A program made the position numbers and the translations under genes. DNA of 64,000 nucleotides from Pseudochryseolinea flava (GTDB taxonomy: Bacteria; Bacteroidota; Bacteroidia; Cytophagales; Cyclobacteriaceae). Location of the stretch: positions 558,001 to 622,000 of the forward strand of contig NZ_QMFY01000001.1 of NCBI RefSeq assembly GCF_003286915.1, read 5' to 3'. Shown here one piece after another: positions 1-64,000 of this stretch; the first letter of the stretch is position 1, and each line of letters opens with the position of its first letter. The notes beneath the pieces were generated by a model, which saw only the letters and a list, made by a program, of their open reading frames with translations, did no database searches and had not been told where the DNA came from.

Positions 1-2
1 GA

Positions 3-149
3 GCGTTACTGAGAGGCCTCGACAAACGCCTTGCATTAAAAACTAAGTTACCGATTCACGTCGCTGATGATCCATTGCGCGCCGTTGTAAGGGGCACAGG
101 CCAAACCCTGAAAAATCTTACTCAGTTCCGCGCGGTATTGATGACTTAA
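3..149 (+). CDS. mreB: Rod-shape-determining protein MreB (C-terminal fragment)
   Basis: The window opens inside this gene; 48 codons and a TAA stop are visible. The fragment reads A-L-L-R-G-L-D-K-R-L, then an I-H-V-A-D-D-P-L segment and V-V-R-G-T-G. This is the C-terminal signature of MreB, the bacterial actin that guides lateral wall synthesis (the usual form is V-A-x-D-P-L-x-x-V-x-x-G-T-G). mreC follows 67 bases downstream on the same strand, as in the classical mre operon. The start and the nucleotide-binding part lie outside the window. Confidence 0.93.
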   Translation, partial: ALLRGLDKRLALKTKLPIHVADDPLRAVVRGTGQTLKNLTQFRAVLMT

Positions 150-216
150 TGATCAATCATTTTTTGCTTCTGTCTGTCGGACGCTTTTTCGAGGTTATTG
201 CATTTAGATAGTTACC

Positions 217-1056
217 ATGGAGCGGCTTATATATTTTTTTTATCAGTATCGGGCATTCTTTACTTTTTTGGTACTGGAAGTTTTATGCGCATGGCTGATT
301 ATTTCTAATAACAGTTATCAGGGTGCGCAGTTTTTTAACTCGTCGAACAGTGCCATTGCGTCCATGAATAATTTCTCGCAAGGTATCAGAAACTATTTCT
401 TGCTTAGCGATCAGAATACTATTCTAGCGGAAGAGAATGCATCTTTACGCCGCGAACTCGAAAAAAACATTCAGCTAAAGCAACTAACAGACACGCTGTC
501 GGGCGTTGATACAACGATCGTTGATCGCTTTGATTTCGTGAGTGCTAAAGTGGTGAACAACCAAGTTGATCGCTATAAAAATTTCATCACGATTAGTAAG
601 GGCGCAAACGCAGGTATTACGCCTGGCATGGCCGTCATCAGTCCACTCGGTGCTATTGGGAAAGTTAAAGTGGTGTCGGATCACTACAGTGTTGTTACTT
701 CTATTCTTCACATCGACGTGATGGTGTCTGCCGAATTAAAACGCACGGGTCACTTCGGCACCGCGCAATGGAAAGGTCGCAATCCACAAGAGATAAACTT
801 ACTCTACATACCGCCGCACGTAAAACCAGAAATTGGTGACACCGTGATTACATCAGGATACAACGCCGTGTTCCCGCCCGGTATCATGATCGGTACGATC
901 TCACAAAAGGAGTTGGACAAAGAAGCGCTCTTTTATGAGCTGAAGGTTAAACTCTCTCAGGATTTTCAAAAGCTCTCTTACGTGACAGTGGTGAAAAGTC
1001 GCTTGAAACACGAACAAGATTCGCTTGAGCAAGCTGTCATTAAAATGGAAAAATAA
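217..1056 (+). CDS. mreC: Rod shape-determining protein MreC
   Basis: A 279-residue protein with one N-terminal membrane segment (about residues 12-30), a short coiled coil rich in Glu, Lys and Leu (about 65-90), and a beta-rich periplasmic domain containing G-M-A-V-I-S-P-L-G-A-I-G-K-V. That is the usual MreC architecture. MreC forms periplasmic filaments that activate the PBP2-RodA wall synthase. It lies between mreB and mreD, and its stop codon overlaps the mreD start in ATGA-style coupling. Length and order are normal for Bacteroidota. Confidence 0.95.
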   Translation: MERLIYFFYQYRAFFTFLVLEVLCAWLIISNNSYQGAQFFNSSNSAIASMNNFSQGIRNYFLLSDQNTILAEENASLRRELEKNIQLKQLTDTLSGVDTTIVDRFDFVSAKVVNNQVDRYKNFITISKGANAGITPGMAVISPLGAIGKVKVVSDHYSVVTSILHIDVMVSAELKRTGHFGTAQWKGRNPQEINLLYIPPHVKPEIGDTVITSGYNAVFPPGIMIGTISQKELDKEALFYELKVKLSQDFQKLSYVTVVKSRLKHEQDSLEQAVIKMEK

Positions 1057-1565
1057 TGAGACTGAATATTTTCCATATCATATCGTTCTTTGTGTTCCTG
1101 TTATACCAGGTTCTCATCCTGCAAAACGTTGTGTTGTTTCATTCTGCGTTTTGTTTCCTTTACATTCTTTATCTACTCCTGTTGCCGGTCGAAACAAATC
1201 CACTTTTGTTGATGGGAATTGGTTTTGCTATGGGATTTGTAGTCGATCTGTTTTATGAAAGTTTGGGGCTTCATGCTTTCGCTTGCGTGATGGTCATGTA
1301 TGCTCGAAACTATTGGCTTAATTCCGTAACGCCACAGGGAGGATACGACAACAATGCAGTGCCGTCGATGGCGCTTGGTGGTGTTCAATGGTTCTTGGTG
1401 TACACCATGCCGTTGATCTTCTTACACCACGCCATGCTATTTTATATTGAAGCCGGCGGTTTCGGCATGTTTTGGTTCACCCTTTGGAAGGTAATTACGA
1501 GCACTATTTTTACAACTTTGGTAATTTTAATTGCGCAGTTTTTGTTTCCCAGTCGCAGGCGCTAG
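1056..1565 (+). CDS. mreD: Rod shape-determining protein MreD
   Basis: A 169-residue, highly hydrophobic protein with about five membrane segments, beginning M-R-L-N-I-F-H-I-I-S-F-F. MreD is an inner-membrane subunit of the elongasome. Sequence conservation in this family is low, so the call rests on size, hydrophobicity, the M-G-F-V-V-D-L-F region and the position directly after mreC with a one-base overlap. A 70-base gap separates it from the PBP2 gene. Confidence 0.9.
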   Translation: MRLNIFHIISFFVFLLYQVLILQNVVLFHSAFCFLYILYLLLLPVETNPLLLMGIGFAMGFVVDLFYESLGLHAFACVMVMYARNYWLNSVTPQGGYDNNAVPSMALGGVQWFLVYTMPLIFLHHAMLFYIEAGGFGMFWFTLWKVITSTIFTTLVILIAQFLFPSRRR

Positions 1566-1635
1566 AGAGGCTCGAACTTTCTGTCACTGCTAGGCTAATC
1601 GATAATTTTTTAAGCGACTCAAATCAGCTTCGATT

Positions 1636-3459
1636 ATGAACGAAGGCAGAAAAGAAATCATACAAATTGTTTTTGTGTTATTGGGGTTGATCTTCTTGAT
1701 CAAGTTGTTCTCCATCCAAGTAATCGACGGTCGCTACAAAGACCTTGCTCGCTCAAACGCGATTCGTACGGAAATTCAATATCCAGTACGCGGACTTATC
1801 CTCGACCGCAATGGGAAACTCATTGTCTACAACCAGCCAGAATACGACTTGCTCGTAATCCTTCGCGAAATTGAAAATTTTGACAGCGCTCGTTTTTGCC
1901 AAGTGTTCGACATCACGCAAGCGGAATTGAATGTACGTTTCAAAGATTTGTATACGCTCATCAGAAACAAACGCGCCAACGAACAGCAACCAACGCCTTT
2001 CATTCGACAACTCTCACATTACGATCTCGCCAAGATTCAAGATAACATCAACGAATTTCGGGGGTTCTTCATCCAAGCACGTACGACGCGCGCGTACGCA
2101 AGTGCAGCCGGTGCAAACGCACTTGGCTATGTTAGTGAGATCTCGGATAACCAACTTAAAAAATACAAAGACAATACCGTTTATCGCGCCGGCGACTATA
2201 TCGGACAAAGTGGTATCGAAGCGTACTATGAAGAATACCTTCGCGGACGCCGTGGCGTAAAATATCTCATGCGAAATAAAGACGGTGTAATCAAAGGTCC
2301 TTACGATGAAGGCCGCGCCGACACCGTGTCAATTCCGGGCCAAAACCTGACATCAACTGTAGACGTGGCTTTGCAAGAATATGGTGAATTTCTAATGAAG
2401 GGTAAGGCCGGTAGCATCATCGCTATCGAACCCGCGTCAGGAGAAATTCTTAGCATGATCTCAGGTCCTTCGTATGACCCCAATTTGTTGTCGGGAAAAA
2501 ATTACAGCGAGAACTATGTATTGATTAAGAACGACACCAATAAACCGTTGTTCAATCGACCGCTGATGGCAATGTATCGGCCGGGTTCTATTTTTAAAAT
2601 TGCACAAGCGATGGTTGCTCTACAAGAGGGTGTGATATCACCCGAAACAAGAATTAGATGCGATCGCTCCATCATTAATTGCCACGGTGCTCATACTAAT
2701 GAAGATCTTCGGGGTGCTATTACAAATTCTTGTAACCCTTACTTCCGCGATGTATTGCGCCGTATGCTCATGCAAGGAAAATCCAATAATCCCTTCGACG
2801 ATACACGCATAGGTCTTGAAGAATGGGACAAACACATTATGAGTTTCGGCTTCGGTAAACGTTTAGGTATCGATTTGCCAAATGAAAAAGGCGGCATGGT
2901 ACCAAGCCCTAAATACTATGATCGTGCTTACGGCGGAAGGCCGTGGAAGTTCTCGAACATCTATTCAATCGCGATCGGTGAAGGCGAAAATCTGGTCGTG
3001 CCTTTACAGATGGCAAACTTCGCCGCGACAATCGCCAACAAAGGATACTACATCACACCACATCTTGTGAAGTCGATTGGAACAAATGGCCAACCGCTAC
3101 CACAGTATTTGCAGAAGCATTACACGACAATTGATTCGGCATATTTCCGAATTGCGCGCGACGCTATGGAGAATGTTGTAAAAGAAGGAACTGGAAAATG
3201 GCGTGCAAGCCTTCAAGATATTGTTGTTTGTGGAAAGACAGGAACGGTTCAAAATCCCCCGCTTCCTGATCACTCTGTATTCATCGCCTTTGCGCCAAAA
3301 GAAAATCCAAAGATCGCCATTGCAGTATATGTTGAATATGCTGGCCAAGGTGGTCGCGCTGCAGCATCTATCGCCAGCTTGATGATTGAAAAATATCTAC
3401 TCGGCGGCACGAAGCGTCCTAATATTGAAGAGTATGTGTTAAAAGGAAAATTCGAATAG
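1636..3459 (+). CDS. mrdA: Penicillin-binding protein 2 (peptidoglycan transpeptidase)
   Basis: A 607-residue class B PBP with an N-terminal membrane anchor (about residues 9-28), a dimerisation/pedestal domain starting at R-G-L-I-L-D-R-N-G, and a C-terminal transpeptidase domain. All three penicillin-binding motifs are visible: S-I-F-K with nucleophile Ser318, S-C-N at 365-367, and K-T-G-T at 534-537. PBP2 cross-links peptidoglycan during cell elongation together with the RodA glycosyltransferase. rodA begins one base after this stop, so the two are almost certainly co-expressed. It is the target of beta-lactams such as mecillinam in other bacteria. Confidence 0.95.
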   Translation: MNEGRKEIIQIVFVLLGLIFLIKLFSIQVIDGRYKDLARSNAIRTEIQYPVRGLILDRNGKLIVYNQPEYDLLVILREIENFDSARFCQVFDITQAELNVRFKDLYTLIRNKRANEQQPTPFIRQLSHYDLAKIQDNINEFRGFFIQARTTRAYASAAGANALGYVSEISDNQLKKYKDNTVYRAGDYIGQSGIEAYYEEYLRGRRGVKYLMRNKDGVIKGPYDEGRADTVSIPGQNLTSTVDVALQEYGEFLMKGKAGSIIAIEPASGEILSMISGPSYDPNLLSGKNYSENYVLIKNDTNKPLFNRPLMAMYRPGSIFKIAQAMVALQEGVISPETRIRCDRSIINCHGAHTNEDLRGAITNSCNPYFRDVLRRMLMQGKSNNPFDDTRIGLEEWDKHIMSFGFGKRLGIDLPNEKGGMVPSPKYYDRAYGGRPWKFSNIYSIAIGEGENLVVPLQMANFAATIANKGYYITPHLVKSIGTNGQPLPQYLQKHYTTIDSAYFRIARDAMENVVKEGTGKWRASLQDIVVCGKTGTVQNPPLPDHSVFIAFAPKENPKIAIAVYVEYAGQGGRAAASIASLMIEKYLLGGTKRPNIEEYVLKGKFE

Positions 3460-3460
3460 T

Positions 3461-4738
3461 ATGATGCAGCAACGGAGAGAAGAAATATTAACACACAAAG
3501 TAGATTGGGTAACGGTACTCATCTATTGCATCATGGTGTTTTGGGGGTGGCTCAACATCTACTCAGCCACTTACGATGAAAACATAAGTCTATGGGACAA
3601 CGACAAAGCGAAGATGCAACTCTTTTTCATCTTCGGCTCATTCCTGATTATAGGCGCGATTCTGATCATTGACATGCGTTTCTACGAAACGTTCTCCTAC
3701 ATTATCTACGGAACAATCATCTTCTTACTCATCCTCGTGCTGTTGTTCGGACACGAAGTCGGCGGAAATAAATCGTGGCTGAGGATTGGCCCCGTCGGAA
3801 TTCAGCCTTCTGAATTTGCAAAGTTTGCCACAGCCCTTGTCGTTGCCAAGATTATCGGATCGATTGGGTTTCGAATGGATCAACTCAGGAACCAAGCGAT
3901 TGTGTTCGGTGCGATCGGCCTTCCCATCATCATGATCTTATTGCAGAAAGACTACGGGTCTGCCATGGTGTTCTTGATATTCATCGTGGTGTTTTACCGC
4001 GAAGGCATGTCACCCTTTTTAATTCTCGTCGGCGTTGGCGTAGCTGTCATTTTTATTCTGACACTTGTCGTATCAAACAACTGGATTCTTTTCGGAATCA
4101 TTGGCGTGATTTGGGGTTTAGTGATCTTCATGAATCGACGCAAGAAGATGAAACGACTAATCATCATCACCGTCGGGGCGCTTACGTTGATCGGAACAAT
4201 TGTCTGCGTGGATCTCATTTTTACAAATTTGCTTGAGCCTCACCATCAAAAAAGAATTATGGTGTTACTTGATCCTGATCTTGATCCTTCGGGCGCAGGT
4301 TATCACGTTAACCAATCCAAAGTTGCCATTGGTAGCGGTGGTTTTTTTGGAAAAGGGTTTCTCGATGGCACACAAACAAAATTCAAATTCGTACCAGAGC
4401 AGTTTACAGATTTCATCTTTTGCACGATTGGAGAAGAACAAGGATGGATCGGGAGCCTACTTATCATCGGATTATTCATTGGACTGATGCTCCGTGTGAT
4501 CTTTATCGCAGAACGGCAAAAGAACAGATTCGCGAGAGTGTATGGATATGCCGTTGCCTGTATTTTCTTTTTTCACTTCGCCACTAACATCGCCATGACA
4601 ATCGGTCTTTTCCCTGTGATCGGAATTCCACTTCCTTTTTTCAGTTACGGAGGTTCGTCATTGTGGGGATTCACGACGTTGTTATTTATTCTCCTCAAGC
4701 TTGATGCACATCGCATGAATGTGTTGCAGCGGGTGTAG
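3461..4738 (+). CDS. rodA: Rod shape-determining protein RodA (SEDS glycosyltransferase)
   Basis: A 425-residue polytopic membrane protein of the SEDS family. Visible signatures are W-L-R-I-G-P-V-G-I-Q-P-S-E-F-A-K near residue 108, the periplasmic V-P-E-Q-F-T-D-F-I-F loop and the C-terminal P-L-P-F-F-S-Y-G-G-S-S. RodA polymerises lipid II glycan strands in the elongasome and works with PBP2, encoded immediately upstream. It is slightly longer than E. coli RodA because of extra hydrophobic sequence in the middle, common in Bacteroidota. A bidirectional terminator set in heptad repeats follows. Confidence 0.95.
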   Translation: MMQQRREEILTHKVDWVTVLIYCIMVFWGWLNIYSATYDENISLWDNDKAKMQLFFIFGSFLIIGAILIIDMRFYETFSYIIYGTIIFLLILVLLFGHEVGGNKSWLRIGPVGIQPSEFAKFATALVVAKIIGSIGFRMDQLRNQAIVFGAIGLPIIMILLQKDYGSAMVFLIFIVVFYREGMSPFLILVGVGVAVIFILTLVVSNNWILFGIIGVIWGLVIFMNRRKKMKRLIIITVGALTLIGTIVCVDLIFTNLLEPHHQKRIMVLLDPDLDPSGAGYHVNQSKVAIGSGGFFGKGFLDGTQTKFKFVPEQFTDFIFCTIGEEQGWIGSLLIIGLFIGLMLRVIFIAERQKNRFARVYGYAVACIFFFHFATNIAMTIGLFPVIGIPLPFFSYGGSSLWGFTTLLFILLKLDAHRMNVLQRV

Positions 4739-4742
4739 GGGA

Positions 4743-4776
4743 AGAAGTCAGAAGTAAGAAGTAAAAAGTAAGAAGT
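4743..4776 (+). repeat. Heptad array, GAAGTCA family, left arm
   Basis: Five consecutive units with an exact 7-base period: AGAAGTC, AGAAGTA, AGAAGTA, AAAAGTA, AGAAGT. The array starts four bases after the rodA stop. It is the inverted partner of the array at 4824-4860 across the terminator. The same family borders the gene at 26957-27316. Confidence 0.85.
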
Positions 4777-4796
4777 TGAACATGCAAAAAAATAAA

Positions 4797-4816
4797 AAGA
4801 GGCCTTACGGCCTCTT
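4797..4816. terminator. Bidirectional terminator between rodA and frr
   Basis: A perfect 8-bp stem (AAGAGGCC pairing with GGCCTCTT) with a TTAC loop. It is preceded by an A-rich tract from 4786 and followed by a T-rich stretch, so it can serve both converging genes. Confidence 0.88.
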
Positions 4817-4823
4817 CTGTTTT

Positions 4824-4860
4824 ATTCTGACTTCTGACTCCTGACTTCTGTCTCCTGATT
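4824..4860 (-). repeat. Heptad array, GAAGTCA family, right arm (inverted)
   Basis: Units ATTCTGA, CTTCTGA, CTCCTGA, CTTCTGT, CTCCTGA follow each other with a 7-base period and end just before the frr stop codon at 4863. Most of the array is identical to the right arm at 27362-27393, apart from one missing unit there. Confidence 0.87.
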
Positions 4861-4862
4861 CA

Positions 4863-5417
4863 CTACACCGTCATGATCTCGCCTTCCTTTTTCTTCATGA
4901 TGGCGTCGATCTTCACGATAGATTCATCTGTCATTTTTTGAACTTCTGCTTCCGCATTTTTGACGTCGTCTTCAGAAACACCTTTTATTTTTTTGAGTTG
5001 TTCGTTCGTCTCTTTACGAATGTTGCGAATGCTTACTTTACCGTGCTCGCATTCCTGTCCAACTTGTTTTACAAGTTGTTTACGTCTCTCTTCTGTAAGC
5101 ATCGGAATATTGATGATTACTTGCTGGCCATCGTTCTGTGGATTTAATCCGAGATTTGCATCACGAATTGATTTCTCAATTTCAACAATCATCCCTTTTT
5201 CCCAAGGCTTGATAAAAATCGTCCTTGCATCGGGCGTAGTGAGCGACGAAACCTGACTTAGCGGCGTGGTTGTACCATAATATGAAACGGAAATACCATC
5301 GAGCATCGCTGTGTTTGCTTTGCCAGCACGAATCTTTGACAATTCACTTCCACAATGAACAAGTGCTTTGTTCATGAGGTCACGTGCTTCTTCAAGGTAT
5401 AATTCAATTTCTTCCAT
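4863..5417 (-). CDS. frr: Ribosome recycling factor
   Basis: A 184-residue protein of exactly the family length. It contains the typical I-R-A-G-K-A-N-T-A-M-L-D-G segment near residue 30, I-E-K-S-I-R-D-A-N-L-G-L-N-P in the middle and P-x-L-T-E-E-R-R-K-Q-L-V-K further on. RRF splits the post-termination ribosome together with EF-G. It lies 23 bases downstream of pyrH in the same orientation, the usual pyrH-frr pair. Its 3' end faces rodA across a bidirectional terminator. Confidence 0.97.
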   Translation of the reverse strand: MEEIELYLEEARDLMNKALVHCGSELSKIRAGKANTAMLDGISVSYYGTTTPLSQVSSLTTPDARTIFIKPWEKGMIVEIEKSIRDANLGLNPQNDGQQVIINIPMLTEERRKQLVKQVGQECEHGKVSIRNIRKETNEQLKKIKGVSEDDVKNAEAEVQKMTDESIVKIDAIMKKKEGEIMTV

Positions 5418-5440
5418 AAAATATAGTTTGAAAATAATGC

Positions 5441-6148
5441 TTAGCTGATCAATGTACCGGCTTCTTCGCCTTTAACAACCTTGAGGAGATTTCCCTTTGT
5501 ATTCATGTCGAACACAATGATCGGAAGTTTATTTTCCATACAAAGCGTGAAGGCAGTCATGTCCATGATATTGAGATTCTTTTCGTAAGCCTCTTGAAAG
5601 GACAAGGTTTTGTAGCGGACTGCATCCGGATATTTTTCTGGATCTTTTGTGTATACACCATCAACACGTGTTCCTTTTAGAACAACATCAGCTTGAACCT
5701 CGATTGCACGTAAACTCGCTGTCGAATCTGTCGTGAAGTACGGATTACCGATACCTGCACCGAATATTACAATTCTACCTTTCTCGAGGTGGCGAATGGC
5801 ACGGCGACGAATAAATGGCTCGCAAACTTGTTCCATTTTAATACCCGCCATCAAACGCGTATACATGCCGTGGCGCTCCAATGAACTCTGCAATGCCATC
5901 GCATTAATTACTGTTGCAAGCATCCCCATATAATCGCCTTGAACGCGATCGATACCCAATGCCTCAGCTTGACCGCCACGGAAGATGTTTCCGCCACCGA
6001 TCACGATAGCGATCTCCACGCCCTGGTCTTTCAATAATTTGATCTCAGCGCAGTATTGCTCAAGGATCGACGTGTCTATGTTCGTGCTCTTTGAGCTTCC
6101 CTGCAGCGCTTCGCCACTGAGTTTAAGGAGGATGCGTTTATACTTCAT
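5441..6148 (-). CDS. pyrH: Uridylate kinase (UMP kinase)
   Basis: A 235-residue amino-acid-kinase-fold enzyme that phosphorylates UMP to UDP. Visible signatures are the N-terminal [11 protein letters not shown], the [10 protein letters not shown] loop, [16 protein letters not shown]-x-G-N-P-Y-F-T-T-D and D-G-V-Y-T-K-D-P. It is the first gene of the pyrH-frr unit. Length and motifs are normal. Confidence 0.97.
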
Positions 6149-6325
6149 TCAGAATTAAGATTTCTAAGCCACAAAATTGGCGCAATATAAACGAAGTCTA
6201 AGGCTTTAAAAAGACTTGTGAGGTCGTCTGGCAGGCTTTTCTTTGGGAACAAAGAAACTTTCGCAAATAACGCATCCCAGCAAATTAAAATTAGCCAAAG
6301 CGTGGTCTGCCCACCCCACAAGATA

Positions 6326-6697
6326 CTATCCTATCGGAGAGTTGACCCACCACACATTTCCAAATGGATCAGCAAATCCTCCACCGCGCCCGTAATCACG
6401 ATCTGCTATTTCGTTTAAAACAGTGCCGCCCAAGCTGACAGCGCGTTGAAGTACTGCATCGACGTTTTCGACCCAAATGAAAGAGGCACTGGGAAATGGT
6501 GGATAAAGTGTGTTTGCCTCCATGTACATAATCACAGCCTCGCCAATGCGCAACTCCCCATGCTGGATCGTTTCGCCACTTCGGGCCGCATACTGAACCT
6601 TGGCGTGAAAAACTTCTTCCATAAATGTGGTAAAAGCTACCGCGCCTGACACGTTGATGTAAGGCATAATCGGAGAATACTGTTCTGGAATTTTCAT
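6326..6697 (-). CDS. VOC-superfamily (glyoxalase/PhnB-like) protein
   Basis: A 123-residue protein if translated from the ATG at 6697 (M-K-I-P-E-Q-Y-S); the frame stays open upstream to 6763, but that stretch does not look like this family. It has an N-terminal P-Y-I-N-V-S-G-A-V-A-F-T-T-F helix-strand unit and a C-terminal A-D-P-F-G-N-V-W-W-V, as in PhnB-type VOC proteins. These are metal-dependent or metal-free small-molecule enzymes or binding proteins; the substrate cannot be deduced. It follows the AraC-type regulator gene by 92 bases on the same strand. Confidence 0.82.
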   Translation of the reverse strand: MKIPEQYSPIMPYINVSGAVAFTTFMEEVFHAKVQYAARSGETIQHGELRIGEAVIMYMEANTLYPPFPSASFIWVENVDAVLQRAVSLGGTVLNEIADRDYGRGGGFADPFGNVWWVNSPIG

Positions 6698-6789
6698 GGT
6701 TTGTGTTTGTTTAATGATCGCTCGAAGATCATCACAAAACATTCTGAAAAATTGGAAAAACACGACACGTCAGGCATGCGTGTGAGGAA

Positions 6790-7566
6790 TCAATCGTGCT
6801 TGATGGATGTAAAGTATTGCCGTGGGCTCACACCCGAAAACGTTTTGAAGTCCTCGATAAAATGCGCTTGATCGTAGTAGCCAAATGTATAAGCTAAGTC
6901 AGTTAATGTGGTTGGCGCGTTTTTGTACGTATGAACAGCATTCGAGAATCGTACGATGCGCGTATAAAGCTTTGGACTGAAACCTGCGAATTGTTTGAAT
7001 GACCTTTCAAATTGTCGTACCGAAACGCCATACTCGGCAGCCATCTCTTTCACACTGATCTGCCCCCGTCGCTCCAATGTCTGTTTCACAGCTATCGACA
7101 TTTTGCTCAACGGAGAATTACACTGTCTAAGTTTTCGTTCGATGAATCTCGACAAGATTTCAACGCGTGCCTGATGATCACTTGCTACCATCACTTGTTC
7201 TTCAAGCAGTGTCCCTTCATGGCCTAGCAATGAGTACAGGTCTGGCATCTCGCCACTCATGGCTTCGGGCGGAATATTAAACAGCGTTGTTAAGGTGTAG
7301 GGATACAGGTGAACGCCGAAAATCCCAAACGCTGAGTGCGTAACAAAGCGTCGTGCATACTGCGATTGCGCTTGAACACCCGAGCGCCAAGATAACTCTT
7401 CGCGATTATCAACAATCTCGTTGAACGTACCATGATAGTGAAAAACCATTTCAGCGAGACCATCAGCAAGCGCATGATGTTGGTAAGGGATATCACCTTC
7501 AAGAATCCAAAAACATCGAACGTAATTCGCTAAATGTTGTGGCGGCTTGATAACATGATATCCCAT
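6790..7566 (-). CDS. AraC-family transcriptional regulator
   Basis: A 258-residue protein. The N-terminal half (M-G-Y-H-V-I-K-P-P, then R-C-F-W-I-L-E-G) resembles the DUF6597-type sensor domain found in many Bacteroidota AraC proteins. The C-terminal half (about 150-255) has two helix-turn-helix units with S-V-K-E-M-A-A-E-Y-G-V-S-V-R-Q-F-E-R-S-F and L-A-Y-T-F-G-Y-Y-D-Q-A-H-F. It starts 13 bases after the superoxide dismutase stop, so it is probably co-transcribed with that gene and with the VOC gene. The inducer is unknown. Confidence 0.88.
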   Translation of the reverse strand: MGYHVIKPPQHLANYVRCFWILEGDIPYQHHALADGLAEMVFHYHGTFNEIVDNREELSWRSGVQAQSQYARRFVTHSAFGIFGVHLYPYTLTTLFNIPPEAMSGEMPDLYSLLGHEGTLLEEQVMVASDHQARVEILSRFIERKLRQCNSPLSKMSIAVKQTLERRGQISVKEMAAEYGVSVRQFERSFKQFAGFSPKLYTRIVRFSNAVHTYKNAPTTLTDLAYTFGYYDQAHFIEDFKTFSGVSPRQYFTSIKHD

Positions 7567-7579
7567 ACTATAAATTGAA

Positions 7580-8293
7580 TTATCCGAGTTTCTTCGCAGC
7601 TTCTTCCCAGTTTACAATGTTCCACCAGTTTGTGATGTACTCGGCACGCTTGTTTTGATACTTGAGATAGTAAGCATGTTCCCACACGTCAAGTGCTAAG
7701 ATTGGCTTGCCTTTAAAATCGCTTACGTCCATCAACGGATTATCTTGATTGGCAGTGGATCCAATCTTTAGTTTGCCACCATCAACAACCAACCAAGCCC
7801 AGCCGGAACCGAAGCGGGTCGTAGCAGCTTGTGCGAACTGCTCCTTAAATTTCTCGAATGAGCCAAAAGCACTGTTAATTGCCTCTGCAATTTTTCCTGT
7901 CGGCGCAGCGCCACCATTTGGCTTCATCGCTTCCCAAAAGAAATTATGATTCCATGCACCACCCCCATTGTTACGAAGTTTAGCCGACAGCTTCGACGTG
8001 TTCGCAAAAAAATCTTTCTCGTTCTTATAGGCAACTTTCTCAGCTGCAATCGCTTCGTTTACATTCTTAATGTAGGTTGCATGATGCTTGGTATAATGAA
8101 TTTCCATGGTCATCGCATCAATGGAGGGCTCAAGGGCTGCATAGCCATAAGGAAGTGGTACCTGCGAAAACTGAAATGAATCTGATGCTGTATTATTGTC
8201 TGCGAATGACTTCATAGCCAATGGAAGACTGAGTGATGTAATGGCAGTTGCTTTGAAAGCTTGCTGCATAAATTCCCTACGTGTTTTTTTCAT
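7580..8293 (-). CDS. Superoxide dismutase (Fe/Mn type) with Tat-like signal
   Basis: A 237-residue protein from the ATG at 8293. The first 32 residues look like a twin-arginine signal: [13 protein letters not shown] followed by a hydrophobic stretch and S-F-A. The rest is a complete Fe/Mn superoxide dismutase with [27 protein letters not shown] and the C-terminal [11 protein letters not shown] metal-ligand motif. It dismutates superoxide, here probably outside the cytoplasm. The metal (Fe or Mn) cannot be decided by eye. An AraC regulator gene follows in the same direction. Confidence 0.93.
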
Positions 8294-8438
8294 CGTACAA
8301 TTTTTAAGGTCGAAGGTTAAAAGAACAAGGCATCGATCGTTTTTGCAAACCCATTGTGCCGAACGGTGTACATTGGAATAGGACGGCATTAAAATTAACC
8401 AAAAATTTTTAGCTTGCGGCCTAACTAGAGACCACGTT

Positions 8439-9410
8439 ATGGACGAAAAATTATACGACGAAATCCCGTCGCTGGACCTCGCCGATTTTACACGCGGTGA
8501 TGAAAAGTCTCGGCAGAAATTTGTAGCCGCACTGGGCGATGCCTATCACAACATCGGCTTCGTCGCCATCAAAAATCACTTCCTTACTGACGAACAGCAG
8601 CAAAGGCTTTACGATGCCATCAAAAAGTTCTTCGCGCTCAGCGACGATGTGAAGAAAAAATACGAAGGCGCTCACATCGCTGGACAACGCGGCTATACCG
8701 GCAAAGGAAAAGAACACGCCAAAGGGCGAAACACCGGAGATTTAAAAGAGTTCTACCACGTCGGCCAAGAGTTAAGTGATAGCGAACTAAAATCCGAAGG
8801 CTACCCAGCCAACATTTGGCCAGCTGAAGTTTCTGAATTTAAAGCTATCGGCAATGAAGTATATCGCGCGCTTGAGAAAACAGGCACGTACATGCTTCGC
8901 GCAATCGCGTTATATCTGAACCTGCCAGAGCACTACTTCGACGATAAGATCAAGAATGGAAATAGCATACTACGTCCAATCCATTACTACCCGATCGAAA
9001 ACCCTGACGCCGTACCTGCGGATGCTGTAAGAGCTGCTGAACATGGCGACATCAACCTCATCACACTGCTGATGGGCGCGAGCGCTGATGGTCTTCAAGT
9101 GCTTCGTCGCGATGGTAAGTGGATTCCGATAACAGCATTGCCGAACCAACTCGTCGTGAACGTTGGCGATATGCTTGAAAGGTTTACGAACAAGAAACTT
9201 AAGTCGACCATTCACCGCGTTGTAAATCCACCGAGAGAGTTGATGAATACCCCGCGCTACTCGATTCCTTTCTTTATGCATCCGCGATCAGAGATGAATC
9301 TCGCAGCGCTTCCATCATGTGTCGATAACGATAATCCGAAAATATTCGAAGACATCACTGCTGGAGAATTCTTAGATCAACGTCTTCGTGAAATTGGCTT
9401 GAAGAAGTAA
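8439..9410 (+). CDS. 2-oxoglutarate/Fe(II)-dependent dioxygenase (isopenicillin N synthase-like)
   Basis: A 323-residue protein. The N-terminal DIOX_N-type region carries I-P-S-L-D-L-A-D-F. The C-terminal double-stranded beta helix shows the iron-binding H-G-D (in A-A-E-H-G-D-I-N-L), the distal His in [10 protein letters not shown] and the R-Y-S-I-P-F-F cosubstrate arginine. All three iron ligands and the Arg are present, so it is likely active. The substrate is unknown. Members of this family hydroxylate, desaturate or ring-close small molecules. The ChrA-type transporter gene follows 33 bases later; whether they function together is unclear. Confidence 0.88.
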
Positions 9411-9443
9411 AATGGTTTACACCTTGAAATACTTGACGGGTCT

Positions 9444-10718
9444 GTGATTCGCCAGGTTAAATACACCACTTTCTTGCGCGATGTGCTCGTGCTGGCCTTC
9501 ACCACATTTGGAGGTCCTCAAGCACATCTTGCACATTTCCAAAAGATACTGATCGACAAGCGAAAGTATCTGTCAGAAGAGGATCTCATGGAATTGAATT
9601 CGCTCTGTCAGATGCTTCCTGGACCGACCTCAACACAAACGCTTGCCGCTATCGGCTATCGACTTGGCGGACCTAATCTCGCGTATCTAACGTTGTTGGT
9701 TTGGATCTTACCCGCCGTGATTGTGATGACAACAGCCGGCGTGATCATGTCGAGTATTCAAGAAAAAAATTGGTCTCTCGCGTTCACCAGTTTCATTGAA
9801 CCCATGGCCGTTGGATTTATTTCGTACGGCGCATACTTTATCAGTATCCGCACCATCAATACAAAAACAGGAACCGCGTTGTTTGTGATTGCAGCAGTAT
9901 TCTCCTATATCATTCAAACACCGTTCATCTTTCCTGCTATTCTCTTGGGGGCCGGATTAGTTACGGCATTGAAATACAAAGCGCAGCCTAAAGAGGAGAA
10001 AACAAAAATTGTAATCCCGTGGGCAAATTTTACACTATGGGCAGGCGTGCTTATTGTAGCAGCGATATTGGGTGGCGTTACCAAATCACTACATGTAAAA
10101 CTCTTTGAAAATTTTTATCGAAATGGAAGCCTCGTCTTTGGCGGAGGACAAGTACTTACACCATTGCTCTACACCGAATTTGTTGAGGTCACAGAAGGTA
10201 CGAAAGAAGATAATACGCGGGCTAACGAGCTAAAAACTAAAATCAAAAAACAATATAAACTTAAACCACTTCACCACCCCGTTTCGCATAATGAGTTTCT
10301 TTCTGGCTATGCTTTCGCGCAAGCTTTGCCCGGTCCCGTGTTCTCTTTCAGCGCATACATTGGTGCGTTGTCGGCGCGTGACTTCGGTGTTGGTGGTGCT
10401 ATTCTCGGTGGCATAGTGGCCGCGCTTGGAATTTTCTTACCAGGAACATTTTTAACATTTTTCGTGATACGCTTCTGGGAGAGCTTAAAAAAATACCGCG
10501 GCGTGCGCGCATCGCTCGAAGGAATAACCGCCGCAAGTTGTGGACTTGTTGCCGCATCGGCCATCATACTATTTCAACCGCTCGCAAATACTTTTCTTAA
10601 CTTCAGCGTAACCATTGCAACGTTCTGCCTTCTCGCTTTTACCAAAGTTCCGTCGCCCGTCATTATCGTTGGCGGATTGCTGTTGGGATTTGGTTACCGC
10701 GCTGTCTTTATGCAGTAG
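9444..10718 (+). CDS. Chromate transporter family protein (ChrA-like)
   Basis: A 424-residue membrane protein read from a GTG start. It has the two-domain CHR architecture. The N-terminal domain has F-G-G-P-Q-A-H-L-A-H-F and Q-M-L-P-G-P-T-S-T-Q; the C-terminal domain has F-G-G-G-Q-V-L-T-P-L-L and Q-A-L-P-G-P-V-F-S-F. The family exchanges chromate for other anions and can confer chromate resistance, but many members have unknown cargo. A lysine-rich cytoplasmic linker separates the domains. The preceding oxygenase gene is close enough for co-transcription. Confidence 0.9.
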   Translation: MIRQVKYTTFLRDVLVLAFTTFGGPQAHLAHFQKILIDKRKYLSEEDLMELNSLCQMLPGPTSTQTLAAIGYRLGGPNLAYLTLLVWILPAVIVMTTAGVIMSSIQEKNWSLAFTSFIEPMAVGFISYGAYFISIRTINTKTGTALFVIAAVFSYIIQTPFIFPAILLGAGLVTALKYKAQPKEEKTKIVIPWANFTLWAGVLIVAAILGGVTKSLHVKLFENFYRNGSLVFGGGQVLTPLLYTEFVEVTEGTKEDNTRANELKTKIKKQYKLKPLHHPVSHNEFLSGYAFAQALPGPVFSFSAYIGALSARDFGVGGAILGGIVAALGIFLPGTFLTFFVIRFWESLKKYRGVRASLEGITAASCGLVAASAIILFQPLANTFLNFSVTIATFCLLAFTKVPSPVIIVGGLLLGFGYRAVFMQ

Positions 10719-10733
10719 CAAGTGCACAAATAC

Positions 10734-10988
10734 TTAGATCACATCGACTGGCAATTTGATTTGGTCGGAATAAAATTTCATCCGCGAATGATTCGTATCT
10801 AACAAGATAATACGCTCGATGATTGTGTTCTTATGATTGATAAATACTTCGAGATAAAAATTACCAAGAAGGTAAAGATTGATTTTGTATCCGTAGTAGC
10901 GTATAGCCATCACAAACGTACCTTCTTCATAAAGTACATCGATCTTTTCCTGAAGCGGAAGTTTCCTATAATCTGGCCACGCGATCAT
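10734..10988 (-). CDS. Small conserved hypothetical protein
   Basis: An 84-residue protein starting M-I-A-W-P-D-Y-R-K-L-P-L-Q-E-K-I-D-V-L-Y and ending K-L-P-V-D-V-I. It has no signal peptide or membrane segment. Alternating strand-like segments (F-V-M-A-I-R-Y-Y-G-Y-K-I-N-L-Y) suggest a small beta-rich fold. I do not recognise a named family; similar short proteins occur in Cytophagales. It converges on the chrA gene with a 15-base gap. Codon use looks natural, which supports a real gene. Confidence 0.6.
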   Translation of the reverse strand: MIAWPDYRKLPLQEKIDVLYEEGTFVMAIRYYGYKINLYLLGNFYLEVFINHKNTIIERIILLDTNHSRMKFYSDQIKLPVDVI

Positions 10989-11206
10989 GCTTCAACATAA
11001 ACGAAAAATAGTGGGTAAGCAATATTGACAGTCATGGAAGTTTTTATTTTAATATTCACACACGAGCTTGTCGAAATCGATTGAAAAAACTGTGCCGAAT
11101 TTTACTCGATCATTCGTTCTCTTCGCGAAGTCAAAGGTACAGTCGACTTAATCTTCGTTTTATACGATGTTCATTTTCGTGAAACTCGGTCACTAAAATT
11201 TTCATC

Positions 11207-12169
11207 ATGAAACATCTCACGATAATTACACTAATCATTTTTAACACGCCGCTTTTTGCACAGAAGTCCGGCAACTCAAATTTTCGGCAACATGGCGCCG
11301 CCGCACTGCCATCACTACAAACTCAGGTAAACGACCAGCACATCCTGTTTTCGGTACACGGACTTTTGAATGTAAAAGCAGATTATTATGTGGTAATCTT
11401 TAATGTCACGCAACTCGGCGAGACTGCACAAGAGACGGACTCCCTTCTTTCACGACGCGTCGACAAATTTGAAAAAGAAATGAGGCGTATGGGAATCGAT
11501 AGCATTGAAATAGTGACAGATATGATAACGTTTGTACCACGCTATGATTTTAAAGTTGTTGAAAAGCTCTTTAGCAAAACTTACAATGAAGTGCCCGACG
11601 GCTTTGAGCTACAGAAAAATATTATTGTGACGTATAAAAAAACCGATCAACTCAACCAGATCATCACAGCAGCAGCAACAGCAGAGATTTATGACTTGGG
11701 AAAAGTTGACTACTTCATTAACGATGTATCCAAGCAACACGAGAAGCTACGTTTAAAATGCTTAGAATATTTAAAGGAGAAAATTAAATCGTATGAGATC
11801 GTCGGTGTAAAACTCGACGGAGTAAAACGTTCGCTCAGTGAAGACTTTGCCACCATGCTTCCACACAATCGCTATGAACAGTATACAGCTGTTGCGCGAC
11901 CTTCGATGCGCGCCATTAAGAGAGCATCCGGTAACCTTGATAAAATCTCATATGCCGACTTAACACCTTCTCGTTTTTACAACGCAATTGCGTACGACCA
12001 ATATGACGTCGTCTTGAATCCGGTTGTACGCGAACCAATGGTTCAACTCACGTACCGCGTGAACATACAGTTTGACCTGAAAGAAACTGCTGACACAAAG
12101 ACTCAGGTCTTGTTTATAACACCCAACGGTCAATTACAAAATATTGATTTAACGAAAGCAATCCCATAA
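11207..12169 (+). CDS. Secreted SIMPL-like (DUF541) protein
   Basis: A 320-residue protein with an N-terminal signal peptide (M-K-H-L-T-I-I-T-L-I-I-F, cleavage near L-F-A-Q). The mature part begins with a strand-rich segment and A-D-Y-Y-V-V-I-F-N-V-T-Q-L-G-E-T-A-Q-E-T, followed by a heptad-like helix and M-G-I-D-S-I-E. This layout resembles SIMPL-domain periplasmic proteins, whose role is poorly known. The match is by pattern only and the family assignment is tentative. A bidirectional terminator follows and separates it from tRNA-His on the other strand. Confidence 0.65.
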   Translation: MKHLTIITLIIFNTPLFAQKSGNSNFRQHGAAALPSLQTQVNDQHILFSVHGLLNVKADYYVVIFNVTQLGETAQETDSLLSRRVDKFEKEMRRMGIDSIEIVTDMITFVPRYDFKVVEKLFSKTYNEVPDGFELQKNIIVTYKKTDQLNQIITAAATAEIYDLGKVDYFINDVSKQHEKLRLKCLEYLKEKIKSYEIVGVKLDGVKRSLSEDFATMLPHNRYEQYTAVARPSMRAIKRASGNLDKISYADLTPSRFYNAIAYDQYDVVLNPVVREPMVQLTYRVNIQFDLKETADTKTQVLFITPNGQLQNIDLTKAIP

Positions 12170-12207
12170 CACCGGGTCCAGATACAACAGCGAAATCAGT
12201 AATAAAA

Positions 12208-12233
12208 AAAGCCTTCACATTTCGGAAGGCTTT
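12208..12233. terminator. Bidirectional terminator
   Basis: A 9-bp stem (AAAGCCTTC pairing with GAAGGCTTT) with an 8-base loop, A-rich on the left and followed by TTATTTTTTT on the right. It can stop the SIMPL-like gene on the plus strand and tRNA-His on the minus strand. Confidence 0.88.
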
Positions 12234-12244
12234 ATTTTTTTGGG

Positions 12245-12319
12245 GGTGAATGATGGGGCTCGAACCCACGACCTCCAGAATCACAATCTGGCGTTCTAAC
12301 CAACTGAACTACAATCACC
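12245..12319 (-). tRNA. tRNA-His (anticodon GTG)
   Basis: Read on the minus strand, the cloverleaf is complete: a D-arm with TAGTTCAGTTGG, an anticodon stem CCAGA/TCTGG around loop TTGTGAT, and a T-arm with GGTTCGAGCC. The anticodon GTG decodes histidine codons. An extra 5' G can pair with the discriminator C, the tRNA-His identity feature. One T-T mismatch appears in the acceptor stem. Five C residues precede the A at the 3' side, so the exact encoded CCA is ambiguous and the 3' boundary may be off by one to three bases. Confidence 0.93.
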
Positions 12320-12488
12320 ATGTACTCGTCCAGGCGTTACCGGGACATTTTGGGGACTGCAAATTTAGGGATTGAGCCCGAATTTGCAATATATCTTTAC
12401 CATTATAGTCACTAATTACGCAAAAAACTCTATTCCACATGCGCAGGCCTGTAAACCGAGCCTAATTGTTGATTTCCCAACGGGAAAA

Positions 12489-13826
12489 CTAGCGACTAAA
12501 AGTCAATCGTAGTCCTTTTACACTTTCGTCGAACACACCATTCTCGTAAGCAAGGTGACCAGAAACAAACGTGTGAGTAACTTGCGATTTGAATGTCACG
12601 CCTTCCAGCGGAGACCATCCACACTTTGAAAGCACATTGCCTTTCGTCACCGTCCAAGGTCTTTCGAGATCAACCAAAACGATATCTGCGAAATATCCCT
12701 CCCGGATATATCCGCGTTTGTTAATCTGAAATAAGATCGCCGGGTTGTGACTCATCTTCTCAACGATCTTCTCAAGCTTCATTTTTCCTTGGTGATAAAA
12801 CTCCAACATCGCTGTTAAACTGTGCTGCAGCAATGGACCGCCAGAAGGCGCTTTGGAATAGGGATTGCTCTTCTCTTCCAAAGTATGCGGCGCATGATCC
12901 GTGGCAATTACATCAATACGATCATCTAGCACAGCCTTGAGAATTTCTTGCTGATCATTCGCCGACTTCACAGCGGGATTCCATTTGATAAAATTTCCGA
13001 GACGTTTGTAGTCATTATCATTAAACCAAAGATGATGGATACAAGCTTCGGCCGTGATCTTCTTTTTTTCTAATGGAATACTATTATCAAACAACGCGGT
13101 TTCTTTCGCAGTTGAAATATGCAGAATGTGGAATCTGGTGCCGTGCTTTTTTGCAAGACCAATAGCAAACGACGATGACTTATAACATGCTTCCGCATTT
13201 CTAATCAATGGATGGCTTTCTACAGGAATATCATCGCCATATTTTTCTTTGAAAGCCGCCGTATTATTTCTGATGGTTTGTTCGTCTTCACAATGCGCAG
13301 CAATCAGTGAGGGAAATTGTGAAAAGAATTGCTCAAGTTTTACGGGATCATCAACCAACAAATTTCCTGTCGATGAACCCATAAAAATTTTCAGTCCGCA
13401 TACCTTGGTGATATCGGTCTTCATTACTTCATCGAGGTTATCGTTTGATGCTCCGATAAAGAACGAATGATTGGCGAGAGCTGTTTGTGAAGCAATTTGA
13501 AATTTCTGCTCCAAAAGTTCCTGCGTAAATGTTGGTGGATTTGTGTTTGGCATCTCCATGAAACTTGTTACCCCGCCGGCAACACCAGACCTCGCTTCCG
13601 TATAAATTGTTGCCTTGTGTGTGAGGCCCGGTTCACGAAAATGAACCTGATCGTCTATGACACCAGGAAGTAAATATTTTCCTTTTGCATCGATTACCCG
13701 ATCAGCCTTCGTCGATGATAGGTCTTTGCCAATCTTTTCTATGTATTGTCCTTTGATCAACACGTCGCCCTGAAAGAGCTCGCCTTCGTTGACTATATTT
13801 GCATTGAGGATTAATGTAGTTCTCAT
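12489..13826 (-). CDS. pyrC: Dihydroorotase
   Basis: A 445-residue amidohydrolase. It contains D-D-Q-V-H-F-R-E-P-G at 58-67, E-M-P-N-T-N-P, the K-I-F-M-G-S-S-T-G lysine segment (the carboxylated Lys in this family), A-A-H-C-E-D, L-H-I-S-T-A and A-T-D-H-A-P-H. Dihydroorotase closes carbamoyl-aspartate to dihydroorotate in pyrimidine synthesis. The usual metal-binding HxH near residue 60 reads Q60-V-H62, so one His ligand is replaced. I recall the same D-D-Q-V-H-F-R form in other Bacteroidota homologues. It is divergent from the helicase with only 25 bases between starts. Confidence 0.88.
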   Translation of the reverse strand: MRTTLILNANIVNEGELFQGDVLIKGQYIEKIGKDLSSTKADRVIDAKGKYLLPGVIDDQVHFREPGLTHKATIYTEARSGVAGGVTSFMEMPNTNPPTFTQELLEQKFQIASQTALANHSFFIGASNDNLDEVMKTDITKVCGLKIFMGSSTGNLLVDDPVKLEQFFSQFPSLIAAHCEDEQTIRNNTAAFKEKYGDDIPVESHPLIRNAEACYKSSSFAIGLAKKHGTRFHILHISTAKETALFDNSIPLEKKKITAEACIHHLWFNDNDYKRLGNFIKWNPAVKSANDQQEILKAVLDDRIDVIATDHAPHTLEEKSNPYSKAPSGGPLLQHSLTAMLEFYHQGKMKLEKIVEKMSHNPAILFQINKRGYIREGYFADIVLVDLERPWTVTKGNVLSKCGWSPLEGVTFKSQVTHTFVSGHLAYENGVFDESVKGLRLTFSR

Positions 13827-13851
13827 CGTGTTGTAAAATTAAACGCAAAAC

Positions 13852-15114
13852 GTGTCTGCCATCACATCTTTCGAAGATTTTAATCTGAATCGACAGCTGC
13901 TCAACGCCGTGAGTGACCTTGGATTTTCTGAGCCCACCGAAATCCAGCAGAAATGTATCCCACTCATCCTGGGTGGCCAGGAGGTGATCGGCATCGCGCA
14001 GACGGGTACTGGAAAGACAGCGGCATACCTTCTACCGCTGCTGATGAAAATTAAATATGCGCAGGGAACCGAACCGCGCGCGTTGATTCTCGCACCCACA
14101 AAAGAACTTACGATTCAGCTCGCTGAGCATGCTGCGCTTCTTGCAAAATATACTGACCTCCGCATACTTCCGTTGTACGGCGGTATTGGCCCGAAAACAC
14201 AAATAGAAAAAATTAAAGCCGGTGTCGATATCATCATCGCCACACCAGGTCGCTTCATGGAACTTTACTTACGAAACGACCTGCCCACCAAGCAAATAAA
14301 ATTCATGGTGCTTGACGAAGCTGATCGCATGATGGACATGGGTTTCATGCCACAGCTGAGAAAAATTCTTGAGGTAATTCCACGCAAGCGCCAGAACTTA
14401 TTATTCTCAGCAACTTTCCCAGAGAAAGTAGACAGGCTGTCTTCGGAATTTTTGGAATTTCCAACCAAGGTTGAAGTGACGCCACAAGCCACCACGGCGA
14501 AACAAGTTGAGCAAGAACTTTACGAAGTTCCAAACTTGAAAACCAAGATCAACTTCATCGAGCACCTGCTTCAAGATAAAGAGACATTTAACCGCGTCAT
14601 TATCTTCACGAGAACGAAGGAGCACGCCGACAATGTATTCAGTTTTATTGAGCGAAAAGGACTCGGCCCAGCAAAGGTCATTCACTCTAACAAAGGACAG
14701 AACACACGCATTAATGCGGTGAATGAATTTAAAGAAGGCAACCTTCGAATACTTGTATCAACGGATGTTACAGCACGTGGTATCGATGTTGTAAAAGTTT
14801 CTCATGTCATCAATTTCGATGTACCTGTGTTGTATGTCGATTATGTCCATCGCATCGGTCGAACAGGACGCGCCTTCCAAGAAGGTAAAGCGATCACATT
14901 AGTAAACATGGCCGAAGAATATCACATCGAAAAAATAGAAGAGATTATTCGCGAAAAGATCCCACGTAAAATTCTTCCAGGAGAAATTTTCATTGAGAAA
15001 ACACCTTTTGAAGAAAAGCAAGACATGAAACGCGAAATCGATAATCAACGAAAAAGAGAAGACCCTACGTTTAAGGGAGCGTTTCACGATAAGAAAAATC
15101 TTCCGAAAAGCTGA
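13852..15114 (+). CDS. DEAD-box ATP-dependent RNA helicase (RhlE/DeaD type)
   Basis: A 420-residue two-domain helicase read from GTG. The ordered motifs are a Q motif near F-S-E-P-T-E-I-Q-Q-K, A-Q-T-G-T-G-K-T (Walker A), P-T-K-E-L, T-P-G-R, D-E-A-D (Walker B), S-A-T, and H-R-I-G-R-T-G-R in domain 2. It unwinds RNA for ribosome assembly, decay or cold adaptation; which role applies cannot be told. It has a short lysine/arginine-rich C-terminal tail. Its TGA stop falls inside the first unit of a heptad repeat array at 15110. Confidence 0.94.
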   Translation: MSAITSFEDFNLNRQLLNAVSDLGFSEPTEIQQKCIPLILGGQEVIGIAQTGTGKTAAYLLPLLMKIKYAQGTEPRALILAPTKELTIQLAEHAALLAKYTDLRILPLYGGIGPKTQIEKIKAGVDIIIATPGRFMELYLRNDLPTKQIKFMVLDEADRMMDMGFMPQLRKILEVIPRKRQNLLFSATFPEKVDRLSSEFLEFPTKVEVTPQATTAKQVEQELYEVPNLKTKINFIEHLLQDKETFNRVIIFTRTKEHADNVFSFIERKGLGPAKVIHSNKGQNTRINAVNEFKEGNLRILVSTDVTARGIDVVKVSHVINFDVPVLYVDYVHRIGRTGRAFQEGKAITLVNMAEEYHIEKIEEIIREKIPRKILPGEIFIEKTPFEEKQDMKREIDNQRKREDPTFKGAFHDKKNLPKS

Positions 15115-15146
15115 AAGCTCAAAGCAGAAAGCTCAAAGTAGAAAGC
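15110..15146 (+). repeat. Heptad array, GCTCAAA family, left arm
   Basis: Units GCTGAAA, GCTCAAA, GCAGAAA, GCTCAAA, GTAGAAA run with an exact 7-base period. The first unit contains the helicase stop codon. It is the inverted partner of 15213-15247 across a terminator. Confidence 0.87.
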
Positions 15147-15176
15147 GCTGCTACTCCAACAATATTCTCAAAAATC

Positions 15177-15205
15177 AAAAAAGGACACCGAGAGTGTCCT
15201 TTTTT
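15177..15205. terminator. Bidirectional terminator between helicase and rho
   Basis: A stem AGGACAC/GTGTCCT with loop CGAGA, extended by flanking A and T tracts. It is suited to stop both converging genes. Confidence 0.9.
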
Positions 15206-15212
15206 ATTGCAA

Positions 15213-15247
15213 TAGCTTTACGCTTTTAGCTTTCTGCTTTAAGCTCT
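15213..15247 (-). repeat. Heptad array, GCTCAAA family, right arm (inverted)
   Basis: Units TAGCTTT, ACGCTTT, TAGCTTT, CTGCTTT, AAGCTCT run with a 7-base period and end at the rho stop codon. On the minus strand they read as AAAGCNN units like the left arm. Confidence 0.85.
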
Positions 15248-16869
15248 TACCCGTTCATCGAAAGCAAGAACTCTTCGTTGCTACGTGTGCCTTTCATTCT
15301 GCTTTGCAGGAATTCCATTGCTTCTACAGAATTCATGTCAGCCATAAATTTGCGAAGGATCCATACGCGTTGAAGTTCTTCTTCTTTCATCAACAGGTCC
15401 TCGCGACGTGTACCCGATGCAGGAACATCGATAGCAGGATAAACTCTCCTGTTAGAAAGTTTACGATCCAGCTGAAGTTCCATGTTACCTGTACCTTTAA
15501 ATTCTTCGAAGATAACTTCATCCATTTTAGAACCTGTATCGATCAACGCTGTAGCAATGATTGTCAATGATCCACCGTTTTCAATATTACGTGCAGCACC
15601 GAAGAAGCGCTTAGGTTTGTGAAGTGCATTCGCATCAACACCACCGGAAAGGATTTTTCCAGAAGATGGCACAACCGTGTTATAAGCGCGTGCAAGACGT
15701 GTGATAGAATCCAACAAGATCACTACGTCGTGACCACATTCAACCATGCGTTTTGCTTTCTCCAACACGATAGCAGATACTTTTACGTGACGCTCAGCTT
15801 GCTCGTCGAAAGTAGAAGCGATTACTTCTGCTTTTACACTGCGCGCCATATCCGTTACCTCTTCTGGACGTTCATCGATTAGCAGCACAATCAAATAAAC
15901 CTCAGGGTGATTTTCAGCAATCGCGTTAGCAATATTCTTTAACAACACTGTTTTACCAGTCTTCGGTTGTGCTACGATCATACCGCGTTGCCCTTTACCA
16001 ATTGGAGAGAACAAATCGAGGATACGTGTAGAAAGATTATCGGGTGTTGTGCTGAGCTTTAATTTTTCATCCGGGAAGAGTGGTGTGAGATATTCGAAAG
16101 CTACGCGGTCACGAATTTCGTCAGTTGTTTTTCCGTTAACAGATTCAACTTTTAATAAAGCGAAATACTTCTCACCTTCTTTTGGTGGACGGATAAGACC
16201 TTTGCAAGTATCACCCGTTTTCAACCCAAACAATTTGATCTGCGATGGCGATACATAAATATCGTCGGGGCTTGCCAGGTAGTTATAGTCAGAAGAGCGA
16301 AGGAAGCCGTATCCATCTTGCATGATTTCCAACACGCCTTCATTGCTGATCGCGCCATCGAATTCACGAATAGCAAGACGTTGTGATTGTTGTTGATGGT
16401 GTGGACGTTGCTGCTGCGGGCGTTGCTCTTCATGACTCTCATGACGTTCGCTGCGCTGCGGAGCTTCTTCGGTCGTATTTTTATTATTGCTCTCTGACGA
16501 CGAATATGCTTCAGACGAATCGTCGAAAGATGATACAGATGAGTTTCCGAAATCAAGATTGATAGAATCTAATAATTCGTCGGTTGACAAATCATCAGAT
16601 GAACTTTCCTCGGCCTTCGGCGGTGTTGGTGCAACGTTCTCGCGACGACGCGGTCTCATCTTGCGTTCCGGTTCAGATTCAGTTGAGGCAGTAGGTGCAG
16701 ATTTTTTTGCAGGTGCTGGGGCAGTTTCAGGGGAGGCAGCTTGTTGATCGAGAATCTTGTAGATAAGATCCTGCTTGGACAACTTCTTGGCGTTCTTTAC
16801 GCCCATTCCCTCAGCAATCTCTTTTAGCTCAGAAAGGAGCCTGACATTCAGGTCGTCAATAGTGTACAT
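15247..16869 (-). CDS. rho: Transcription termination factor Rho
   Basis: A 540-residue Rho, about 120 residues longer than E. coli Rho. The order is an N-terminal Rho_N helical domain (1-45), a long low-complexity insert (about 46-165) rich in Ser, Glu, Asp, then Gln and His, a cold-shock-like RNA-binding domain (about 166-245), and a RecA-like ATPase with [19 protein letters not shown] and [13 protein letters not shown]. Rho is a hexameric RNA translocase that ends transcription. Bacteroidota Rho proteins carry such inserts; in Bacteroides thetaiotaomicron the disordered region has been linked to phase separation. It faces the helicase across a terminator. Confidence 0.96.
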
Positions 16870-17137
16870 GTGGATTAAAAATGAATTGTGTTGTAAAAAT
16901 GATATGTTTTGAATTGCATATGATCGCAGCCTAAACGCTGACTATCATGAGACTGATAACTTGAAACAAAAATTAGATAAAATGTTACGGATTTAATTCA
17001 GAGGGCTTGAATAAGCCGAATGACCTTGCAATAATAGGGTAAAAATGCCTATAATCAAACGGATGGAAATATTTTATTGTTCCCCGCAACGTGCTGGCAA
17101 CACAAAAAAACTAATTTTGGGACCTTAATTTCGATCC

Positions 17138-18412
17138 ATGCTACAACTTGCAGTTATCCGCGAAAACACACAAAAAGTGCTTGATGGCCTTGCTAAAAGG
17201 AACTTCAAAGATCGCGAGGACGTCGTCCGTCAGGTGATCGACAACGATCAGCTTAGAAGAGATACACAAAAAATCCTCGACGAATTAAAAGCAAAATCTA
17301 ATACTGATGCCAAGAAAATTGGCGAACTCATGAAGTCGGGAAAAAGCGAAGAAGCTACTTCGCTGCGAGCAAGCGTGGCATCCGATAAAGAAAAGGTAAA
17401 GGCTCTCGAAGTTGAACTCGATACCTACGAAAAGAAACAACTCGAACTTCTCTACAAGCTTCCCAATGTGCCCACTGAAAAAGTACCGGCCGGAAAAAGT
17501 AGTGAAGACAATATTGTTGTTCATGAGAAGGGTACTGTACCAACACTTCATGGTGACGCGCTTCCACACTGGGACCTTATCAAAAAGTATGACATCATCG
17601 ATTTTGATCTCGGTGTAAAAATATCGGGCGCTGGATTTCCAGTCTATAAAGGTAAGGGCGCAAAACTTCAACGCGCGTTGATTAACTTCTTCTTAGACGA
17701 AGCTGAAAAGCAAGGCTACAAAGAAGTACAACCGCCGATCGTTGTCAATGAAGCTTCTGGCTATGGCACAGGACAACTACCGGATAAGGAAGGACAAATG
17801 TACTTCGTGACAGAAGACAATCTTTATTTGATTCCTACCGCCGAAGTTCCAATCACAAACCTTTACCGCGACGTGATCTTAAGTGAAGACGAGCTTCCTG
17901 TTAAAAATGCTGGCTACACACCTTGCTTTAGACGAGAAGCTGGAAGTTGGGGTGCACATGTTCGTGGTCTGAACCGCCTTCACCAGTTCGATAAAGTTGA
18001 GATTGTTCAAATTAGAAAACCCGAAGAGTCTTACCAGACACTTGAAGAGATGACAACGTATGTAGAAAGTTTGCTGACTAAGCTTGAACTTCCTTTCCGT
18101 CGACTACTACTTTGTGGTGGCGATATGGGTTTTTCATCTGCCATGACTTACGATCTTGAAGTTTTCTCTGCAGCGCAACAACGCTGGCTTGAAGTAAGCT
18201 CGGTCAGTAACTTCGAAACCTATCAGGCGAATAGGTTGAAACTTCGATACAAAAACAAAGATGGTAAAACGCAATTGCTGCATACGCTCAATGGTAGCGG
18301 ACTTGCACTACCGCGAATCGTTGCTTCTATTCTCGAAAACAATCAAACAAAAGATGGTATTCGAATTCCAGCGGCATTAGTGCCTTATACAAAGTTCGAT
18401 ATCATCAATTAA
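17138..18412 (+). CDS. serS: Serine--tRNA ligase
   Basis: A 424-residue class II synthetase. The N-terminal antiparallel coiled-coil arm (about 30-110, with K-A-K-S-N-T-D-A-K-K-I-G-E-L) binds the tRNA-Ser long variable arm. The catalytic core has T-A-E-V-P-I-T-N-L-Y, the motif 2 region P-C-F-R-R-E-A-G-S-W-G and motif 3 G-S-G-L-A-L-P-R. It charges tRNA-Ser (and tRNA-Sec where present). Length is normal. A strong terminator follows. Confidence 0.97.
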   Translation: MLQLAVIRENTQKVLDGLAKRNFKDREDVVRQVIDNDQLRRDTQKILDELKAKSNTDAKKIGELMKSGKSEEATSLRASVASDKEKVKALEVELDTYEKKQLELLYKLPNVPTEKVPAGKSSEDNIVVHEKGTVPTLHGDALPHWDLIKKYDIIDFDLGVKISGAGFPVYKGKGAKLQRALINFFLDEAEKQGYKEVQPPIVVNEASGYGTGQLPDKEGQMYFVTEDNLYLIPTAEVPITNLYRDVILSEDELPVKNAGYTPCFRREAGSWGAHVRGLNRLHQFDKVEIVQIRKPEESYQTLEEMTTYVESLLTKLELPFRRLLLCGGDMGFSSAMTYDLEVFSAAQQRWLEVSSVSNFETYQANRLKLRYKNKDGKTQLLHTLNGSGLALPRIVASILENNQTKDGIRIPAALVPYTKFDIIN

Positions 18413-18460
18413 GCTTCTGACAAGTCGCTAACCTTTAAAAATGTTGAACGTCCCGAAACC

Positions 18461-18489
18461 AAAAAAGCCACGCAATGCGTGGCTTTTTT
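18461..18489. terminator. Bidirectional terminator between serS and gltD
   Basis: A perfect 13-bp stem (AAAAAAGCCACGC with GCGTGGCTTTTTT) and an AAT loop, active in both directions at converging gene ends. Confidence 0.92.
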
Positions 18490-18517
18490 ATGATCGTTTA
18501 CTTAAGTTCTTAACCGA

Positions 18518-19993
18518 CTAGGCTTCTTCACCAATATGCACGAAAGATTCATCCTTCGCTTCAAGATTCGAAGAGCCCATCAACCATGTATCAACAGCGC
18601 GCGCCGCTTCGCGTCCTTCTGAGATCGCCCATACAACGAGTGATTGTCCACGTCGCATGTCGCCAGCCGAGAACACACCTTCTACCGAACTCATATAGTT
18701 GTTCGACTTGATGTTGCCCCGCTCGTCAAGTTCAATTTTCAATTCGTCTACGATACCGCCTTTTTCGGCACCCGTAAATCCAATTGCTAAGAATGCAAGC
18801 TCACAAGGAATAATGCGTTCTGTACCCGCGATTTCTTCGAAGCCCATTTTGCCTTGCGCATTTACGCCCCACTTGATATCGACTACCTTAAGGCCCGTGA
18901 GACGTCCGCTATTGTCTCCTAAGAATTCCTTCGTAAGGATAGCCCACTGACGTGTAACACCTTCTTCATGTGATGATGAAGTCATCAGTACCATCGGCCA
19001 AAGTGGCCAAGGATTGCTGGCTTCGTTTCTGGTCAACGGAGGTTTTGCAAGAAGTTCAATTTGTGTAACAGACTTGGCACCGTGACGATTTGATGTACCT
19101 ACGCAATCTGATCCGGTGTCTCCACCGCCGATCACAAGTACATTCTTATCAGTAGCGAGAATTTCATTGGAGAATATTTTATCCCCCGCTACGCGCTTGT
19201 TCTGTTGCGACAGGAATTCCATCGCAAAGTGAACACCTTTAAATTGTCTGCCTGGAATCGGAAGGTCACGGGGCGCAGAGGCACCACCACACATGACGAT
19301 TGCATCGAACTCGTCTTGCAGATGCTTGGCGCTGATGTTAACACCAACGTGCGCATTAGTACGGAATACGATTCCCTCTTGCTCCATCAAGCGAAGACGG
19401 CGATCCAATACGTATTTCTCCAATTTAAAGTCAGGGATACCATAGCGAAGAAGTCCACCAATCCGGTCACTTCTTTCGAACACGGTCACCCAATGTCCAG
19501 CCTTGTTAAGTTGTGCTGCAGCGGCGAGTCCAGCAGGGCCTGAACCAACAACGGCTACGCGCTTACCGGTTCTGGTCTTCGGAGGGTTAGCTTTAATATA
19601 ACCTTTCTCATACCCTTGTTCAGCAATCGTCTTCTCGATGTACTCGATCGTAACAGGTTTGTTATTGATACTTAGCACACAACTTGCCTCACATGGCGCA
19701 GGGCAAATTCTCCCGGTGAACTCTGGGAAGTTGTTCGTGCTACTGAGAATTTTAATTGCTTCTTCCCATTTGCCGGAGTATACCGCATCGTTAAATTCAG
19801 GAATGATATTCCCAAGTGGACAACCGTTGTGACAAAAAGGAACACCGCAGTCCATACAACGTGCTGCTTGTTGTTTTACTTTTTCCTTGTCGAGCGGATT
19901 ATATACTTCTTTATAATCATTGAGACGTTCTTTTGGGTCGCGTGATTTTGGCATCTCGCGATCGAACTTCATAAATCCATCTATCTGTCCCAT
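18518..19993 (-). CDS. gltD: Glutamate synthase small subunit (beta)
   Basis: A 491-residue flavoprotein. The N-terminal part has cysteine clusters for two 4Fe-4S centres (C-M-D-C-G-V-P-F-C, then C-P-A-P-C-E-A-S-C). These are followed by an FAD Rossmann motif V-V-G-S-G-P-A-G-L-A-A and an NADPH Rossmann motif V-I-G-G-G-D-T-G-S-D-C. It takes electrons from NADPH and passes them to the large subunit. It lies 38 bases downstream of gltB in the same orientation, forming the gltBD operon for ammonium assimilation. Confidence 0.96.
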   Translation of the reverse strand: MGQIDGFMKFDREMPKSRDPKERLNDYKEVYNPLDKEKVKQQAARCMDCGVPFCHNGCPLGNIIPEFNDAVYSGKWEEAIKILSSTNNFPEFTGRICPAPCEASCVLSINNKPVTIEYIEKTIAEQGYEKGYIKANPPKTRTGKRVAVVGSGPAGLAAAAQLNKAGHWVTVFERSDRIGGLLRYGIPDFKLEKYVLDRRLRLMEQEGIVFRTNAHVGVNISAKHLQDEFDAIVMCGGASAPRDLPIPGRQFKGVHFAMEFLSQQNKRVAGDKIFSNEILATDKNVLVIGGGDTGSDCVGTSNRHGAKSVTQIELLAKPPLTRNEASNPWPLWPMVLMTSSSHEEGVTRQWAILTKEFLGDNSGRLTGLKVVDIKWGVNAQGKMGFEEIAGTERIIPCELAFLAIGFTGAEKGGIVDELKIELDERGNIKSNNYMSSVEGVFSAGDMRRGQSLVVWAISEGREAARAVDTWLMGSSNLEAKDESFVHIGEEA

Positions 19994-20031
19994 CTTCTTA
20001 AATGTCTGGTGTAATTGTTAATTGGTCTCGA

Positions 20032-23000
20032 TTATTTCACTTCTACTTTTTTGCCTTTCGCTACAGGCGCTTCAGCTTTTGTAGACGCACCGTTACGTGA
20101 CGCTTTCAACTTCTGCAGCACAGCCTTGTAATCTCTTGGCATTACTTTCACGAACAAGTCTACAGCGGTTTCCCAATTTTCAAGAACCCATTCTGCAGGA
20201 TCGCTACCCGTATACTTGAAATGCTTTTCGATCATCGCTCTCACTTCTGCCTTATCTTCGTCCTCCATCGTCTCGAGATCAACCATTTCGCGGTTGCATA
20301 ATCTCTCAAGCGCATGTTCCGGATCGAATACATAAGCGATACCACCGCTCATACCAGCTGCGAAATTTTTACCTGTCTTACCCAACACAACTACACGACC
20401 GCCAGTCATGTATTCACAAGCATGATCACCAACACCTTCTACAACTGCTGTAACACCGGAGTTACGAACGCAGAAGCGTTCACCTGCTTGGCCTCTGATA
20501 AATGCTTCACCAGACGTTGCGCCGTAGAACGCCACGTTACCAATGATCATATTATCTTCTGGTTTGAATGATGCTTCTTTGTCTGGATAGATCACGAGCT
20601 TACCACCCGACAATCCTTTTCCGAAATAGTCGTTGGCTTCACCTTCCAATTCGAATGTTACACCCGGTGCAACAAACGCTGCAAAGCTTTGACCGGCAGA
20701 ACCTTTGAAATGGAACTTAATGGTATCCTCTGGGAGACCTTTGCCTTTGTATTTTTTGGAAATCTCATTCGACAACAATGCACCGACTGAACGATCTGTG
20801 TTGCGGATGATAAATTTCTCTTGAACAGGCTCACAATCATCAAGCGCTGGTCTTGCGGCTTCAACCAATTTCCAGTCGAGTACTTTTTCAAGTTCGAAAT
20901 CTTGCTCGATCTGCTTGAACATTCCAACACCCTCACGTCCTTCTTCTTTATGGAGAATTGGTGACAAGTCAAGTTTCTTAATCTTCCAATGTTCGATGTC
21001 TTGACGAACGCGAAGAAGATCGGTACGTCCTACCATTTCAGTTACTGTTCTGAAACCCAGTTCAGCCATGATCTCACGAAGATCTTGAGCAAGGAATCCG
21101 AAGAAGTTCACAACGTGATCAGGATCACCTGTGAAAAGTTTTCTCAAGCTTTCATCTTGTGTTGCGATACCTACTGGGCAAGTATTCAAGTGGCACTTGC
21201 GCATCATGATACATCCTTCAACAACAAGGGCAGCCGTAGCAACACCCCACTCTTCGGCACCCAACATTGCCGCTATCGCGATATCTCTACCTGAACGGAT
21301 TTGTCCGTCAGTTTGAAGAACAACGCGGCTGCGAAGATTATTTTTTACAAGCGTTTGATGCGCTTCTGCCAGACCAAGTTCCCATGGCAAACCTGCGTGA
21401 CGAATAGAGCTGATTGGTGATGCTCCGGTTCCGCCGTCGGCACCTGAAATCAAGATTGCGTCTGCTTTTGCTTTTGCAACACCTGCGGCTACTGTACCAA
21501 CACCAGCCTGTGACACAAGCTTCACATTGATACGTGCTTGGCGGTTTGCATTCTTCAAGTCGAAGATCAGCTGCGCCAAATCTTCGATCGAATAGATATC
21601 GTGGTGAGGAGGAGGTGAAATCAAACCTACACCAGGTGTTGAGTGACGAACCTTACCGATCCATTCATCTACTTTATGACCAGGAAGCTGTCCACCTTCT
21701 CCAGGTTTCGCACCCTGCGCCATCTTAATTTGAAGTTCGTCTGCATTCGATAAGTAGTAGCTCGTTACACCAAAACGTCCCGACGCAACTTGTTTAATAG
21801 CAGAACGCTCCCAATCGCCATTCTCTTTTTTCTCAAAACGAATTTCATCTTCTCCACCTTCACCGCTGTTGCTCTTACCACCAATTCTATTCATGGCGAT
21901 GGCAAGCGTTGCGTGTGCTTCGTGAGAAATAGATCCGAACGACATTGCACCTGTAGCAAAACGTTTGAAGATTTCTTCCGCCGGCTCTACTTCCGCAATT
22001 GGAATAGGATTACGTTTCTTAAATTCAAAAAGACCTCTGATCGTAATCTGATCTTTTGTTTGATCGTTGATCTTCTGAGTGTACTTCTTGTAGAGTTCGT
22101 AGTTATTAGTCTTGGTCGAATGCTGGAGCAAGTGAATAGTCTCAGGGCTAAACATGTGTTTCTCACCACGACGCTTCCAAGAATAAATTCCGCCCACCTG
22201 GAGTTCTTTGCTCTCCGCTTCAAAAGCAAGTTGATGACGCACCAATACTTCTGTTGCAATGTCGTCGAAAGACAATCCTTCAATTCGGCTGATGGTTCCT
22301 TTGAAACATTTTTCCATCACGTCGCTTCCAATACCCAGCGCTTCAAAAATTTGCGCAGATTGATATGACTGCAATGTGCTGATACCCATTTTCGACATGA
22401 CTTTCAACAAGCCATTGCCAATACCTTTCTGATAGTTTGCGAATGCCTCTTCATCGTCAAGCGGCTTGTAGAACATGCCATGCTTGTTCATGAAATGGAT
22501 AGTCTCAAGCGCGAGATATGGATTGATAGCACTTGCGCCATAACCGATGATGGTCGCGAAGTGATGCACTTCCCAAACGTCGCCAGCCTCGACAACAAGA
22601 CCTGCTTGCGTACGGATGCGCTTGCTTACCAAATATTGATGTACGGCTCCTACTGCCAACAATGTTGGAATCGGCGCATATTCATCACTAATCTTTTTGT
22701 CGGACAAGATGATGATCTTCTTCCCCGCGCGGACCGCTTTTTCTGCTTCGGCACAAATGCGATCGATATTTTCTTCGAGTCTACCAGGAGCACCATCTGC
22801 CTTAAACACACATTGAATAACAGCAGCTTCGAAACCTTGATCTTGTAAGTGTTTCAATTTTTCAAGATCCTGATTTAACAACACGGGTTGTGAAATGTGA
22901 ATCTGGTTTGTATGCTGGGGTGTCTCTTCAAGTACGTTAAGACTCGCACCAACTCTTGTAAATAATGACATTACAAGACGTTCGCGAATCGGATCAATTG

Positions 23001-24591
23001 GCGGATTACTTACCTGTGCAAAAAGTTGTTTAAAATAATTCGACAAGTGACGGCTCTCTTTCGAAAGGATTGCTTGCGGCGAATCATCGCCCATGGAGCC
23101 TATTGCTTCGTACCCCTTTTCCGCCAATGGAAGAAGAAGTACTTTAACATCTTCAGAAGTATAACCGAACGCGTTCTGGCGTTGAACCAATGATTTCTCA
23201 TCGAAACTTGTTTCAATCCATTCTACTTCAGGCTCTAGTCTAAGCTTCAAGCGATTTTGAATGATCCAGTTGTAGTAAGACTTACCTTCGTATACTGAGC
23301 GTTTTACTTTTTCGTCGTCAAGGATTTTTCCTTGCTCGAGATCGATCATCAGCATTTTGCCTGGTGTGATACGACCTTTTTCGAGAATATCTTTTGGATC
23401 AACTGGCAATGCACCAGCTTCAGATCCAGCAATCACGCGACCTGAACGTGTCACACAATATCTTAAAGGACGAAGTCCATTGCGATCGAGGGTAGCACCA
23501 ATGCGTGAACCATCTGTGAAAACCAATGCAGCAGGACCATCCCACGGCTCCATCATCGAAGCGTGATATTTATAGAAAGCCTTGCGGTGTGGATCCATCA
23601 ACTTGTTATCCTGCCATGCTTCCGGAACAAGCATCATCATCACGTGAGGAATACTTCTTCCTGATAGTACGAGCATTTCAACCAATGCATCCAAGTTCGC
23701 GGAGTCAGAACCGTCAGGACTAGTGATTGGTGTTAATCGTTTAATTTCTTCATCTGTAAAAAGCGTCGACTTGAAAAGCGCTTCTTTCGACTTCATTTTA
23801 TTGACGTTACCGCGAATGGTATTGATCTCGCCATTGTGCGCGATATAGCGGAATGGTTGGGCAAGTTTCCAGTTCGGGAATGTATTGGTAGAGAAGCGTG
23901 AGTGAACAAGGGCGAGCGCCGTTTTCATACGCGCATCTTGTAGATCGTCGAAGTAAGCACGAAGCTGCTCTGTACGAAGCTGACCTTTATAGATAATTGT
24001 GCGCGCAGAGAACGATGTGATGTAGAACTCATTGTTCGTTCCTTTCACTGTGCTCGAAATGGTATGAGAGGTGAAATTACGAAGAACGAAAAGGCGGCGT
24101 TCGAAAGCGTCACCCGTTAGTGAAGCGTCAACAGGTTTTACGAAAACTTGTTCGATCACCGGTTCAACTTCAGCTGCACCTGGACCAGGAATGCTATGGT
24201 CGACAGGCACGACACGGAAGCCGAGAACTTCTAAACCTAATTCTTTAATATTTTTTCGCAATACCTCGCGGCATGCATTCATTACCTTCTTATCGCGTGG
24301 AAAGAACACCATACCGACGCCATATGAACCCAGTGCTGGGATTTCAAATCCTAGGCGCGTTGCTTCTTCTACAAAGAAGTCATGCGGTATTTGCAGCAAC
24401 ACCCCAGCGCCATCACCGGTTTTAGGGCTACTACCTCGGCCTCCGCGGTGCTCCATGTTTTCGAGCATCGAGAGGGCATCACGTAAAGTCTGGTTCGTTT
24501 TGCTACCATTAATATTAGCAACAAAGCCAATACCGCAGGCATCGTGTTCCAGTTCTGGGGTGTACAAACCACGGCTGGTAATCTCTTTCAT
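20032..24591 (-). CDS. gltB: Glutamate synthase large subunit (alpha)
   Basis: A 1519-residue enzyme with the full four-part layout: an N-terminal glutaminase with nucleophile Cys19 (in H-D-A-C-G-I-G-F) after a short propeptide, a central domain, an FMN/2-oxoglutarate synthase domain with G-E-G-G-E-D and P-G-E-G-G-Q-L-P-G, the 3Fe-4S cysteines in [10 protein letters not shown], and a C-terminal GXGXG beta-helix domain. It converts glutamine plus 2-oxoglutarate to two glutamates. The last 20 residues are lysine- and alanine-rich and not typical of the fold. It is the first gene of the gltBD pair. Confidence 0.97.
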
Positions 24592-24917
24592 CTTCTTTCT
24601 TTTGTTTACTAGGTTGGGTGCGTTTCGGACGACTTGGGGCCAAACGAATCTCTAAAATACTTAACAAACCGATAGAAAATTTCGAGCTACTTAGGCAGCA
24701 ACAGAATTTTTGGAATCTTTTTAGAAATGTTTCAGAATGTTTACAAATCCTGAAAACGTACACGATTGCACTGGCTTCACATTTGAAAAAATACAGGAAC
24801 TCCGAAAACGATTGAAAAATTTTCAGAAAATCACTGAAAAAACACTCGAAAGTTCAAGATTTACAGAGAGTTATTGAATTTGAAACGTTTTGTAAAAATG
24901 CAGGGTTAAATTTGACC
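24592..24917. other. Intergenic region upstream of gltB
   Basis: This 326-base AT-rich stretch lies between the gltB start and the mnmD stop. It holds the gltB leader on the minus strand. I see no clear promoter box, hairpin, tandem repeat or small gene. Confidence 0.5.
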
Positions 24918-25604
24918 CTACTTGTCAAAAACACTACACTTTCTCGCGCGAACCATCTCTTTTTTACCCGGTGGTCCCGATAAAGTTGAAATTTCCAAGT
25001 TGAGCGCTTTGAGATCACGCTTGAGCTGTCCTTTTGCACAATATGTCACGAAAATTCCGCCCCTTTTTAAACTCGCCGAAACCTTGGAAAGTATCTCTTG
25101 TGTCCACATTTCCGGTTGCTTGTTTGGAGCGAACGCATCGAAATACACCACGTCGAAAGACTCGACCGGAGGCGTAAGGTCCTCTAATGATTGTTCGATC
25201 TTTCTGAGATAGAACTTCGGCGTTAGTTCCACGAACGTATTCCACTCCGCACGATGCAAGGCTACGAAACCAGCCTTGGCCCTGTCATCTGGTGCATAAT
25301 TTAATTTCGACCAAAGCTCTTCTGGAATCGGAAAAGTTTCAAGCGATGTATAGTTAATTCTTTGTGAAGTTTCGAAGGACCGCTGCCATGTTAGAAACGC
25401 GTTCAATCCGGTACCGAAGCCAATCTCCAAAACATTAACCTCCGAAACATCCGGATGCTGCTCTAGAAAATGATCAAGCCCCATTTTAATAAATACGTGC
25501 TTCGACTCTTGCAACGCGCCATGCACAGAGTGATAGGTCTCATTTAATTCACTATTCCGTAATGAATGAGATCCGTCGGCCGTTGTGATAATTTCAATAC
25601 TCAT
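24918..25604 (-). CDS. mnmD: tRNA 5-methylaminomethyl-2-thiouridine methyltransferase MnmD
   Basis: A 228-residue protein matching the methyltransferase half of E. coli MnmC. It contains T-A-D-G-S-H-S-L and E-T-Y-H-S-x-H-G-A near the start, the SAM loop E-I-G-F-G-T-G-L-N-A-F, Y-F-D-A-F-A-P-x-K-Q-P-E-M-W and a T-Y-C-A-K-G region. It methylates nm5s2U to mnm5s2U at the wobble position. The MnmC oxidase domain is absent, as in stand-alone MnmD proteins. Its start overlaps the ispF stop by four bases, so the two are translationally coupled. Confidence 0.9.
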   Translation of the reverse strand: MSIEIITTADGSHSLRNSELNETYHSVHGALQESKHVFIKMGLDHFLEQHPDVSEVNVLEIGFGTGLNAFLTWQRSFETSQRINYTSLETFPIPEELWSKLNYAPDDRAKAGFVALHRAEWNTFVELTPKFYLRKIEQSLEDLTPPVESFDVVYFDAFAPNKQPEMWTQEILSKVSASLKRGGIFVTYCAKGQLKRDLKALNLEISTLSGPPGKKEMVRARKCSVFDK

Positions 25605-26086
25605 GAATCTTTGAATATTAATGCTACGGCATACGCGTTCACACCTTCTTCACGCCCCACATAACCTAATGTTTCTGTTGTCGTTGCCTTTATACTGATA
25701 TCATCTTCTTCGATGTTCATCAACGGTGCCATTGTTTTTTTCATGGCGTCGATATGAGGATTCACTTTGGGTTTTTCAAGTGCTATCGTGCAATCTACAT
25801 TACCCACGCGCCATCCTTTTTCGTGAAGCATACGCGTCACTTCTTTCAAAAAAAATTTTGAATCCATTCCCTTCCATCGCTGATCCGTATTCGCGAAATG
25901 AAAGCCAATATCGCGAAGGTTTGCTGCACCAAGCAACGCATCACAAATTGCATGGATCAAAACATCTGCATCTGAATGCCCCACTGCGCCTTTGTTTCCA
26001 GGCAATTGAACACCACCCATAAAAAATGGCCTTCCCTCTTCCAGTTGATGAACGTCGAAGCCCATCCCAACTCTAATCTTATTCAT
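25601..26086 (-). CDS. ispF: 2-C-methyl-D-erythritol 2,4-cyclodiphosphate synthase
   Basis: A 161-residue protein of normal length. It has the metal-binding D-V-H near the start (G-M-G-F-D-V-H-Q), H-S-D-A-D-V-L-I-H-A-I-C-D-A-L-L-G and D-I-G-x-H-F. It performs the fifth step of the MEP isoprenoid pathway; dxs of the same pathway is at 50212. It lies between truA and mnmD on the minus strand. Co-transcription of these three genes is likely. Confidence 0.96.
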   Translation of the reverse strand: MNKIRVGMGFDVHQLEEGRPFFMGGVQLPGNKGAVGHSDADVLIHAICDALLGAANLRDIGFHFANTDQRWKGMDSKFFLKEVTRMLHEKGWRVGNVDCTIALEKPKVNPHIDAMKKTMAPLMNIEEDDISIKATTTETLGYVGREEGVNAYAVALIFKDS

Positions 26087-26103
26087 GATTTACGCTTGAG
26101 AAC

Positions 26104-26850
26104 TTATATGTAAATATCATCGGGATATTTAACGTGCACCAAATATAACCCATACGGAGGAACATTCGCGCCTGCTTTTTTCCGGTCTCGATGGTGGATG
26201 ATATTCTTAAACTCCTCGACAGAAATTTTCCCGGTGCCCACGTCTATTAATGTGCCTACGGTCGCACGAACCATACCCCGCAAAAACCGATTCGCTGCGA
26301 TTACAAATTCCAATCTATCTCCCTGCACATGCCACTCCGCTTGTGTAACGTCACAAAGAAAATGTTTTACGTTAGTTTTCACTTTGCTAAACGATTCAAA
26401 ATCGTGCTCGCCTAACATGTGCGATGCTGCTTCATTCATCAGATCTATATTGACGTGCCGGAAGTGATGCCAGGCGAGTTTATCAAGAAACGGATTTCTA
26501 ACTGTTGTGATGCGATAATTATAGACGCGTTGTAATGCAGCGTATCGTGCGTGAACATCGTCACGAACGCGGCGTACCGATGGTAGATAAATATCTTTTG
26601 GCAGGAATGCATTCAGACGAAAGAGTAGCTGATCAAGGTCTTCAACATCTTGCTGCACATCGACGTGAAAAAATTGTTGCTCGCAATGAACACCGGCATC
26701 CGTTCTACCACTACCATAAATCTCGACTTGCTCTCTCAAGAGTTTTCCTAAAGAATCTTCAACAACCGACTGAATACTGATGCCGTCTTGCTGTGTTTGC
26801 CATCCGATATAATTGGAGCCGTTGTATTGGATTTCGAAGAAGAGGCGCAT
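26104..26850 (-). CDS. truA: tRNA pseudouridine synthase A
   Basis: A 248-residue pseudouridine synthase. It starts with F-F-E-I-Q-Y-N-G-S-N-Y-I-G-W-Q-x-Q, contains the catalytic Asp in S-G-R-T-D-A-G-V-H, and has R-F-L-R-G-M-V-R-A-T-V-G-T-L near the end. It modifies positions 38-40 of tRNA. A heptad repeat arm sits four bases upstream of its start codon, so its leader RNA carries the repeat. Confidence 0.95.
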   Translation of the reverse strand: MRLFFEIQYNGSNYIGWQTQQDGISIQSVVEDSLGKLLREQVEIYGSGRTDAGVHCEQQFFHVDVQQDVEDLDQLLFRLNAFLPKDIYLPSVRRVRDDVHARYAALQRVYNYRITTVRNPFLDKLAWHHFRHVNIDLMNEAASHMLGEHDFESFSKVKTNVKHFLCDVTQAEWHVQGDRLEFVIAANRFLRGMVRATVGTLIDVGTGKISVEEFKNIIHHRDRKKAGANVPPYGLYLVHVKYPDDIYI

Positions 26851-26854
26851 GTTG

Positions 26855-26880
26855 AGAAGTCAGGAGACAGGAGTCAGAAT
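26855..26880 (+). repeat. Heptad array, GAAGTCA family, left border of four-helix-bundle gene
   Basis: Units AGAAGTC, AGGAGAC, AGGAGTC, AGAAT with a 7-base period. It is inverted relative to the array at 27362-27393. It begins four bases upstream of the truA start codon. Confidence 0.85.
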
Positions 26881-26956
26881 TTTTGAACTCAAATACAAGG
26901 ATAGTATAGTATAAGGAATCTTTAATAGCGGCATTGAAAAAACTTTGTTTTCACAG

Positions 26957-27316
26957 TCAAGAAGATGCTTCGATTGCTTTTATATAGGCGTCAAGAAGTT
27001 TGCTGGTTTCTTCGGATGAATTTTGCAAAATTATTGTATCTGCATACCCTAAATCGTTAGAAAGTAACGCATAGTACTTACACTCCTCCAGCGATGCTTG
27101 TGCAATATTTAAAAACCGAATCTTTTCGGGCTTGGTCCTTTTCCGATAGCCCTCAACAATGTTTGCAGCAATCGAAACAGCAGCTCGCCGATATTGTTGG
27201 GTCAAACAAAATAATTCTTCCCGTGGAAACACTTTTGTCAACCCATACACAGATAAAACTAATTGGTGAGCTCTCTGCCAAACGACAAGCTCCTTAAAAC
27301 TTTTTGATTTTTGCAT
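26957..27316 (-). CDS. Four-helix-bundle protein (S23/23S rRNA-IVS-type family)
   Basis: A 119-residue all-helical protein with the family hallmarks F-K-E-L-V-V-W-Q-R-A-H-Q-L near the start, Q-Y-R-R-A-A-V-S-I-A-A-N-I-V-E-G-Y in the middle and A-Q-A-S-L-E-E-C-K-Y-Y near residue 75. Relatives are encoded in 23S rRNA intervening sequences, and the Avd protein of diversity-generating retroelements shares the fold. Function of the stand-alone type is unknown. The gene sits alone between inverted heptad arrays, with AT-rich flanks. That setting suggests a passenger of a small repeat element. Confidence 0.9.
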   Translation of the reverse strand: MQKSKSFKELVVWQRAHQLVLSVYGLTKVFPREELFCLTQQYRRAAVSIAANIVEGYRKRTKPEKIRFLNIAQASLEECKYYALLSNDLGYADTIILQNSSEETSKLLDAYIKAIEASS

Positions 27317-27361
27317 AACGGTAAAATTTATTAGTATAACATATAAAACTATTCACGCTGC

Positions 27362-27393
27362 ATTCTGACTCCTGACTTCTGTCTCCTGACTCC
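27362..27393 (-). repeat. Heptad array, GAAGTCA family, right border of four-helix-bundle gene
   Basis: Units ATTCTGA, CTCCTGA, CTTCTGT, CTCCTGA, CTCC with a 7-base period. All but one unit of the array at 4824-4860 is reproduced here in the same order. It ends six bases before the stop codon of the thiolase gene. Confidence 0.87.
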
Positions 27394-27398
27394 AAAAT

Positions 27399-28598
27399 TC
27401 ACAGCCTCTCAAAAACAATCGCTATCCCTTGCCCTACTCCTACGCACATGGTTGCTAAACCGTAACGCACTTTTCGCCTTTTCATCTCGTGAAGTAATGT
27501 GGCACTGATGCGTACGCCACTGCAGCCCAATGGATGTCCTAAAGCAATAGCGCCTCCGTTGACGTTGACAATTGCCGGATCAATATTGAGATCGCGAACG
27601 CAGGCCAATGATTGTGACGCGAAAGCTTCATTGAGTTCAATCAAACCAATGTCGCCTATTTTTAATCCAGCGCGTTGCAATGCTTTTTGCGTGGCGGGTA
27701 CGGGACCGATGCCCATGTACGCAGGATCTACACCTGCGACACCGATCGCGACGATGCGGGCCATTGGCGTGAGATTAAAATTCTTTAGTGCCGATTCGCT
27801 CACAATTAAACTTGCGGCAGCGCCGTCGTTTATCCCCGAGGAATTTCCGGCGGTGACGGTGCCGTTCTGCTTGAATGCTGGTTTTAATGACGCTAGTTTT
27901 TCGAGCGAAGTCATTCTTGGATGTTCATCCGCGTCGAAAACGCGAGTGTTCCCTTTTTCATCCTTGATATCAACAGCAACCAATTCCGCTTTGAATTTTC
28001 CGTCGCTGAAAGCACGCTGATATTTTTCTTGCGATTGCAAGGCGAAGGCATCTTGCGCTTCTCGCGAGATGTTCCATTTCTTGGCCACATTTTCCGCCGT
28101 TTCACCCATTGAATAGGGATAGTAGAGATCCGAGAGTTTTTTGTTAATGAATCGCCACCCGATGGTCGTATCAAAAATTTCGGCTTGTCTTGAGAAAGCG
28201 GATGTCTGTTTCGGCATCACAAAAGGAGCGCGACTCATACTCTCGACACCTCCCGCGATGTAAGACACGCCATCACCCGATTGGATTGCACGCGCAGCAT
28301 CCGCGATCGCTTGAAGTCCTGAAGCACAAAGTCTGTTCACTGTAACACCAGCAATAGTAGATGGCAATCCCGCCAGCAACAATGCCATCCTCGCGACATT
28401 GCGATTGTCTTCACCGGCTTGGTTCGCAGCACCGAAAACAACCTCTTCTATGTTATTGACATCGAACGACGAATTTCGTTGGAGCAGCGTTTTGATGACA
28501 AGCGCTGCTAAATCATCGGGGCGACTTGCCGCTAAGGCTCCACCGTATTTTCCGATTGGTGTTCTTAAAATATCAACGACATAAGCTGAAGTACTCAT
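27399..28598 (-). CDS. Acetyl-CoA C-acyltransferase (thiolase, PcaF-like)
   Basis: A 399-residue thiolase. The N-terminal region R-T-P-I-G-K-Y-G-G-A-L-A and A-N-Q-A-G-E-D-N-R-N-V-A-R-M are typical of the beta-ketoadipyl-CoA thiolase subgroup. The catalytic Cys is in N-R-L-C-A-S-G-L; the C-terminal G-H-P-L-G-C-S-G and C-V-G-V-G-Q-G motifs are present. It cleaves or forms beta-ketoacyl-CoA. No other aromatic-degradation or beta-oxidation genes lie nearby, so the physiological substrate is uncertain. Confidence 0.9.
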   Translation of the reverse strand: MSTSAYVVDILRTPIGKYGGALAASRPDDLAALVIKTLLQRNSSFDVNNIEEVVFGAANQAGEDNRNVARMALLLAGLPSTIAGVTVNRLCASGLQAIADAARAIQSGDGVSYIAGGVESMSRAPFVMPKQTSAFSRQAEIFDTTIGWRFINKKLSDLYYPYSMGETAENVAKKWNISREAQDAFALQSQEKYQRAFSDGKFKAELVAVDIKDEKGNTRVFDADEHPRMTSLEKLASLKPAFKQNGTVTAGNSSGINDGAAASLIVSESALKNFNLTPMARIVAIGVAGVDPAYMGIGPVPATQKALQRAGLKIGDIGLIELNEAFASQSLACVRDLNIDPAIVNVNGGAIALGHPLGCSGVRISATLLHEMKRRKVRYGLATMCVGVGQGIAIVFERL

Positions 28599-28636
28599 AA
28601 AATTTTATTTACGGGCGGCGAGGTACGAAATTTTTA

Positions 28637-28644
28637 TACTTTTG
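28637..28644 (+). promoter_or_regulatory. Candidate -7 promoter element TACTTTTG
   Basis: Matches the Bacteroidota -7 consensus TAnnTTTG and lies 47 bases upstream of the DUF4293 gene start. No convincing -33 TTTG box is seen at the usual distance, so the call is tentative. Confidence 0.4.
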
Positions 28645-28690
28645 CCCTGCCTTCGTCGACAGGACGAGGCCAAGTTAAACGAACACGCTT

Positions 28691-29164
28691 ATGTGGCAAA
28701 GAATTCAAACCCTATTTCTCATCGTCGTTATAGCAAGTCTTGTTGGATCGCTTCTTATGCCTATTTGGGCGTCGCAGGTGTCGGAAAGCAAGACACACCT
28801 TCTATATGCGTTTCACTATTCCATAAAAGAAAAGACGGCTACAGGCGATACGCTTACAACAGCCTATTTGCCATACGCCCTCACGGCATGTTTAATGGTT
28901 GCCGCGATTACACTGGCCATCATCGAAATTGGGCGTTATAAAAATAGACTGCTGCAATTGAAATTGGGCGCATTGAATTCACTGTTTATCGCTGGAGCTA
29001 TGGCGTCGGCATTATACTTTTCTTACCAGTTACATGGCCAATTGGGAGGTGCATTTGGTTTCGGACTATGGTTGCCTTTTGGTGCGGTGATCTCTAATTT
29101 CTTGTCCAACCAATTCATTCGCCGCGATGAAAAGCTCGTACGCGATTCAGACCGCTTGCGATAA
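28691..29164 (+). CDS. DUF4293 family membrane protein
   Basis: A 157-residue protein starting M-W-Q-R-I-Q-T-L-F-L, with four membrane segments and the C-terminal R-R-D-E-K-L-V-R-D-S-D-R-L-R. This start and end are characteristic of the Bacteroidota-specific DUF4293 family. The function is unknown. In many relatives the gene lies near rho; here it is divergent from the thiolase gene instead. Confidence 0.85.
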   Translation: MWQRIQTLFLIVVIASLVGSLLMPIWASQVSESKTHLLYAFHYSIKEKTATGDTLTTAYLPYALTACLMVAAITLAIIEIGRYKNRLLQLKLGALNSLFIAGAMASALYFSYQLHGQLGGAFGFGLWLPFGAVISNFLSNQFIRRDEKLVRDSDRLR

Positions 29165-29283
29165 CTTTGTTTACAATCTAACCTTATTTGCGGCATTTGT
29201 TGGTTATGCCGTATGCTGCCGCCGATGATATGCAAACATTGGCACGATCACTGCGTTATAAGGCTTCATAAAATTTACCCTTT

Positions 29284-29727
29284 ATGAAGAAGTTCTTATT
29301 CAGCCTCTTATTTCTGATTACCATTGCCGGAGCTGCCGTGGCGCAAGAGTATCGAATCATCACGACAATCGAATCGATTGTGCCTGCGGGTATCGGTAGG
29401 TCACGTATGCTCGATCCAAAACAATCGGCAGATTACAAACCATTGACGACATCGCGCACGGATGGAAAGAAGTCTGATCAAGGCGATGTAAAGCGCGACG
29501 ATATTAAAATAGACGCTTTCGACGAAACCAAGCTGCTCAACTTTTTTAGTGTTGCAGGCATTAACTTTCAAAATATTGCCTCCAATGATGCTGTTGTTTC
29601 CTCCAAGCTTACAGAGATGGCCAAAGAGGGATGGACCCTTGTATTTGTCACCAGCGGCGTAGAGAGTGACGGCGGCGAAACTGATGGAAACGGAATTTTT
29701 ATTACGCGATATATCTTCAAAAGATAG
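29284..29727 (+). CDS. Small secreted hypothetical protein
   Basis: A 147-residue protein with a signal peptide (M-K-K-F-L-F-S-L-L-F-L-I, cleavage near A-V-A-Q). The C-terminal part has K-L-T-E-M-A-K-E-G-W-T-L-V-F-V-T and ends I-F-I-T-R-Y-I-F-K-R. The pattern resembles the short DUF4177-like domain, in which a helix precedes a G-W-x-L-V strand. The function is unknown. It is followed by a repeat-containing gap. Confidence 0.7.
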   Translation: MKKFLFSLLFLITIAGAAVAQEYRIITTIESIVPAGIGRSRMLDPKQSADYKPLTTSRTDGKKSDQGDVKRDDIKIDAFDETKLLNFFSVAGINFQNIASNDAVVSSKLTEMAKEGWTLVFVTSGVESDGGETDGNGIFITRYIFKR

Positions 29728-29738
29728 TTCAGAAAACT

Positions 29739-29804
29739 TAAAAGCTTAAAGCAGAACGTCGAAGACGGCGCGTTTCGCGACGCACAAAGCGGAAAGCTCT
29801 AAGC
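29739..29804 (+). repeat. Heptad arrays, GCTCAAA family, interrupted
   Basis: Units TAAAAGC, TTAAAGC precede a GC-rich interruption; ACAAAGC, GGAAAGC, TCTAAGC follow, again with a 7-base period. The units resemble those at 15110-15146. Confidence 0.7.
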
Positions 29805-29808
29805 AAAG

Positions 29809-29854
29809 GTGTTTCAAGTTACTTGCGGCTACCCAAACGCGTGGCTTGAAACAC
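29809..29854. repeat. Perfect 10-bp inverted repeat
   Basis: GTGTTTCAAG at 29809-29818 is the exact reverse complement of CTTGAAACAC at 29845-29854, with a 26-base spacer. It could form a stem-loop in RNA or be a protein-binding site. There is no T tract after it, so it is not an obvious terminator. Confidence 0.75.
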
Positions 29855-29967
29855 TGCTATTTTCGCTTATCCACGGGGAAGCCCTCACTTTTTTGATTTT
29901 TTAATCCTGTCTGCTTACTCTATTATCCCTCCAATGCTGCTCCAAACAAGCTACGTTCGGCTGTACT

Positions 29968-30011
29968 CTATAAGTATAAGGTGAGTATAGGATAAGTACA
30001 GGATAAGTATA
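29968..30011 (+). repeat. Four tandem 11-bp units
   Basis: Units CTATAAGTATA, AGGTGAGTATA, GGATAAGTACA, GGATAAGTATA follow each other without gaps. The 11-bp period is close to one turn of DNA. A related AGTATA-rich stretch lies at 26899-26931. Confidence 0.85.
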
Positions 30012-30136
30012 AAATCTTTAACGGTCCTCGGTGGGTTATCGAATGCGATATTAGCAAAAAATGCCGGGCAGTAACCTCTGGTTTCGGCGACGAAGCGACG
30101 ATTGTATGCAAAGATGAAAATTACCGGGGCTTAATC

Positions 30137-30171
30137 GCTCTTAGCTCAAAGCTCGCAACTCACAGCTACCT
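30137..30171 (+). repeat. Heptad array, GCTCAAA family
   Basis: Units GCTCTTA, GCTCAAA, GCTCGCA, ACTCACA, GCTACCT with an exact 7-base period. The array has the same orientation as that at 29739-29804, so here the pair is direct, not inverted. Confidence 0.8.
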
Positions 30172-30253
30172 CACCATTTGCTGTCATCCTGTCATAATTT
30201 TAGTCTTGGAACAATTTTGGACAGCTCGGAATACGTTCAAAAACAAAAAATTT

Positions 30254-32161
30254 ATGGCAGAAGCACAGGAAAAAGGTACCATTTCAATTCATACTGAGAA
30301 TATCTTCCCCATCATTAAGAAGTTCTTGTATTCCGATCATGAGATCTTTTTGCGGGAATTGGTGAGTAATGCCGTTGACGCGACTCAAAAATTGAAGAAG
30401 TTATCGTCCATGGGAGAATTCACGGGCGAGCTCGGCGACCTTACCATAAATGTTTCGTTCGACAAAGAAAAGAAAACCATCACCGTTAGCGACCGTGGCC
30501 TTGGTATGACGGGAGATGAGATTAAAAAATACATCAACCAGATCGCGTTTTCTGGTGCCACAGAATTCGTAGAAAAGTTCAAAGACAAAGGTGATGCAAA
30601 AGACATCATCGGAAAATTCGGATTAGGATTCTATTCCGCTTTTATGGTGGCCGAAAAAGTAGAAATCGTTTCTCGTTCCTACAAAGTTGACAATGCCAGC
30701 GAAGCTGTTCGTTGGGAATGCGATGGTTCGACAGAATTTGAACTCACGCCAGCTGAAAAAGCAGAACGTGGAACAGACATCATTCTACACATTAATGCAG
30801 ACTCTGAAGAATTTTTAGACGAGTGGAGATTAAAAGGCATCCTTGACAAATACTGCAAATTCCTTCCTGTGGAAATTAAGTTTGGCATGGAGGGCGAAAG
30901 TGTTGAAGACGGCACAGACGAACAAGGCAAACCAAAATATAAGACGATCCAAAAAGATCGTATCATCAACAACCCGGCTCCGCTTTGGGCAAAATCTCCA
31001 GCCGAATTAAAAGATGAAGATTATCTAAAGTTCTATAAAGAGCTGTATCCATATACTGAAGATCCATTGTTCTGGATTCATCTCAATGTAGACTATCCTT
31101 TCAACCTCACCGGCGTATTGTACTTCCCTAAAGTAAAAGCCGATTTTGAACTTCAGCGAAATAAAATTCAACTCTACAGCCGTCAAGTATTTATTACCGA
31201 TGAAGTGAAGGATGTCGTTCCCGACTTCCTCATGCTTCTTCACGGTATTCTTGACTCGCCAGATATTCCGTTGAACGTTTCTCGTAGCTACTTGCAGAGC
31301 GACGCGAACGTGAAGAAAATTAGCGCACACATTACCAAGAAAGTAGCCGATAAACTTCAAGAGTTATTCAAGAAGGACCGAAAAGATTTTGAGAAGAAGT
31401 GGGATGACATCAGCATATTCGTGAAGTACGGTATCATCAGCGACGACAAGTTCTATGATAAAGTAAAAGACTTTGCGTTGTTTAAGAATGTTGATGGTCA
31501 GTATTTCACTTTTGAAGAATACAAAGAGAAGGTTAAAGCCAACCAAACAGATAAAGACGGGCAACTTATTTATTTGTATACATCGAGTGCAGGAAAGCAA
31601 GACAGCTTTATCCAGGCAGCGAAGAACAAGGGCTATGATGTTCTTCAACTCGACGGTGTGATCGATAGTCACTTCATCAATACGTTGGAGCAGAAGCTTG
31701 AGAAAACTCAGCTGAAGCGTGTGGATAGCGAGATTGCCGACAAGTTGGTAGAAAAAGACGAGAAGCTTGAAAGCGTGTTAAGCGAAGATGAGAAGACACA
31801 AATTAAAGGTGTATTTGATAAAGCCATAAACAACACAACATTCACGGTAACAGTTGAATCGCTGTCGACAGATGAATTGCCGGTGGTTATTACCATGAGC
31901 GAATTTATGCGTCGTATGAAGGACATGGCTAAGCTTGGTGGTGGTGGCGGATTTGGTTTCATGGGCAATATGCCGGATAACTATGCTGTCGCGGTAAATG
32001 GTAATCACTCCATCATCCAAAAGATCTTGACTGCATCCAACGAAGAGCAAAAGATTAAACTCGCAAAACAAGCATACGATCTAGCGTTGCTATCGCAAAA
32101 TATGTTAACAGGCGCCGACCTCACGAGCTTCATTAAAAGAAGTGTAGAGTTGGTGAGTTAA
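30254..32161 (+). CDS. htpG: Molecular chaperone HtpG (Hsp90)
   Basis: A 635-residue protein from the ATG at 30254 (M-A-E-A-Q-E-K-G); the upstream in-frame TTG at 30206 adds residues unlike the family. The GHKL ATPase domain has S-N-A-V-D-A, S-D-R-G-L-G-M-T and G-K-F-G-L-G-F-Y-S-A-F. The middle domain has the conserved R-G-T-D-type loop and S-R-S-Y-L-Q-S-D, followed by the dimerisation domain. It is a cytosolic ATP-dependent chaperone. Its leader lies downstream of the repeat-bearing gap and it ends in its own terminator. Confidence 0.96.
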   Translation: MAEAQEKGTISIHTENIFPIIKKFLYSDHEIFLRELVSNAVDATQKLKKLSSMGEFTGELGDLTINVSFDKEKKTITVSDRGLGMTGDEIKKYINQIAFSGATEFVEKFKDKGDAKDIIGKFGLGFYSAFMVAEKVEIVSRSYKVDNASEAVRWECDGSTEFELTPAEKAERGTDIILHINADSEEFLDEWRLKGILDKYCKFLPVEIKFGMEGESVEDGTDEQGKPKYKTIQKDRIINNPAPLWAKSPAELKDEDYLKFYKELYPYTEDPLFWIHLNVDYPFNLTGVLYFPKVKADFELQRNKIQLYSRQVFITDEVKDVVPDFLMLLHGILDSPDIPLNVSRSYLQSDANVKKISAHITKKVADKLQELFKKDRKDFEKKWDDISIFVKYGIISDDKFYDKVKDFALFKNVDGQYFTFEEYKEKVKANQTDKDGQLIYLYTSSAGKQDSFIQAAKNKGYDVLQLDGVIDSHFINTLEQKLEKTQLKRVDSEIADKLVEKDEKLESVLSEDEKTQIKGVFDKAINNTTFTVTVESLSTDELPVVITMSEFMRRMKDMAKLGGGGGFGFMGNMPDNYAVAVNGNHSIIQKILTASNEEQKIKLAKQAYDLALLSQNMLTGADLTSFIKRSVELVS

Positions 32162-32189
32162 TAGCTGCACATTAATGACGGATATTACA

Positions 32190-32216
32190 AAGGGGGCGAT
32201 AAGCTCCCTTTTTTTT
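32190..32216 (+). terminator. Terminator after htpG
   Basis: Stem AAGGGGGC/GCTCCCTT (with one G-T pair) and a GATAA loop, followed by six T residues. Confidence 0.85.
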
Positions 32217-32275
32217 GTGGCCTCACGCCGAATACTTTTTTTTACTTACTTTCGTTTTGCTATTATTTACCGACC

Positions 32276-33100
32276 ATGCGCCGCATTGCCTTAACACTTG
32301 GTATTACGTTGATCTCATGCATTTGTGCTGTTGCTCAGGAGCAGCAAGATCAGCAATTTACGATCGATACCCCAGCAAGTCTCGATTTCCAAAAGGAGGA
32401 AACACCGGACAACAATACGGGTAAGAAAAAGAAAGTAAAAAAACGCGTCTACTACGGCATTAAAACGAAGAAAGGATTTACGCGAAAAGGTTTTGGCGAT
32501 AAGGTGACATACGAATTATTCTATTATCTAAAAAAATCAGAAAAGCCTTCGACATTCGTTCGCGATATCTATTGGTATGATTTCAGACAAAAGTCAATTC
32601 GTAAAACAACTTCCGCATCGTTCGATCCCAAAAATGGTGTACTCCTTCATGGACCTTATGAAAAACGCCAAGGCGAAGTTGTTTTAAAAAAGGGCATCTA
32701 TTACAAAGGAACATTGCATGGACGCTGGTTAACCTACAACCGCGACAGCACGCTTACCGATAAGGAGAAGTATTATAGAGGTTGGCCGAAAGAATCGTTG
32801 GTTTCTTACTACGATCCACTGGAGCGAAAACGCATGAAAGAAATGACGCCCGTTGAGTTCGGTGAGAAAGAGGGATTTTATTATCTCTTTCATGACAATG
32901 GGACGCTTGCTGTGCAAGGTGAATATCATTGGGATTGTAAGGTTGGCGATTGGACAGAATATTATCCTACTGGAAAACGAAAGCGCATTCTTGCTTATCC
33001 TAAAGAGCCGTTCGATAAAGAGGTGACTCCTTATATCAAAATTGAATGGAACGATAAGGGAAAAGAAATCTATCGCAACACAAAAATGGCTGGCAGGTAA
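32276..33100 (+). CDS. Secreted MORN-repeat-like hypothetical protein
   Basis: A 274-residue protein with a signal peptide (M-R-R-I-A-L-T-L-G, cleavage near A-V-A-Q). The mature part has several degenerate MORN/YwqK-type units, such as G-P-Y-E-K-R, G-I-Y-Y-K-G-T-L-H-G-R-W-L-T-Y, and G-E-Y-H-W-D-C-K-V-G-D-W-T-E-Y-Y-P-T-G. Such proteins occur on the surface or in the periplasm of Bacteroidota; the function is unknown. It converges on the FG-GAP lipoprotein with only eight bases between stops. Confidence 0.75.
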   Translation: MRRIALTLGITLISCICAVAQEQQDQQFTIDTPASLDFQKEETPDNNTGKKKKVKKRVYYGIKTKKGFTRKGFGDKVTYELFYYLKKSEKPSTFVRDIYWYDFRQKSIRKTTSASFDPKNGVLLHGPYEKRQGEVVLKKGIYYKGTLHGRWLTYNRDSTLTDKEKYYRGWPKESLVSYYDPLERKRMKEMTPVEFGEKEGFYYLFHDNGTLAVQGEYHWDCKVGDWTEYYPTGKRKRILAYPKEPFDKEVTPYIKIEWNDKGKEIYRNTKMAGR

Positions 33101-33108
33101 CGCAGTGG

Positions 33109-34629
33109 CTATTGGCCAGCGTGATGGATTGGTTTCTTTTCAAAAACGCCTGTTCGATCATTACCCATGTAGGCACCCCAAGTTGGCACGGTGAATGACA
33201 CGTTGGATGAAAGCCTGATCACTTGCATGCCTCTGAATTTATCGACTTCAAAATTATTACGCTGTATGGCGTAAACTACATCTAACTTTCCATCACTGTC
33301 GAGGTCACCGATCCAGGGTGTTGTCGAAACATTCTTAGCAGCTTGAGGTTTCGTGATGGTGATCGTCTTTCTATTATGAACATCAAAACAACGTAGCGAG
33401 ATTTGATCTGAGTCGAGAATGGTTCCTGCCGCAAAGCCGGGGGGATTACATTCGAAGTCATTGACGGTAGTGAACACCTCATCAAAACCATCGTTGTTCA
33501 CATCGTAGGAGACACCAGACGCATAGCCAAAACATCCGAGAGAATCAGCATACAGTACGCTCCCATCTTTTCCATCAAGCGCTAGCTGAATTGACCCTTT
33601 GTTGTCTGGCCACGCGCCTTTGCTAAACGTTGAGAAGAAGTCAGGGATATCGTCATCGTTAAAATAACCAGGCGTAACCGAACAATAAGATTCAGTCGTT
33701 CCAACTTGTCGCTCCCAAATGATTGCGTTACGTTTCCCATCGATCGCCATCATTTTTCCTGAGAAAGAATTGATTACTATATCTTTTACCTGATCACCAT
33801 TGATGTCGACCAACGTGGGAGGACCAATAAAACCTTTCTCGATTACCGTCGCCAATTTGCGCGCGGAAGAAATATTGCCAGCCATCAATGAATCCAACGA
33901 TACTCTAAAAAGATTGCCACCAAGTGTTTCACCTCCGGTACCGATAATGACGGAGAGTTTTCCGTCTGAGTCAAAGTCGTGCACCACGGGTGACATATAG
34001 GTTTCCTTTCCATCAGGAATTGTGTCAACGGCTAGCAACTTTCCGGTCCTGCTAGCGAACACAGCGAGTACACCAGGATACCTGTCCTTTTCAGCGTTCG
34101 GCCTTGCTTTAGCATTGCCACCATTAGAAACAAGTACATCTTGCAATTGATCGCCGTCTTGATCGGGAATGAATTGTGCATTGTAAAAATTGTATTGCAA
34201 GCAACACGCTTGAACGGGTGTTTCAGTTGAAGCCTTGAATTCCCAAACGGTATTGCCATCGATACCGTTTAGGCATTTGAGTGTTTGTCCTCTTCCACCA
34301 ATAAATACTTCTGGTACGCCATCACCCGTAACATCAAGAAAGTTTGCGGAACCCACTACTTGATCAGATGATGGAACTTGCCAAAGTATTTTTCCCGTGG
34401 CGCCATCGAATGCAAGTATCCCGGTAGGACACGCTTCAAACTCTTTTAAGCCACTGCCCAATACGATATCAAGTATTCCATCTCGGTTAAGGTCTACACA
34501 CTGCGGAGACGAATTTGTTCCAAGTGTCTCAGAGGTGTATATCCATTTGGTTTCAAATTTAGGCTTCGTGTTACACGCCCATGCCAGGAGAGATAGTAGT
34601 ACGAGCTTCAGTAGTATATAACGGGTCAT
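33109..34629 (-). CDS. FG-GAP/PQQ-like beta-propeller lipoprotein
   Basis: A 506-residue protein from the ATG at 34629. A lipoprotein signal ends at L-L-A-W-A-C, with Cys as the predicted lipidation site. The body holds repeated calcium-loop-like segments typical of FG-GAP/VCBS propellers, such as D-L-N-R-D-G-I-L-D-I-V, D-V-T-G-D-G-V-P-E-V-F, D-Q-D-G-D-Q-L-Q-D-V, D-F-D-S-D-G-K-L-S-V and D-V-N-N-D-G-F-D-E-V. Each has the Asp-rich D-x-D/N-x-D-G pattern. It is probably envelope-located and may bind a ligand or protein; no enzyme motif is seen. Confidence 0.82.
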   Translation of the reverse strand: MTRYILLKLVLLSLLAWACNTKPKFETKWIYTSETLGTNSSPQCVDLNRDGILDIVLGSGLKEFEACPTGILAFDGATGKILWQVPSSDQVVGSANFLDVTGDGVPEVFIGGRGQTLKCLNGIDGNTVWEFKASTETPVQACCLQYNFYNAQFIPDQDGDQLQDVLVSNGGNAKARPNAEKDRYPGVLAVFASRTGKLLAVDTIPDGKETYMSPVVHDFDSDGKLSVIIGTGGETLGGNLFRVSLDSLMAGNISSARKLATVIEKGFIGPPTLVDINGDQVKDIVINSFSGKMMAIDGKRNAIIWERQVGTTESYCSVTPGYFNDDDIPDFFSTFSKGAWPDNKGSIQLALDGKDGSVLYADSLGCFGYASGVSYDVNNDGFDEVFTTVNDFECNPPGFAAGTILDSDQISLRCFDVHNRKTITITKPQAAKNVSTTPWIGDLDSDGKLDVVYAIQRNNFEVDKFRGMQVIRLSSNVSFTVPTWGAYMGNDRTGVFEKKPIHHAGQ

Positions 34630-34753
34630 GCCAGGTCGACTACAGTAGTCGGCGAACGAAAAACATTGGTTATTACATTTCACGACGCAATCATAGTGAA
34701 CGGAACTGAGTCGTACAATTTTTTAAGACAGATCGCAAAGTTATGCTGCGCAT

Positions 34754-35110
34754 TCAATTAATGGCATCTTCGAAATGGCTGATTTCCGGTGCCGATTCAT
34801 CTGCGAGCATGACAGACACAACATCGAAGCGAACATGGCCGCACCAATCTGTAGAAAAGATGTAGTGTTCGGCAGCGTCGTAAATTCTTTTTGCTTGGGT
34901 AAGCGAAACAAATTCCTCTGGTTGGCCATAGCTCACGGAAGTACGTGTTTTCACCTCTACAAATATTAACCAGTCCTGTCGCGTCACAATGAGGTCTATT
35001 TCTGCGCGGCCGTAACGAAAATTCCTTGCTACTACGTGGAAGCCCTTTTTCTTAAGGAATTCTGCAGCCAGCGCTTCACCTTTGGCGCCTGTTTTAATTT
35101 TATCGCTCAC
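34754..35110 (-). CDS. YraN/UPF0102 family endonuclease-like protein
   Basis: A 118-residue protein starting with K-G-E-A-L-A-A-E-F-L-K-K-K-G-F. It has the PD-(D/E)XK-type core E-I-D-L-I-V-T-R, F-V-E-V-K-T-R-T and Q-A-K-R-I-Y-D-A-A. The family resembles Holliday-junction-resolvase folds, but its role is unknown. It is transcribed away from the phosphosugar isomerase, with 41 bases between starts. Confidence 0.9.
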   Translation of the reverse strand: MSDKIKTGAKGEALAAEFLKKKGFHVVARNFRYGRAEIDLIVTRQDWLIFVEVKTRTSVSYGQPEEFVSLTQAKRIYDAAEHYIFSTDWCGHVRFDVVSVMLADESAPEISHFEDAIN

Positions 35111-35120
35111 AATTAAATAA

Positions 35121-35128
35121 TACCTTTG
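35121..35128 (+). promoter_or_regulatory. Candidate -7 promoter element TACCTTTG
   Basis: An exact TAnnTTTG match 23 bases before the isomerase start codon, inside the short divergent gap. This distance fits transcription starting just upstream of the gene. The -33 box is not clear. Confidence 0.45.
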
Positions 35129-35151
35129 AAGTTGATTAGCACATACTCATT

Positions 35152-36159
35152 ATGTCGGCAACAAAGAAATACATCGAAACTTTTACCAAGCAGCTTTCGG
35201 ATGCACTGAAAATTGGTCAGGCATTAGACCTCGACAGACCTGGAAGTGATATCCGTAACATTGTAATCGCAGGGATGGGTAGCTCAGGTATCGCTGCAAA
35301 CCTTGTTGAATCACTAACATTCGGCAGAATTCCAATACCTGTAACGGTTTGCAAGAGCTATAACATTCCCCAGTTTGTTAGTCCACACACACTATTTATT
35401 GCCAGCTCCTTTACGGGAAACACAGAAGAAACTGTGGCTGCCTTAAACAAAGCGTTGCTGAAACGTGCACATGTTATCGCGATTGCTTCCGGTGGAAAGT
35501 TGCTCGACATCTGCAAAGAGTATAATCTGTTCTACATACAACTTCCGCATGCATCTGAAAGCCCGCGTGCAATGCTTCCCTACATTATGACGGCCTTGAT
35601 GTATGCACTTTATCATACCAATTTGATCGGCGCTGCTTTCATTAAGGAAACAGAAAACGCAATTGAATTTCTTAACCGCGGAGAAAAAGGAATTCAATCG
35701 GAAGCTGAATTGATAGCTAAAAAATTAAAAGGAAAACTTCCCATCATTTATTGCGACAACCGAATTCAGGCTATGGCGTTGCGCTTTCAGCAACAGCTCA
35801 ACGAGAACGCCAAGCAAATGGCACATGTGAATACATTCCCGGAAATGAATCACAACGAACTCGCTGGGTGGAGATTTCCTGAACAACTCATGCCTATGCT
35901 TCAACCGATCTACCTGTATTCTGATCACGATCATGAGCGTGTAGAAAAAAGGATGGAACTTTGTCGCGACATCTTCGAGAAAAAATCCAACCCGATCATC
36001 GATATCATCGGTGAAGGCGCTTCGCTATTAGAACAATACTACTACCTCATCCACCTCACCGATTGGATCTCATGCTATCTTGCAAAAGAGAATGGCGTCG
36101 AACCAGATCCGGTGGACTCAATTGATAATCTGAAATCAGAGCTAGACAAATTAAGATAG
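35152..36159 (+). CDS. Bifunctional phosphoglucose/phosphomannose isomerase
   Basis: A 335-residue SIS-domain protein. It has I-V-I-A-G-M-G-S-S-G-I-A-A-N near residue 42, S-S-F-T-G-N-T-E-E-T near 87 and the H-N-E-L-A-G-W region typical of archaeal and Bacteroidota bifunctional PGI/PMI enzymes. It interconverts glucose-6-phosphate or mannose-6-phosphate with fructose-6-phosphate. lipB follows on the same strand. Confidence 0.9.
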   Translation: MSATKKYIETFTKQLSDALKIGQALDLDRPGSDIRNIVIAGMGSSGIAANLVESLTFGRIPIPVTVCKSYNIPQFVSPHTLFIASSFTGNTEETVAALNKALLKRAHVIAIASGGKLLDICKEYNLFYIQLPHASESPRAMLPYIMTALMYALYHTNLIGAAFIKETENAIEFLNRGEKGIQSEAELIAKKLKGKLPIIYCDNRIQAMALRFQQQLNENAKQMAHVNTFPEMNHNELAGWRFPEQLMPMLQPIYLYSDHDHERVEKRMELCRDIFEKKSNPIIDIIGEGASLLEQYYYLIHLTDWISCYLAKENGVEPDPVDSIDNLKSELDKLR

Positions 36160-36217
36160 AACTTGTTTCATTTCCGAAGTGTTTGCTATAGGAAAACCAG
36201 AAGATTTGAACAGGAAA

Positions 36218-36943
36218 ATGCTAATGACAGATCTTGCGTTGAATAAAAAAACGACTTACGAAAACCTGGGGCTTATCGACTACAAGAAAGCTTGGGACTA
36301 TCAGACGTCGCTCTTTGAGAAAATCTTAGCGATCAAATCAGCGAACCGCGACCTGCCTGTCGATCAACATCAGCAAACGGAAAACTATCTCCTCTTTTGT
36401 CAGCATCCACATGTTTACACGCTCGGAAAGAGTGGCAAAGAACAAAATCTTCTCGTGAAGGTTGATGATCTACACGCCATCGATGCTACCTATTATCACA
36501 TTAATCGTGGCGGCGATATCACGTATCACGGACCGGGTCAACTGGTTGTTTATCCAGTGATTGACATGGAAAACTTCTTCACCGACATTCACAAATACAT
36601 GCGGTTGCTTGAAGAAGCCGTGATTCAAACCTGCAGCCGATACAACATCAGCGCAGGTCGCATTAAAGGACTTACTGGCGTGTGGGTAGATTTTGAAAAT
36701 GAAAAAACTGCACGAAAGATTTGTGCCATGGGTGTGAAGACGAGCCGTTGGGTGACTATGCATGGATTGGCATTGAATGTGAATACCAATCTCGAATACT
36801 TCAAAACAATTGTTCCTTGTGGTATTGAAGACAAAGCCGTAACATCAATCGGACAAGAAGTCGGTCATGCTATAGATTTTGCAGAAGTGGAAAACGAACT
36901 GAAGAAAAATATTGTACACTGTTTTGGAATGGAGCTGCTATGA
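36218..36943 (+). CDS. lipB: Octanoyltransferase (lipoate biosynthesis)
   Basis: A 241-residue protein if started at the ATG at 36218; a second ATG at 36224 and a GTG at 36179 are alternatives, and the first residues are not conserved. It shows H-P-H-V-Y-T-L-G-K-S-G, N-R-G-G-D-I-T-Y-H-G-P-G-Q-L-V, K-I-C-A-M-G-V-K and the catalytic region near P-C-G-I-E-D-K-A-V-T-S. It transfers octanoyl groups from ACP to lipoyl domains, for example those of the E1-linked complexes. The next gene starts on an ATGA overlap. Confidence 0.95.
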   Translation: MLMTDLALNKKTTYENLGLIDYKKAWDYQTSLFEKILAIKSANRDLPVDQHQQTENYLLFCQHPHVYTLGKSGKEQNLLVKVDDLHAIDATYYHINRGGDITYHGPGQLVVYPVIDMENFFTDIHKYMRLLEEAVIQTCSRYNISAGRIKGLTGVWVDFENEKTARKICAMGVKTSRWVTMHGLALNVNTNLEYFKTIVPCGIEDKAVTSIGQEVGHAIDFAEVENELKKNIVHCFGMELL

Positions 36944-37344
36944 TTAAAGATATCACGATACCGGAAGTAAAAAACGTTACACTCGCAGTGGTGCGTATAA
37001 AAAATATTGGTGAGCAAGATGAATGGAAAGTTTATCTTATCAACAGCAACGATCACGCGATCGAAAATACACTTGTATCGAGCAAAGGCTATGGAGAGAA
37101 GGAAGGAGAACAACAAAAAACTTCAATCCTTCGTCATTATCTCGCTACCATCGATGCACACGCTGCTGTGTTGATTGAGCCTATCGACCCGGCATTGTTC
37201 CACCTCAACAACGAATACTGGGTGAGCTATTACATCGGCACTCAAATCTTCGACAAACGTTTTGTATTTGTACCGGATACAATCGACGAAAAGAATCTGA
37301 CCTTTATCAAAGAATTGGAGATGGAGGGCGTTTTACATTCTTAG
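36940..37344 (+). CDS. Hypothetical protein coupled to lipB
   Basis: A 134-residue soluble-looking protein starting M-I-K-D-I-T-I-P-E-V-K-N-V-T and ending E-M-E-G-V-L-H-S. It has no signal or membrane segment. The start overlaps the lipB stop by four bases, which indicates translational coupling. I do not recognise the family by name; comparable proteins accompany lipB in other Cytophagales, as far as I recall. The function is unknown. Confidence 0.75.
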   Translation: MIKDITIPEVKNVTLAVVRIKNIGEQDEWKVYLINSNDHAIENTLVSSKGYGEKEGEQQKTSILRHYLATIDAHAAVLIEPIDPALFHLNNEYWVSYYIGTQIFDKRFVFVPDTIDEKNLTFIKELEMEGVLHS

Positions 37345-37496
37345 TCGTTTGTTAATCGGATGTTTAAGACGTATTGCTGCATGACGAAAATAGATTCACA
37401 TCTTGTTGAACACCCGAACACTTTAAAAAAATTTACCTGACAATCTTCATCTCGCTATAGGATTATTCTCACATACTCCCCAATTTTCCACGCAGT

Positions 37497-38213
37497 ATGC
37501 TATCCGAATTACGCGACATCGTTTTCCTTGATATCGAAACGGTCGCCAATACCTACGACTATCAAAACTTAAATGAGAGGCTTAAAACGCAATGGTCTCG
37601 CAAGGCAAACTTCTTCCGGAAGAACGAGCTTCAGACAGATGAAGACATCTATCATGAACGCGCTGGTATTTACGCTGAGTTCGGAAAAATAATCTGCATC
37701 GTCGTTGGTAAATATTTCATGAACGAACAAGGACAATTCGTGCTGAAGACCAAAGCATACTATGGCGACGATGAGAAAGCGCTGTTGCTTGATTTCAACA
37801 ATATGCTTGAGAAGTTAGATCCGCGTTCAACGAAACTTTGTGCCCACAACGGAAAAGAGTTCGACTTCCCGTATTTGTGTCGCCGCATGCTGATCAACTG
37901 TGTTCCTCTTCCTTTTCTTTTAAACCTATCGGGAAAAAAATCTTGGGAGATACCTCATCTTGATACGATGGAGATGTGGAAATTCGGAGACTATAAACAT
38001 TTCACGTCACTCGATCTGCTCGCAGCCATCTTTGATGTACCCTCCAGCAAAACAGATATGGAAGGGAGTCGCGTGAACCATGCTTACCATGTAGATAAAG
38101 AACTAGAAAAGATAAAGGAGTATTGCGTACGAGATGTGTTAGTTCTCGCCCAACTTTATCTCAAGTTGAAATGCATTTCTCTTCCGAATGAATTTATAGC
38201 GCAGCAATCATGA
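37497..38213 (+). CDS. DEDDy-type 3'-5' exonuclease (PolB-like)
   Basis: A 238-residue RNase H-fold exonuclease. The order is F-L-D-I-E-T-V at the start (first acidic pair), H-N-G-K-E-F-D-F-P-Y-L-C-R-R-M in the middle (second Asp), and Y-C-V-R-D-V-L-V-L near the end (Tyr and final Asp). It resembles the stand-alone exonuclease domain of PolB-type polymerases. It probably acts in DNA repair or RNA processing. Its stop codon shares the palindrome TCATGA with the stop of the opposite gene. Confidence 0.88.
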   Translation: MLSELRDIVFLDIETVANTYDYQNLNERLKTQWSRKANFFRKNELQTDEDIYHERAGIYAEFGKIICIVVGKYFMNEQGQFVLKTKAYYGDDEKALLLDFNNMLEKLDPRSTKLCAHNGKEFDFPYLCRRMLINCVPLPFLLNLSGKKSWEIPHLDTMEMWKFGDYKHFTSLDLLAAIFDVPSSKTDMEGSRVNHAYHVDKELEKIKEYCVRDVLVLAQLYLKLKCISLPNEFIAQQS

Positions 38214-38900
38214 AAAACGTTGTCGCCCTTTTACACCTGGATAGAGTATAGGAACTGTTCCGCTGGTGAATACTTCTTTTGTGTTGATGTCCATCATCGA
38301 CAACGCGCCCGACCAACCTGCACCAGTATCCATCAACCAAATATCGCCGGAGTGCATAGGAATGTTTTGTGCGATAGGCGTATGCCCTAAATAAACTTCG
38401 TCATAAGACGTCAGCTTGAAGTCCACGCCTGCAGGAAATGAATCGATTGCCAACCGCGCGAGACGACGATCCCAAAGCAGCGTTTCCATCGACTGTTCCT
38501 GTATTGGAAATTTCGGATCAAAGCCCGCGTGCACAAATAACTTCCTGTCGAGTTCGAAGTAAAGTCTGGCATCGCTCAAAAATCGGATATGCCTTTCCGG
38601 TACTTTATCGGAATAAGAGTTGACCGTGGCCTCACCGCCTTGGTGAAACCATGCTGGATCCAAGATGCCGGAAGTCATCCACTCCAGCGTCCACCAGTCG
38701 TGGTTGCCGAGGATATAGACGAGGTTTTTGATCTTTAGCAGTTCTTCAATGCATTCGAAGGTTTGCGGCCAACCGTCACAAACATCGCCGAGGGCAATAA
38801 GCCGATCGTGCTCATAATCAAACCCAGCGCGATCTAAACACTTCCGCAGAGCTTTGTAGGCGCCATGAATGTCGCCCATGACATATGTTCTTCCCATCAA
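38208..38900 (-). CDS. Metallophosphatase (PPP-type phosphoesterase)
   Basis: A 230-residue protein. It has G-D-I-H-G-A-Y near the start, G-D-V-C-D-G-W, G-N-H-D-W-W, L-F-V-H-A-G-F and L-G-H-T-P-I. These are the metal-binding motifs of PPP-type Ser/Thr phosphatases and related diadenosine tetraphosphatases. The substrate is unknown. It converges on the exonuclease gene, with a six-base shared end. Confidence 0.9.
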   Translation of the reverse strand: MMGRTYVMGDIHGAYKALRKCLDRAGFDYEHDRLIALGDVCDGWPQTFECIEELLKIKNLVYILGNHDWWTLEWMTSGILDPAWFHQGGEATVNSYSDKVPERHIRFLSDARLYFELDRKLFVHAGFDPKFPIQEQSMETLLWDRRLARLAIDSFPAGVDFKLTSYDEVYLGHTPIAQNIPMHSGDIWLMDTGAGWSGALSMMDINTKEVFTSGTVPILYPGVKGRQRFS

Positions 38901-38991
38901 CCTTTAAACTGATTATACATCCTTTTGCTAAAAAATTAGGCCGCGATCACAAGTTTTCGGTTATTTTTACCCTGTTTAAAACCGCTAGTTA

Positions 38992-39978
38992 ATGGAACAA
39001 GTTGTCGCTGAAAAGCATCAGGAACACAAAGAAAAGGTAAAACAAGTTTATTCCGAAGTTGCAAAAGTTGTTGTTGGCCAGGAGTACATGGTCAACCGTT
39101 TGATGATCGGACTTTTCACGAACGGCCATATTTTACTGGAGGGCGTGCCTGGTCTGGCCAAAACGCTGACGGTAAGTACCCTTGCCCAAGTTTTACACCT
39201 TGATTTCCAACGCATTCAGTTTACACCTGATCTTCTTCCCGCTGATTTGATCGGTACCATGATCTACAATCAAAAGGAAGGAAAGTTCGATGTGAAGAAA
39301 GGCCCAATCTTCGCCAACATCATTCTGGCTGATGAGATTAACCGCTCGCCAGCAAAGGTGCAATCGGCGCTGCTCGAAGCCATGCAAGAAAAGCAGGTAA
39401 CGATCGGCGAGAATACCTTCAAACTAGATCGCCCATTTTTGGTGATGGCCACGCAAAACCCGGTTGACCAGGAAGGAACGTATCCACTTCCAGAAGCACA
39501 AGTCGATCGCTTTATGATGAAAGTGTTTGTCGACTACCCTACTAAAGATCAAGAAATTGAAATCATGCGCCGCATCTCGAACATGCAGTTCGATTATAAG
39601 GTGAATACAGTACTTAGTAAAGAAGATATTTTTGCTATTCGCGATCAGATCAACCGAGTAAAAATTTCGGATTCGTTAGAGCGATACATTATTGAGCTAG
39701 TCTACGCAACACGCCGTCCTTTAGATTACAACTTGAAAGATCTTGCGCAATACATTCAATTCGGCGCATCGCCACGCGCGAGTATCAATTTGAACTTGGC
39801 AGCAAAAGCCGTGGCCTATATCGACGGCCGCGACTACGTTTTGCCTGAGGATATCAAAGATGTTGCTGTTGATGTAATGGGACACCGCATTATTTTAAAT
39901 TACGAAGCGGAAGCCGACAACATCAAAACAAGTAGCGTCATCAAGTCAATTCTTTCAAAAGTTCCGATCAGCAAGTAG
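38992..39978 (+). CDS. MoxR-family AAA+ ATPase
   Basis: A 328-residue AAA+ protein. Walker A is G-V-P-G-L-A-K-T, Walker B is I-L-A-D-E-I-N-R-S and sensor 1 is M-A-T-Q-N-P-V-D-Q-E-G-T-Y-P-L-P-E-A. The C-terminal lid is complete. MoxR ATPases act as chaperones for metal insertion or complex assembly and usually precede a DUF58 and VWA-domain gene set. None of those partners follows here; a terminator and a lipoprotein gene do. Confidence 0.93.
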   Translation: MEQVVAEKHQEHKEKVKQVYSEVAKVVVGQEYMVNRLMIGLFTNGHILLEGVPGLAKTLTVSTLAQVLHLDFQRIQFTPDLLPADLIGTMIYNQKEGKFDVKKGPIFANIILADEINRSPAKVQSALLEAMQEKQVTIGENTFKLDRPFLVMATQNPVDQEGTYPLPEAQVDRFMMKVFVDYPTKDQEIEIMRRISNMQFDYKVNTVLSKEDIFAIRDQINRVKISDSLERYIIELVYATRRPLDYNLKDLAQYIQFGASPRASINLNLAAKAVAYIDGRDYVLPEDIKDVAVDVMGHRIILNYEAEADNIKTSSVIKSILSKVPISK

Positions 39979-39999
39979 TCATAACACCCGAACATAATT

Positions 40000-40046
40000 A
40001 CGCTTTGCTTCGCGTCGACTTCTCTCGCGTAGCAAAGCGTTCTTTT
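40000..40046 (+). terminator. Terminator after the MoxR gene
   Basis: A perfect 10-bp outer stem (ACGCTTTGCT with AGCAAAGCGT), a shorter inner CGCG/CGCG stem, and a TCTTTTT tail. Confidence 0.85.
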
Positions 40047-40307
40047 TACGTGTCACCGAGTTTCACTTGATGAAACTTCTACTTGACTGTTTGATTCCCT
40101 AAAATTTCAAATTAACAATTTCGTAACCACGAAAAGTGGCTCCTCTGTGTATTCAGCGCTATCCACAACTGCGCGCTGAAAGGTCAATAATATTGTGTTA
40201 AACTTAGGTTAATGCTCTTTACAATTTGGTAATGGCCACCTCGGATTGGTTTAACATTAGATCCCCACCTTTGATGCGGAATTAAGTAAAACTAAAACTT
40301 ATTACAC
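40047..40307. other. Leader and promoter region of the beta-helix lipoprotein gene
   Basis: Contains two perfect hairpins, AGTTTCA/TGAAACT (40059-40077) and TTCAGCGC/GCGCTGAA (40152-40180), and a candidate promoter at 40246-40273. No small gene is evident. The hairpins lie upstream of the proposed promoter and could be regulator-binding palindromes. Confidence 0.5.
40246..40273 (+). promoter_or_regulatory. Candidate promoter TTG-N17-CACCTTTG
   Basis: A TTG -33 core at 40246-40248 is followed after 17 bases by CACCTTTG, one mismatch from TAnnTTTG at 40266-40273. It would place the transcript start about 28 bases before the lipoprotein gene. Confidence 0.45.
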
Positions 40308-41567
40308 ATGAAAAAATTCTTATCCCTGCTCGCCATTGCGGCCATGGTTTCGTCTTTTATGGCTTGTAGCGATGACGACGATGATGAAGATCCGGTAAAA
40401 CCAGATGCAGAAGTTGTTGTTGTAAAAGGATCAATCAATGCTAACACGACTTGGACAAAAGACAAAATCTATGAATTGGATGGTCGTGTTATCGTTACCA
40501 ATGGCATTAAGCTTACAATCGAAGCGGGTACTATTATTAAAGGACAAGAAGGAGAAGGCGCTGATGCGAGTGCACTTATGATTGCTCGTGGTGGTGTTAT
40601 TAGTGCAGTAGGAACGGCGGAAGAACCGATCATTTTCACCAGTGTGCTTGACGATATTCAGCCTGGCCAAAAAGCTGGAACAACACTTGACGTTGACGAT
40701 AAAGGAAAATGGGGTGGTCTTGTTATTTTAGGTAAAGCTCCGATCTCTGTAGCTGGTGCAACAGAAGCTCAGATCGAAGGTGTACCTGCAGGTGAAACAC
40801 TCGGATTATACGGTGGCGATGCTGCCAATGACGATTCAGGAGATCTTCGTTATATCTCTATCCGTCATGGTGGTACGGTGTTAACGGGTGGTAGCGAAAT
40901 CAACGGCCTTACATTGGGTGGTGTAGGAAATGGTACATCCATCAGCGATATCGAAATCTTCGGCAACGTAGATGATGGCGTTGAATTCTTCGGTGGTACT
41001 GTAAACGTATCGAACATTCTTGTGAGCTACCAAGGTGATGACGGAATCGACATCGATCAAGCATACGCTGGTACAATCAATGGATTCATGGTTATTCACG
41101 GTGGTGATACAGACGAAGCCCTTGAAATCGATGGCCCAGAAGGTGCTGCCAACGCTGACGGTAAGTTTACGTTGAAGAATGGAACAATCGTAGGTGACCC
41201 AACACAAGCTAACGACGCATCAAGCCTTGCTGATATCAAATCAAAAGCACAAGGTTCATTCGATAACATCGTGTTCAAAGGTTATCCTGCAAACAAGGCA
41301 ATCAAAATTGCTGCGAGCTACAACGGTGAATGTGGCTCTTCTTCAAATGCATATTCTAAACTTGTGAATGAGGATTTAACTTTCAGCACAGTACAATTCA
41401 CAGGCTACGTGGTGAATGTATACAATGCTACAGAAGGTTCTGCTTGCTCGACTACAACGGATACAGAGAACGCGCGCGAACTGGTTGTATCGGCAGCTGC
41501 TACTGGCGGCCCTGCAATTGCAACATGGAACTGGACAATCTCTCAAGTGAAATCACTTATTAAATAG
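40308..41567 (+). CDS. Surface lipoprotein with predicted beta-helix domain
   Basis: A 419-residue lipoprotein with signal M-K-K-F-L-S-L-L-A and lipobox ending S-F-M-A-C. The lipidated Cys is followed directly by S-D-D-D-D-D-E-D, matching the Asp-rich lipoprotein export signal known from Bacteroides, so it is probably exposed at the cell surface. The body (I-T-N-G-I-K-L-T-I-E-A-G-T-I-I-K-G, then G-G-V-I-S-A-V-G-T-A-E-E-P-I-I-F-T-S) has repeated short strands as in right-handed beta helices. It precedes a TonB-dependent receptor on the same strand and may help capture its ligand. The ligand is unknown. Confidence 0.82.
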   Translation: MKKFLSLLAIAAMVSSFMACSDDDDDEDPVKPDAEVVVVKGSINANTTWTKDKIYELDGRVIVTNGIKLTIEAGTIIKGQEGEGADASALMIARGGVISAVGTAEEPIIFTSVLDDIQPGQKAGTTLDVDDKGKWGGLVILGKAPISVAGATEAQIEGVPAGETLGLYGGDAANDDSGDLRYISIRHGGTVLTGGSEINGLTLGGVGNGTSISDIEIFGNVDDGVEFFGGTVNVSNILVSYQGDDGIDIDQAYAGTINGFMVIHGGDTDEALEIDGPEGAANADGKFTLKNGTIVGDPTQANDASSLADIKSKAQGSFDNIVFKGYPANKAIKIAASYNGECGSSSNAYSKLVNEDLTFSTVQFTGYVVNVYNATEGSACSTTTDTENARELVVSAAATGGPAIATWNWTISQVKSLIK

Positions 41568-41600
41568 AGCGTAGTACCTCCAACGGCGTATATACACGAA

Positions 41601-41627
41601 GCCTCGACGACTGTCGGGGCTTTTGTG
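41601..41627 (+). terminator. Terminator after the lipoprotein gene
   Basis: Stem GCCTCGAC/GTCGGGGC with a GACT loop followed by TTTTGTGTTT. It implies that the receptor gene has its own promoter or is reached by partial read-through. Confidence 0.75.
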
Positions 41628-41834
41628 TTTTACTGATGTAGCAACCTTAAATTTTGTATCGTAAACTGTTTACTTTAATTCAACTTGTCGTTGTATATAA
41701 GCACAGTATTAAAATTCGTTATCGACAACGGTTGCTTCAAAACATGCTGGCAATGTTATGGTAATGTTATCAAAACATACCGAATCTTAAACAGGACGTA
41801 ATGTCTTAAAATCCAGACTGTGAGTTACATCGGG

Positions 41835-41842
41835 TAACTTTG
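41835..41842 (+). promoter_or_regulatory. Candidate -7 promoter element TAACTTTG
   Basis: An exact TAnnTTTG match followed by CA, 22 bases before the receptor ATG at 41864. It supports the choice of that ATG, because the upstream TTG at 41840 would lie inside the promoter. No clear -33 box is seen. Confidence 0.5.
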
Positions 41843-41863
41843 CACGCAATTCAAAGTCATCCA

Positions 41864-44671
41864 ATGAAAAAATTAATGTTTGTAACGGCGATGTTTGTGT
41901 TAAGCATTTCCGCTATGGCTCAAAAAGGTTTTGTTAGAGGAAAAGTTACCGATGGTGAAACTGGCGAAGCACTATATGGTGCTGCCGTGATTGAAAGAGG
42001 TACTAGCAACGGCGCTGTTTCAGATTTTGACGGGAATTTTTCCGTTCCATTAGATCCAGGCATGCACACCCTCGTGATTACGTTCGTATCCTATCAAACG
42101 CAAACTATAGAGAACGTCGAAGTAAAAGCAGGTGCTGTTACAACGTTAGACCTCGTGTTGAAAGCTGATGTATCGCAACTTGCAGAAGTTGTCGTAACAG
42201 GTCAGGCCATGGGTGATAGCGAAGCCGGTATTCTAACGCTTCAAAAAAAATCAGCAAACGTAGTCGATGGTGTATCCAATCAAACCTTCCGAAACACTGG
42301 CGATAGAGACCTTTCTTCCGCGATGGGCCGTGTAACGGGTGTATCTGTGCAAGGTGGAAAATTTGTTTATGTGCGAGGACTAGGTGACCGATACACGCGC
42401 ACGACATTAAACGGAATGACCATACCTGGTCTCGATCCTGATAGAAATGATGTGCAGATAGACGTGTTCCCGACGTCAGTGCTGGAAAATGTAATTGTAT
42501 ATAAAACGTTCTCACCAAACCTACCTGGCGATTTTACCGGCGGTATGGTTGATGTGGAAACGAAAAACTTCCCGGAAGAAAAAGTCACTTCTTTTTCACT
42601 TGGTCTTCGCTACAATCCGGAAATGAATCTACAGAAAGATTTCCTAAGCTATCAAGGCGGAAATACCGACTGGTTAGGATTTGACGACGGCACGCGTAAG
42701 TTACCGTTCTCTGAAAATGCTAAAATTCCAGATGAGTCTCTTCGTCGCCCTGAACTTGAAACCATGACGAGAAGTCTTAATCCACAACTAGGTGTAGATC
42801 GCAAGAGAAGTTTTCTCAACACGGTGCTTACATTCAATCATGGAAATCAGATCAACAAACAAAATCACACCATCGGTTACAGTGCTATCTTTAATTACCA
42901 AAGCAGATATGAGCATTTTGACGATGTGGAATTCGGTGACTACACGAAAGATGATGATCGCAGCGACAAAAACCTATTCGCAGAAGAAATTAGAAAAGGA
43001 CAACTATCGCGATACAGCGTATTGTGGAGTGCGTTATTATCAGGTTCGTTAAAGTTTGAAAACCACACCCTCACGGCAAGCATCTTCAGAACACAGAATG
43101 GTGTGTCTGAAGCTTCTGAACGCATCAGCACAAACTACGATAGAACGAACGCTGTGCTCTACGACAACATCCTTACTTATTCACAACGTTCGGTTACCAA
43201 TGGGATTTTATCAGGAACACATCAACTTGGCAAGCTTCGTGCAAGTTGGAAAAACTCCTTCACACTTGCCCGTACATACGACCCTGATTTCCGCGTAACG
43301 TCGATCGAGATCACAGATGAAGTTGCTACGCTCAATCCGGGTGCTGGTGCCGGTATCGGAAGATTCTGGCGCGATCTCAATGAAATGAATGAGAACTTGA
43401 AAGTAGATTTTACGCTTCCCTATGGAAAAGCAAACAAATTCCAATTTGGTGCAGCGGGAGTTTATAAGGACAGAAAATTTGATGTGTACAATTATCGCAT
43501 CGATGCGACTACCCGCACGGGCGTACCTGTTGATCCAAATTATTTTCTTCAACCAGAAAACATCTGGACACCAAGTGAAGAACAAGGTTCATTCCTCGAT
43601 GGAAATCCACAAGAAGCGAATAACTACGAAGGAACATCAAGTGTATATGCGGGTTATGTTATGACAGAAATGGTATTCGGAAACCTAAAAGCAATTTACG
43701 GCGCGAGACTTGAAAAGGCGGATATGCACTACACAGGTGAAGATACACAAGGTAATACGTATGATAAGGAGCACACGTTAGACGAACTCAATATCTTGCC
43801 TTCTGTAAATCTCGTGTATTCATTGAGCGAAACAATGAATGTAAGAGGTTCATTCGGTCAAACTGTAGCGCGTCCTTCTTTCAAAGAGAAGTCTGCTGCA
43901 CAAATTTACGACCCGATCACCAAACGTCTCTTCAATGGTAATCTGGCATTACAGCAAACAGAGATCAGCAATTACGACCTTCGCTTGGAGAATTTCTTCA
44001 CGGGCGGTGCGGGCGATATGTTTGCTGTATCATTATTCTATAAAGCATTCAATGGACATATCGAGCTTGTGACCTACGATGTAGCACCTGGAGATGTTAA
44101 ACCGAGAAATGCTGGTGACAGTAGAGTGTATGGAACGGAAGTTGAGTTCAAAAAGAGACTCGGCTTTATCGCACCATTCTTGTCTAATATTGGCTTCGGT
44201 ACGAACGTCACGATCGCGCGATCTGAAGTTGATATCAAAGAACTAGCCATCAACGAGAGCGGCTTCACTGAATTCGAATCACGTCAGCTTAATGCACGCG
44301 TCGGTGAAACGATTGAGGATACGCGTCCAATGACCGGACAATCTCCTTATCTTATCAATGCTTACCTCAACTACTCAGATAAAAATGATTTGATGAATAT
44401 CAACTTGTCGTATAACGTTCAAGGCGAGAGTTTGTCGATCGTTGGTGTTGGAGCTAACGCTGACGTCTACACGCAACCATTCCATAGTTTGAATTGCAAC
44501 ATCTACAGAAACTTCGGCGTGAATAAAAATCACCGATTTACCTTTGGTGTGAACAATATCTTGAAAGCTGAAAGAAAAGATTTCTATAAATCGTACGGTG
44601 GCGAAGAAGCAATCTATTCGATATTCCGCCCTGGAAGAACTTTCAGCTTAACCTACGGCATAACATTTTAA
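41864..44671 (+). CDS. TonB-dependent outer-membrane receptor
   Basis: A 935-residue protein from the ATG at 41864. After a signal peptide (cleavage near S-A-M-A-Q) comes a carboxypeptidase-regulatory-like domain (V-R-G-K-V-T-D-G-E-T-G-E-A-L-Y-G-A-A-V), then a plug domain with V-Y-V-R-G-L-G-D-R-Y-T-R-T-T-L-N-G and P-G-D-F-T-G-G-M-V-D-V-E-T. A large beta barrel ends in T-Y-G-I-T-F with the terminal Phe expected of outer-membrane proteins. It imports a ligand driven by TonB-ExbBD. The gene before it encodes a surface lipoprotein; the pair is not of SusC/SusD type. Confidence 0.92.
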   Translation: MKKLMFVTAMFVLSISAMAQKGFVRGKVTDGETGEALYGAAVIERGTSNGAVSDFDGNFSVPLDPGMHTLVITFVSYQTQTIENVEVKAGAVTTLDLVLKADVSQLAEVVVTGQAMGDSEAGILTLQKKSANVVDGVSNQTFRNTGDRDLSSAMGRVTGVSVQGGKFVYVRGLGDRYTRTTLNGMTIPGLDPDRNDVQIDVFPTSVLENVIVYKTFSPNLPGDFTGGMVDVETKNFPEEKVTSFSLGLRYNPEMNLQKDFLSYQGGNTDWLGFDDGTRKLPFSENAKIPDESLRRPELETMTRSLNPQLGVDRKRSFLNTVLTFNHGNQINKQNHTIGYSAIFNYQSRYEHFDDVEFGDYTKDDDRSDKNLFAEEIRKGQLSRYSVLWSALLSGSLKFENHTLTASIFRTQNGVSEASERISTNYDRTNAVLYDNILTYSQRSVTNGILSGTHQLGKLRASWKNSFTLARTYDPDFRVTSIEITDEVATLNPGAGAGIGRFWRDLNEMNENLKVDFTLPYGKANKFQFGAAGVYKDRKFDVYNYRIDATTRTGVPVDPNYFLQPENIWTPSEEQGSFLDGNPQEANNYEGTSSVYAGYVMTEMVFGNLKAIYGARLEKADMHYTGEDTQGNTYDKEHTLDELNILPSVNLVYSLSETMNVRGSFGQTVARPSFKEKSAAQIYDPITKRLFNGNLALQQTEISNYDLRLENFFTGGAGDMFAVSLFYKAFNGHIELVTYDVAPGDVKPRNAGDSRVYGTEVEFKKRLGFIAPFLSNIGFGTNVTIARSEVDIKELAINESGFTEFESRQLNARVGETIEDTRPMTGQSPYLINAYLNYSDKNDLMNINLSYNVQGESLSIVGVGANADVYTQPFHSLNCNIYRNFGVNKNHRFTFGVNNILKAERKDFYKSYGGEEAIYSIFRPGRTFSLTYGITF

Positions 44672-44692
44672 ATAGAGCGCAAAAATGTTTTG

Positions 44693-44728
44693 AAGCCGAC
44701 TTACTTCAATAAGTCGGCTTTTCTTTTT
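44693..44728 (+). terminator. Terminator after the TonB receptor gene
   Basis: A perfect 11-bp stem (AAGCCGACTTA with TAAGTCGGCTT), a CTTCAA loop, and a T-rich tail. Confidence 0.9.
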
Positions 44729-44772
44729 TTGAATCAACTGTGTAGTAATTTTTGACAGAGGCGTGCTAGTAC

Positions 44773-45471
44773 TTAGTTTACTTTACGCTGCTTTTCACGA
44801 TGCATCTCAACAATCTTTTTTACTTGCACACCAGCTTGTACAACCGAATCTTGGTCTTGTTTATTCTTTTCTATTTTTTTAAGTAGCGCTTCATGCTCCG
44901 CTTTGTTTGCTTCCAACGATTTTTCCAATTGCGCTTTTTCACGCTTGTTATCTTCTAGACGCGTCGCGAGTGATTTACTTTCGTTCGATAACTTTTGTTG
45001 CTGACGCTCAACGGCCTGATATGCACGTGAAGATTCATCTACCTGGACTTGGATTTTGCTCCTATAATATTGGACACCAAAATCATGCAGCACGTTCTCC
45101 AACTCCTTCTCGAGGGTAGTCACCTGCTCCTTGGTAAGTGTTGATCGATCGAAACCCAGCCATACTGACGTCGTTGCGTTACCTTTCTCTTGTGTTATAC
45201 CGTAGAGTGACGAAATGTATTTTATCCCCATTACTGTAGGTTCCGACACAGTAATCACATCGTTCTGCTTAACTTTTCCATATCCTTTCAAATATTTTGA
45301 GAACGAATTCGTCACATCAGCTAAAGCACCGTCTAATGTCACGATATAACCTGCTACACTTTGATTCTTTACGCCAGCACTTTCTTTTTTTACTTTCACG
45401 GTTTGACTCGATCCTGCTACGCTAATAGAAATGGCAAGGGCAAGGACGATAACCTTTTTTGGGGACATCAT
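44773..45471 (-). CDS. Secreted coiled-coil hypothetical protein
   Basis: A 232-residue protein with a signal peptide (V-I-V-L-A-L-A-I-S-I-S-V-A-G-S-S). A globular N-terminal part runs to about residue 140. Then comes a long charged coiled coil (about 150-232), rich in Lys, Glu and Gln, such as L-E-K-S-L-E-A-N-K-A-E-H-E-A-L-L-K-K. I do not recognise a family. It is probably periplasmic. It is divergent from the epimerase gene, with 60 bases between starts. Confidence 0.75.
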   Translation of the reverse strand: MMSPKKVIVLALAISISVAGSSQTVKVKKESAGVKNQSVAGYIVTLDGALADVTNSFSKYLKGYGKVKQNDVITVSEPTVMGIKYISSLYGITQEKGNATTSVWLGFDRSTLTKEQVTTLEKELENVLHDFGVQYYRSKIQVQVDESSRAYQAVERQQQKLSNESKSLATRLEDNKREKAQLEKSLEANKAEHEALLKKIEKNKQDQDSVVQAGVQVKKIVEMHREKQRKVN

Positions 45472-45531
45472 GTTTACTAGTAAATTGTTATTTGTTCAAA
45501 ACTAATTAAAAAAATTGTCGACGCGGAAATT

Positions 45532-46446
45532 ATGGCAAATCCAAAAAATATTTTGATCACAGGAGCATCAGGACTCATTGGCTCACGATTAACGGATATG
45601 CTTTTAGAACGAGGCTACAACGTCAGTCATCTCGGAAGAAAAAAACAATCAGGAAAAATCAAATCGTTTGTTTGGAATGTTGATCGAAACATCATTGAGC
45701 CTGACGCTTTCGATGGCGTTGATGCAATCATCCACCTTGCAGGCGCGCCGGTAGCAGAAAAGCGTTGGACGAAATCACGCAAATTGGAGATCATCAATAG
45801 CAGAACCTTATCAACACGACTGTTGCATGATACCCTGCAAGCCCGAAAGCACAACGTTAAAACCGTGGTGTCGGCGTCAGCAATCGGATACTATGGATTC
45901 GATCGCGAAGAGCAATTCACCGAGACAAGCACGCCAGGCGTAGATTTCCTCGCGCAAGTTACGTACGCGTGGGAGCAGGAAGCTGATAAGATTGCAAAAC
46001 TTGGTATACGCCTGGTAAAAGTTCGCGTGGGCATCGTGTTGAGTAGCAATGGTGGCGCCATCAAAGAGATGATGAAACCGATACAATACTTTGTTGGTTC
46101 ACCACTTGGCAACGGCAATCAATATCAAAGCTGGATTCACATCGATGACATCTGTGGAATTTTTATCAAAGCCCTTGAAGACGAAACGATGAACGGTGCA
46201 GTGAACGGTGCCGCGCCCAATCCAGTCACCAACAGAGAACTTACAAAAGCCATTGCAGCAGCATTACACAGACCGCTCTTTCTTCCACCGGTACCATCGT
46301 TCGTGTTGAGATTAATACTTGGTGAAATGGCGAACATCGCGTTGAAGGGTAGTCGTGTTATTCCTGAGAAGGCAGTACAACACGGGTATCGTTTTCAGTT
46401 CGCTGATGTAAAAGATGCGGTTAACGACCTCCTTAAAAAAGGGTGA
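45532..46446 (+). CDS. TIGR01777-family NAD-dependent epimerase-like protein
   Basis: A 304-residue SDR-fold protein. The N-terminal Rossmann loop is I-T-G-A-S-G-L-I-G-S-R-L-T, followed by I-I-H-L-A-G-A-P-V-A-E-K-R-W, S-A-S-A-I-G-Y-Y-G and W-I-H-I-D-D-I-C-G. The C-terminal part resembles DUF1731. The family includes E. coli YfcH. The substrate is unknown. It starts 60 bases from the divergent coiled-coil gene. Confidence 0.9.
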   Translation: MANPKNILITGASGLIGSRLTDMLLERGYNVSHLGRKKQSGKIKSFVWNVDRNIIEPDAFDGVDAIIHLAGAPVAEKRWTKSRKLEIINSRTLSTRLLHDTLQARKHNVKTVVSASAIGYYGFDREEQFTETSTPGVDFLAQVTYAWEQEADKIAKLGIRLVKVRVGIVLSSNGGAIKEMMKPIQYFVGSPLGNGNQYQSWIHIDDICGIFIKALEDETMNGAVNGAAPNPVTNRELTKAIAAALHRPLFLPPVPSFVLRLILGEMANIALKGSRVIPEKAVQHGYRFQFADVKDAVNDLLKKG

Positions 46447-46539
46447 TCATCATCGCTGTGCGCATCGTCATGATCTTTGTGGATTACATTTTTTAACAAC
46501 ATCCTTGTATATTCGTTCGCAACGTTTTAGGTTAAGAGC

Positions 46540-47292
46540 ATGAAAGCAAAAAAGAAACGCGTAGAAGAGGATTTGATCAAGGAAGCTTTAGAAGAAGAGC
46601 ATCGCATCCGAAAAGCATTTAAAGACAAAGACTGGGCAGAGATAAAGGGTGCCAACAGTTGGATGATATTCAAAGTAATGTCCGAATTTGTTGAAGGCCT
46701 CGAGAAACTTGCCAAGATCGGTCCATGTGTAACCATCTTCGGTTCTGCTCGCGTGAAACCGACCAATCCCTATTACAAGATGGCCGATGAAATTGCATTT
46801 CAATTGGTACAGCAAGGCTACGGTGTGATCACAGGGGGTGGCCCTGGTATTATGGAAGCCGGTAATCGCGGCGCAAATCGCGCAAAAGGTAAATCAGTAG
46901 GACTCAATATTTATTTGCCGCACGAACAGAAAGGGAACATTTACATCGATCCAGATAAACTCATCACATTCGACTACTTCTTCGTGAGAAAGGTAATGTT
47001 CATGAAGTACTCACAGGGATTCATTGTGATGCCCGGTGGATTTGGTACGCTCGACGAACTCACAGAAGCGCTCACATTAATTCAGACAAAGAAGATTGGT
47101 CGTTTCCCGATCGTACTGGTTGGAAAAAAATTCTGGCACGGGCTGCTTGATTGGTGGAAGAAAGTTTTGGTTGCGGAGAAAATGATACACGAAGAGGACC
47201 AAGAATTGTTCGATCTCGTCGACACTCCTGAAGAGGCTGTCAAAGTAATTGACGACTTTTACAGTAAATACTTGCTTTCGCCTAACTTTTAG
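46540..47292 (+). CDS. LOG-family protein (nucleotide 5'-monophosphate phosphoribohydrolase-like)
   Basis: A 250-residue protein of the LOG (Lonely Guy) family. The N-terminal 40 residues are a charged helix. The core has F-G-S-A-R-V-K-P, V-I-T-G-G-G-P-G-I-M-E-A-G-N-R-G-A and the signature P-G-G-F-G-T-L-D-E. Relatives hydrolyse nucleoside monophosphates, including cytokinin precursors; older annotations call them lysine decarboxylases by mistake. The actual substrate here is unknown. Confidence 0.9.
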   Translation: MKAKKKRVEEDLIKEALEEEHRIRKAFKDKDWAEIKGANSWMIFKVMSEFVEGLEKLAKIGPCVTIFGSARVKPTNPYYKMADEIAFQLVQQGYGVITGGGPGIMEAGNRGANRAKGKSVGLNIYLPHEQKGNIYIDPDKLITFDYFFVRKVMFMKYSQGFIVMPGGFGTLDELTEALTLIQTKKIGRFPIVLVGKKFWHGLLDWWKKVLVAEKMIHEEDQELFDLVDTPEEAVKVIDDFYSKYLLSPNF

Positions 47293-47349
47293 ATCGCAGG
47301 CATTTTTTTTGAAAGTTCTCTACGACAAACTTTTTTCATTGTCGACACC

Positions 47350-48366
47350 ATGGAAGCTGAAAACAACATTCCAAAAAAATCGTCCGTTTGGTCAGGCTTG
47401 AAAGAATTAAGCGTTGCCAATTTCCTTTCGATTTGCACGCTCATTATTCTCTTCGGTTACATCGGCTACAACGGTGTCACTAAGCGCCAGAGGGCTGCCG
47501 ACATGATTTCCGACGAAGGTGTAATCGACAATGAGCCTGTAGTGCTTGACGAAGGATTGACACAAGAAGGAATACATCCTCTTCCTGCCATCTCATTTGA
47601 GATTCCAAAAGAAGTAACCTTCGCGGGTGAAGCGGTTCCACTCAACATTCCAGATGTTCACGAACGTCTTGATAAAGAACTCCAGATCAATTGTTACCTC
47701 CACAGCAACACAATCTTTTTGATGAAGCGTGCTAATCGTTGGCTTCCCCAAATGGAAAAGATACTCCACGAGTACGGCATTCCTGAAGACTTCAAGTACC
47801 TTCCGCTAATAGAGAGTAATTTAATGAATGTAATCTCCCATCGAGATGCAGTGGGTTACTGGCAAATCTTAAAGACATCAGGGAAAGAATTGGGCCTTGA
47901 AATTACCGATGAAGTTGACGAACGCTACGATCCGCTGAAAGCAACCGTTGCTGCATGCAAATACTTGAAACGCGCTTATTCAAAATTTGGAAACTGGACT
48001 ATGGTCGCTGCCTCCTACAACAGAGGCATGGGTGGTATGGATCGCGCACTCGACGACCAACAAGTCGATTCTTATTATGATCTTTATCTCAACGACGAAA
48101 CATCGCGTTATGTATTTAGAATCATCGCGATCAAAGAAATTGTTGAAAATCCGAAGCGGTATGGTTTTAAAGTAAATCCCCAACACCTCTACCCACAAGA
48201 ATCGTTAAAGTTCGTGGAAGTCGATGAAACGATTAAGGACCTTGTCGTTTTCGCTAAGGGGCAAGGCATAAACTATAAGCTTTTGAAAAGACACAATCCA
48301 TGGCTGCGTGAAGATCGGCTTACCATTAAAAAAGGAAAAGTCTATCGGATTGCCATTCCAGCATAA
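47350..48366 (+). CDS. Membrane-anchored lytic transglycosylase (MltD-like)
   Basis: A 338-residue protein. One membrane segment near residues 22-38 anchors it. The SLT domain (about 130-260) has Y-L-P-L-I-E-S-N-L-M-N with the catalytic Glu, G-Y-W-Q-I-L-K-T-S-G and A-A-S-Y-N-R-G-M-G. A C-terminal segment (L-K-R-H-N-P-W-L-R-E-D-R-L) looks LysM-like and may bind peptidoglycan. It cleaves glycan strands. The creatininase-family gene follows after 49 bases. Confidence 0.9.
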   Translation: MEAENNIPKKSSVWSGLKELSVANFLSICTLIILFGYIGYNGVTKRQRAADMISDEGVIDNEPVVLDEGLTQEGIHPLPAISFEIPKEVTFAGEAVPLNIPDVHERLDKELQINCYLHSNTIFLMKRANRWLPQMEKILHEYGIPEDFKYLPLIESNLMNVISHRDAVGYWQILKTSGKELGLEITDEVDERYDPLKATVAACKYLKRAYSKFGNWTMVAASYNRGMGGMDRALDDQQVDSYYDLYLNDETSRYVFRIIAIKEIVENPKRYGFKVNPQHLYPQESLKFVEVDETIKDLVVFAKGQGINYKLLKRHNPWLREDRLTIKKGKVYRIAIPA

Positions 48367-48415
48367 CGTAGTCCCTACACGCCCCGGATTTCAACCCAAT
48401 CATGTCTATATTATT

Positions 48416-49189
48416 ATGAGTACCTCGTCGCGTCCTTACATTCTTGCCGAAAGTCATTGGCCCGAAGTGAAGTCAACATCCCATACATTAGCCATCTTAC
48501 CATGGGGTGCATGTGAGGCGCACAACTACCATCTCCCTTACAATACAGATATTATTGAGGCAGAACATATTGCTGCGGAAGCCGCGCGCATTGCGTGGGA
48601 AAAGGGCGCGAAGTTGACGGTCCTTCCTGTTATTCCATTCGGCGTAAACACCGGGCAATTCGATATTAAGCTCGACATAAACATAAACCCAAGTACACAA
48701 TTGTCGATTCTAGGAGATATAGTGGATGTTTTGAATCGACAGGGAATTTTCAAACTCGTCATTTTAAATAGTCATGGTGGCAATGACTTCAAGACGATGA
48801 TCCGTGAATTGGGTTATCGGTACCCGAAAATGTTCATCGCATCAACCAATTGGTACCAGGCCGTCGATCAAAAAGAGTTCTTCGAAAACAAGGATGACCA
48901 TGCTGGGGAAATGGAAACAAGCGTGATGATGCACTTGCGTGAAGACCTTGTAAAGCCGCTCACTGAGGCTGGCGATGGAAACGCTAAACGATTTAAATTC
49001 AAGGCGATACAAGAAGGTTGGGCGTGGTCAGAACGAAAATGGTCGCAAGTAACAAAAGACACAGGCGTGGGTGATCCACGACGTGCTTCAGCAGAAAAAG
49101 GCGCACGTTACTTTAAAGCCGTCACAGAAAAAGTCGGTGAATTCTTTTTTGACGTTGCCACTACTGATCCCAAAGATTTTTACGTGTGA
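48416..49189 (+). CDS. Creatininase-family amidohydrolase
   Basis: A 257-residue protein from the ATG at 48416; longer upstream starts would overlap the transglycosylase gene. It has I-L-P-W-G-A-C-E-A-H-N-Y-H-L-P-Y-N-T-D, L-N-S-H-G-G-N and D-D-H-A-G-E-M-E-T-S, the metal-binding motifs of the creatininase family. Members hydrolyse creatinine, formamides or precursors of mycofactocin and riboflavin-like compounds; the substrate here is not determined. Confidence 0.88.
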   Translation: MSTSSRPYILAESHWPEVKSTSHTLAILPWGACEAHNYHLPYNTDIIEAEHIAAEAARIAWEKGAKLTVLPVIPFGVNTGQFDIKLDININPSTQLSILGDIVDVLNRQGIFKLVILNSHGGNDFKTMIRELGYRYPKMFIASTNWYQAVDQKEFFENKDDHAGEMETSVMMHLREDLVKPLTEAGDGNAKRFKFKAIQEGWAWSERKWSQVTKDTGVGDPRRASAEKGARYFKAVTEKVGEFFFDVATTDPKDFYV

Positions 49190-49199
49190 AGGCGATGAA

Positions 49200-49973
49200 T
49201 TAAAGCACCGTATCAGTTGACTCTGGTAAATTTTCGCCCTTTGTGATCCAAAAATTGTTAAATCCTTCACCAATTTGGATAGATAAGATTTGTTGCGCGA
49301 GCATTTCAAGCACCGCGAGAAAATTGAAAATCAAACCGATCCGTGATGGGAATGCTTCTAACAACTCGGTGAAAGAAAGCTTTTGTTTCCGCTTCACTTC
49401 ATCTACCACGTACTTCTTTTGACCTTCGATCGTGTAAGGGTATTGAATCACCTGATGGACAGGCTTATTTTTTTCTGCCTCGAATCGCTTGAGAACTTTT
49501 TCAAACACCGTCATAAGCTTGAAGATGGTCACATCTTGAAGTTCAGCCTCCACATTTGTGCTTTCCGCAAGTGACTTCAATTCTTTGGTAAGATTTCCAC
49601 GCTTTTCCTTCATTAGCTCGGTGTCTTCCATGTGATGGAACGTATCGACAACCGACTTATATTTCTTATATTCAAGAAGGTGCTTCACCAGTTCCTCACG
49701 AGGATCGATCTCGTTTCCAGCCTCATCAATTTGTGGTCTAGGTAAGAGCATTTTCGATTTGATGCGCATAAGCGTAGAGGCAACCAAAATAAATTCGCTA
49801 GCCACTTCTATGTTAAGCGTTTCGAGGTGCTTGATATAATCCAAAAAGTCGTTAGTGATTTTTGAGATGGGAATATCGTAGATGTCCAACTCATCGCGTT
49901 CGATGAAAAACAATAGTAGGTCGAAAGGACCTTCAAAAAGCGGCAGTTTTACTTCGAAATTCTCCTGTGTCAT
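49200..49973 (-). CDS. scpA: Segregation and condensation protein A
   Basis: A 257-residue kleisin. The start F-E-V-K-L-P-L-F-E-G-P-F-D-L-L-L-F-F-I-E is the family signature. It is followed by I-Y-D-I-P-I-S-K-I-T and A-S-E-F-I-L-V-A-S-T-L-M-R-I-K-S-K-M-L-L-P. A winged-helix region closes the protein. It bridges SMC heads in the chromosome condensin. ScpB is not in the window. Confidence 0.94.
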   Translation of the reverse strand: MTQENFEVKLPLFEGPFDLLLFFIERDELDIYDIPISKITNDFLDYIKHLETLNIEVASEFILVASTLMRIKSKMLLPRPQIDEAGNEIDPREELVKHLLEYKKYKSVVDTFHHMEDTELMKEKRGNLTKELKSLAESTNVEAELQDVTIFKLMTVFEKVLKRFEAEKNKPVHQVIQYPYTIEGQKKYVVDEVKRKQKLSFTELLEAFPSRIGLIFNFLAVLEMLAQQILSIQIGEGFNNFWITKGENLPESTDTVL

Positions 49974-50211
49974 AAGCGCAAATCGAGTGGCAAATTTATC
50001 AAAAAGGTTAGGTTAAAGGTTACTTCTTGAAAGTTAATCCGATAAGTACCGCGGATGTCAGAAAATCGCCGAATACTACGTAATTTTGGAACCGAACCTT
50101 TCGATTTACCGTATTGCGGGCTGCAGGCGTAAAAAATTGCAGTTTAGGAATGCGTAAGCAAAACACTTAGCTTCCATTTTCTGTTAAAGGATTCACTATA
50201 AAACCAGATTC

Positions 50212-52140
50212 ATGCTGATCACCCCTGGAAAACTCCTGGCAAACATCAATTCCCCTGACGATCTCAAGAAATTAGACCAGGCTCAGCTTGTTCAGCTTTG
50301 CGAAGAACTTAGACATTTCATTATCGACAACGTATCCGTTTACGGCGGCCATTTCGGCGCAAGCCTTGGCGTTGTCGAGCTTACTGTTGCCTTGCATTAT
50401 GTCTTCAATACACCATCTGACCAACTGGTGTGGGATGTGGGCCACCAAGCATATGGTCATAAGATATTGACAGGTCGTCGCGATCAGTTTCATACAAATC
50501 GCGTCTACAATGGCATTTCAGGTTTTCCGAAGCGGAAAGAGAGTGACTACGACGCTTTCGGTGTCGGACACTCATCGACGTCAGTGTCAGCGGCCCTGGG
50601 AATGGCCGTTGCATCAAAATATAAGAACGAAGAAAATAAGCAACATATCGCAGTCATCGGTGATGGTGCGCTAACTGGTGGAATTGCTTTCGAAGGACTT
50701 AACCACGCGGGCGTTTCTGATTCTAATGTGCTGATCATCCTTAACGACAACTGCATGTCGATTGATCCAAATGTCGGCGCACTGAAAGATTACTTAACTG
50801 ATATTACCACTTCTCGCACATACAACAAACTCAAGGACGACGTCTGGAATCTTCTTGGGAAATTATCAAGTTTCGGTAAGAGTGCGCAAGAGATCGTGTC
50901 GAAAGTTGAGAATGGGATTAAGTCTACCTTACTAAGTCAAAGCAATCTTTTCGAATCTCTAAACCTGAGATACTTCGGTCCAGTTGATGGACATGACGTT
51001 AATCATTTGGTTAACATTTTTAATGATCTCAAGAATATCAAAGGTCCAAAAATCCTACACTGTGTAACGGTAAAAGGAAAAGGTTACGGCCCTGCGGAAA
51101 AGGGGAATGCAACAACATGGCACGCCCCCGGTACTTTTGATAAGATCACGGGCGAGATATTTAAAAAGGTTCACGAAAAACCACAGCCGCCTAAATACCA
51201 AGATGTATTTGGCCATACGCTAGTTGAGCTCGCAAGGAAAAACGATAAGATCGTAGGTATTACACCAGCAATGCCCTCAGGTTCATCCATGAACATCATG
51301 ATGAAAGAAATGCCAGATCGCGCATTTGATGTAGGTATCGCGGAACAACATGCCGTAACTTTTTCTGCAGGGTTGGCAACACAAGGCTTGATTCCATTCT
51401 GCAATATTTATAGCTCGTTTATGCAGCGTGCTTACGATCAAGTGGTTCATGACGTTTGTATCCAAAACCTCCCGGTGAATTTTTGTCTTGATCGTGCTGG
51501 CTTCGCTGGTGCAGACGGACCAACACATCACGGCGCGTATGATATTGCTTTCTTCCGATGTATACCGAACATCGTGATCGCTTCACCGATGGATGAATCT
51601 GAGCTAAGAAATCTGATGTATACGGCCCAGTTGCCAAGAACTGAATTAGCCTTTTCGATCCGATATCCACGAGGACAAGGTGTGATGGCGCAATGGCAAA
51701 CACCCATGGAGGCCATTACTATTGGAACCGGTAGAAAAATTAGAGATGGTGAAGAGCTTGCCATCTTAACGATTGGACATATCGGCAACTATGCTGTTAC
51801 GGCGTGTGAGGCGCTTGCAGAAAGGGGCGTCGACGTTGCGCATTATGATATGCGTTTCGTGAAACCACTCGATGAAGAAATGCTCCACGAAATTTTCAGC
51901 AGATTTAAGAAAGTTGTTACGATAGAAGACGGCTGTATTCAAGGTGGATTTGGAACTGCAATTCTTGAATTTATGGCAGACCATAATTATCAAGCAGAAA
52001 TAAAACGACTCGGTATTCCTGACCGAATTGTTGAGCATGGTGAGCAAATTGAACTGCACCGTGAATGTGGATTCGATCCGGATGGAATCGTGCGCACCGT
52101 TGCTGAAATGTTAGAGCGCGTTCCTTCCCAATCCCGCTAA
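50212..52140 (+). CDS. dxs: 1-deoxy-D-xylulose-5-phosphate synthase
   Basis: A 642-residue thiamine-diphosphate enzyme. It has H-F-G-A-S-L-G-V-V-E-L-T, D-V-G-H-Q-A-Y-G-H-K, V-I-G-D-G-A-L-T-G-G with the TPP-binding N-D-N-C-M-S-I, then a transketolase-like pyrimidine domain (D-V-G-I-A-E-Q-H-A-V-T-F-S-A-G) and a C-terminal domain. It makes the first intermediate of the MEP pathway; ispF lies at 25601. The alpha/beta hydrolase gene begins one base after its stop. Confidence 0.97.
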   Translation: MLITPGKLLANINSPDDLKKLDQAQLVQLCEELRHFIIDNVSVYGGHFGASLGVVELTVALHYVFNTPSDQLVWDVGHQAYGHKILTGRRDQFHTNRVYNGISGFPKRKESDYDAFGVGHSSTSVSAALGMAVASKYKNEENKQHIAVIGDGALTGGIAFEGLNHAGVSDSNVLIILNDNCMSIDPNVGALKDYLTDITTSRTYNKLKDDVWNLLGKLSSFGKSAQEIVSKVENGIKSTLLSQSNLFESLNLRYFGPVDGHDVNHLVNIFNDLKNIKGPKILHCVTVKGKGYGPAEKGNATTWHAPGTFDKITGEIFKKVHEKPQPPKYQDVFGHTLVELARKNDKIVGITPAMPSGSSMNIMMKEMPDRAFDVGIAEQHAVTFSAGLATQGLIPFCNIYSSFMQRAYDQVVHDVCIQNLPVNFCLDRAGFAGADGPTHHGAYDIAFFRCIPNIVIASPMDESELRNLMYTAQLPRTELAFSIRYPRGQGVMAQWQTPMEAITIGTGRKIRDGEELAILTIGHIGNYAVTACEALAERGVDVAHYDMRFVKPLDEEMLHEIFSRFKKVVTIEDGCIQGGFGTAILEFMADHNYQAEIKRLGIPDRIVEHGEQIELHRECGFDPDGIVRTVAEMLERVPSQSR

Positions 52141-52141
52141 A

Positions 52142-52906
52142 ATGACGAAAATTTTTGCAGACGTAAAGGGGAACGGTCATCCTGTGATATTGTTGCATGG
52201 CTTCCCTATGAGTCATCTCATCTGGAAAGATTTTTCGGCTGAACTTGCGAAAGATTTCCAAGTAATTACCCCCGATCTTCCGGGGTTTGGACAAAGTGAT
52301 CTTCCCGGTCACCAAGTCTCCTTATCAGGAGTGGCTGATGCGATCGTCAATTGGATTCAAGCTGAAAAGATTATCAACCCAGTAATCATTGGTCATTCGC
52401 TTGGCGGCTATGTGGCGCTGGCGATGGTTAAAAAATATCCGGATTTCTTTTCTGGATTAGGCCTGTTTCATTCGACAGCACTTGCCGACACACCAGAGAG
52501 AAAGGAATCGCGGACAAAAGTTTTGGACTTTGTCGAGCGCAATGGTGCGGAGTCATTTAATACAAATTTTATTGAGCCATTATTCGCGACGAATAATAAT
52601 CCCGCTATCTCAGACGTTAAGGAAATAGCAAAGCAGACATCTGCCAGGACAGTTATTGCCTATACTTTGGCGATGCGCGATCGAAAAAATGAAGAAGAGA
52701 CGCTCGCGAAATTTCCGAAACCGATTTTTTTTCTTGGCGGTGAAAAAGATCAGGGAATTTCCCCTGACAGTTTGAAATTGCAAGCAGCGAAAGCACAACA
52801 TTCTGAAGTTCATATCCTTAGTGATTGTGCGCACATGGCGATGTACGAACAAACGACGAAAGCTTTAACGATAGTAAGAGAATTTGTATACCGTTGTCAT
52901 CAATAA
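52142..52906 (+). CDS. Alpha/beta hydrolase
   Basis: A 254-residue protein. V-I-L-L-H-G-F-P-M-S is the oxyanion-hole segment, G-H-S-L-G-G-Y holds the nucleophilic Ser, and the catalytic His is in D-C-A-H-M-A-M-Y. The substrate is unknown. It starts one base after dxs, so it is very likely co-transcribed with that gene. Confidence 0.9.
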   Translation: MTKIFADVKGNGHPVILLHGFPMSHLIWKDFSAELAKDFQVITPDLPGFGQSDLPGHQVSLSGVADAIVNWIQAEKIINPVIIGHSLGGYVALAMVKKYPDFFSGLGLFHSTALADTPERKESRTKVLDFVERNGAESFNTNFIEPLFATNNNPAISDVKEIAKQTSARTVIAYTLAMRDRKNEEETLAKFPKPIFFLGGEKDQGISPDSLKLQAAKAQHSEVHILSDCAHMAMYEQTTKALTIVREFVYRCHQ

Positions 52907-53018
52907 GCAGGGCTTCGCATACTTTACCTTTGGCTTATTCCGCAAAACAGTGTTAAATTGGGGGTGATTTTCGCGCTCGCGTGTACCTGACACGTTAGGT
53001 TTAATTCATAATGAATTT

Positions 53019-53026
53019 TATATTTG
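53019..53026 (+). promoter_or_regulatory. Candidate -7 promoter element TATATTTG
   Basis: An exact TAnnTTTG match, followed by C, 32 bases before the start of the membrane zinc-ribbon gene. A weak TTA at the -33 position is the only upstream support. Confidence 0.45.
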
Positions 53027-53057
53027 CTAAGAGGAATAATATTAACCAACCCGTACC

Positions 53058-53807
53058 ATGAATCAGATTGATCCAACGCAGTATGCATCTTGGAATGAAA
53101 TGGCCAAAACCATCGCTCTCGTCGCCTGGGCGATATCCATTTTGATAGCCCTTTATCATGTGGTTAAGCTTGCTACGATGGGAGACGCGAAGTCGAAATA
53201 CGATTATATCAACAGAATGGAGATCAAAACCCTTTGGTTGGCATCAATCGTGTTGATCGTAGGCTGCTGCTTCTGGGCTAACTCTAACATCGTTGAGCTC
53301 AACGCACTTTGGATTTTCGTACGCGGTTTCGTGACGTTTGCCATGGGAATGATCGTCGCTTTGATCATCCAAAACCTGTTGAAATTCTACTACCCTTTCT
53401 TCATCGAAAAAAGACTTAAAGTGCTTCGCTATAAGCCACGGGTTAGTCCTAAAACTGGCAAAGCAATGAAACTTCTCAGCGAAGAAGAAGAAGATGCTTA
53501 CCTCGATGAAGGTATGCAAGCTGAAGAAGATGTTTTCTCTATCGACTACGATGTGTGGAAAGATGAAGAAACTGGTTATGTAAAAATCGAAAGATACTCT
53601 GGTCACTTGCATGCATTACAGTGCCCTGAATGTAACTATCAAACATTTAAAGTGGTTCGTGAGGAAATCCTTAAGGCACCATCACTTGATCAAGAAGGTG
53701 AGTTGTTGAAACACTACCAGTGCGGCTACTGCGGTTACAAAGCTAAGAAGACAGTAACCCTTAGAACGTCCCAAAAATTTGAAGAGTCATCTGCTGCAAC
53801 AGCGTAA
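53058..53807 (+). CDS. Membrane protein with C-terminal zinc ribbon
   Basis: A 249-residue protein. Three membrane segments occupy about residues 16-36, 54-70 and 80-105. A cytoplasmic part follows, with an acidic stretch (E-E-E-E-D-A-Y-L-D-E-G) and a zinc-ribbon-like C-x-x-C pair (C-P-E-C, later C-G-Y-C). I do not recognise a named family. A membrane-anchored zinc ribbon could bind RNA or protein; that is only a guess. A terminator follows. Confidence 0.8.
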   Translation: MNQIDPTQYASWNEMAKTIALVAWAISILIALYHVVKLATMGDAKSKYDYINRMEIKTLWLASIVLIVGCCFWANSNIVELNALWIFVRGFVTFAMGMIVALIIQNLLKFYYPFFIEKRLKVLRYKPRVSPKTGKAMKLLSEEEEDAYLDEGMQAEEDVFSIDYDVWKDEETGYVKIERYSGHLHALQCPECNYQTFKVVREEILKAPSLDQEGELLKHYQCGYCGYKAKKTVTLRTSQKFEESSAATA

Positions 53808-53830
53808 GACATCTAACATAGACAAAAGAA

Positions 53831-53864
53831 AAAGTCCTGGCAGAAATGTCAGGACTTTTTTTGT
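53831..53864 (+). terminator. Terminator after the zinc-ribbon gene
   Basis: A 9-bp stem (AAAGTCCTG with CAGGACTTT), a 10-base loop, and a long T tract. It may also act on the opposite strand for the gene at 53896. Confidence 0.85.
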
Positions 53865-53895
53865 TTCAAATTCGGATCCGAGCAGCGCCCAAGTT

Positions 53896-54633
53896 CTATT
53901 TTCTCCCGCCATAGAAAAGCGTGATAAATAAAATTGGAAAAACCGAATAGGTTTTTGCTTCAGGCATCAATTCAATCTTTTTGGAATAGACATCCAGGAG
54001 AAATCCAGCTTCGAAACCAGTCACTTGACTTTTCGTCGTGCCCAACTCAAAATTTATTGCCGCTTTAAAATTCACGCCCGGAACGATCTTCGATTCGCCA
54101 ATTCCTTGAAACAAACGACCCGTACCCAGGATTTGTCCTGTATTCATATTAGTGTTATCGGGGTCGTACTGACCAGTTGTTGTCCTTGCACCCCCGGGCG
54201 CAAGAGAATATTCAACATAATATGGAGCAACGACTCCGATTGATGGCCCTGCCGCAAAGACACTTTTAATTTCAACGCCTTGCTGCGATGCTTTTTTAAA
54301 AAGAATCAAATCGCGTCCGTATTGCAGGCGAATCGCATATAAATAATTGGCTTTTCCGAAAATGTAAAAGTTTCCACTATTAATGGCATTCACCCGACGT
54401 TCCAAACGATGCTTAACGTTCATCACTTCAACACCATATGTTTCTAAAACACGATCGTTCAATTTACGAGCCTTCTTAAATACTAGCCCTCCGATAAGTC
54501 CACCCGAAGTATTCTTATTGAATCCCCACGTAAATTCTGACTGATAATCGTAACTGTCCTGGGTTTGTGAATTTGCCTGAAAAGTGGTGATGGCCAACAT
54601 TGTCAAGCAGAAGGAAATTTTAGCGATGCGCAT
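53896..54633 (-). CDS. Predicted outer-membrane beta-barrel hypothetical protein
   Basis: A 245-residue protein with a signal peptide (M-R-I-A-K-I-S-F-C-L-T, cleavage near Q-A-N-S-Q). The mature part has many alternating hydrophobic strands and Gly-rich turns, and ends F-P-I-L-F-I-T-L-F-Y-G-G. This suits a small outer-membrane barrel. I do not recognise a named family. It is transcribed towards the zinc-ribbon gene and starts 74 bases from OsmC. Confidence 0.7.
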   Translation of the reverse strand: MRIAKISFCLTMLAITTFQANSQTQDSYDYQSEFTWGFNKNTSGGLIGGLVFKKARKLNDRVLETYGVEVMNVKHRLERRVNAINSGNFYIFGKANYLYAIRLQYGRDLILFKKASQQGVEIKSVFAAGPSIGVVAPYYVEYSLAPGGARTTTGQYDPDNTNMNTGQILGTGRLFQGIGESKIVPGVNFKAAINFELGTTKSQVTGFEAGFLLDVYSKKIELMPEAKTYSVFPILFITLFYGGRK

Positions 54634-54707
54634 TCGACCTCAATTCTTTAACAATAAATTTATGTTTTAATTTACCTAACGCAAATACATACTCTAAGTT
54701 ATTCGAC

Positions 54708-55112
54708 ATGGTTTCAATGACAGCAATCTATTTGGGAGGACTGAGAACGGAAGCAACGCACCTTCGGTCGGGAAACAAAATAATAACAGATGCGCCTCCA
54801 GACAACAACGGACGAGGTGAAGCTTTTAGCCCCACGGACCTAACCTGCGCGTCTTTAAATAGCTGTATGATGACGCTGATGGGAATCCTGGCAGAAAGAG
54901 AATCTATAGATCTCACGGGACTCACCTCCGAAATTGTAAAAGTGATGGCGTCGAATCCTAGAAAAATTGCAGAGATACACATCACATTTACACACGCCTC
55001 GCTCAACGCAACGGATGCTCAAAAGGAAAAACTCAAAAGGGCCGCGTTAACATGCCCTGTAGCGCTAAGCCTCTCTGATAGCCTTGTTCAAAAGGTAGAG
55101 TTCAATTTTTAA
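54708..55112 (+). CDS. OsmC-family peroxiredoxin-like protein
   Basis: A 134-residue protein with F-S-P-T-D-L-T-C-A-S-L-N-S-C-M-M-T-L, the OsmC core containing its catalytic Cys. OsmC proteins reduce organic peroxides. The neighbouring YtxJ-like thiol protein on the other strand suggests a local thiol-redox theme. The 3' ends of the two genes overlap by 11 bases. Confidence 0.88.
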   Translation: MVSMTAIYLGGLRTEATHLRSGNKIITDAPPDNNGRGEAFSPTDLTCASLNSCMMTLMGILAERESIDLTGLTSEIVKVMASNPRKIAEIHITFTHASLNATDAQKEKLKRAALTCPVALSLSDSLVQKVEFNF

Positions 55113-55443
55113 ACGATGACTGGAGGTGTTTGTAGTCAATATCGAAATGAGATCGATGATAGGTCGCCTTTCCCTTTTGTACGACGATAAGCTGCGGCGA
55201 CTCATGTTCCACGGACAACAGATCTTGTATAGCATTTGAAACGTCGCGAAATGAAATGAGGTCTAGAAAATAGGGCTTAATGTGACCTACTTCATTTTCG
55301 TTCCAGTTTCGCTCTAAACGATCAAGCGCTGTTCTACTGATTGAGCAGCGTGTACTGTGTTTAAATATCAATACTGGACTTTCTTCCGATACTTGCAACA
55401 GTTCCTGTAACTGCTGCACGTTATTTAAATTATTCCACTGCAT
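55102..55443 (-). CDS. ytxJ: Bacillithiol-system redox protein YtxJ
   Basis: A 113-residue thioredoxin-fold protein. The K-H-S-T-R-C-S-I-S active site holds Cys33, as in YtxJ/DUF2847 proteins, which act with bacillithiol. This suggests that the organism uses bacillithiol, though no bsh genes lie in the window. It converges on and overlaps the OsmC gene. Confidence 0.88.
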   Translation of the reverse strand: MQWNNLNNVQQLQELLQVSEESPVLIFKHSTRCSISRTALDRLERNWNENEVGHIKPYFLDLISFRDVSNAIQDLLSVEHESPQLIVVQKGKATYHRSHFDIDYKHLQSSFKN

Positions 55444-55446
55444 AAG

Positions 55447-57825
55447 TTAGTCATACCACAACCCATCTTCACCTTTATCATACCGCGGCTTTTTACCTTT
55501 TTCTTTCAAGTGTTCAGGCGCTGTTTCGTTTTTCTTAAATAAACGCGACCACCACAATTTAAAGTTCGTCATCGCATCTCTTTCTGAATCAACATTATTC
55601 TTATTGATCTTAACAAATTTAGAATCAGGGTGTAAGCGTTTGTTTTTTTCGAAGAGTTCAAATTTCTTCATCTTGATATTCCCCTGATAATCTGTTGAGC
55701 GTGCAAAGGCTTTCCCCGGCTCACGAACCTTCAATGCCTGATCGGCCGAACTTGGATTTTTAATATAGTCCCAATCACGGCGAATACTTCTTGAAAATTC
55801 ACTTGCTTTAACTGATGTTTTAGTCGGCTTTATTCCTGGTAATGAACCTTCAGCGCCATGCTCTTTTTGACCGTATGCACGCTGCTTGACCTTTACTTGC
55901 AATTCTCCCGTTTGATAGGTACCACGCGTAGGCGCTTTTTTCAACAGCGATTCTTCCGCTGAATTTTTATTCTTCACATACTTACGCTGTCGCATCTTCA
56001 CTTGAAGTTCGTCTGCCTCGTACGTTGATCGCGTAGGTGACTGCTTAGGCGTTGCTGTTTCTGGAAGGGATTTGTTCTTCACATATTTTCGTTGACGAAC
56101 AACTACTTGGAGTTCACCAGTCTTAAAGTCTGATGAGGATGGACGCTTCTTTTTTAATGAGCCGTCGGCAGCCTTTTCGTTCTTGATATAGTCTTTCCAG
56201 AAACGTGGTCTTCTGATGTATCCCGTAAATTCTTCACCTTGATCATTAAATCCAGGGTCAGCCTGATAGCGTTTGAGTTTTCCAGGAAAGCCCGCGACTT
56301 CTCCGGCACGAGCACCACGCGGTGTTCGCGGGTTGAGTGCTTTTTCTTTGTTATTCCAAAGTTGCCCACTAACACTGCCGCCGCCTTTTACGGGTTTACC
56401 AGCTTTTATATTTCCTGAATAGCCAATCTTGGCAGCGTCTGCTCCTCGCGGAGTGCGCGCTGGAATTGCATTGCCTTTGTTGTTCCAAACTCTTCCACTA
56501 ACACTTCCACCGCCTTTTAATGGCTTGCGTGTTTTCTTCGAACCACTGAATCCTTCACCTTGATCATTAAATCCAGGGTCCGCTCCAAAACGTTTTAGTT
56601 TGCCAGGGAAGCCGCCTACCTTTTGTCCATTGGCGCCAGGTGGTCGTACTGCTATTGGCGTGCGCCGATTATTCCATGATCCACCACTAACACTGCCTCC
56701 ACCTTTGAATGGTCGTTGCGCTTTTATACGTCCGCGAAACCCACCAATGCCATTTGCCCCGATGCCAGGAGCACGACCAGGATTAGGTCTAAGTCCGACT
56801 CTTTTTTCACCAGGTTGTGATGCCGAGCGATATCCACCACCGGGGCCTCGGTAAGGTCGATCACCATAGCGGTCGTGTATTCTACGACGTGGAAACACAG
56901 GATCTCCAACCTGAGCATCTGGCTTACTTGATTTATTCCTATGACGAATTTTTCTACCTGTGATGTCGCCCGTCCAAGCATTCTCTTGGGTTCGCGGTGC
57001 CGGACGTTTAAACTTAGGTCCATTTGGATTTGGGCCGCGGTAAGGCTTATCGCTCACGCGTCTTGGTCGTGTGGCGCGTCCTCCCGACGACACGATGGCT
57101 GGCCGTGGCGTCTCAAAATTTTTCGTTCTCAATTTCCTACCGGCGATATCGGTTGTCACCGCGCGCTCTGGCCGTTTTTTTGAACGTGGGAAATTCGCAT
57201 ACACATTTATACTTCTGTTGCGAATGAATGATCGTGAAGCCGAGCGTGGAACGACTTTACGTTTCTTCTTCGGCGGTGACGGCTCCGGTCCTTGCAGTTT
57301 ATTGAGTCTTGAAAGTGCGGCGCGATTGGACACGGCGCGCTGTGTATTTTTCGGAGCGCTTTTGCTCTTTACGCGCACATACCTACCATATTGAGGATAA
57401 ACGTTCTTATTCTTCCCTGAATTACTTCTTACCGTTACACGATTTCCCGAGGCATTACCTTTCCAAGCGCGTTGTCTATCACCGGGATTTGTAACAGTTC
57501 TTGCAGGCTGGGGGTATACTTTCGTTTTTCCTGGCTTACTTGATCGACGTGCGCTGCCGGCGCGCGACGCGCCCTTACTCTGAGCTCGATTATAGTTGGG
57601 TGTCTTGGTTGCTGATTTCTTTTTCTTGAATGGAAGCTTAAATCGGCTTTCGCGCTTTTGGCCTCCGCTACCCTGCGGCCTATCCCCTTTCGTATTTTGA
57701 GCCATAGCAGGGAATACCAATAGCATCAGAATAATTACCAGTCCGATGAGTTTACAGGCATTCAAAAAATTAGTCTCGATATATGCGTGACGCGAGTTCA
57801 AAAAATTGGCGTTGAAACAAGGCAA
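55447..57825 (-). CDS. Large basic repeat-containing secreted protein (hypothetical)
   Basis: A 792-residue, very Lys/Arg-rich protein. A hydrophobic segment (L-I-G-L-V-I-I-L-M-L-L-V-F-P-A-M-A-Q) works as a signal peptide; a TTG at 57765 would give a more standard short N-terminus than the ATG at 57825. After a low-complexity region come two repeat sets: units with K-G-G-G-S-V-S-G-x-x-W-N-N (about three copies), some followed by G-F-P-G-K-L-K-R, and units with E-L-Q-V-K-x-R-Q-R-K-Y-V-K-N-K (about three to four copies). The last 60 residues look conserved (D-A-M-T-N-F-K-L-W-W-S-R-L-F-K-K-N). It is probably secreted or surface-bound; no enzyme domain is seen. The function is unknown. Confidence 0.8.
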   Translation of the reverse strand: MPCFNANFLNSRHAYIETNFLNACKLIGLVIILMLLVFPAMAQNTKGDRPQGSGGQKRESRFKLPFKKKKSATKTPNYNRAQSKGASRAGSARRSSKPGKTKVYPQPARTVTNPGDRQRAWKGNASGNRVTVRSNSGKNKNVYPQYGRYVRVKSKSAPKNTQRAVSNRAALSRLNKLQGPEPSPPKKKRKVVPRSASRSFIRNRSINVYANFPRSKKRPERAVTTDIAGRKLRTKNFETPRPAIVSSGGRATRPRRVSDKPYRGPNPNGPKFKRPAPRTQENAWTGDITGRKIRHRNKSSKPDAQVGDPVFPRRRIHDRYGDRPYRGPGGGYRSASQPGEKRVGLRPNPGRAPGIGANGIGGFRGRIKAQRPFKGGGSVSGGSWNNRRTPIAVRPPGANGQKVGGFPGKLKRFGADPGFNDQGEGFSGSKKTRKPLKGGGSVSGRVWNNKGNAIPARTPRGADAAKIGYSGNIKAGKPVKGGGSVSGQLWNNKEKALNPRTPRGARAGEVAGFPGKLKRYQADPGFNDQGEEFTGYIRRPRFWKDYIKNEKAADGSLKKKRPSSSDFKTGELQVVVRQRKYVKNKSLPETATPKQSPTRSTYEADELQVKMRQRKYVKNKNSAEESLLKKAPTRGTYQTGELQVKVKQRAYGQKEHGAEGSLPGIKPTKTSVKASEFSRSIRRDWDYIKNPSSADQALKVREPGKAFARSTDYQGNIKMKKFELFEKNKRLHPDSKFVKINKNNVDSERDAMTNFKLWWSRLFKKNETAPEHLKEKGKKPRYDKGEDGLWYD

Positions 57826-57877
57826 GGTAATAAAATTATCCGGGTTTTAACCGACTGATTCCCTGGCTGTAAGTTCT

Positions 57878-59854
57878 TTAAAAATTAAGCAGAAATTCAA
57901 TCTTCTCTTTTAACCTGATTTTAGGTAAAAAATTGTTTTCAAGCGTCGGTGCAAAGGGCACAGCGGTATCTAAACTCGCTACTCTAACAACGGGAGCGTC
58001 GAGTTCCGCGAAACAATGTTCCGTTATCCACGCACTGATCTCAGCACCAATGCCGCCTGTAAGCGTATCCTCATGAAAGATTAATACTCGATTTGTTTTT
58101 TTTACCGCCGCCATAACGGCTTCCTTATCCCATGGCAGTAAGGTTCTCAAGTCAAGAATTTCCGCTCGGCAATTGGCAATGTCACCCACTACTTCCAAGG
58201 CCCAATGCACGCCCATACCATAGGTGATGATGCTTAGATCCGAGCCTTCTCTTACAACGCACGCCTTTCCCATTTCAGTGGTGTAATATTGATCCGGCAC
58301 AAAATCTTTAATGGATCTATACATGAGTTTGTGCTCGAAATACATCACCGGATTGGGGTCTTCGATCGCTGCACAAAGCAGTCCTTTTGCATCGATAGGG
58401 TTCGATGGGTACACAATCTTCAACCCAGGTGTGTGAAAAAACCACGCTTCGTTGCTTTGAGAATGGAAGGGCCCTGCAGCGGTGCCTGCACCCGTCGGCA
58501 TGCGTACGACAACATCTGCATGTTGTCCCCAGCGCCAATGTGCTTTCGCGAGATTGTTTACAATTTGATTAAAGCCTTCGCTCACAAAATCCGCGAACTG
58601 CATTTCAACCATCGATTTCATTCCCTTTATCGATAGTCCGAGAGACGCGCCAACGATCGCTGACTCACAAAGGGGCGTGTTACGCACACGATCCTTGCCG
58701 AATCGCTCAACAAATCCCTCCGTGATCTTAAAAACGCCACCGTAGTCTGCAATGTCTTGCCCCATTAAAACCAGATTTTCAAATCGTTCCATAGACTGAC
58801 GCAATCCGTCACTGATCGCGTCGATATATCTCTTCTCGGTTTTATTTCCTTTAGGCACTATTACTTCTTGCGAGAATGGTGCGTACACATCTTTCAGTTC
58901 ATCGTCTGAATTAGGCTGCGGATGTTGTTCGGCGAAAGCAACTTCCAGATCATTCTCGATCTCTTTGCGAATTTCAATCCGAAGGTCGTCGCAGTACTTT
59001 TGATCAATGATACTTTCGGCAATCAAATACTGTTCGAAGTTTTCAACTGGGTCTTTTTTCGCCCAGGCATCCATCAGTTCTTTTGGAACATACTTCGTGC
59101 CCGACGCTTCCTCGTGGCCGCGCATGCGAAAGGTATTGCATTCTAGAATGATGGCCCGAGGTCGCTCGCGCAAACTTTCTGCAAGTGCGTGAACGGTATT
59201 GTAAACTTCCAAAATATTATTCCCATCCACTTGAATACCCTCGATACCGTAGCCGATAGCTTTGTCGACAAAACTTAAGCAACGAAACTGCTCGTGACTC
59301 GGCGTTGATAACCCATAACCATTATTTTCGATAACGAAGATCACAGGTAGATCCCACACGGCTGCCACATTTACGCCTTCATGAAAGTCTCCTTGACTCG
59401 TGCCACCATCACCATTGAAGACCGCAGTGACAGTTTTTTCTGACCGCAATTTTGATGCGAGGGCAATGCCATCAGCAACACCGTTTTGCGGACCGAGATG
59501 GGATATCATGCCGACAATGTGATGTTCTTTAGACCCAAAGTGAAAAGATCGATCACGTCCTTTCGTGTACCCCATTTTCGTACCTTGCCATTGTGCAAAC
59601 AATTTATCGAAAGGCACGTTGCGTCCCGTGAAAACACCAAGGTTACGATGCATCGGCAAAATATAATCCGTTGGTTGTAGGGCTTGCGTTACACCTACAG
59701 CGATAGCTTCTTGTCCTATCCCACTAAACCATTTACTGATTTTGTTTTGTCTGAGGAGAATAAGCATTTTTTCTTCGATCAGACGTGGTAGCAAAAGTTC
59801 ATAATGCAGCCTTTTCAATACATTGTCTGGAAGGTTTTTGCGATCGAATTTCAT
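57878..59854 (-). CDS. 2-oxoacid dehydrogenase E1, fused alpha and beta subunits
   Basis: A 658-residue protein from the ATG at 59854. The N-terminal half is an E1 alpha subunit with G-I-G-Q-E-A, G-D-G-G-T-S-Q-G-D-F-H-E and the TPP-binding E-N-N-G-Y-G-L-S. The C-terminal half is an E1 beta subunit with G-Q-D-I-A-D-Y-G-G-V-F and P-T-G-A-G-T-A-A-G-P-F-H-S-Q. It decarboxylates a 2-oxoacid, probably a branched-chain one, for a lipoyl complex. Fused E1 proteins are common in Bacteroidota. A TAACTTTG box just upstream supports this start. Confidence 0.92.
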   Translation of the reverse strand: MKFDRKNLPDNVLKRLHYELLLPRLIEEKMLILLRQNKISKWFSGIGQEAIAVGVTQALQPTDYILPMHRNLGVFTGRNVPFDKLFAQWQGTKMGYTKGRDRSFHFGSKEHHIVGMISHLGPQNGVADGIALASKLRSEKTVTAVFNGDGGTSQGDFHEGVNVAAVWDLPVIFVIENNGYGLSTPSHEQFRCLSFVDKAIGYGIEGIQVDGNNILEVYNTVHALAESLRERPRAIILECNTFRMRGHEEASGTKYVPKELMDAWAKKDPVENFEQYLIAESIIDQKYCDDLRIEIRKEIENDLEVAFAEQHPQPNSDDELKDVYAPFSQEVIVPKGNKTEKRYIDAISDGLRQSMERFENLVLMGQDIADYGGVFKITEGFVERFGKDRVRNTPLCESAIVGASLGLSIKGMKSMVEMQFADFVSEGFNQIVNNLAKAHWRWGQHADVVVRMPTGAGTAAGPFHSQSNEAWFFHTPGLKIVYPSNPIDAKGLLCAAIEDPNPVMYFEHKLMYRSIKDFVPDQYYTTEMGKACVVREGSDLSIITYGMGVHWALEVVGDIANCRAEILDLRTLLPWDKEAVMAAVKKTNRVLIFHEDTLTGGIGAEISAWITEHCFAELDAPVVRVASLDTAVPFAPTLENNFLPKIRLKEKIEFLLNF

Positions 59855-59871
59855 ACGACTTATGTTGCGCA

Positions 59872-59879
59872 CAAAGTTA
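59872..59879 (-). promoter_or_regulatory. Candidate -7 promoter element TAACTTTG (minus strand)
   Basis: On the minus strand, TAACTTTG precedes the E1 ATG at 59854 by 17 bases. A start at the earlier in-frame ATG at 59872 would lie inside the box, so the later ATG is favoured. No clear -33 box is seen. Confidence 0.5.
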
Positions 59880-59978
59880 AACGAGTTTTTGACTCTCCTT
59901 TGATGGTTGTGCCTTGCATTTGCTTTTCTTTATGACGAAAAAAAGTTATTATTCTATGCTGATCATAGCCTTAATTTG

Positions 59979-62900
59979 ATGCGTTTGACAAGAGTTGGGA
60001 TTGTTGTTGGTCTACTGCTGAGCTGTTCCGTGCACGCTCAGGAATATCGCTTTAAGCAATACCGTGTGGAACAAGGCTTACCAAGTGACGTGATCAAAGC
60101 GATTGCAGAAGATTCACTCGGATATTTCTGGATCGCAACAGATGATGGTCTTGTAAAATACGACGGCTTTCGATTCACACCTTATAAATCTGCATTTCAT
60201 AGTCAATACACAAAAGGTTTTCTTGTCACAAAGAAAGGAAGACTTCTCGCGTTTGGAGATCTAGATTTAATTGAAATTAAAAATTTAAAAGATACCGTAA
60301 TCTTTGAGACCCTGGCCATGGGAACGAGGAATCCAACAGACTCGACAATTTGGTTTCCAAAGGCCGCCTTCGAAGATCGTCATGGCAACATCTGGCTTGC
60401 TGAGCCACAATCGCTTACACGTCTGTCACAAAACAAACTTAAGCGATATGATCTTGGCACGCTCAATCGATCGACGGTCTTCATCCGATCTTTTATTTTG
60501 TTTGAAGATCGCCAGGGAATCTTGTATGCAATCAGTTATGCTGGCAAGTTGTTCCGATACGACGAACTTGACGATCGTTTTGAAGACATGGATGTACAAC
60601 TACCCGAGGGTGTTAATCACGCGGCTTTTTACGACGACCTATTGTGGTTTGCATCAACAAGCGGTTTTTACAATTTGCACCTCAACAACGGAGAGGTCGG
60701 TGATGTGAACATGATATTGCCTGTTGAAAATGCATCGCACTTCTGTAAATCTCCCGACGGTGCGTGGTGGATCAGTACGTATGGCGATGATGCGTACAAG
60801 CTCTATCCGGACCAACGTCTCGAAGCGCTACTTTATAACTTTCAAGGAATCAACCAAAGCTATTTCAGTAAAGAGGGCGACGTTTGGGTTGCTACCGATA
60901 AAGGCGTTGTGCTTGTTCAGAAAAATCAATTCATCCTTGCCGATATAAATTCACAAGCCCATTTCGTAGAAGATATCGTGTACAATCACGATACCGATGT
61001 TCTCTACTATTGCTTTAAAGATAACCTGATCGCGCTAAAAAAGTCCTACGATGGTTTTACATGGGAAGGTGAGTCGGTGTATAACGAACAACGTGGTTAT
61101 TTTCAGAGCTTACAATATGGTAAACGAGGTTTATGGGCAAGTAGTGCAACGCGTGTACTACTCTTTGTGAATGAAGCGAAAACTCGAGAATGGAACTTTG
61201 TAGACGATGGAAACTTTGTACATGACATCTTCTTAGATTCGAAAGAAGATCTCTGGCTAAGTCAAGCCGCGAGCAATCACATCATAGTGATCCGCAATAG
61301 AGATCTCGCGGTGGAAAAATTTGATGTGCCCATTTCAAACCAGAGTGAAGTGAATGTTGTGCGCGAAGGATTAGACGGTTTATATGCTGGCGCCAGCGGC
61401 CTCAATAACTACCTTTTCTTTAAGGCGGATGGTAGCAACACTTTCGTTAATGTGAGTAGACCCGTTACATTTAATGTTGAGGGTGATTTTAATATTGTCG
61501 ACATCGCCATACAGGGAAATACGCTTTGGCTCGCCTCCACAGAAGGGTTGCTAAAATATGACCGCGAGAAAATAACTCGAATTGACCTGGGAGATGTATT
61601 TACCAACTTTTCGGTAACGTCTGTCGCACTGCTGGATTCTGCTAATATTCTTTTTTCAAATTCTCATGGTTTATTTAGATACAACGTCCAGCGCGGAGAG
61701 TATTGGCTATTCGATGAAAATGCTGGGCTGCCCTCGAACACCATTACCGATCACGGCATCTATGTAGACCAGAAAAAGCGAGTTTGGATTGGAACGTCAT
61801 TCGGCTTGGCAACTGCCGTTCAGCCTGTCATCAACAATGGTCTTACGGTAAAACCAGTTTGCGTTGAAGCGCGTGTCAACGGTGTGGCTAAGCGCTTTGT
61901 CGATGGACTTAAACTACCGTATGGTGCGTTCGTTAATTTCCTGTTTTCGGCAATCACGTTTCCGGAGAATAAAATCATCATGCAATGGCGCATGGATCAT
62001 GATTCCACCTGGCGCGTTGTAAGAAATCATGAAGTAAGCATTACAGATTTGAAGCCTGGTAAGCACACCATCGAAGTTCGGGCAAAGAAAAATTCGGGAC
62101 AAGGATGGAGTCAATCCGAGGTGGTTACCCTCTTCGTCGATCGTCCATATTGGCAACATGCTGAGTTCGTTTTTTTGGTCCTCTTCATTTGTATCCTAAT
62201 CGCTTGGATTTCGTATATCGCGACCTCGCGAATTATGAAGAAGCGAAAAGAATATCTTCAAAACCTCGTGCAAGAGAAAACCCATGATTTACAAAAAGCG
62301 AACGAAGAACTCCTTGTTCGCAATACTGAGCTTGACAGATTTGTGTATAGCGCATCACACGATCTTAGTGCGCCGTTAAAATCAATTCTCGGACTTATCA
62401 ACGTCGCGCGACTTGACAAACCCAACGAACTTCAGACCCAGTACCTCGCCATGATGGAGCGCAGTGTACGCAAACTAGAAGATTTCATTAGGGACGTAGT
62501 GAGCTATTCACGAAATACAAGAATACCTGTTCGAATTGAAGGATGTCAATTTGAGGATATTGTTAGAAACTTATTGCATGATCATCAGTACACACCCAAT
62601 TTTGAAAAAATAACTTTTACGATTACAGACACAACGCAGGGGTTACTGTTCACCGATCTTACACGGGTTAAAATCATCCTCAACAACCTCATCTCGAATG
62701 CTATCAAGTTTCACCGTTTCAACGATGCGACGATAAAACCGTTCGTAAAAATTTCGCTTACAAAAGATGATGCGAATTATTTGCTAACGGTCGAGGATAA
62801 CGGCAGCGGCATAGAAGCAAAACACTTGGATAAAATATTCGAAATGTTTTACCGGGCAAGCGAAAAATCACAAGGTTCAGGCCTTGGACTTTATATCCTA

Positions 62901-63011
62901 AAGGAATCGGTAACAAAGCTGAACGGAACGGTAGAGGCAAATTCGGCTATCGATCAAGGATCGCGATTTACCATCACGTTGCCAATACCATCCGTGGCAC
63001 CCACCGTTTAA
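59979..63011 (+). CDS. Two-component regulator-propeller sensor histidine kinase
   Basis: A 1010-residue protein from the ATG at 59979. After a signal peptide (cleavage near V-H-A-Q) comes a large periplasmic region of propeller repeats with the motif Y-F-W-I-A-T-D-D-G-L-V-K-Y and W-I-G-T-S-F-G-L. A Y_Y_Y domain follows (about 620-715), then a membrane segment (about 730-750), a coiled coil, the phosphoacceptor His794 in S-A-S-H-D-L-S-A-P-L-K-S, and an ATPase with N-N-L-I-S-N-A-I-K-F, D-N-G-S-G-I and G-S-G-L-G-L-Y-I. Unlike classical hybrid sensors it lacks a receiver and an AraC domain. A separate response regulator must exist. Confidence 0.92.
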   Translation: MRLTRVGIVVGLLLSCSVHAQEYRFKQYRVEQGLPSDVIKAIAEDSLGYFWIATDDGLVKYDGFRFTPYKSAFHSQYTKGFLVTKKGRLLAFGDLDLIEIKNLKDTVIFETLAMGTRNPTDSTIWFPKAAFEDRHGNIWLAEPQSLTRLSQNKLKRYDLGTLNRSTVFIRSFILFEDRQGILYAISYAGKLFRYDELDDRFEDMDVQLPEGVNHAAFYDDLLWFASTSGFYNLHLNNGEVGDVNMILPVENASHFCKSPDGAWWISTYGDDAYKLYPDQRLEALLYNFQGINQSYFSKEGDVWVATDKGVVLVQKNQFILADINSQAHFVEDIVYNHDTDVLYYCFKDNLIALKKSYDGFTWEGESVYNEQRGYFQSLQYGKRGLWASSATRVLLFVNEAKTREWNFVDDGNFVHDIFLDSKEDLWLSQAASNHIIVIRNRDLAVEKFDVPISNQSEVNVVREGLDGLYAGASGLNNYLFFKADGSNTFVNVSRPVTFNVEGDFNIVDIAIQGNTLWLASTEGLLKYDREKITRIDLGDVFTNFSVTSVALLDSANILFSNSHGLFRYNVQRGEYWLFDENAGLPSNTITDHGIYVDQKKRVWIGTSFGLATAVQPVINNGLTVKPVCVEARVNGVAKRFVDGLKLPYGAFVNFLFSAITFPENKIIMQWRMDHDSTWRVVRNHEVSITDLKPGKHTIEVRAKKNSGQGWSQSEVVTLFVDRPYWQHAEFVFLVLFICILIAWISYIATSRIMKKRKEYLQNLVQEKTHDLQKANEELLVRNTELDRFVYSASHDLSAPLKSILGLINVARLDKPNELQTQYLAMMERSVRKLEDFIRDVVSYSRNTRIPVRIEGCQFEDIVRNLLHDHQYTPNFEKITFTITDTTQGLLFTDLTRVKIILNNLISNAIKFHRFNDATIKPFVKISLTKDDANYLLTVEDNGSGIEAKHLDKIFEMFYRASEKSQGSGLGLYILKESVTKLNGTVEANSAIDQGSRFTITLPIPSVAPTV

Positions 63012-63067
63012 ACCATTTACAAACGGCAATAGAAGATTTCAAATCAGTTGCTATTTTTACACCCTTC

Positions 63068-64000
63068 ATGATCAACTTTACAGAATTCACGCTTTCTAAC
63101 GGCCTCAGGGTGATGGTCCACGAAGATCACACCGTTCAAATTGCCGTAATGAACATACTTTACGACGTTGGCTCCCGTGATGAGCATCCTGACAAAACCG
63201 GATTTGCCCATCTTTTCGAACATCTCATGTTTGGTGGTTCCAAGAATATTCCAAGCTACGACGAACCACTGCAGCGCGTCGGTGGTGAAAACAATGCATT
63301 CACCAACACCGATATCACGAACTACTACTTAACCGTTCCGGCTTCCAACATTGAAACAGGATTTTGGCTAGAAAGTGATCGCATGATGAGTTTGTCATTC
63401 GATCCAAAAGTTCTGGAAGTACAACGGAAGGTCGTGATCGAAGAATTTAAGCAACGCTACCTCAATCAACCTTATGGAGATGTTTGGCTTAAACTTCGTC
63501 CGCTTACCTATAAAGTACACCCTTATTCATGGGCTACTATCGGCAAAGAAATTAGTCACATCGAAAACGCTACGCTAGATGATGTAAAGGATTTCTTCTT
63601 CAAATATTATACACCTTCAAACGCAATTTTGGTTGTTGCCGGAAATGTGACGGTAGATCAAGTGAAGAAACTCAGTGAGAAGTGGTTTGGGCCAATTGCA
63701 TCGCCAAAACTTGCCCACCGAAATCTTCCGCTCGAACCGAAGCAAATCACCAAGAGGTTTATGGAAGTGGAGGCCGACGTACCTGCGAATGCTTTTTATA
63801 AAGCGTGGCACATGCCCGGAAGATTTCACCAAGATTACTACGCAGCAGATCTCTTAAGCGATGTTCTGAGCAGAGGGCAGTCCAGCATTTTGTATCAGAA
63901 ACTGGTGAAGGAGAAAGAGATCTTTACGTCAATATCATCCTTTGTAATGGGTACTATTGATCCCGGCTTACTCGTGATGAGTGGCCGCCTAAAAGAAGGC
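63068..64000 (+). CDS. M16-family zinc metallopeptidase (N-terminal part, runs off the window)
   Basis: At least 311 residues, open to the last base. The start M-I-N-F-T-E-F-T-L-S-N-G-L-R-V is typical. The inverted zinc motif H48-L-F-E51-H52 and the downstream Glu in V-I-E-E-F (125-126) are present, so it is probably an active M16 peptidase. The N-terminal domain is complete and the second domain begins. M16 proteins often occur as paired genes; the next one may follow outside the window. No signal peptide is seen, so it is probably cytoplasmic. Confidence 0.92.
   Translation, partial: MINFTEFTLSNGLRVMVHEDHTVQIAVMNILYDVGSRDEHPDKTGFAHLFEHLMFGGSKNIPSYDEPLQRVGGENNAFTNTDITNYYLTVPASNIETGFWLESDRMMSLSFDPKVLEVQRKVVIEEFKQRYLNQPYGDVWLKLRPLTYKVHPYSWATIGKEISHIENATLDDVKDFFFKYYTPSNAILVVAGNVTVDQVKKLSEKWFGPIASPKLAHRNLPLEPKQITKRFMEVEADVPANAFYKAWHMPGRFHQDYYAADLLSDVLSRGQSSILYQKLVKEKEIFTSISSFVMGTIDPGLLVMSGRLKEG

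Follow-up and report, generated by a model that had tools for sequence, protein, structure and literature searches.

A four-helix-bundle gene framed by inverted heptad arrays as a candidate minimal mobile element

A small gene of the four-helix-bundle (23S_rRNA_IVP, or S23) family, enclosed by inverted arrays of 7-nt units, was found between truA and a thiolase gene in a 64,000-nucleotide window of the 6.54-Mb genome of Pseudochryseolinea flava (labelled G000). The same arrangement was observed in many bacteria, and gene and arrays are gained and lost between relatives; it therefore resembles a minimal and widespread kind of mobile DNA, akin to the parasitic inserts of rRNA genes. With reasonable though not strong confidence, we propose that the gene and its inverted 7-nt (less often 8-nt) arrays constitute a widespread, minimal mobile element of ~400-550 bp that resembles rRNA intervening sequences (IVSs).

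The whole element, arm, gene and arm, spans positions 26854-27393 on the minus strand, with truA (26104-26850, minus strand) as its left and the thiolase gene (27399-28598, minus strand) as its right neighbour. The element gene (26957-27316, minus strand) encodes 119 amino acids and is co-directional with both. It is the sole ORF of at least 100 aa inside the element, and the ends of the elements differ from one element to another. An ORF survey of the element found neither a reverse transcriptase ORF nor a Y1 transposase gene. The left arm (26854-26879, GAGAAGTCAGGAGACAGGAGTCAGAA) lies 3' of the gene and consists of the heptads GAAGTCA, GGAGACA and GGAGTCA on the plus strand. The right arm (27363-27393, TTCTGACTCCTGACTTCTGTCTCCTGACTCC) lies 5' of the gene and carries the units TTCTGAC, TCCTGAC, TTCTGTC and TCCTGAC on the plus strand. 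Each arm is the reverse complement of the other, with a local-alignment score of 17.5. RNA fold prediction pairs them into a long stem that encloses the gene (z -2.59; 2 of 100 shuffles were as good), as the terminal inverted repeats do around the S23 gene of an IVS. The location differs from that of an IVS, since the element lies between two protein genes without an rRNA gene.

The gene product belongs to PF05635 (23S_rRNA_IVP; E 2e-32, 112 bits against a cut-off of 33.8) and also matched TIGR02436 (four helix bundle protein; E 1.4e-31). Profiles and arm alignment thus confirmed the initial annotation, which had described an S23/four-helix-bundle gene enclosed by inverted GAAGTCA-type arrays. 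It had also suggested a fold common to rRNA IVS proteins and Avd; the former relationship is clear, while the bAvd/Avd models gave weak matches below their cut-offs (PF22296, E 3.8e-6; NF033474, E 5.9e-6). The gaps to the neighbouring genes are short, as had been noted. The left arm is separated from the truA start (26850) by 3 bases and the right arm from the thiolase stop (27399) by 5, not by 4 and 6, because the arm start was drawn differently.

The inverted frame is strongly tied to the gene family. In the host genome, seven of the eight family genes have matching inverted arms, and the eighth, arm-less, lies between tRNA genes. The arm motif differs among the elements (AAAGTT, TTAACGA, GAAGTCA, CAAGCTG, GTTCACG, a 14-nt double unit and the octad GTGTTGAC), while both arms of one element match: the mean alignment score is 21.1 for arms of the same element (7 pairings) versus 9.7, with a maximum of 14.5, for arms of different elements (42 pairings). 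Of the 23 family matches in the seven genus genomes, 15 are framed; among the 8 unframed ones, six are the tRNA-side gene, in one genome each, and L049 and L050 are partial matches. Arms were scored with a single scheme in 300-bp flanks. When the genus loci were combined with samples from the host's family and phylum, taken as the best Pfam matches of each search, 58 of 79 loci scored at least 12 (3 of 82 had been dropped as edge-cut), compared with 8.2% of 929 pairings in a mismatched-arm null and 7 of 79 loci in direct orientation; orthologous sites were counted separately and are non-independent.

The association extends well beyond the phylum. A GTDB genome scan by protein pattern gave at least 581 confirmed matches, and among the best 80 of these, 62 of 78 usable loci (2 were edge-cut) scored at least 13 (null, 4.8% of 930; direct orientation, 10 of 78). 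These best 80 of 581 came from Alpha-, Beta- and Gammaproteobacteria, cyanobacteria, Chloroflexi, Planctomycetes, Acidobacteria, Fibrobacter, Clostridia, an archaeon, a CPR bacterium and others. Of 20 mid-ranked family loci that were sampled, 11 were framed (null, 4.2% of 380). The remaining 9 of these, and 16 of the 78 loci from the best 80 of 581, fell below the threshold. Control ORFs, defined mechanically as the longest non-overlapping ORFs and not as annotated genes, were rarely framed. In 464 kb of the host genome, 363 ORFs reached 80 aa and two of them scored at least 14, namely the element gene and a formyltransferase gene; near the named loci (best 80 of 581), 18 of 374 ORFs scored at least 13, and 3 of these 18 are themselves 23S_rRNA_IVP genes. 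Hence these genes are bordered by such arrays more often than other genes, a comparison that the initial annotation had suggested, with a minority of the family unframed; a family generally lacking the arrays, which would have spoken against its proposal, was not what was found. The best period among 111 framed loci was 7 in 92, 8 in 16 and 5 or 6 in 3. The dinucleotide AG was present in 88 of 105 consensus units versus ~61 after shuffling, and TA in 65 versus 52.

Gene and arms are jointly present or absent at otherwise conserved sites. At the truA-thiolase site, the element was found in the host genome only, and the gene is absent there from all six other genomes of the genus. Two of these (G003 and G004) have no gap between the two genes, two (G001 and G006) have an array-less gap, and two (G002 and G005) have a gene-less inverted octad pair. 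The whole block is therefore variable in the genus; conservation of the gene at the site, which would have contradicted a mobile origin, was not observed.

Filled and empty sites were also compared base by base in cyanobacterial plasmids, where the net length differences at sites A to E are 507, 444, 428, 418 and 405 bp. At site C, Trichormus variabilis ATCC 29413 and Scytonema are filled and Aulosira and Nostoc linckia are empty, with ~97% identity in the matches; gene and arms are missing as a single block, the insert is bordered on both sides by GTAATAAA/GTAATTAA, and a third plasmid, of Nostoc C052, has a shrunken copy. At site A, Calothrix is filled and Aulosira, Tolypothrix and N. carneum are empty (~90% identity), and the insert is located between an integrase gene's stop and the next start. 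Site B is filled in Nostoc C052 and N. edaphicum and empty in C057 (94%), and ~30-45 bp of adjoining sequence also differ. About 2 bp were lost at site D (C052) and about 8 bp at site E (Aulosira), including the last codons of the host ORF. At site D2 (ATCC 53789), a sister plasmid carries a different element one gene further on; ATG is repeated, and some 40 bp past the right arm are also changed. The junction change, with lengths at C, D, D2 and E judged by eye, is thus about +8 at site C (with one mismatch), +3 at D2, -2 at D and -8 at E, and a target-site duplication of one fixed length was rejected. No arrays are present at the empty versions of sites A, B, C, D, D2 and E, which rejects insertion into pre-existing arrays. 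From these comparisons, gene and arms were gained or lost jointly, without one fixed duplication. The mobility suggested by the initial annotation is accordingly supported for the class, by the plasmid pairs and by the variable genus site, and the truA-thiolase element is a putative mobile copy. No near-identical element was found at two unlinked sites, and plasmid copies of the same subfamily are ~78-85% identical.

Inverted pairs without a gene have the same motif and polarity and are dispersed in the three genomes checked. In the window, one such pair (left arm 4743-4776, right arm 4825-4857) lies between the convergent genes rodA and frr, and its right arm has the motif of the element's right arm. 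The latter had been described as a copy of the rodA/frr array, there placed at 4824-4860, with one unit missing; it does lack one TTCTGAC unit, and the last few bases differ as well. The rodA/frr pair had further been taken as a version of the element without the gene. It is indeed a gene-less inverted pair of the same motif, but is better seen as one of many such pairs than as a parent. A second pair, of AAAGCTG type (left arm 15107-15146, right arm 15213-15250), lies between convergent ORFs, and each of the two pairs surrounds a terminator-like hairpin, as judged by eye.

In 464 kb of the host genome, arrays with a period of 6-9 numbered 23, of which 20 had period 7, compared with none in one block-shuffled copy. 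The motif of the window matched 73 times in the host genome and 2, 17, 0, 1, 31 and 2 times in G001 to G006, respectively. The octad GTGTTTAN matched 117 times in G002, 80 times in G005 and 4-8 times in each of the five other genus genomes; G002 and G005 each carry a framed gene whose arms have this octad (L045 and L046). When adjacent opposite arrays no more than 700 bp apart were considered, using the matches listed for G002 and G005 and one match per array for the host genome, all of the 18 pairs had the G-rich arm first. The gene lies inside two of them, and the arrays of the other 16 are no more than 150 bp apart, too close for it. The polarity is strong and not absolute, because G outnumbers C in the 5' arm of 45 of the 58 framed gene loci, is outnumbered by it in 10 and equals it in 3.

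Matches to the site C element were found at 83 places on 40 plasmid records, and many of these consist of arms only. Eight gene-less plasmid copies were read. Six of them, from Nostocales (L237, L238, L240, L241, L242 and L244), share a structured interior of ~100 nt with paired, compensatory changes and have the common outer ends TTGAAGAA and CTGTT(T/C)GATAA or close variants; the two others have other interiors. The shared interior is possibly a non-coding RNA not described before or the remnant of another small element. L237 and L238 had no Rfam match. In the Rfam search of gene-less and gene-bearing plasmid copies and L003, all 24 matches were under the gathering scores; a single heptad hairpin of L223 accounts for 23 of them, and the remaining one is in L221. 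At 6081-6160, L223 has a gene-less inverted heptad hairpin of AGGGGCAGGGGAGCAGG type near a restriction endonuclease gene. At site D0, a gene-less pair is present in C052 and absent from two related plasmids.

The two arms of an element appear to change together. At a site common to G000, G002 and G005, where the flanking proteins are 79-98% identical, both arms have GTGTTGA units in G000 and GTGTTTA/GTGTGTA-type units in G002 and G005. The near-identical elements at site B (L223 and L224) differ in unit number. Protein similarity and arm motif were weakly correlated in a Mantel test (rho 0.157; 5791 pairs from 111 loci, with 314 pairs sharing a flanking protein excluded and letters beyond the 20 amino acids set to A), and 1 of 1000 permutations was as high. 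This is below the expectation for strict recognition, and a one-to-one match of protein and motif was rejected. Framed genes mostly lie in the direction of both neighbours: among the 100 of 112 framed loci that could be classified, 81 read with both neighbours and 5 against both, compared with 151 and 51 of 327 other ORFs. The inserts at plasmid sites A-E are likewise co-directional with their neighbours. This sense bias, together with the predicted fold, suggests a life inside transcripts.

The closest known relatives are the rRNA IVSs with an S23p ORF, reported from Coxiella, Leptospira, CPR bacteria and others, which have the same gene family, terminal inverted repeats and a long stem. According to PMC4990558, the Coxiella 23S IVS is ~430 nt long, its terminal inverted repeats form a 28-bp stem, two or three GACAGAT heptads, depending on the strain, precede the S23 gene, and RNase III cuts at the first heptad repeat. 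Its anatomy is the same as that of the elements reported here. The same source regards both the origin and the function of the rRNA intervening sequences as unclear to date (PMC4990558), and an S23-type ORF is reported for rRNA inserts of CPR bacteria in PMC11270868. Unlike IVSs, the elements here lie between protein genes, occur several times per genome, have heptad or octad arrays in both arms and have gene-less copies; cutting by RNase III was demonstrated only for the rRNA IVS. In the view of the Coxiella authors, S23p is not produced in vivo and the RNA is more important (PMC4990558), which speaks against a needed protein in Coxiella. In the open-licence PMC literature, we found no paper taking the IVS anatomy to genes outside rRNA, and none that mentions a four helix bundle protein together with heptanucleotide repeats or the S23 ribosomal protein together with flanking repeats.

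The protein family itself is common. A family gene is present in 103 of 118 genomes sampled from the host's family and in 116 of 148 from its phylum. When 15 family loci, most with weak or no arms, were checked for location, none was in rRNA, and L008 was between tRNA genes. One family protein searched against phage records gave no match. The PDB relatives 2gsc and 2rld contain five chains each, and a homopentameric torus is cited for a Xanthomonas relative in PMC4990558. A 23S rRNA IVP is named in a panel on CRISPR adaptation modules in PMC10910872. Avd of diversity-generating retroelements is a related four-helix-bundle protein, with profile matches here below the cut-off; it stands beside a reverse transcriptase, whereas the element here has no such ORF, and no RVT_1 match was found in G002, which carries four framed genes (one with an internal stop).

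If the proposed IVS-like mobile element is real, it would be transcribed with the host operon, and its arms would fold back into a long stem with the gene set in the hairpin, as in 23S rRNA intervening sequences, where RNase III cuts the stem. The protein, pentameric in solved relatives, probably binds the arm stem, perhaps with one repeat unit per subunit, and the bound protein may keep or carry the folded element. Spread would then occur as a folded single strand, either RNA or ssDNA, which host machinery would copy or insert without a fixed target duplication, and copying between the arms could maintain complementarity while the motif drifts. Several findings weigh against this proposal: the element encodes no catalytic protein, near-identical copies at unlinked sites were not found, part of the family is unframed, the correlation of arm motif with protein similarity is weak, and the changed stretch extends beyond the arms at sites B and D2, with junctions that vary by site. 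In profile matches of the genus genomes, neither RVT_1 nor Y1_Tnp was found in every carrier. Neither enzyme is plainly required in the same genome, because Y1_Tnp is absent from G001 and RVT_1 from G002, both carriers; the requirement for either was rejected, although a lost or different helper could have served.

An unlikely alternative is that the arms are hairpin ends like those of REPINs or IS200/IS605, on which a Y1 (HUH) transposase would act in trans by recognising the folded ssDNA. The four-helix-bundle gene would then be mere cargo or supply an accessory factor. Gene-less and gene-bearing pairs have a common motif and polarity, the plasmid junctions lack a fixed target duplication, and the outer ends common to the six gene-less plasmid copies are reminiscent of IS200/IS605 cleavage motifs. 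However, G001 has a framed gene without a Y1_Tnp match, G003 and G004 have Y1_Tnp matches without a framed gene, and the constant cargo across phyla, among the best 80 of 581 matches, is the four-helix-bundle family and not a transposase. The element itself lacks the linkage to a Y1 gene that marks REPIN/RAYT systems. As described in PMC3116915, REPINs are inverted hairpin doublets that are extragenic, dispersed and linked to one gene, and by analogy they are the nearest working model; their repeats form sequence groups and their gene is a tyrosine transposase, whereas the arrays here are element-specific and the gene has no known catalytic activity.

It is less probable still that nothing moves, that is, that a resident gene had its flanks grow heptads by slippage and that complementarity was selected for an RNA stem in processing or insulation of operon mRNA. 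Such a history would account for the sense bias beside co-directional neighbours, for the joint change of both arms at the G000/G002/G005 site and for the varying unit number in L223/L224. It does not account for the presence and absence of gene plus arms at several plasmid sites, for the different element at a neighbouring gene junction in the sister plasmid (D2) or for the variability of the truA-thiolase site in the genus. That heptad hairpins arise independently and serve as a hot spot for a mobile four-helix-bundle gene is very unlikely, even with gene-less pairs and single arrays as frequent as in the host genome (the 20 period-7 arrays above): this reading is largely refuted by array-less empty plasmid sites, at which gene and arms arrive jointly, and by the truA-thiolase site, which is array-less in 4 of 6 relatives. 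Meaningless repeats near a small gene, arising by chance or composition, were rejected with near certainty, since despite the frequent heptad arrays of the host genome the mismatched-arm nulls are 4-8%, the ORF control is 2 of 363 and the polarity is 18 of 18.

Beyond an IVS-like mobile element, a wider reading is offered tentatively, and we would put it at somewhat below even. The elements might form a categorically new, pan-prokaryotic mobile class, in which structure and period, rather than sequence, define the ends (inverted arrays whose 7-nt units often contain one AG) and the sole protein is a pentamer without catalytic activity that wraps the repeats, each subunit taking one unit; the rRNA IVSs with an S23 gene would then be members that landed in rRNA genes. 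TRAP is a model for a protein that wraps repeats with one unit per subunit. To our knowledge, the putative class would be smaller than the known insertion sequences. Sequence-variable yet matched ends call for a copying mechanism, and we are not familiar with one of this kind from insertion sequences. The four-helix-bundle family is common and without known function; the shared frame supplies a common anatomy and turns the question of function into one of binding between the protein and its own arms.

The elements may also explain part of the intergenic heptad repeats in Bacteroidota and cyanobacteria. Heptamer repeats in overlapping bacterial groups include the STRR and SDR repeats, besides the TAACTGA repeats. 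The latter, found in cyanobacteria, Beggiatoaceae and Bacteroidetes, are like the arrays here in being intergenic 7-nt tandem arrays with indels in 7-nt steps (PMC4679880). They are described there as direct repeats, without a link to a four-helix-bundle gene, and the main text of PMC4679880 has no mention of four-helix, S23, 23S or intervening sequence.

Several further arrangements were observed. The tRNA-side, arm-less ortholog recurs in six of the seven genus genomes (L008, L043, L044, L047, L048 and L053; in five of the six the preceding tRNA-like sequence was judged by eye only) and is perhaps a domesticated member of the family. Pairs of family genes ~1.6-1.8 kb apart recur in several genomes, as though a single gene of a common operon had an element on either side (e.g., G104:C63:188638 and 190253; G033:C15:56455 and 58063; G007:C32:66143 and 67885). 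The other framed ORF among the 363 controls is a purN-like formyltransferase gene inside inverted AAAGTTT-type arrays (L057, 11014-11742; G000:C11), and the same locus has a small ORF between two direct, non-inverted TTAATCG arrays of 46 and 67 bp (10393-10932). In Phormidium, an ORF without a Pfam match lies inside long inverted GGGAGTA-type arrays with a score of 45.5 (L153, 1208-1831).
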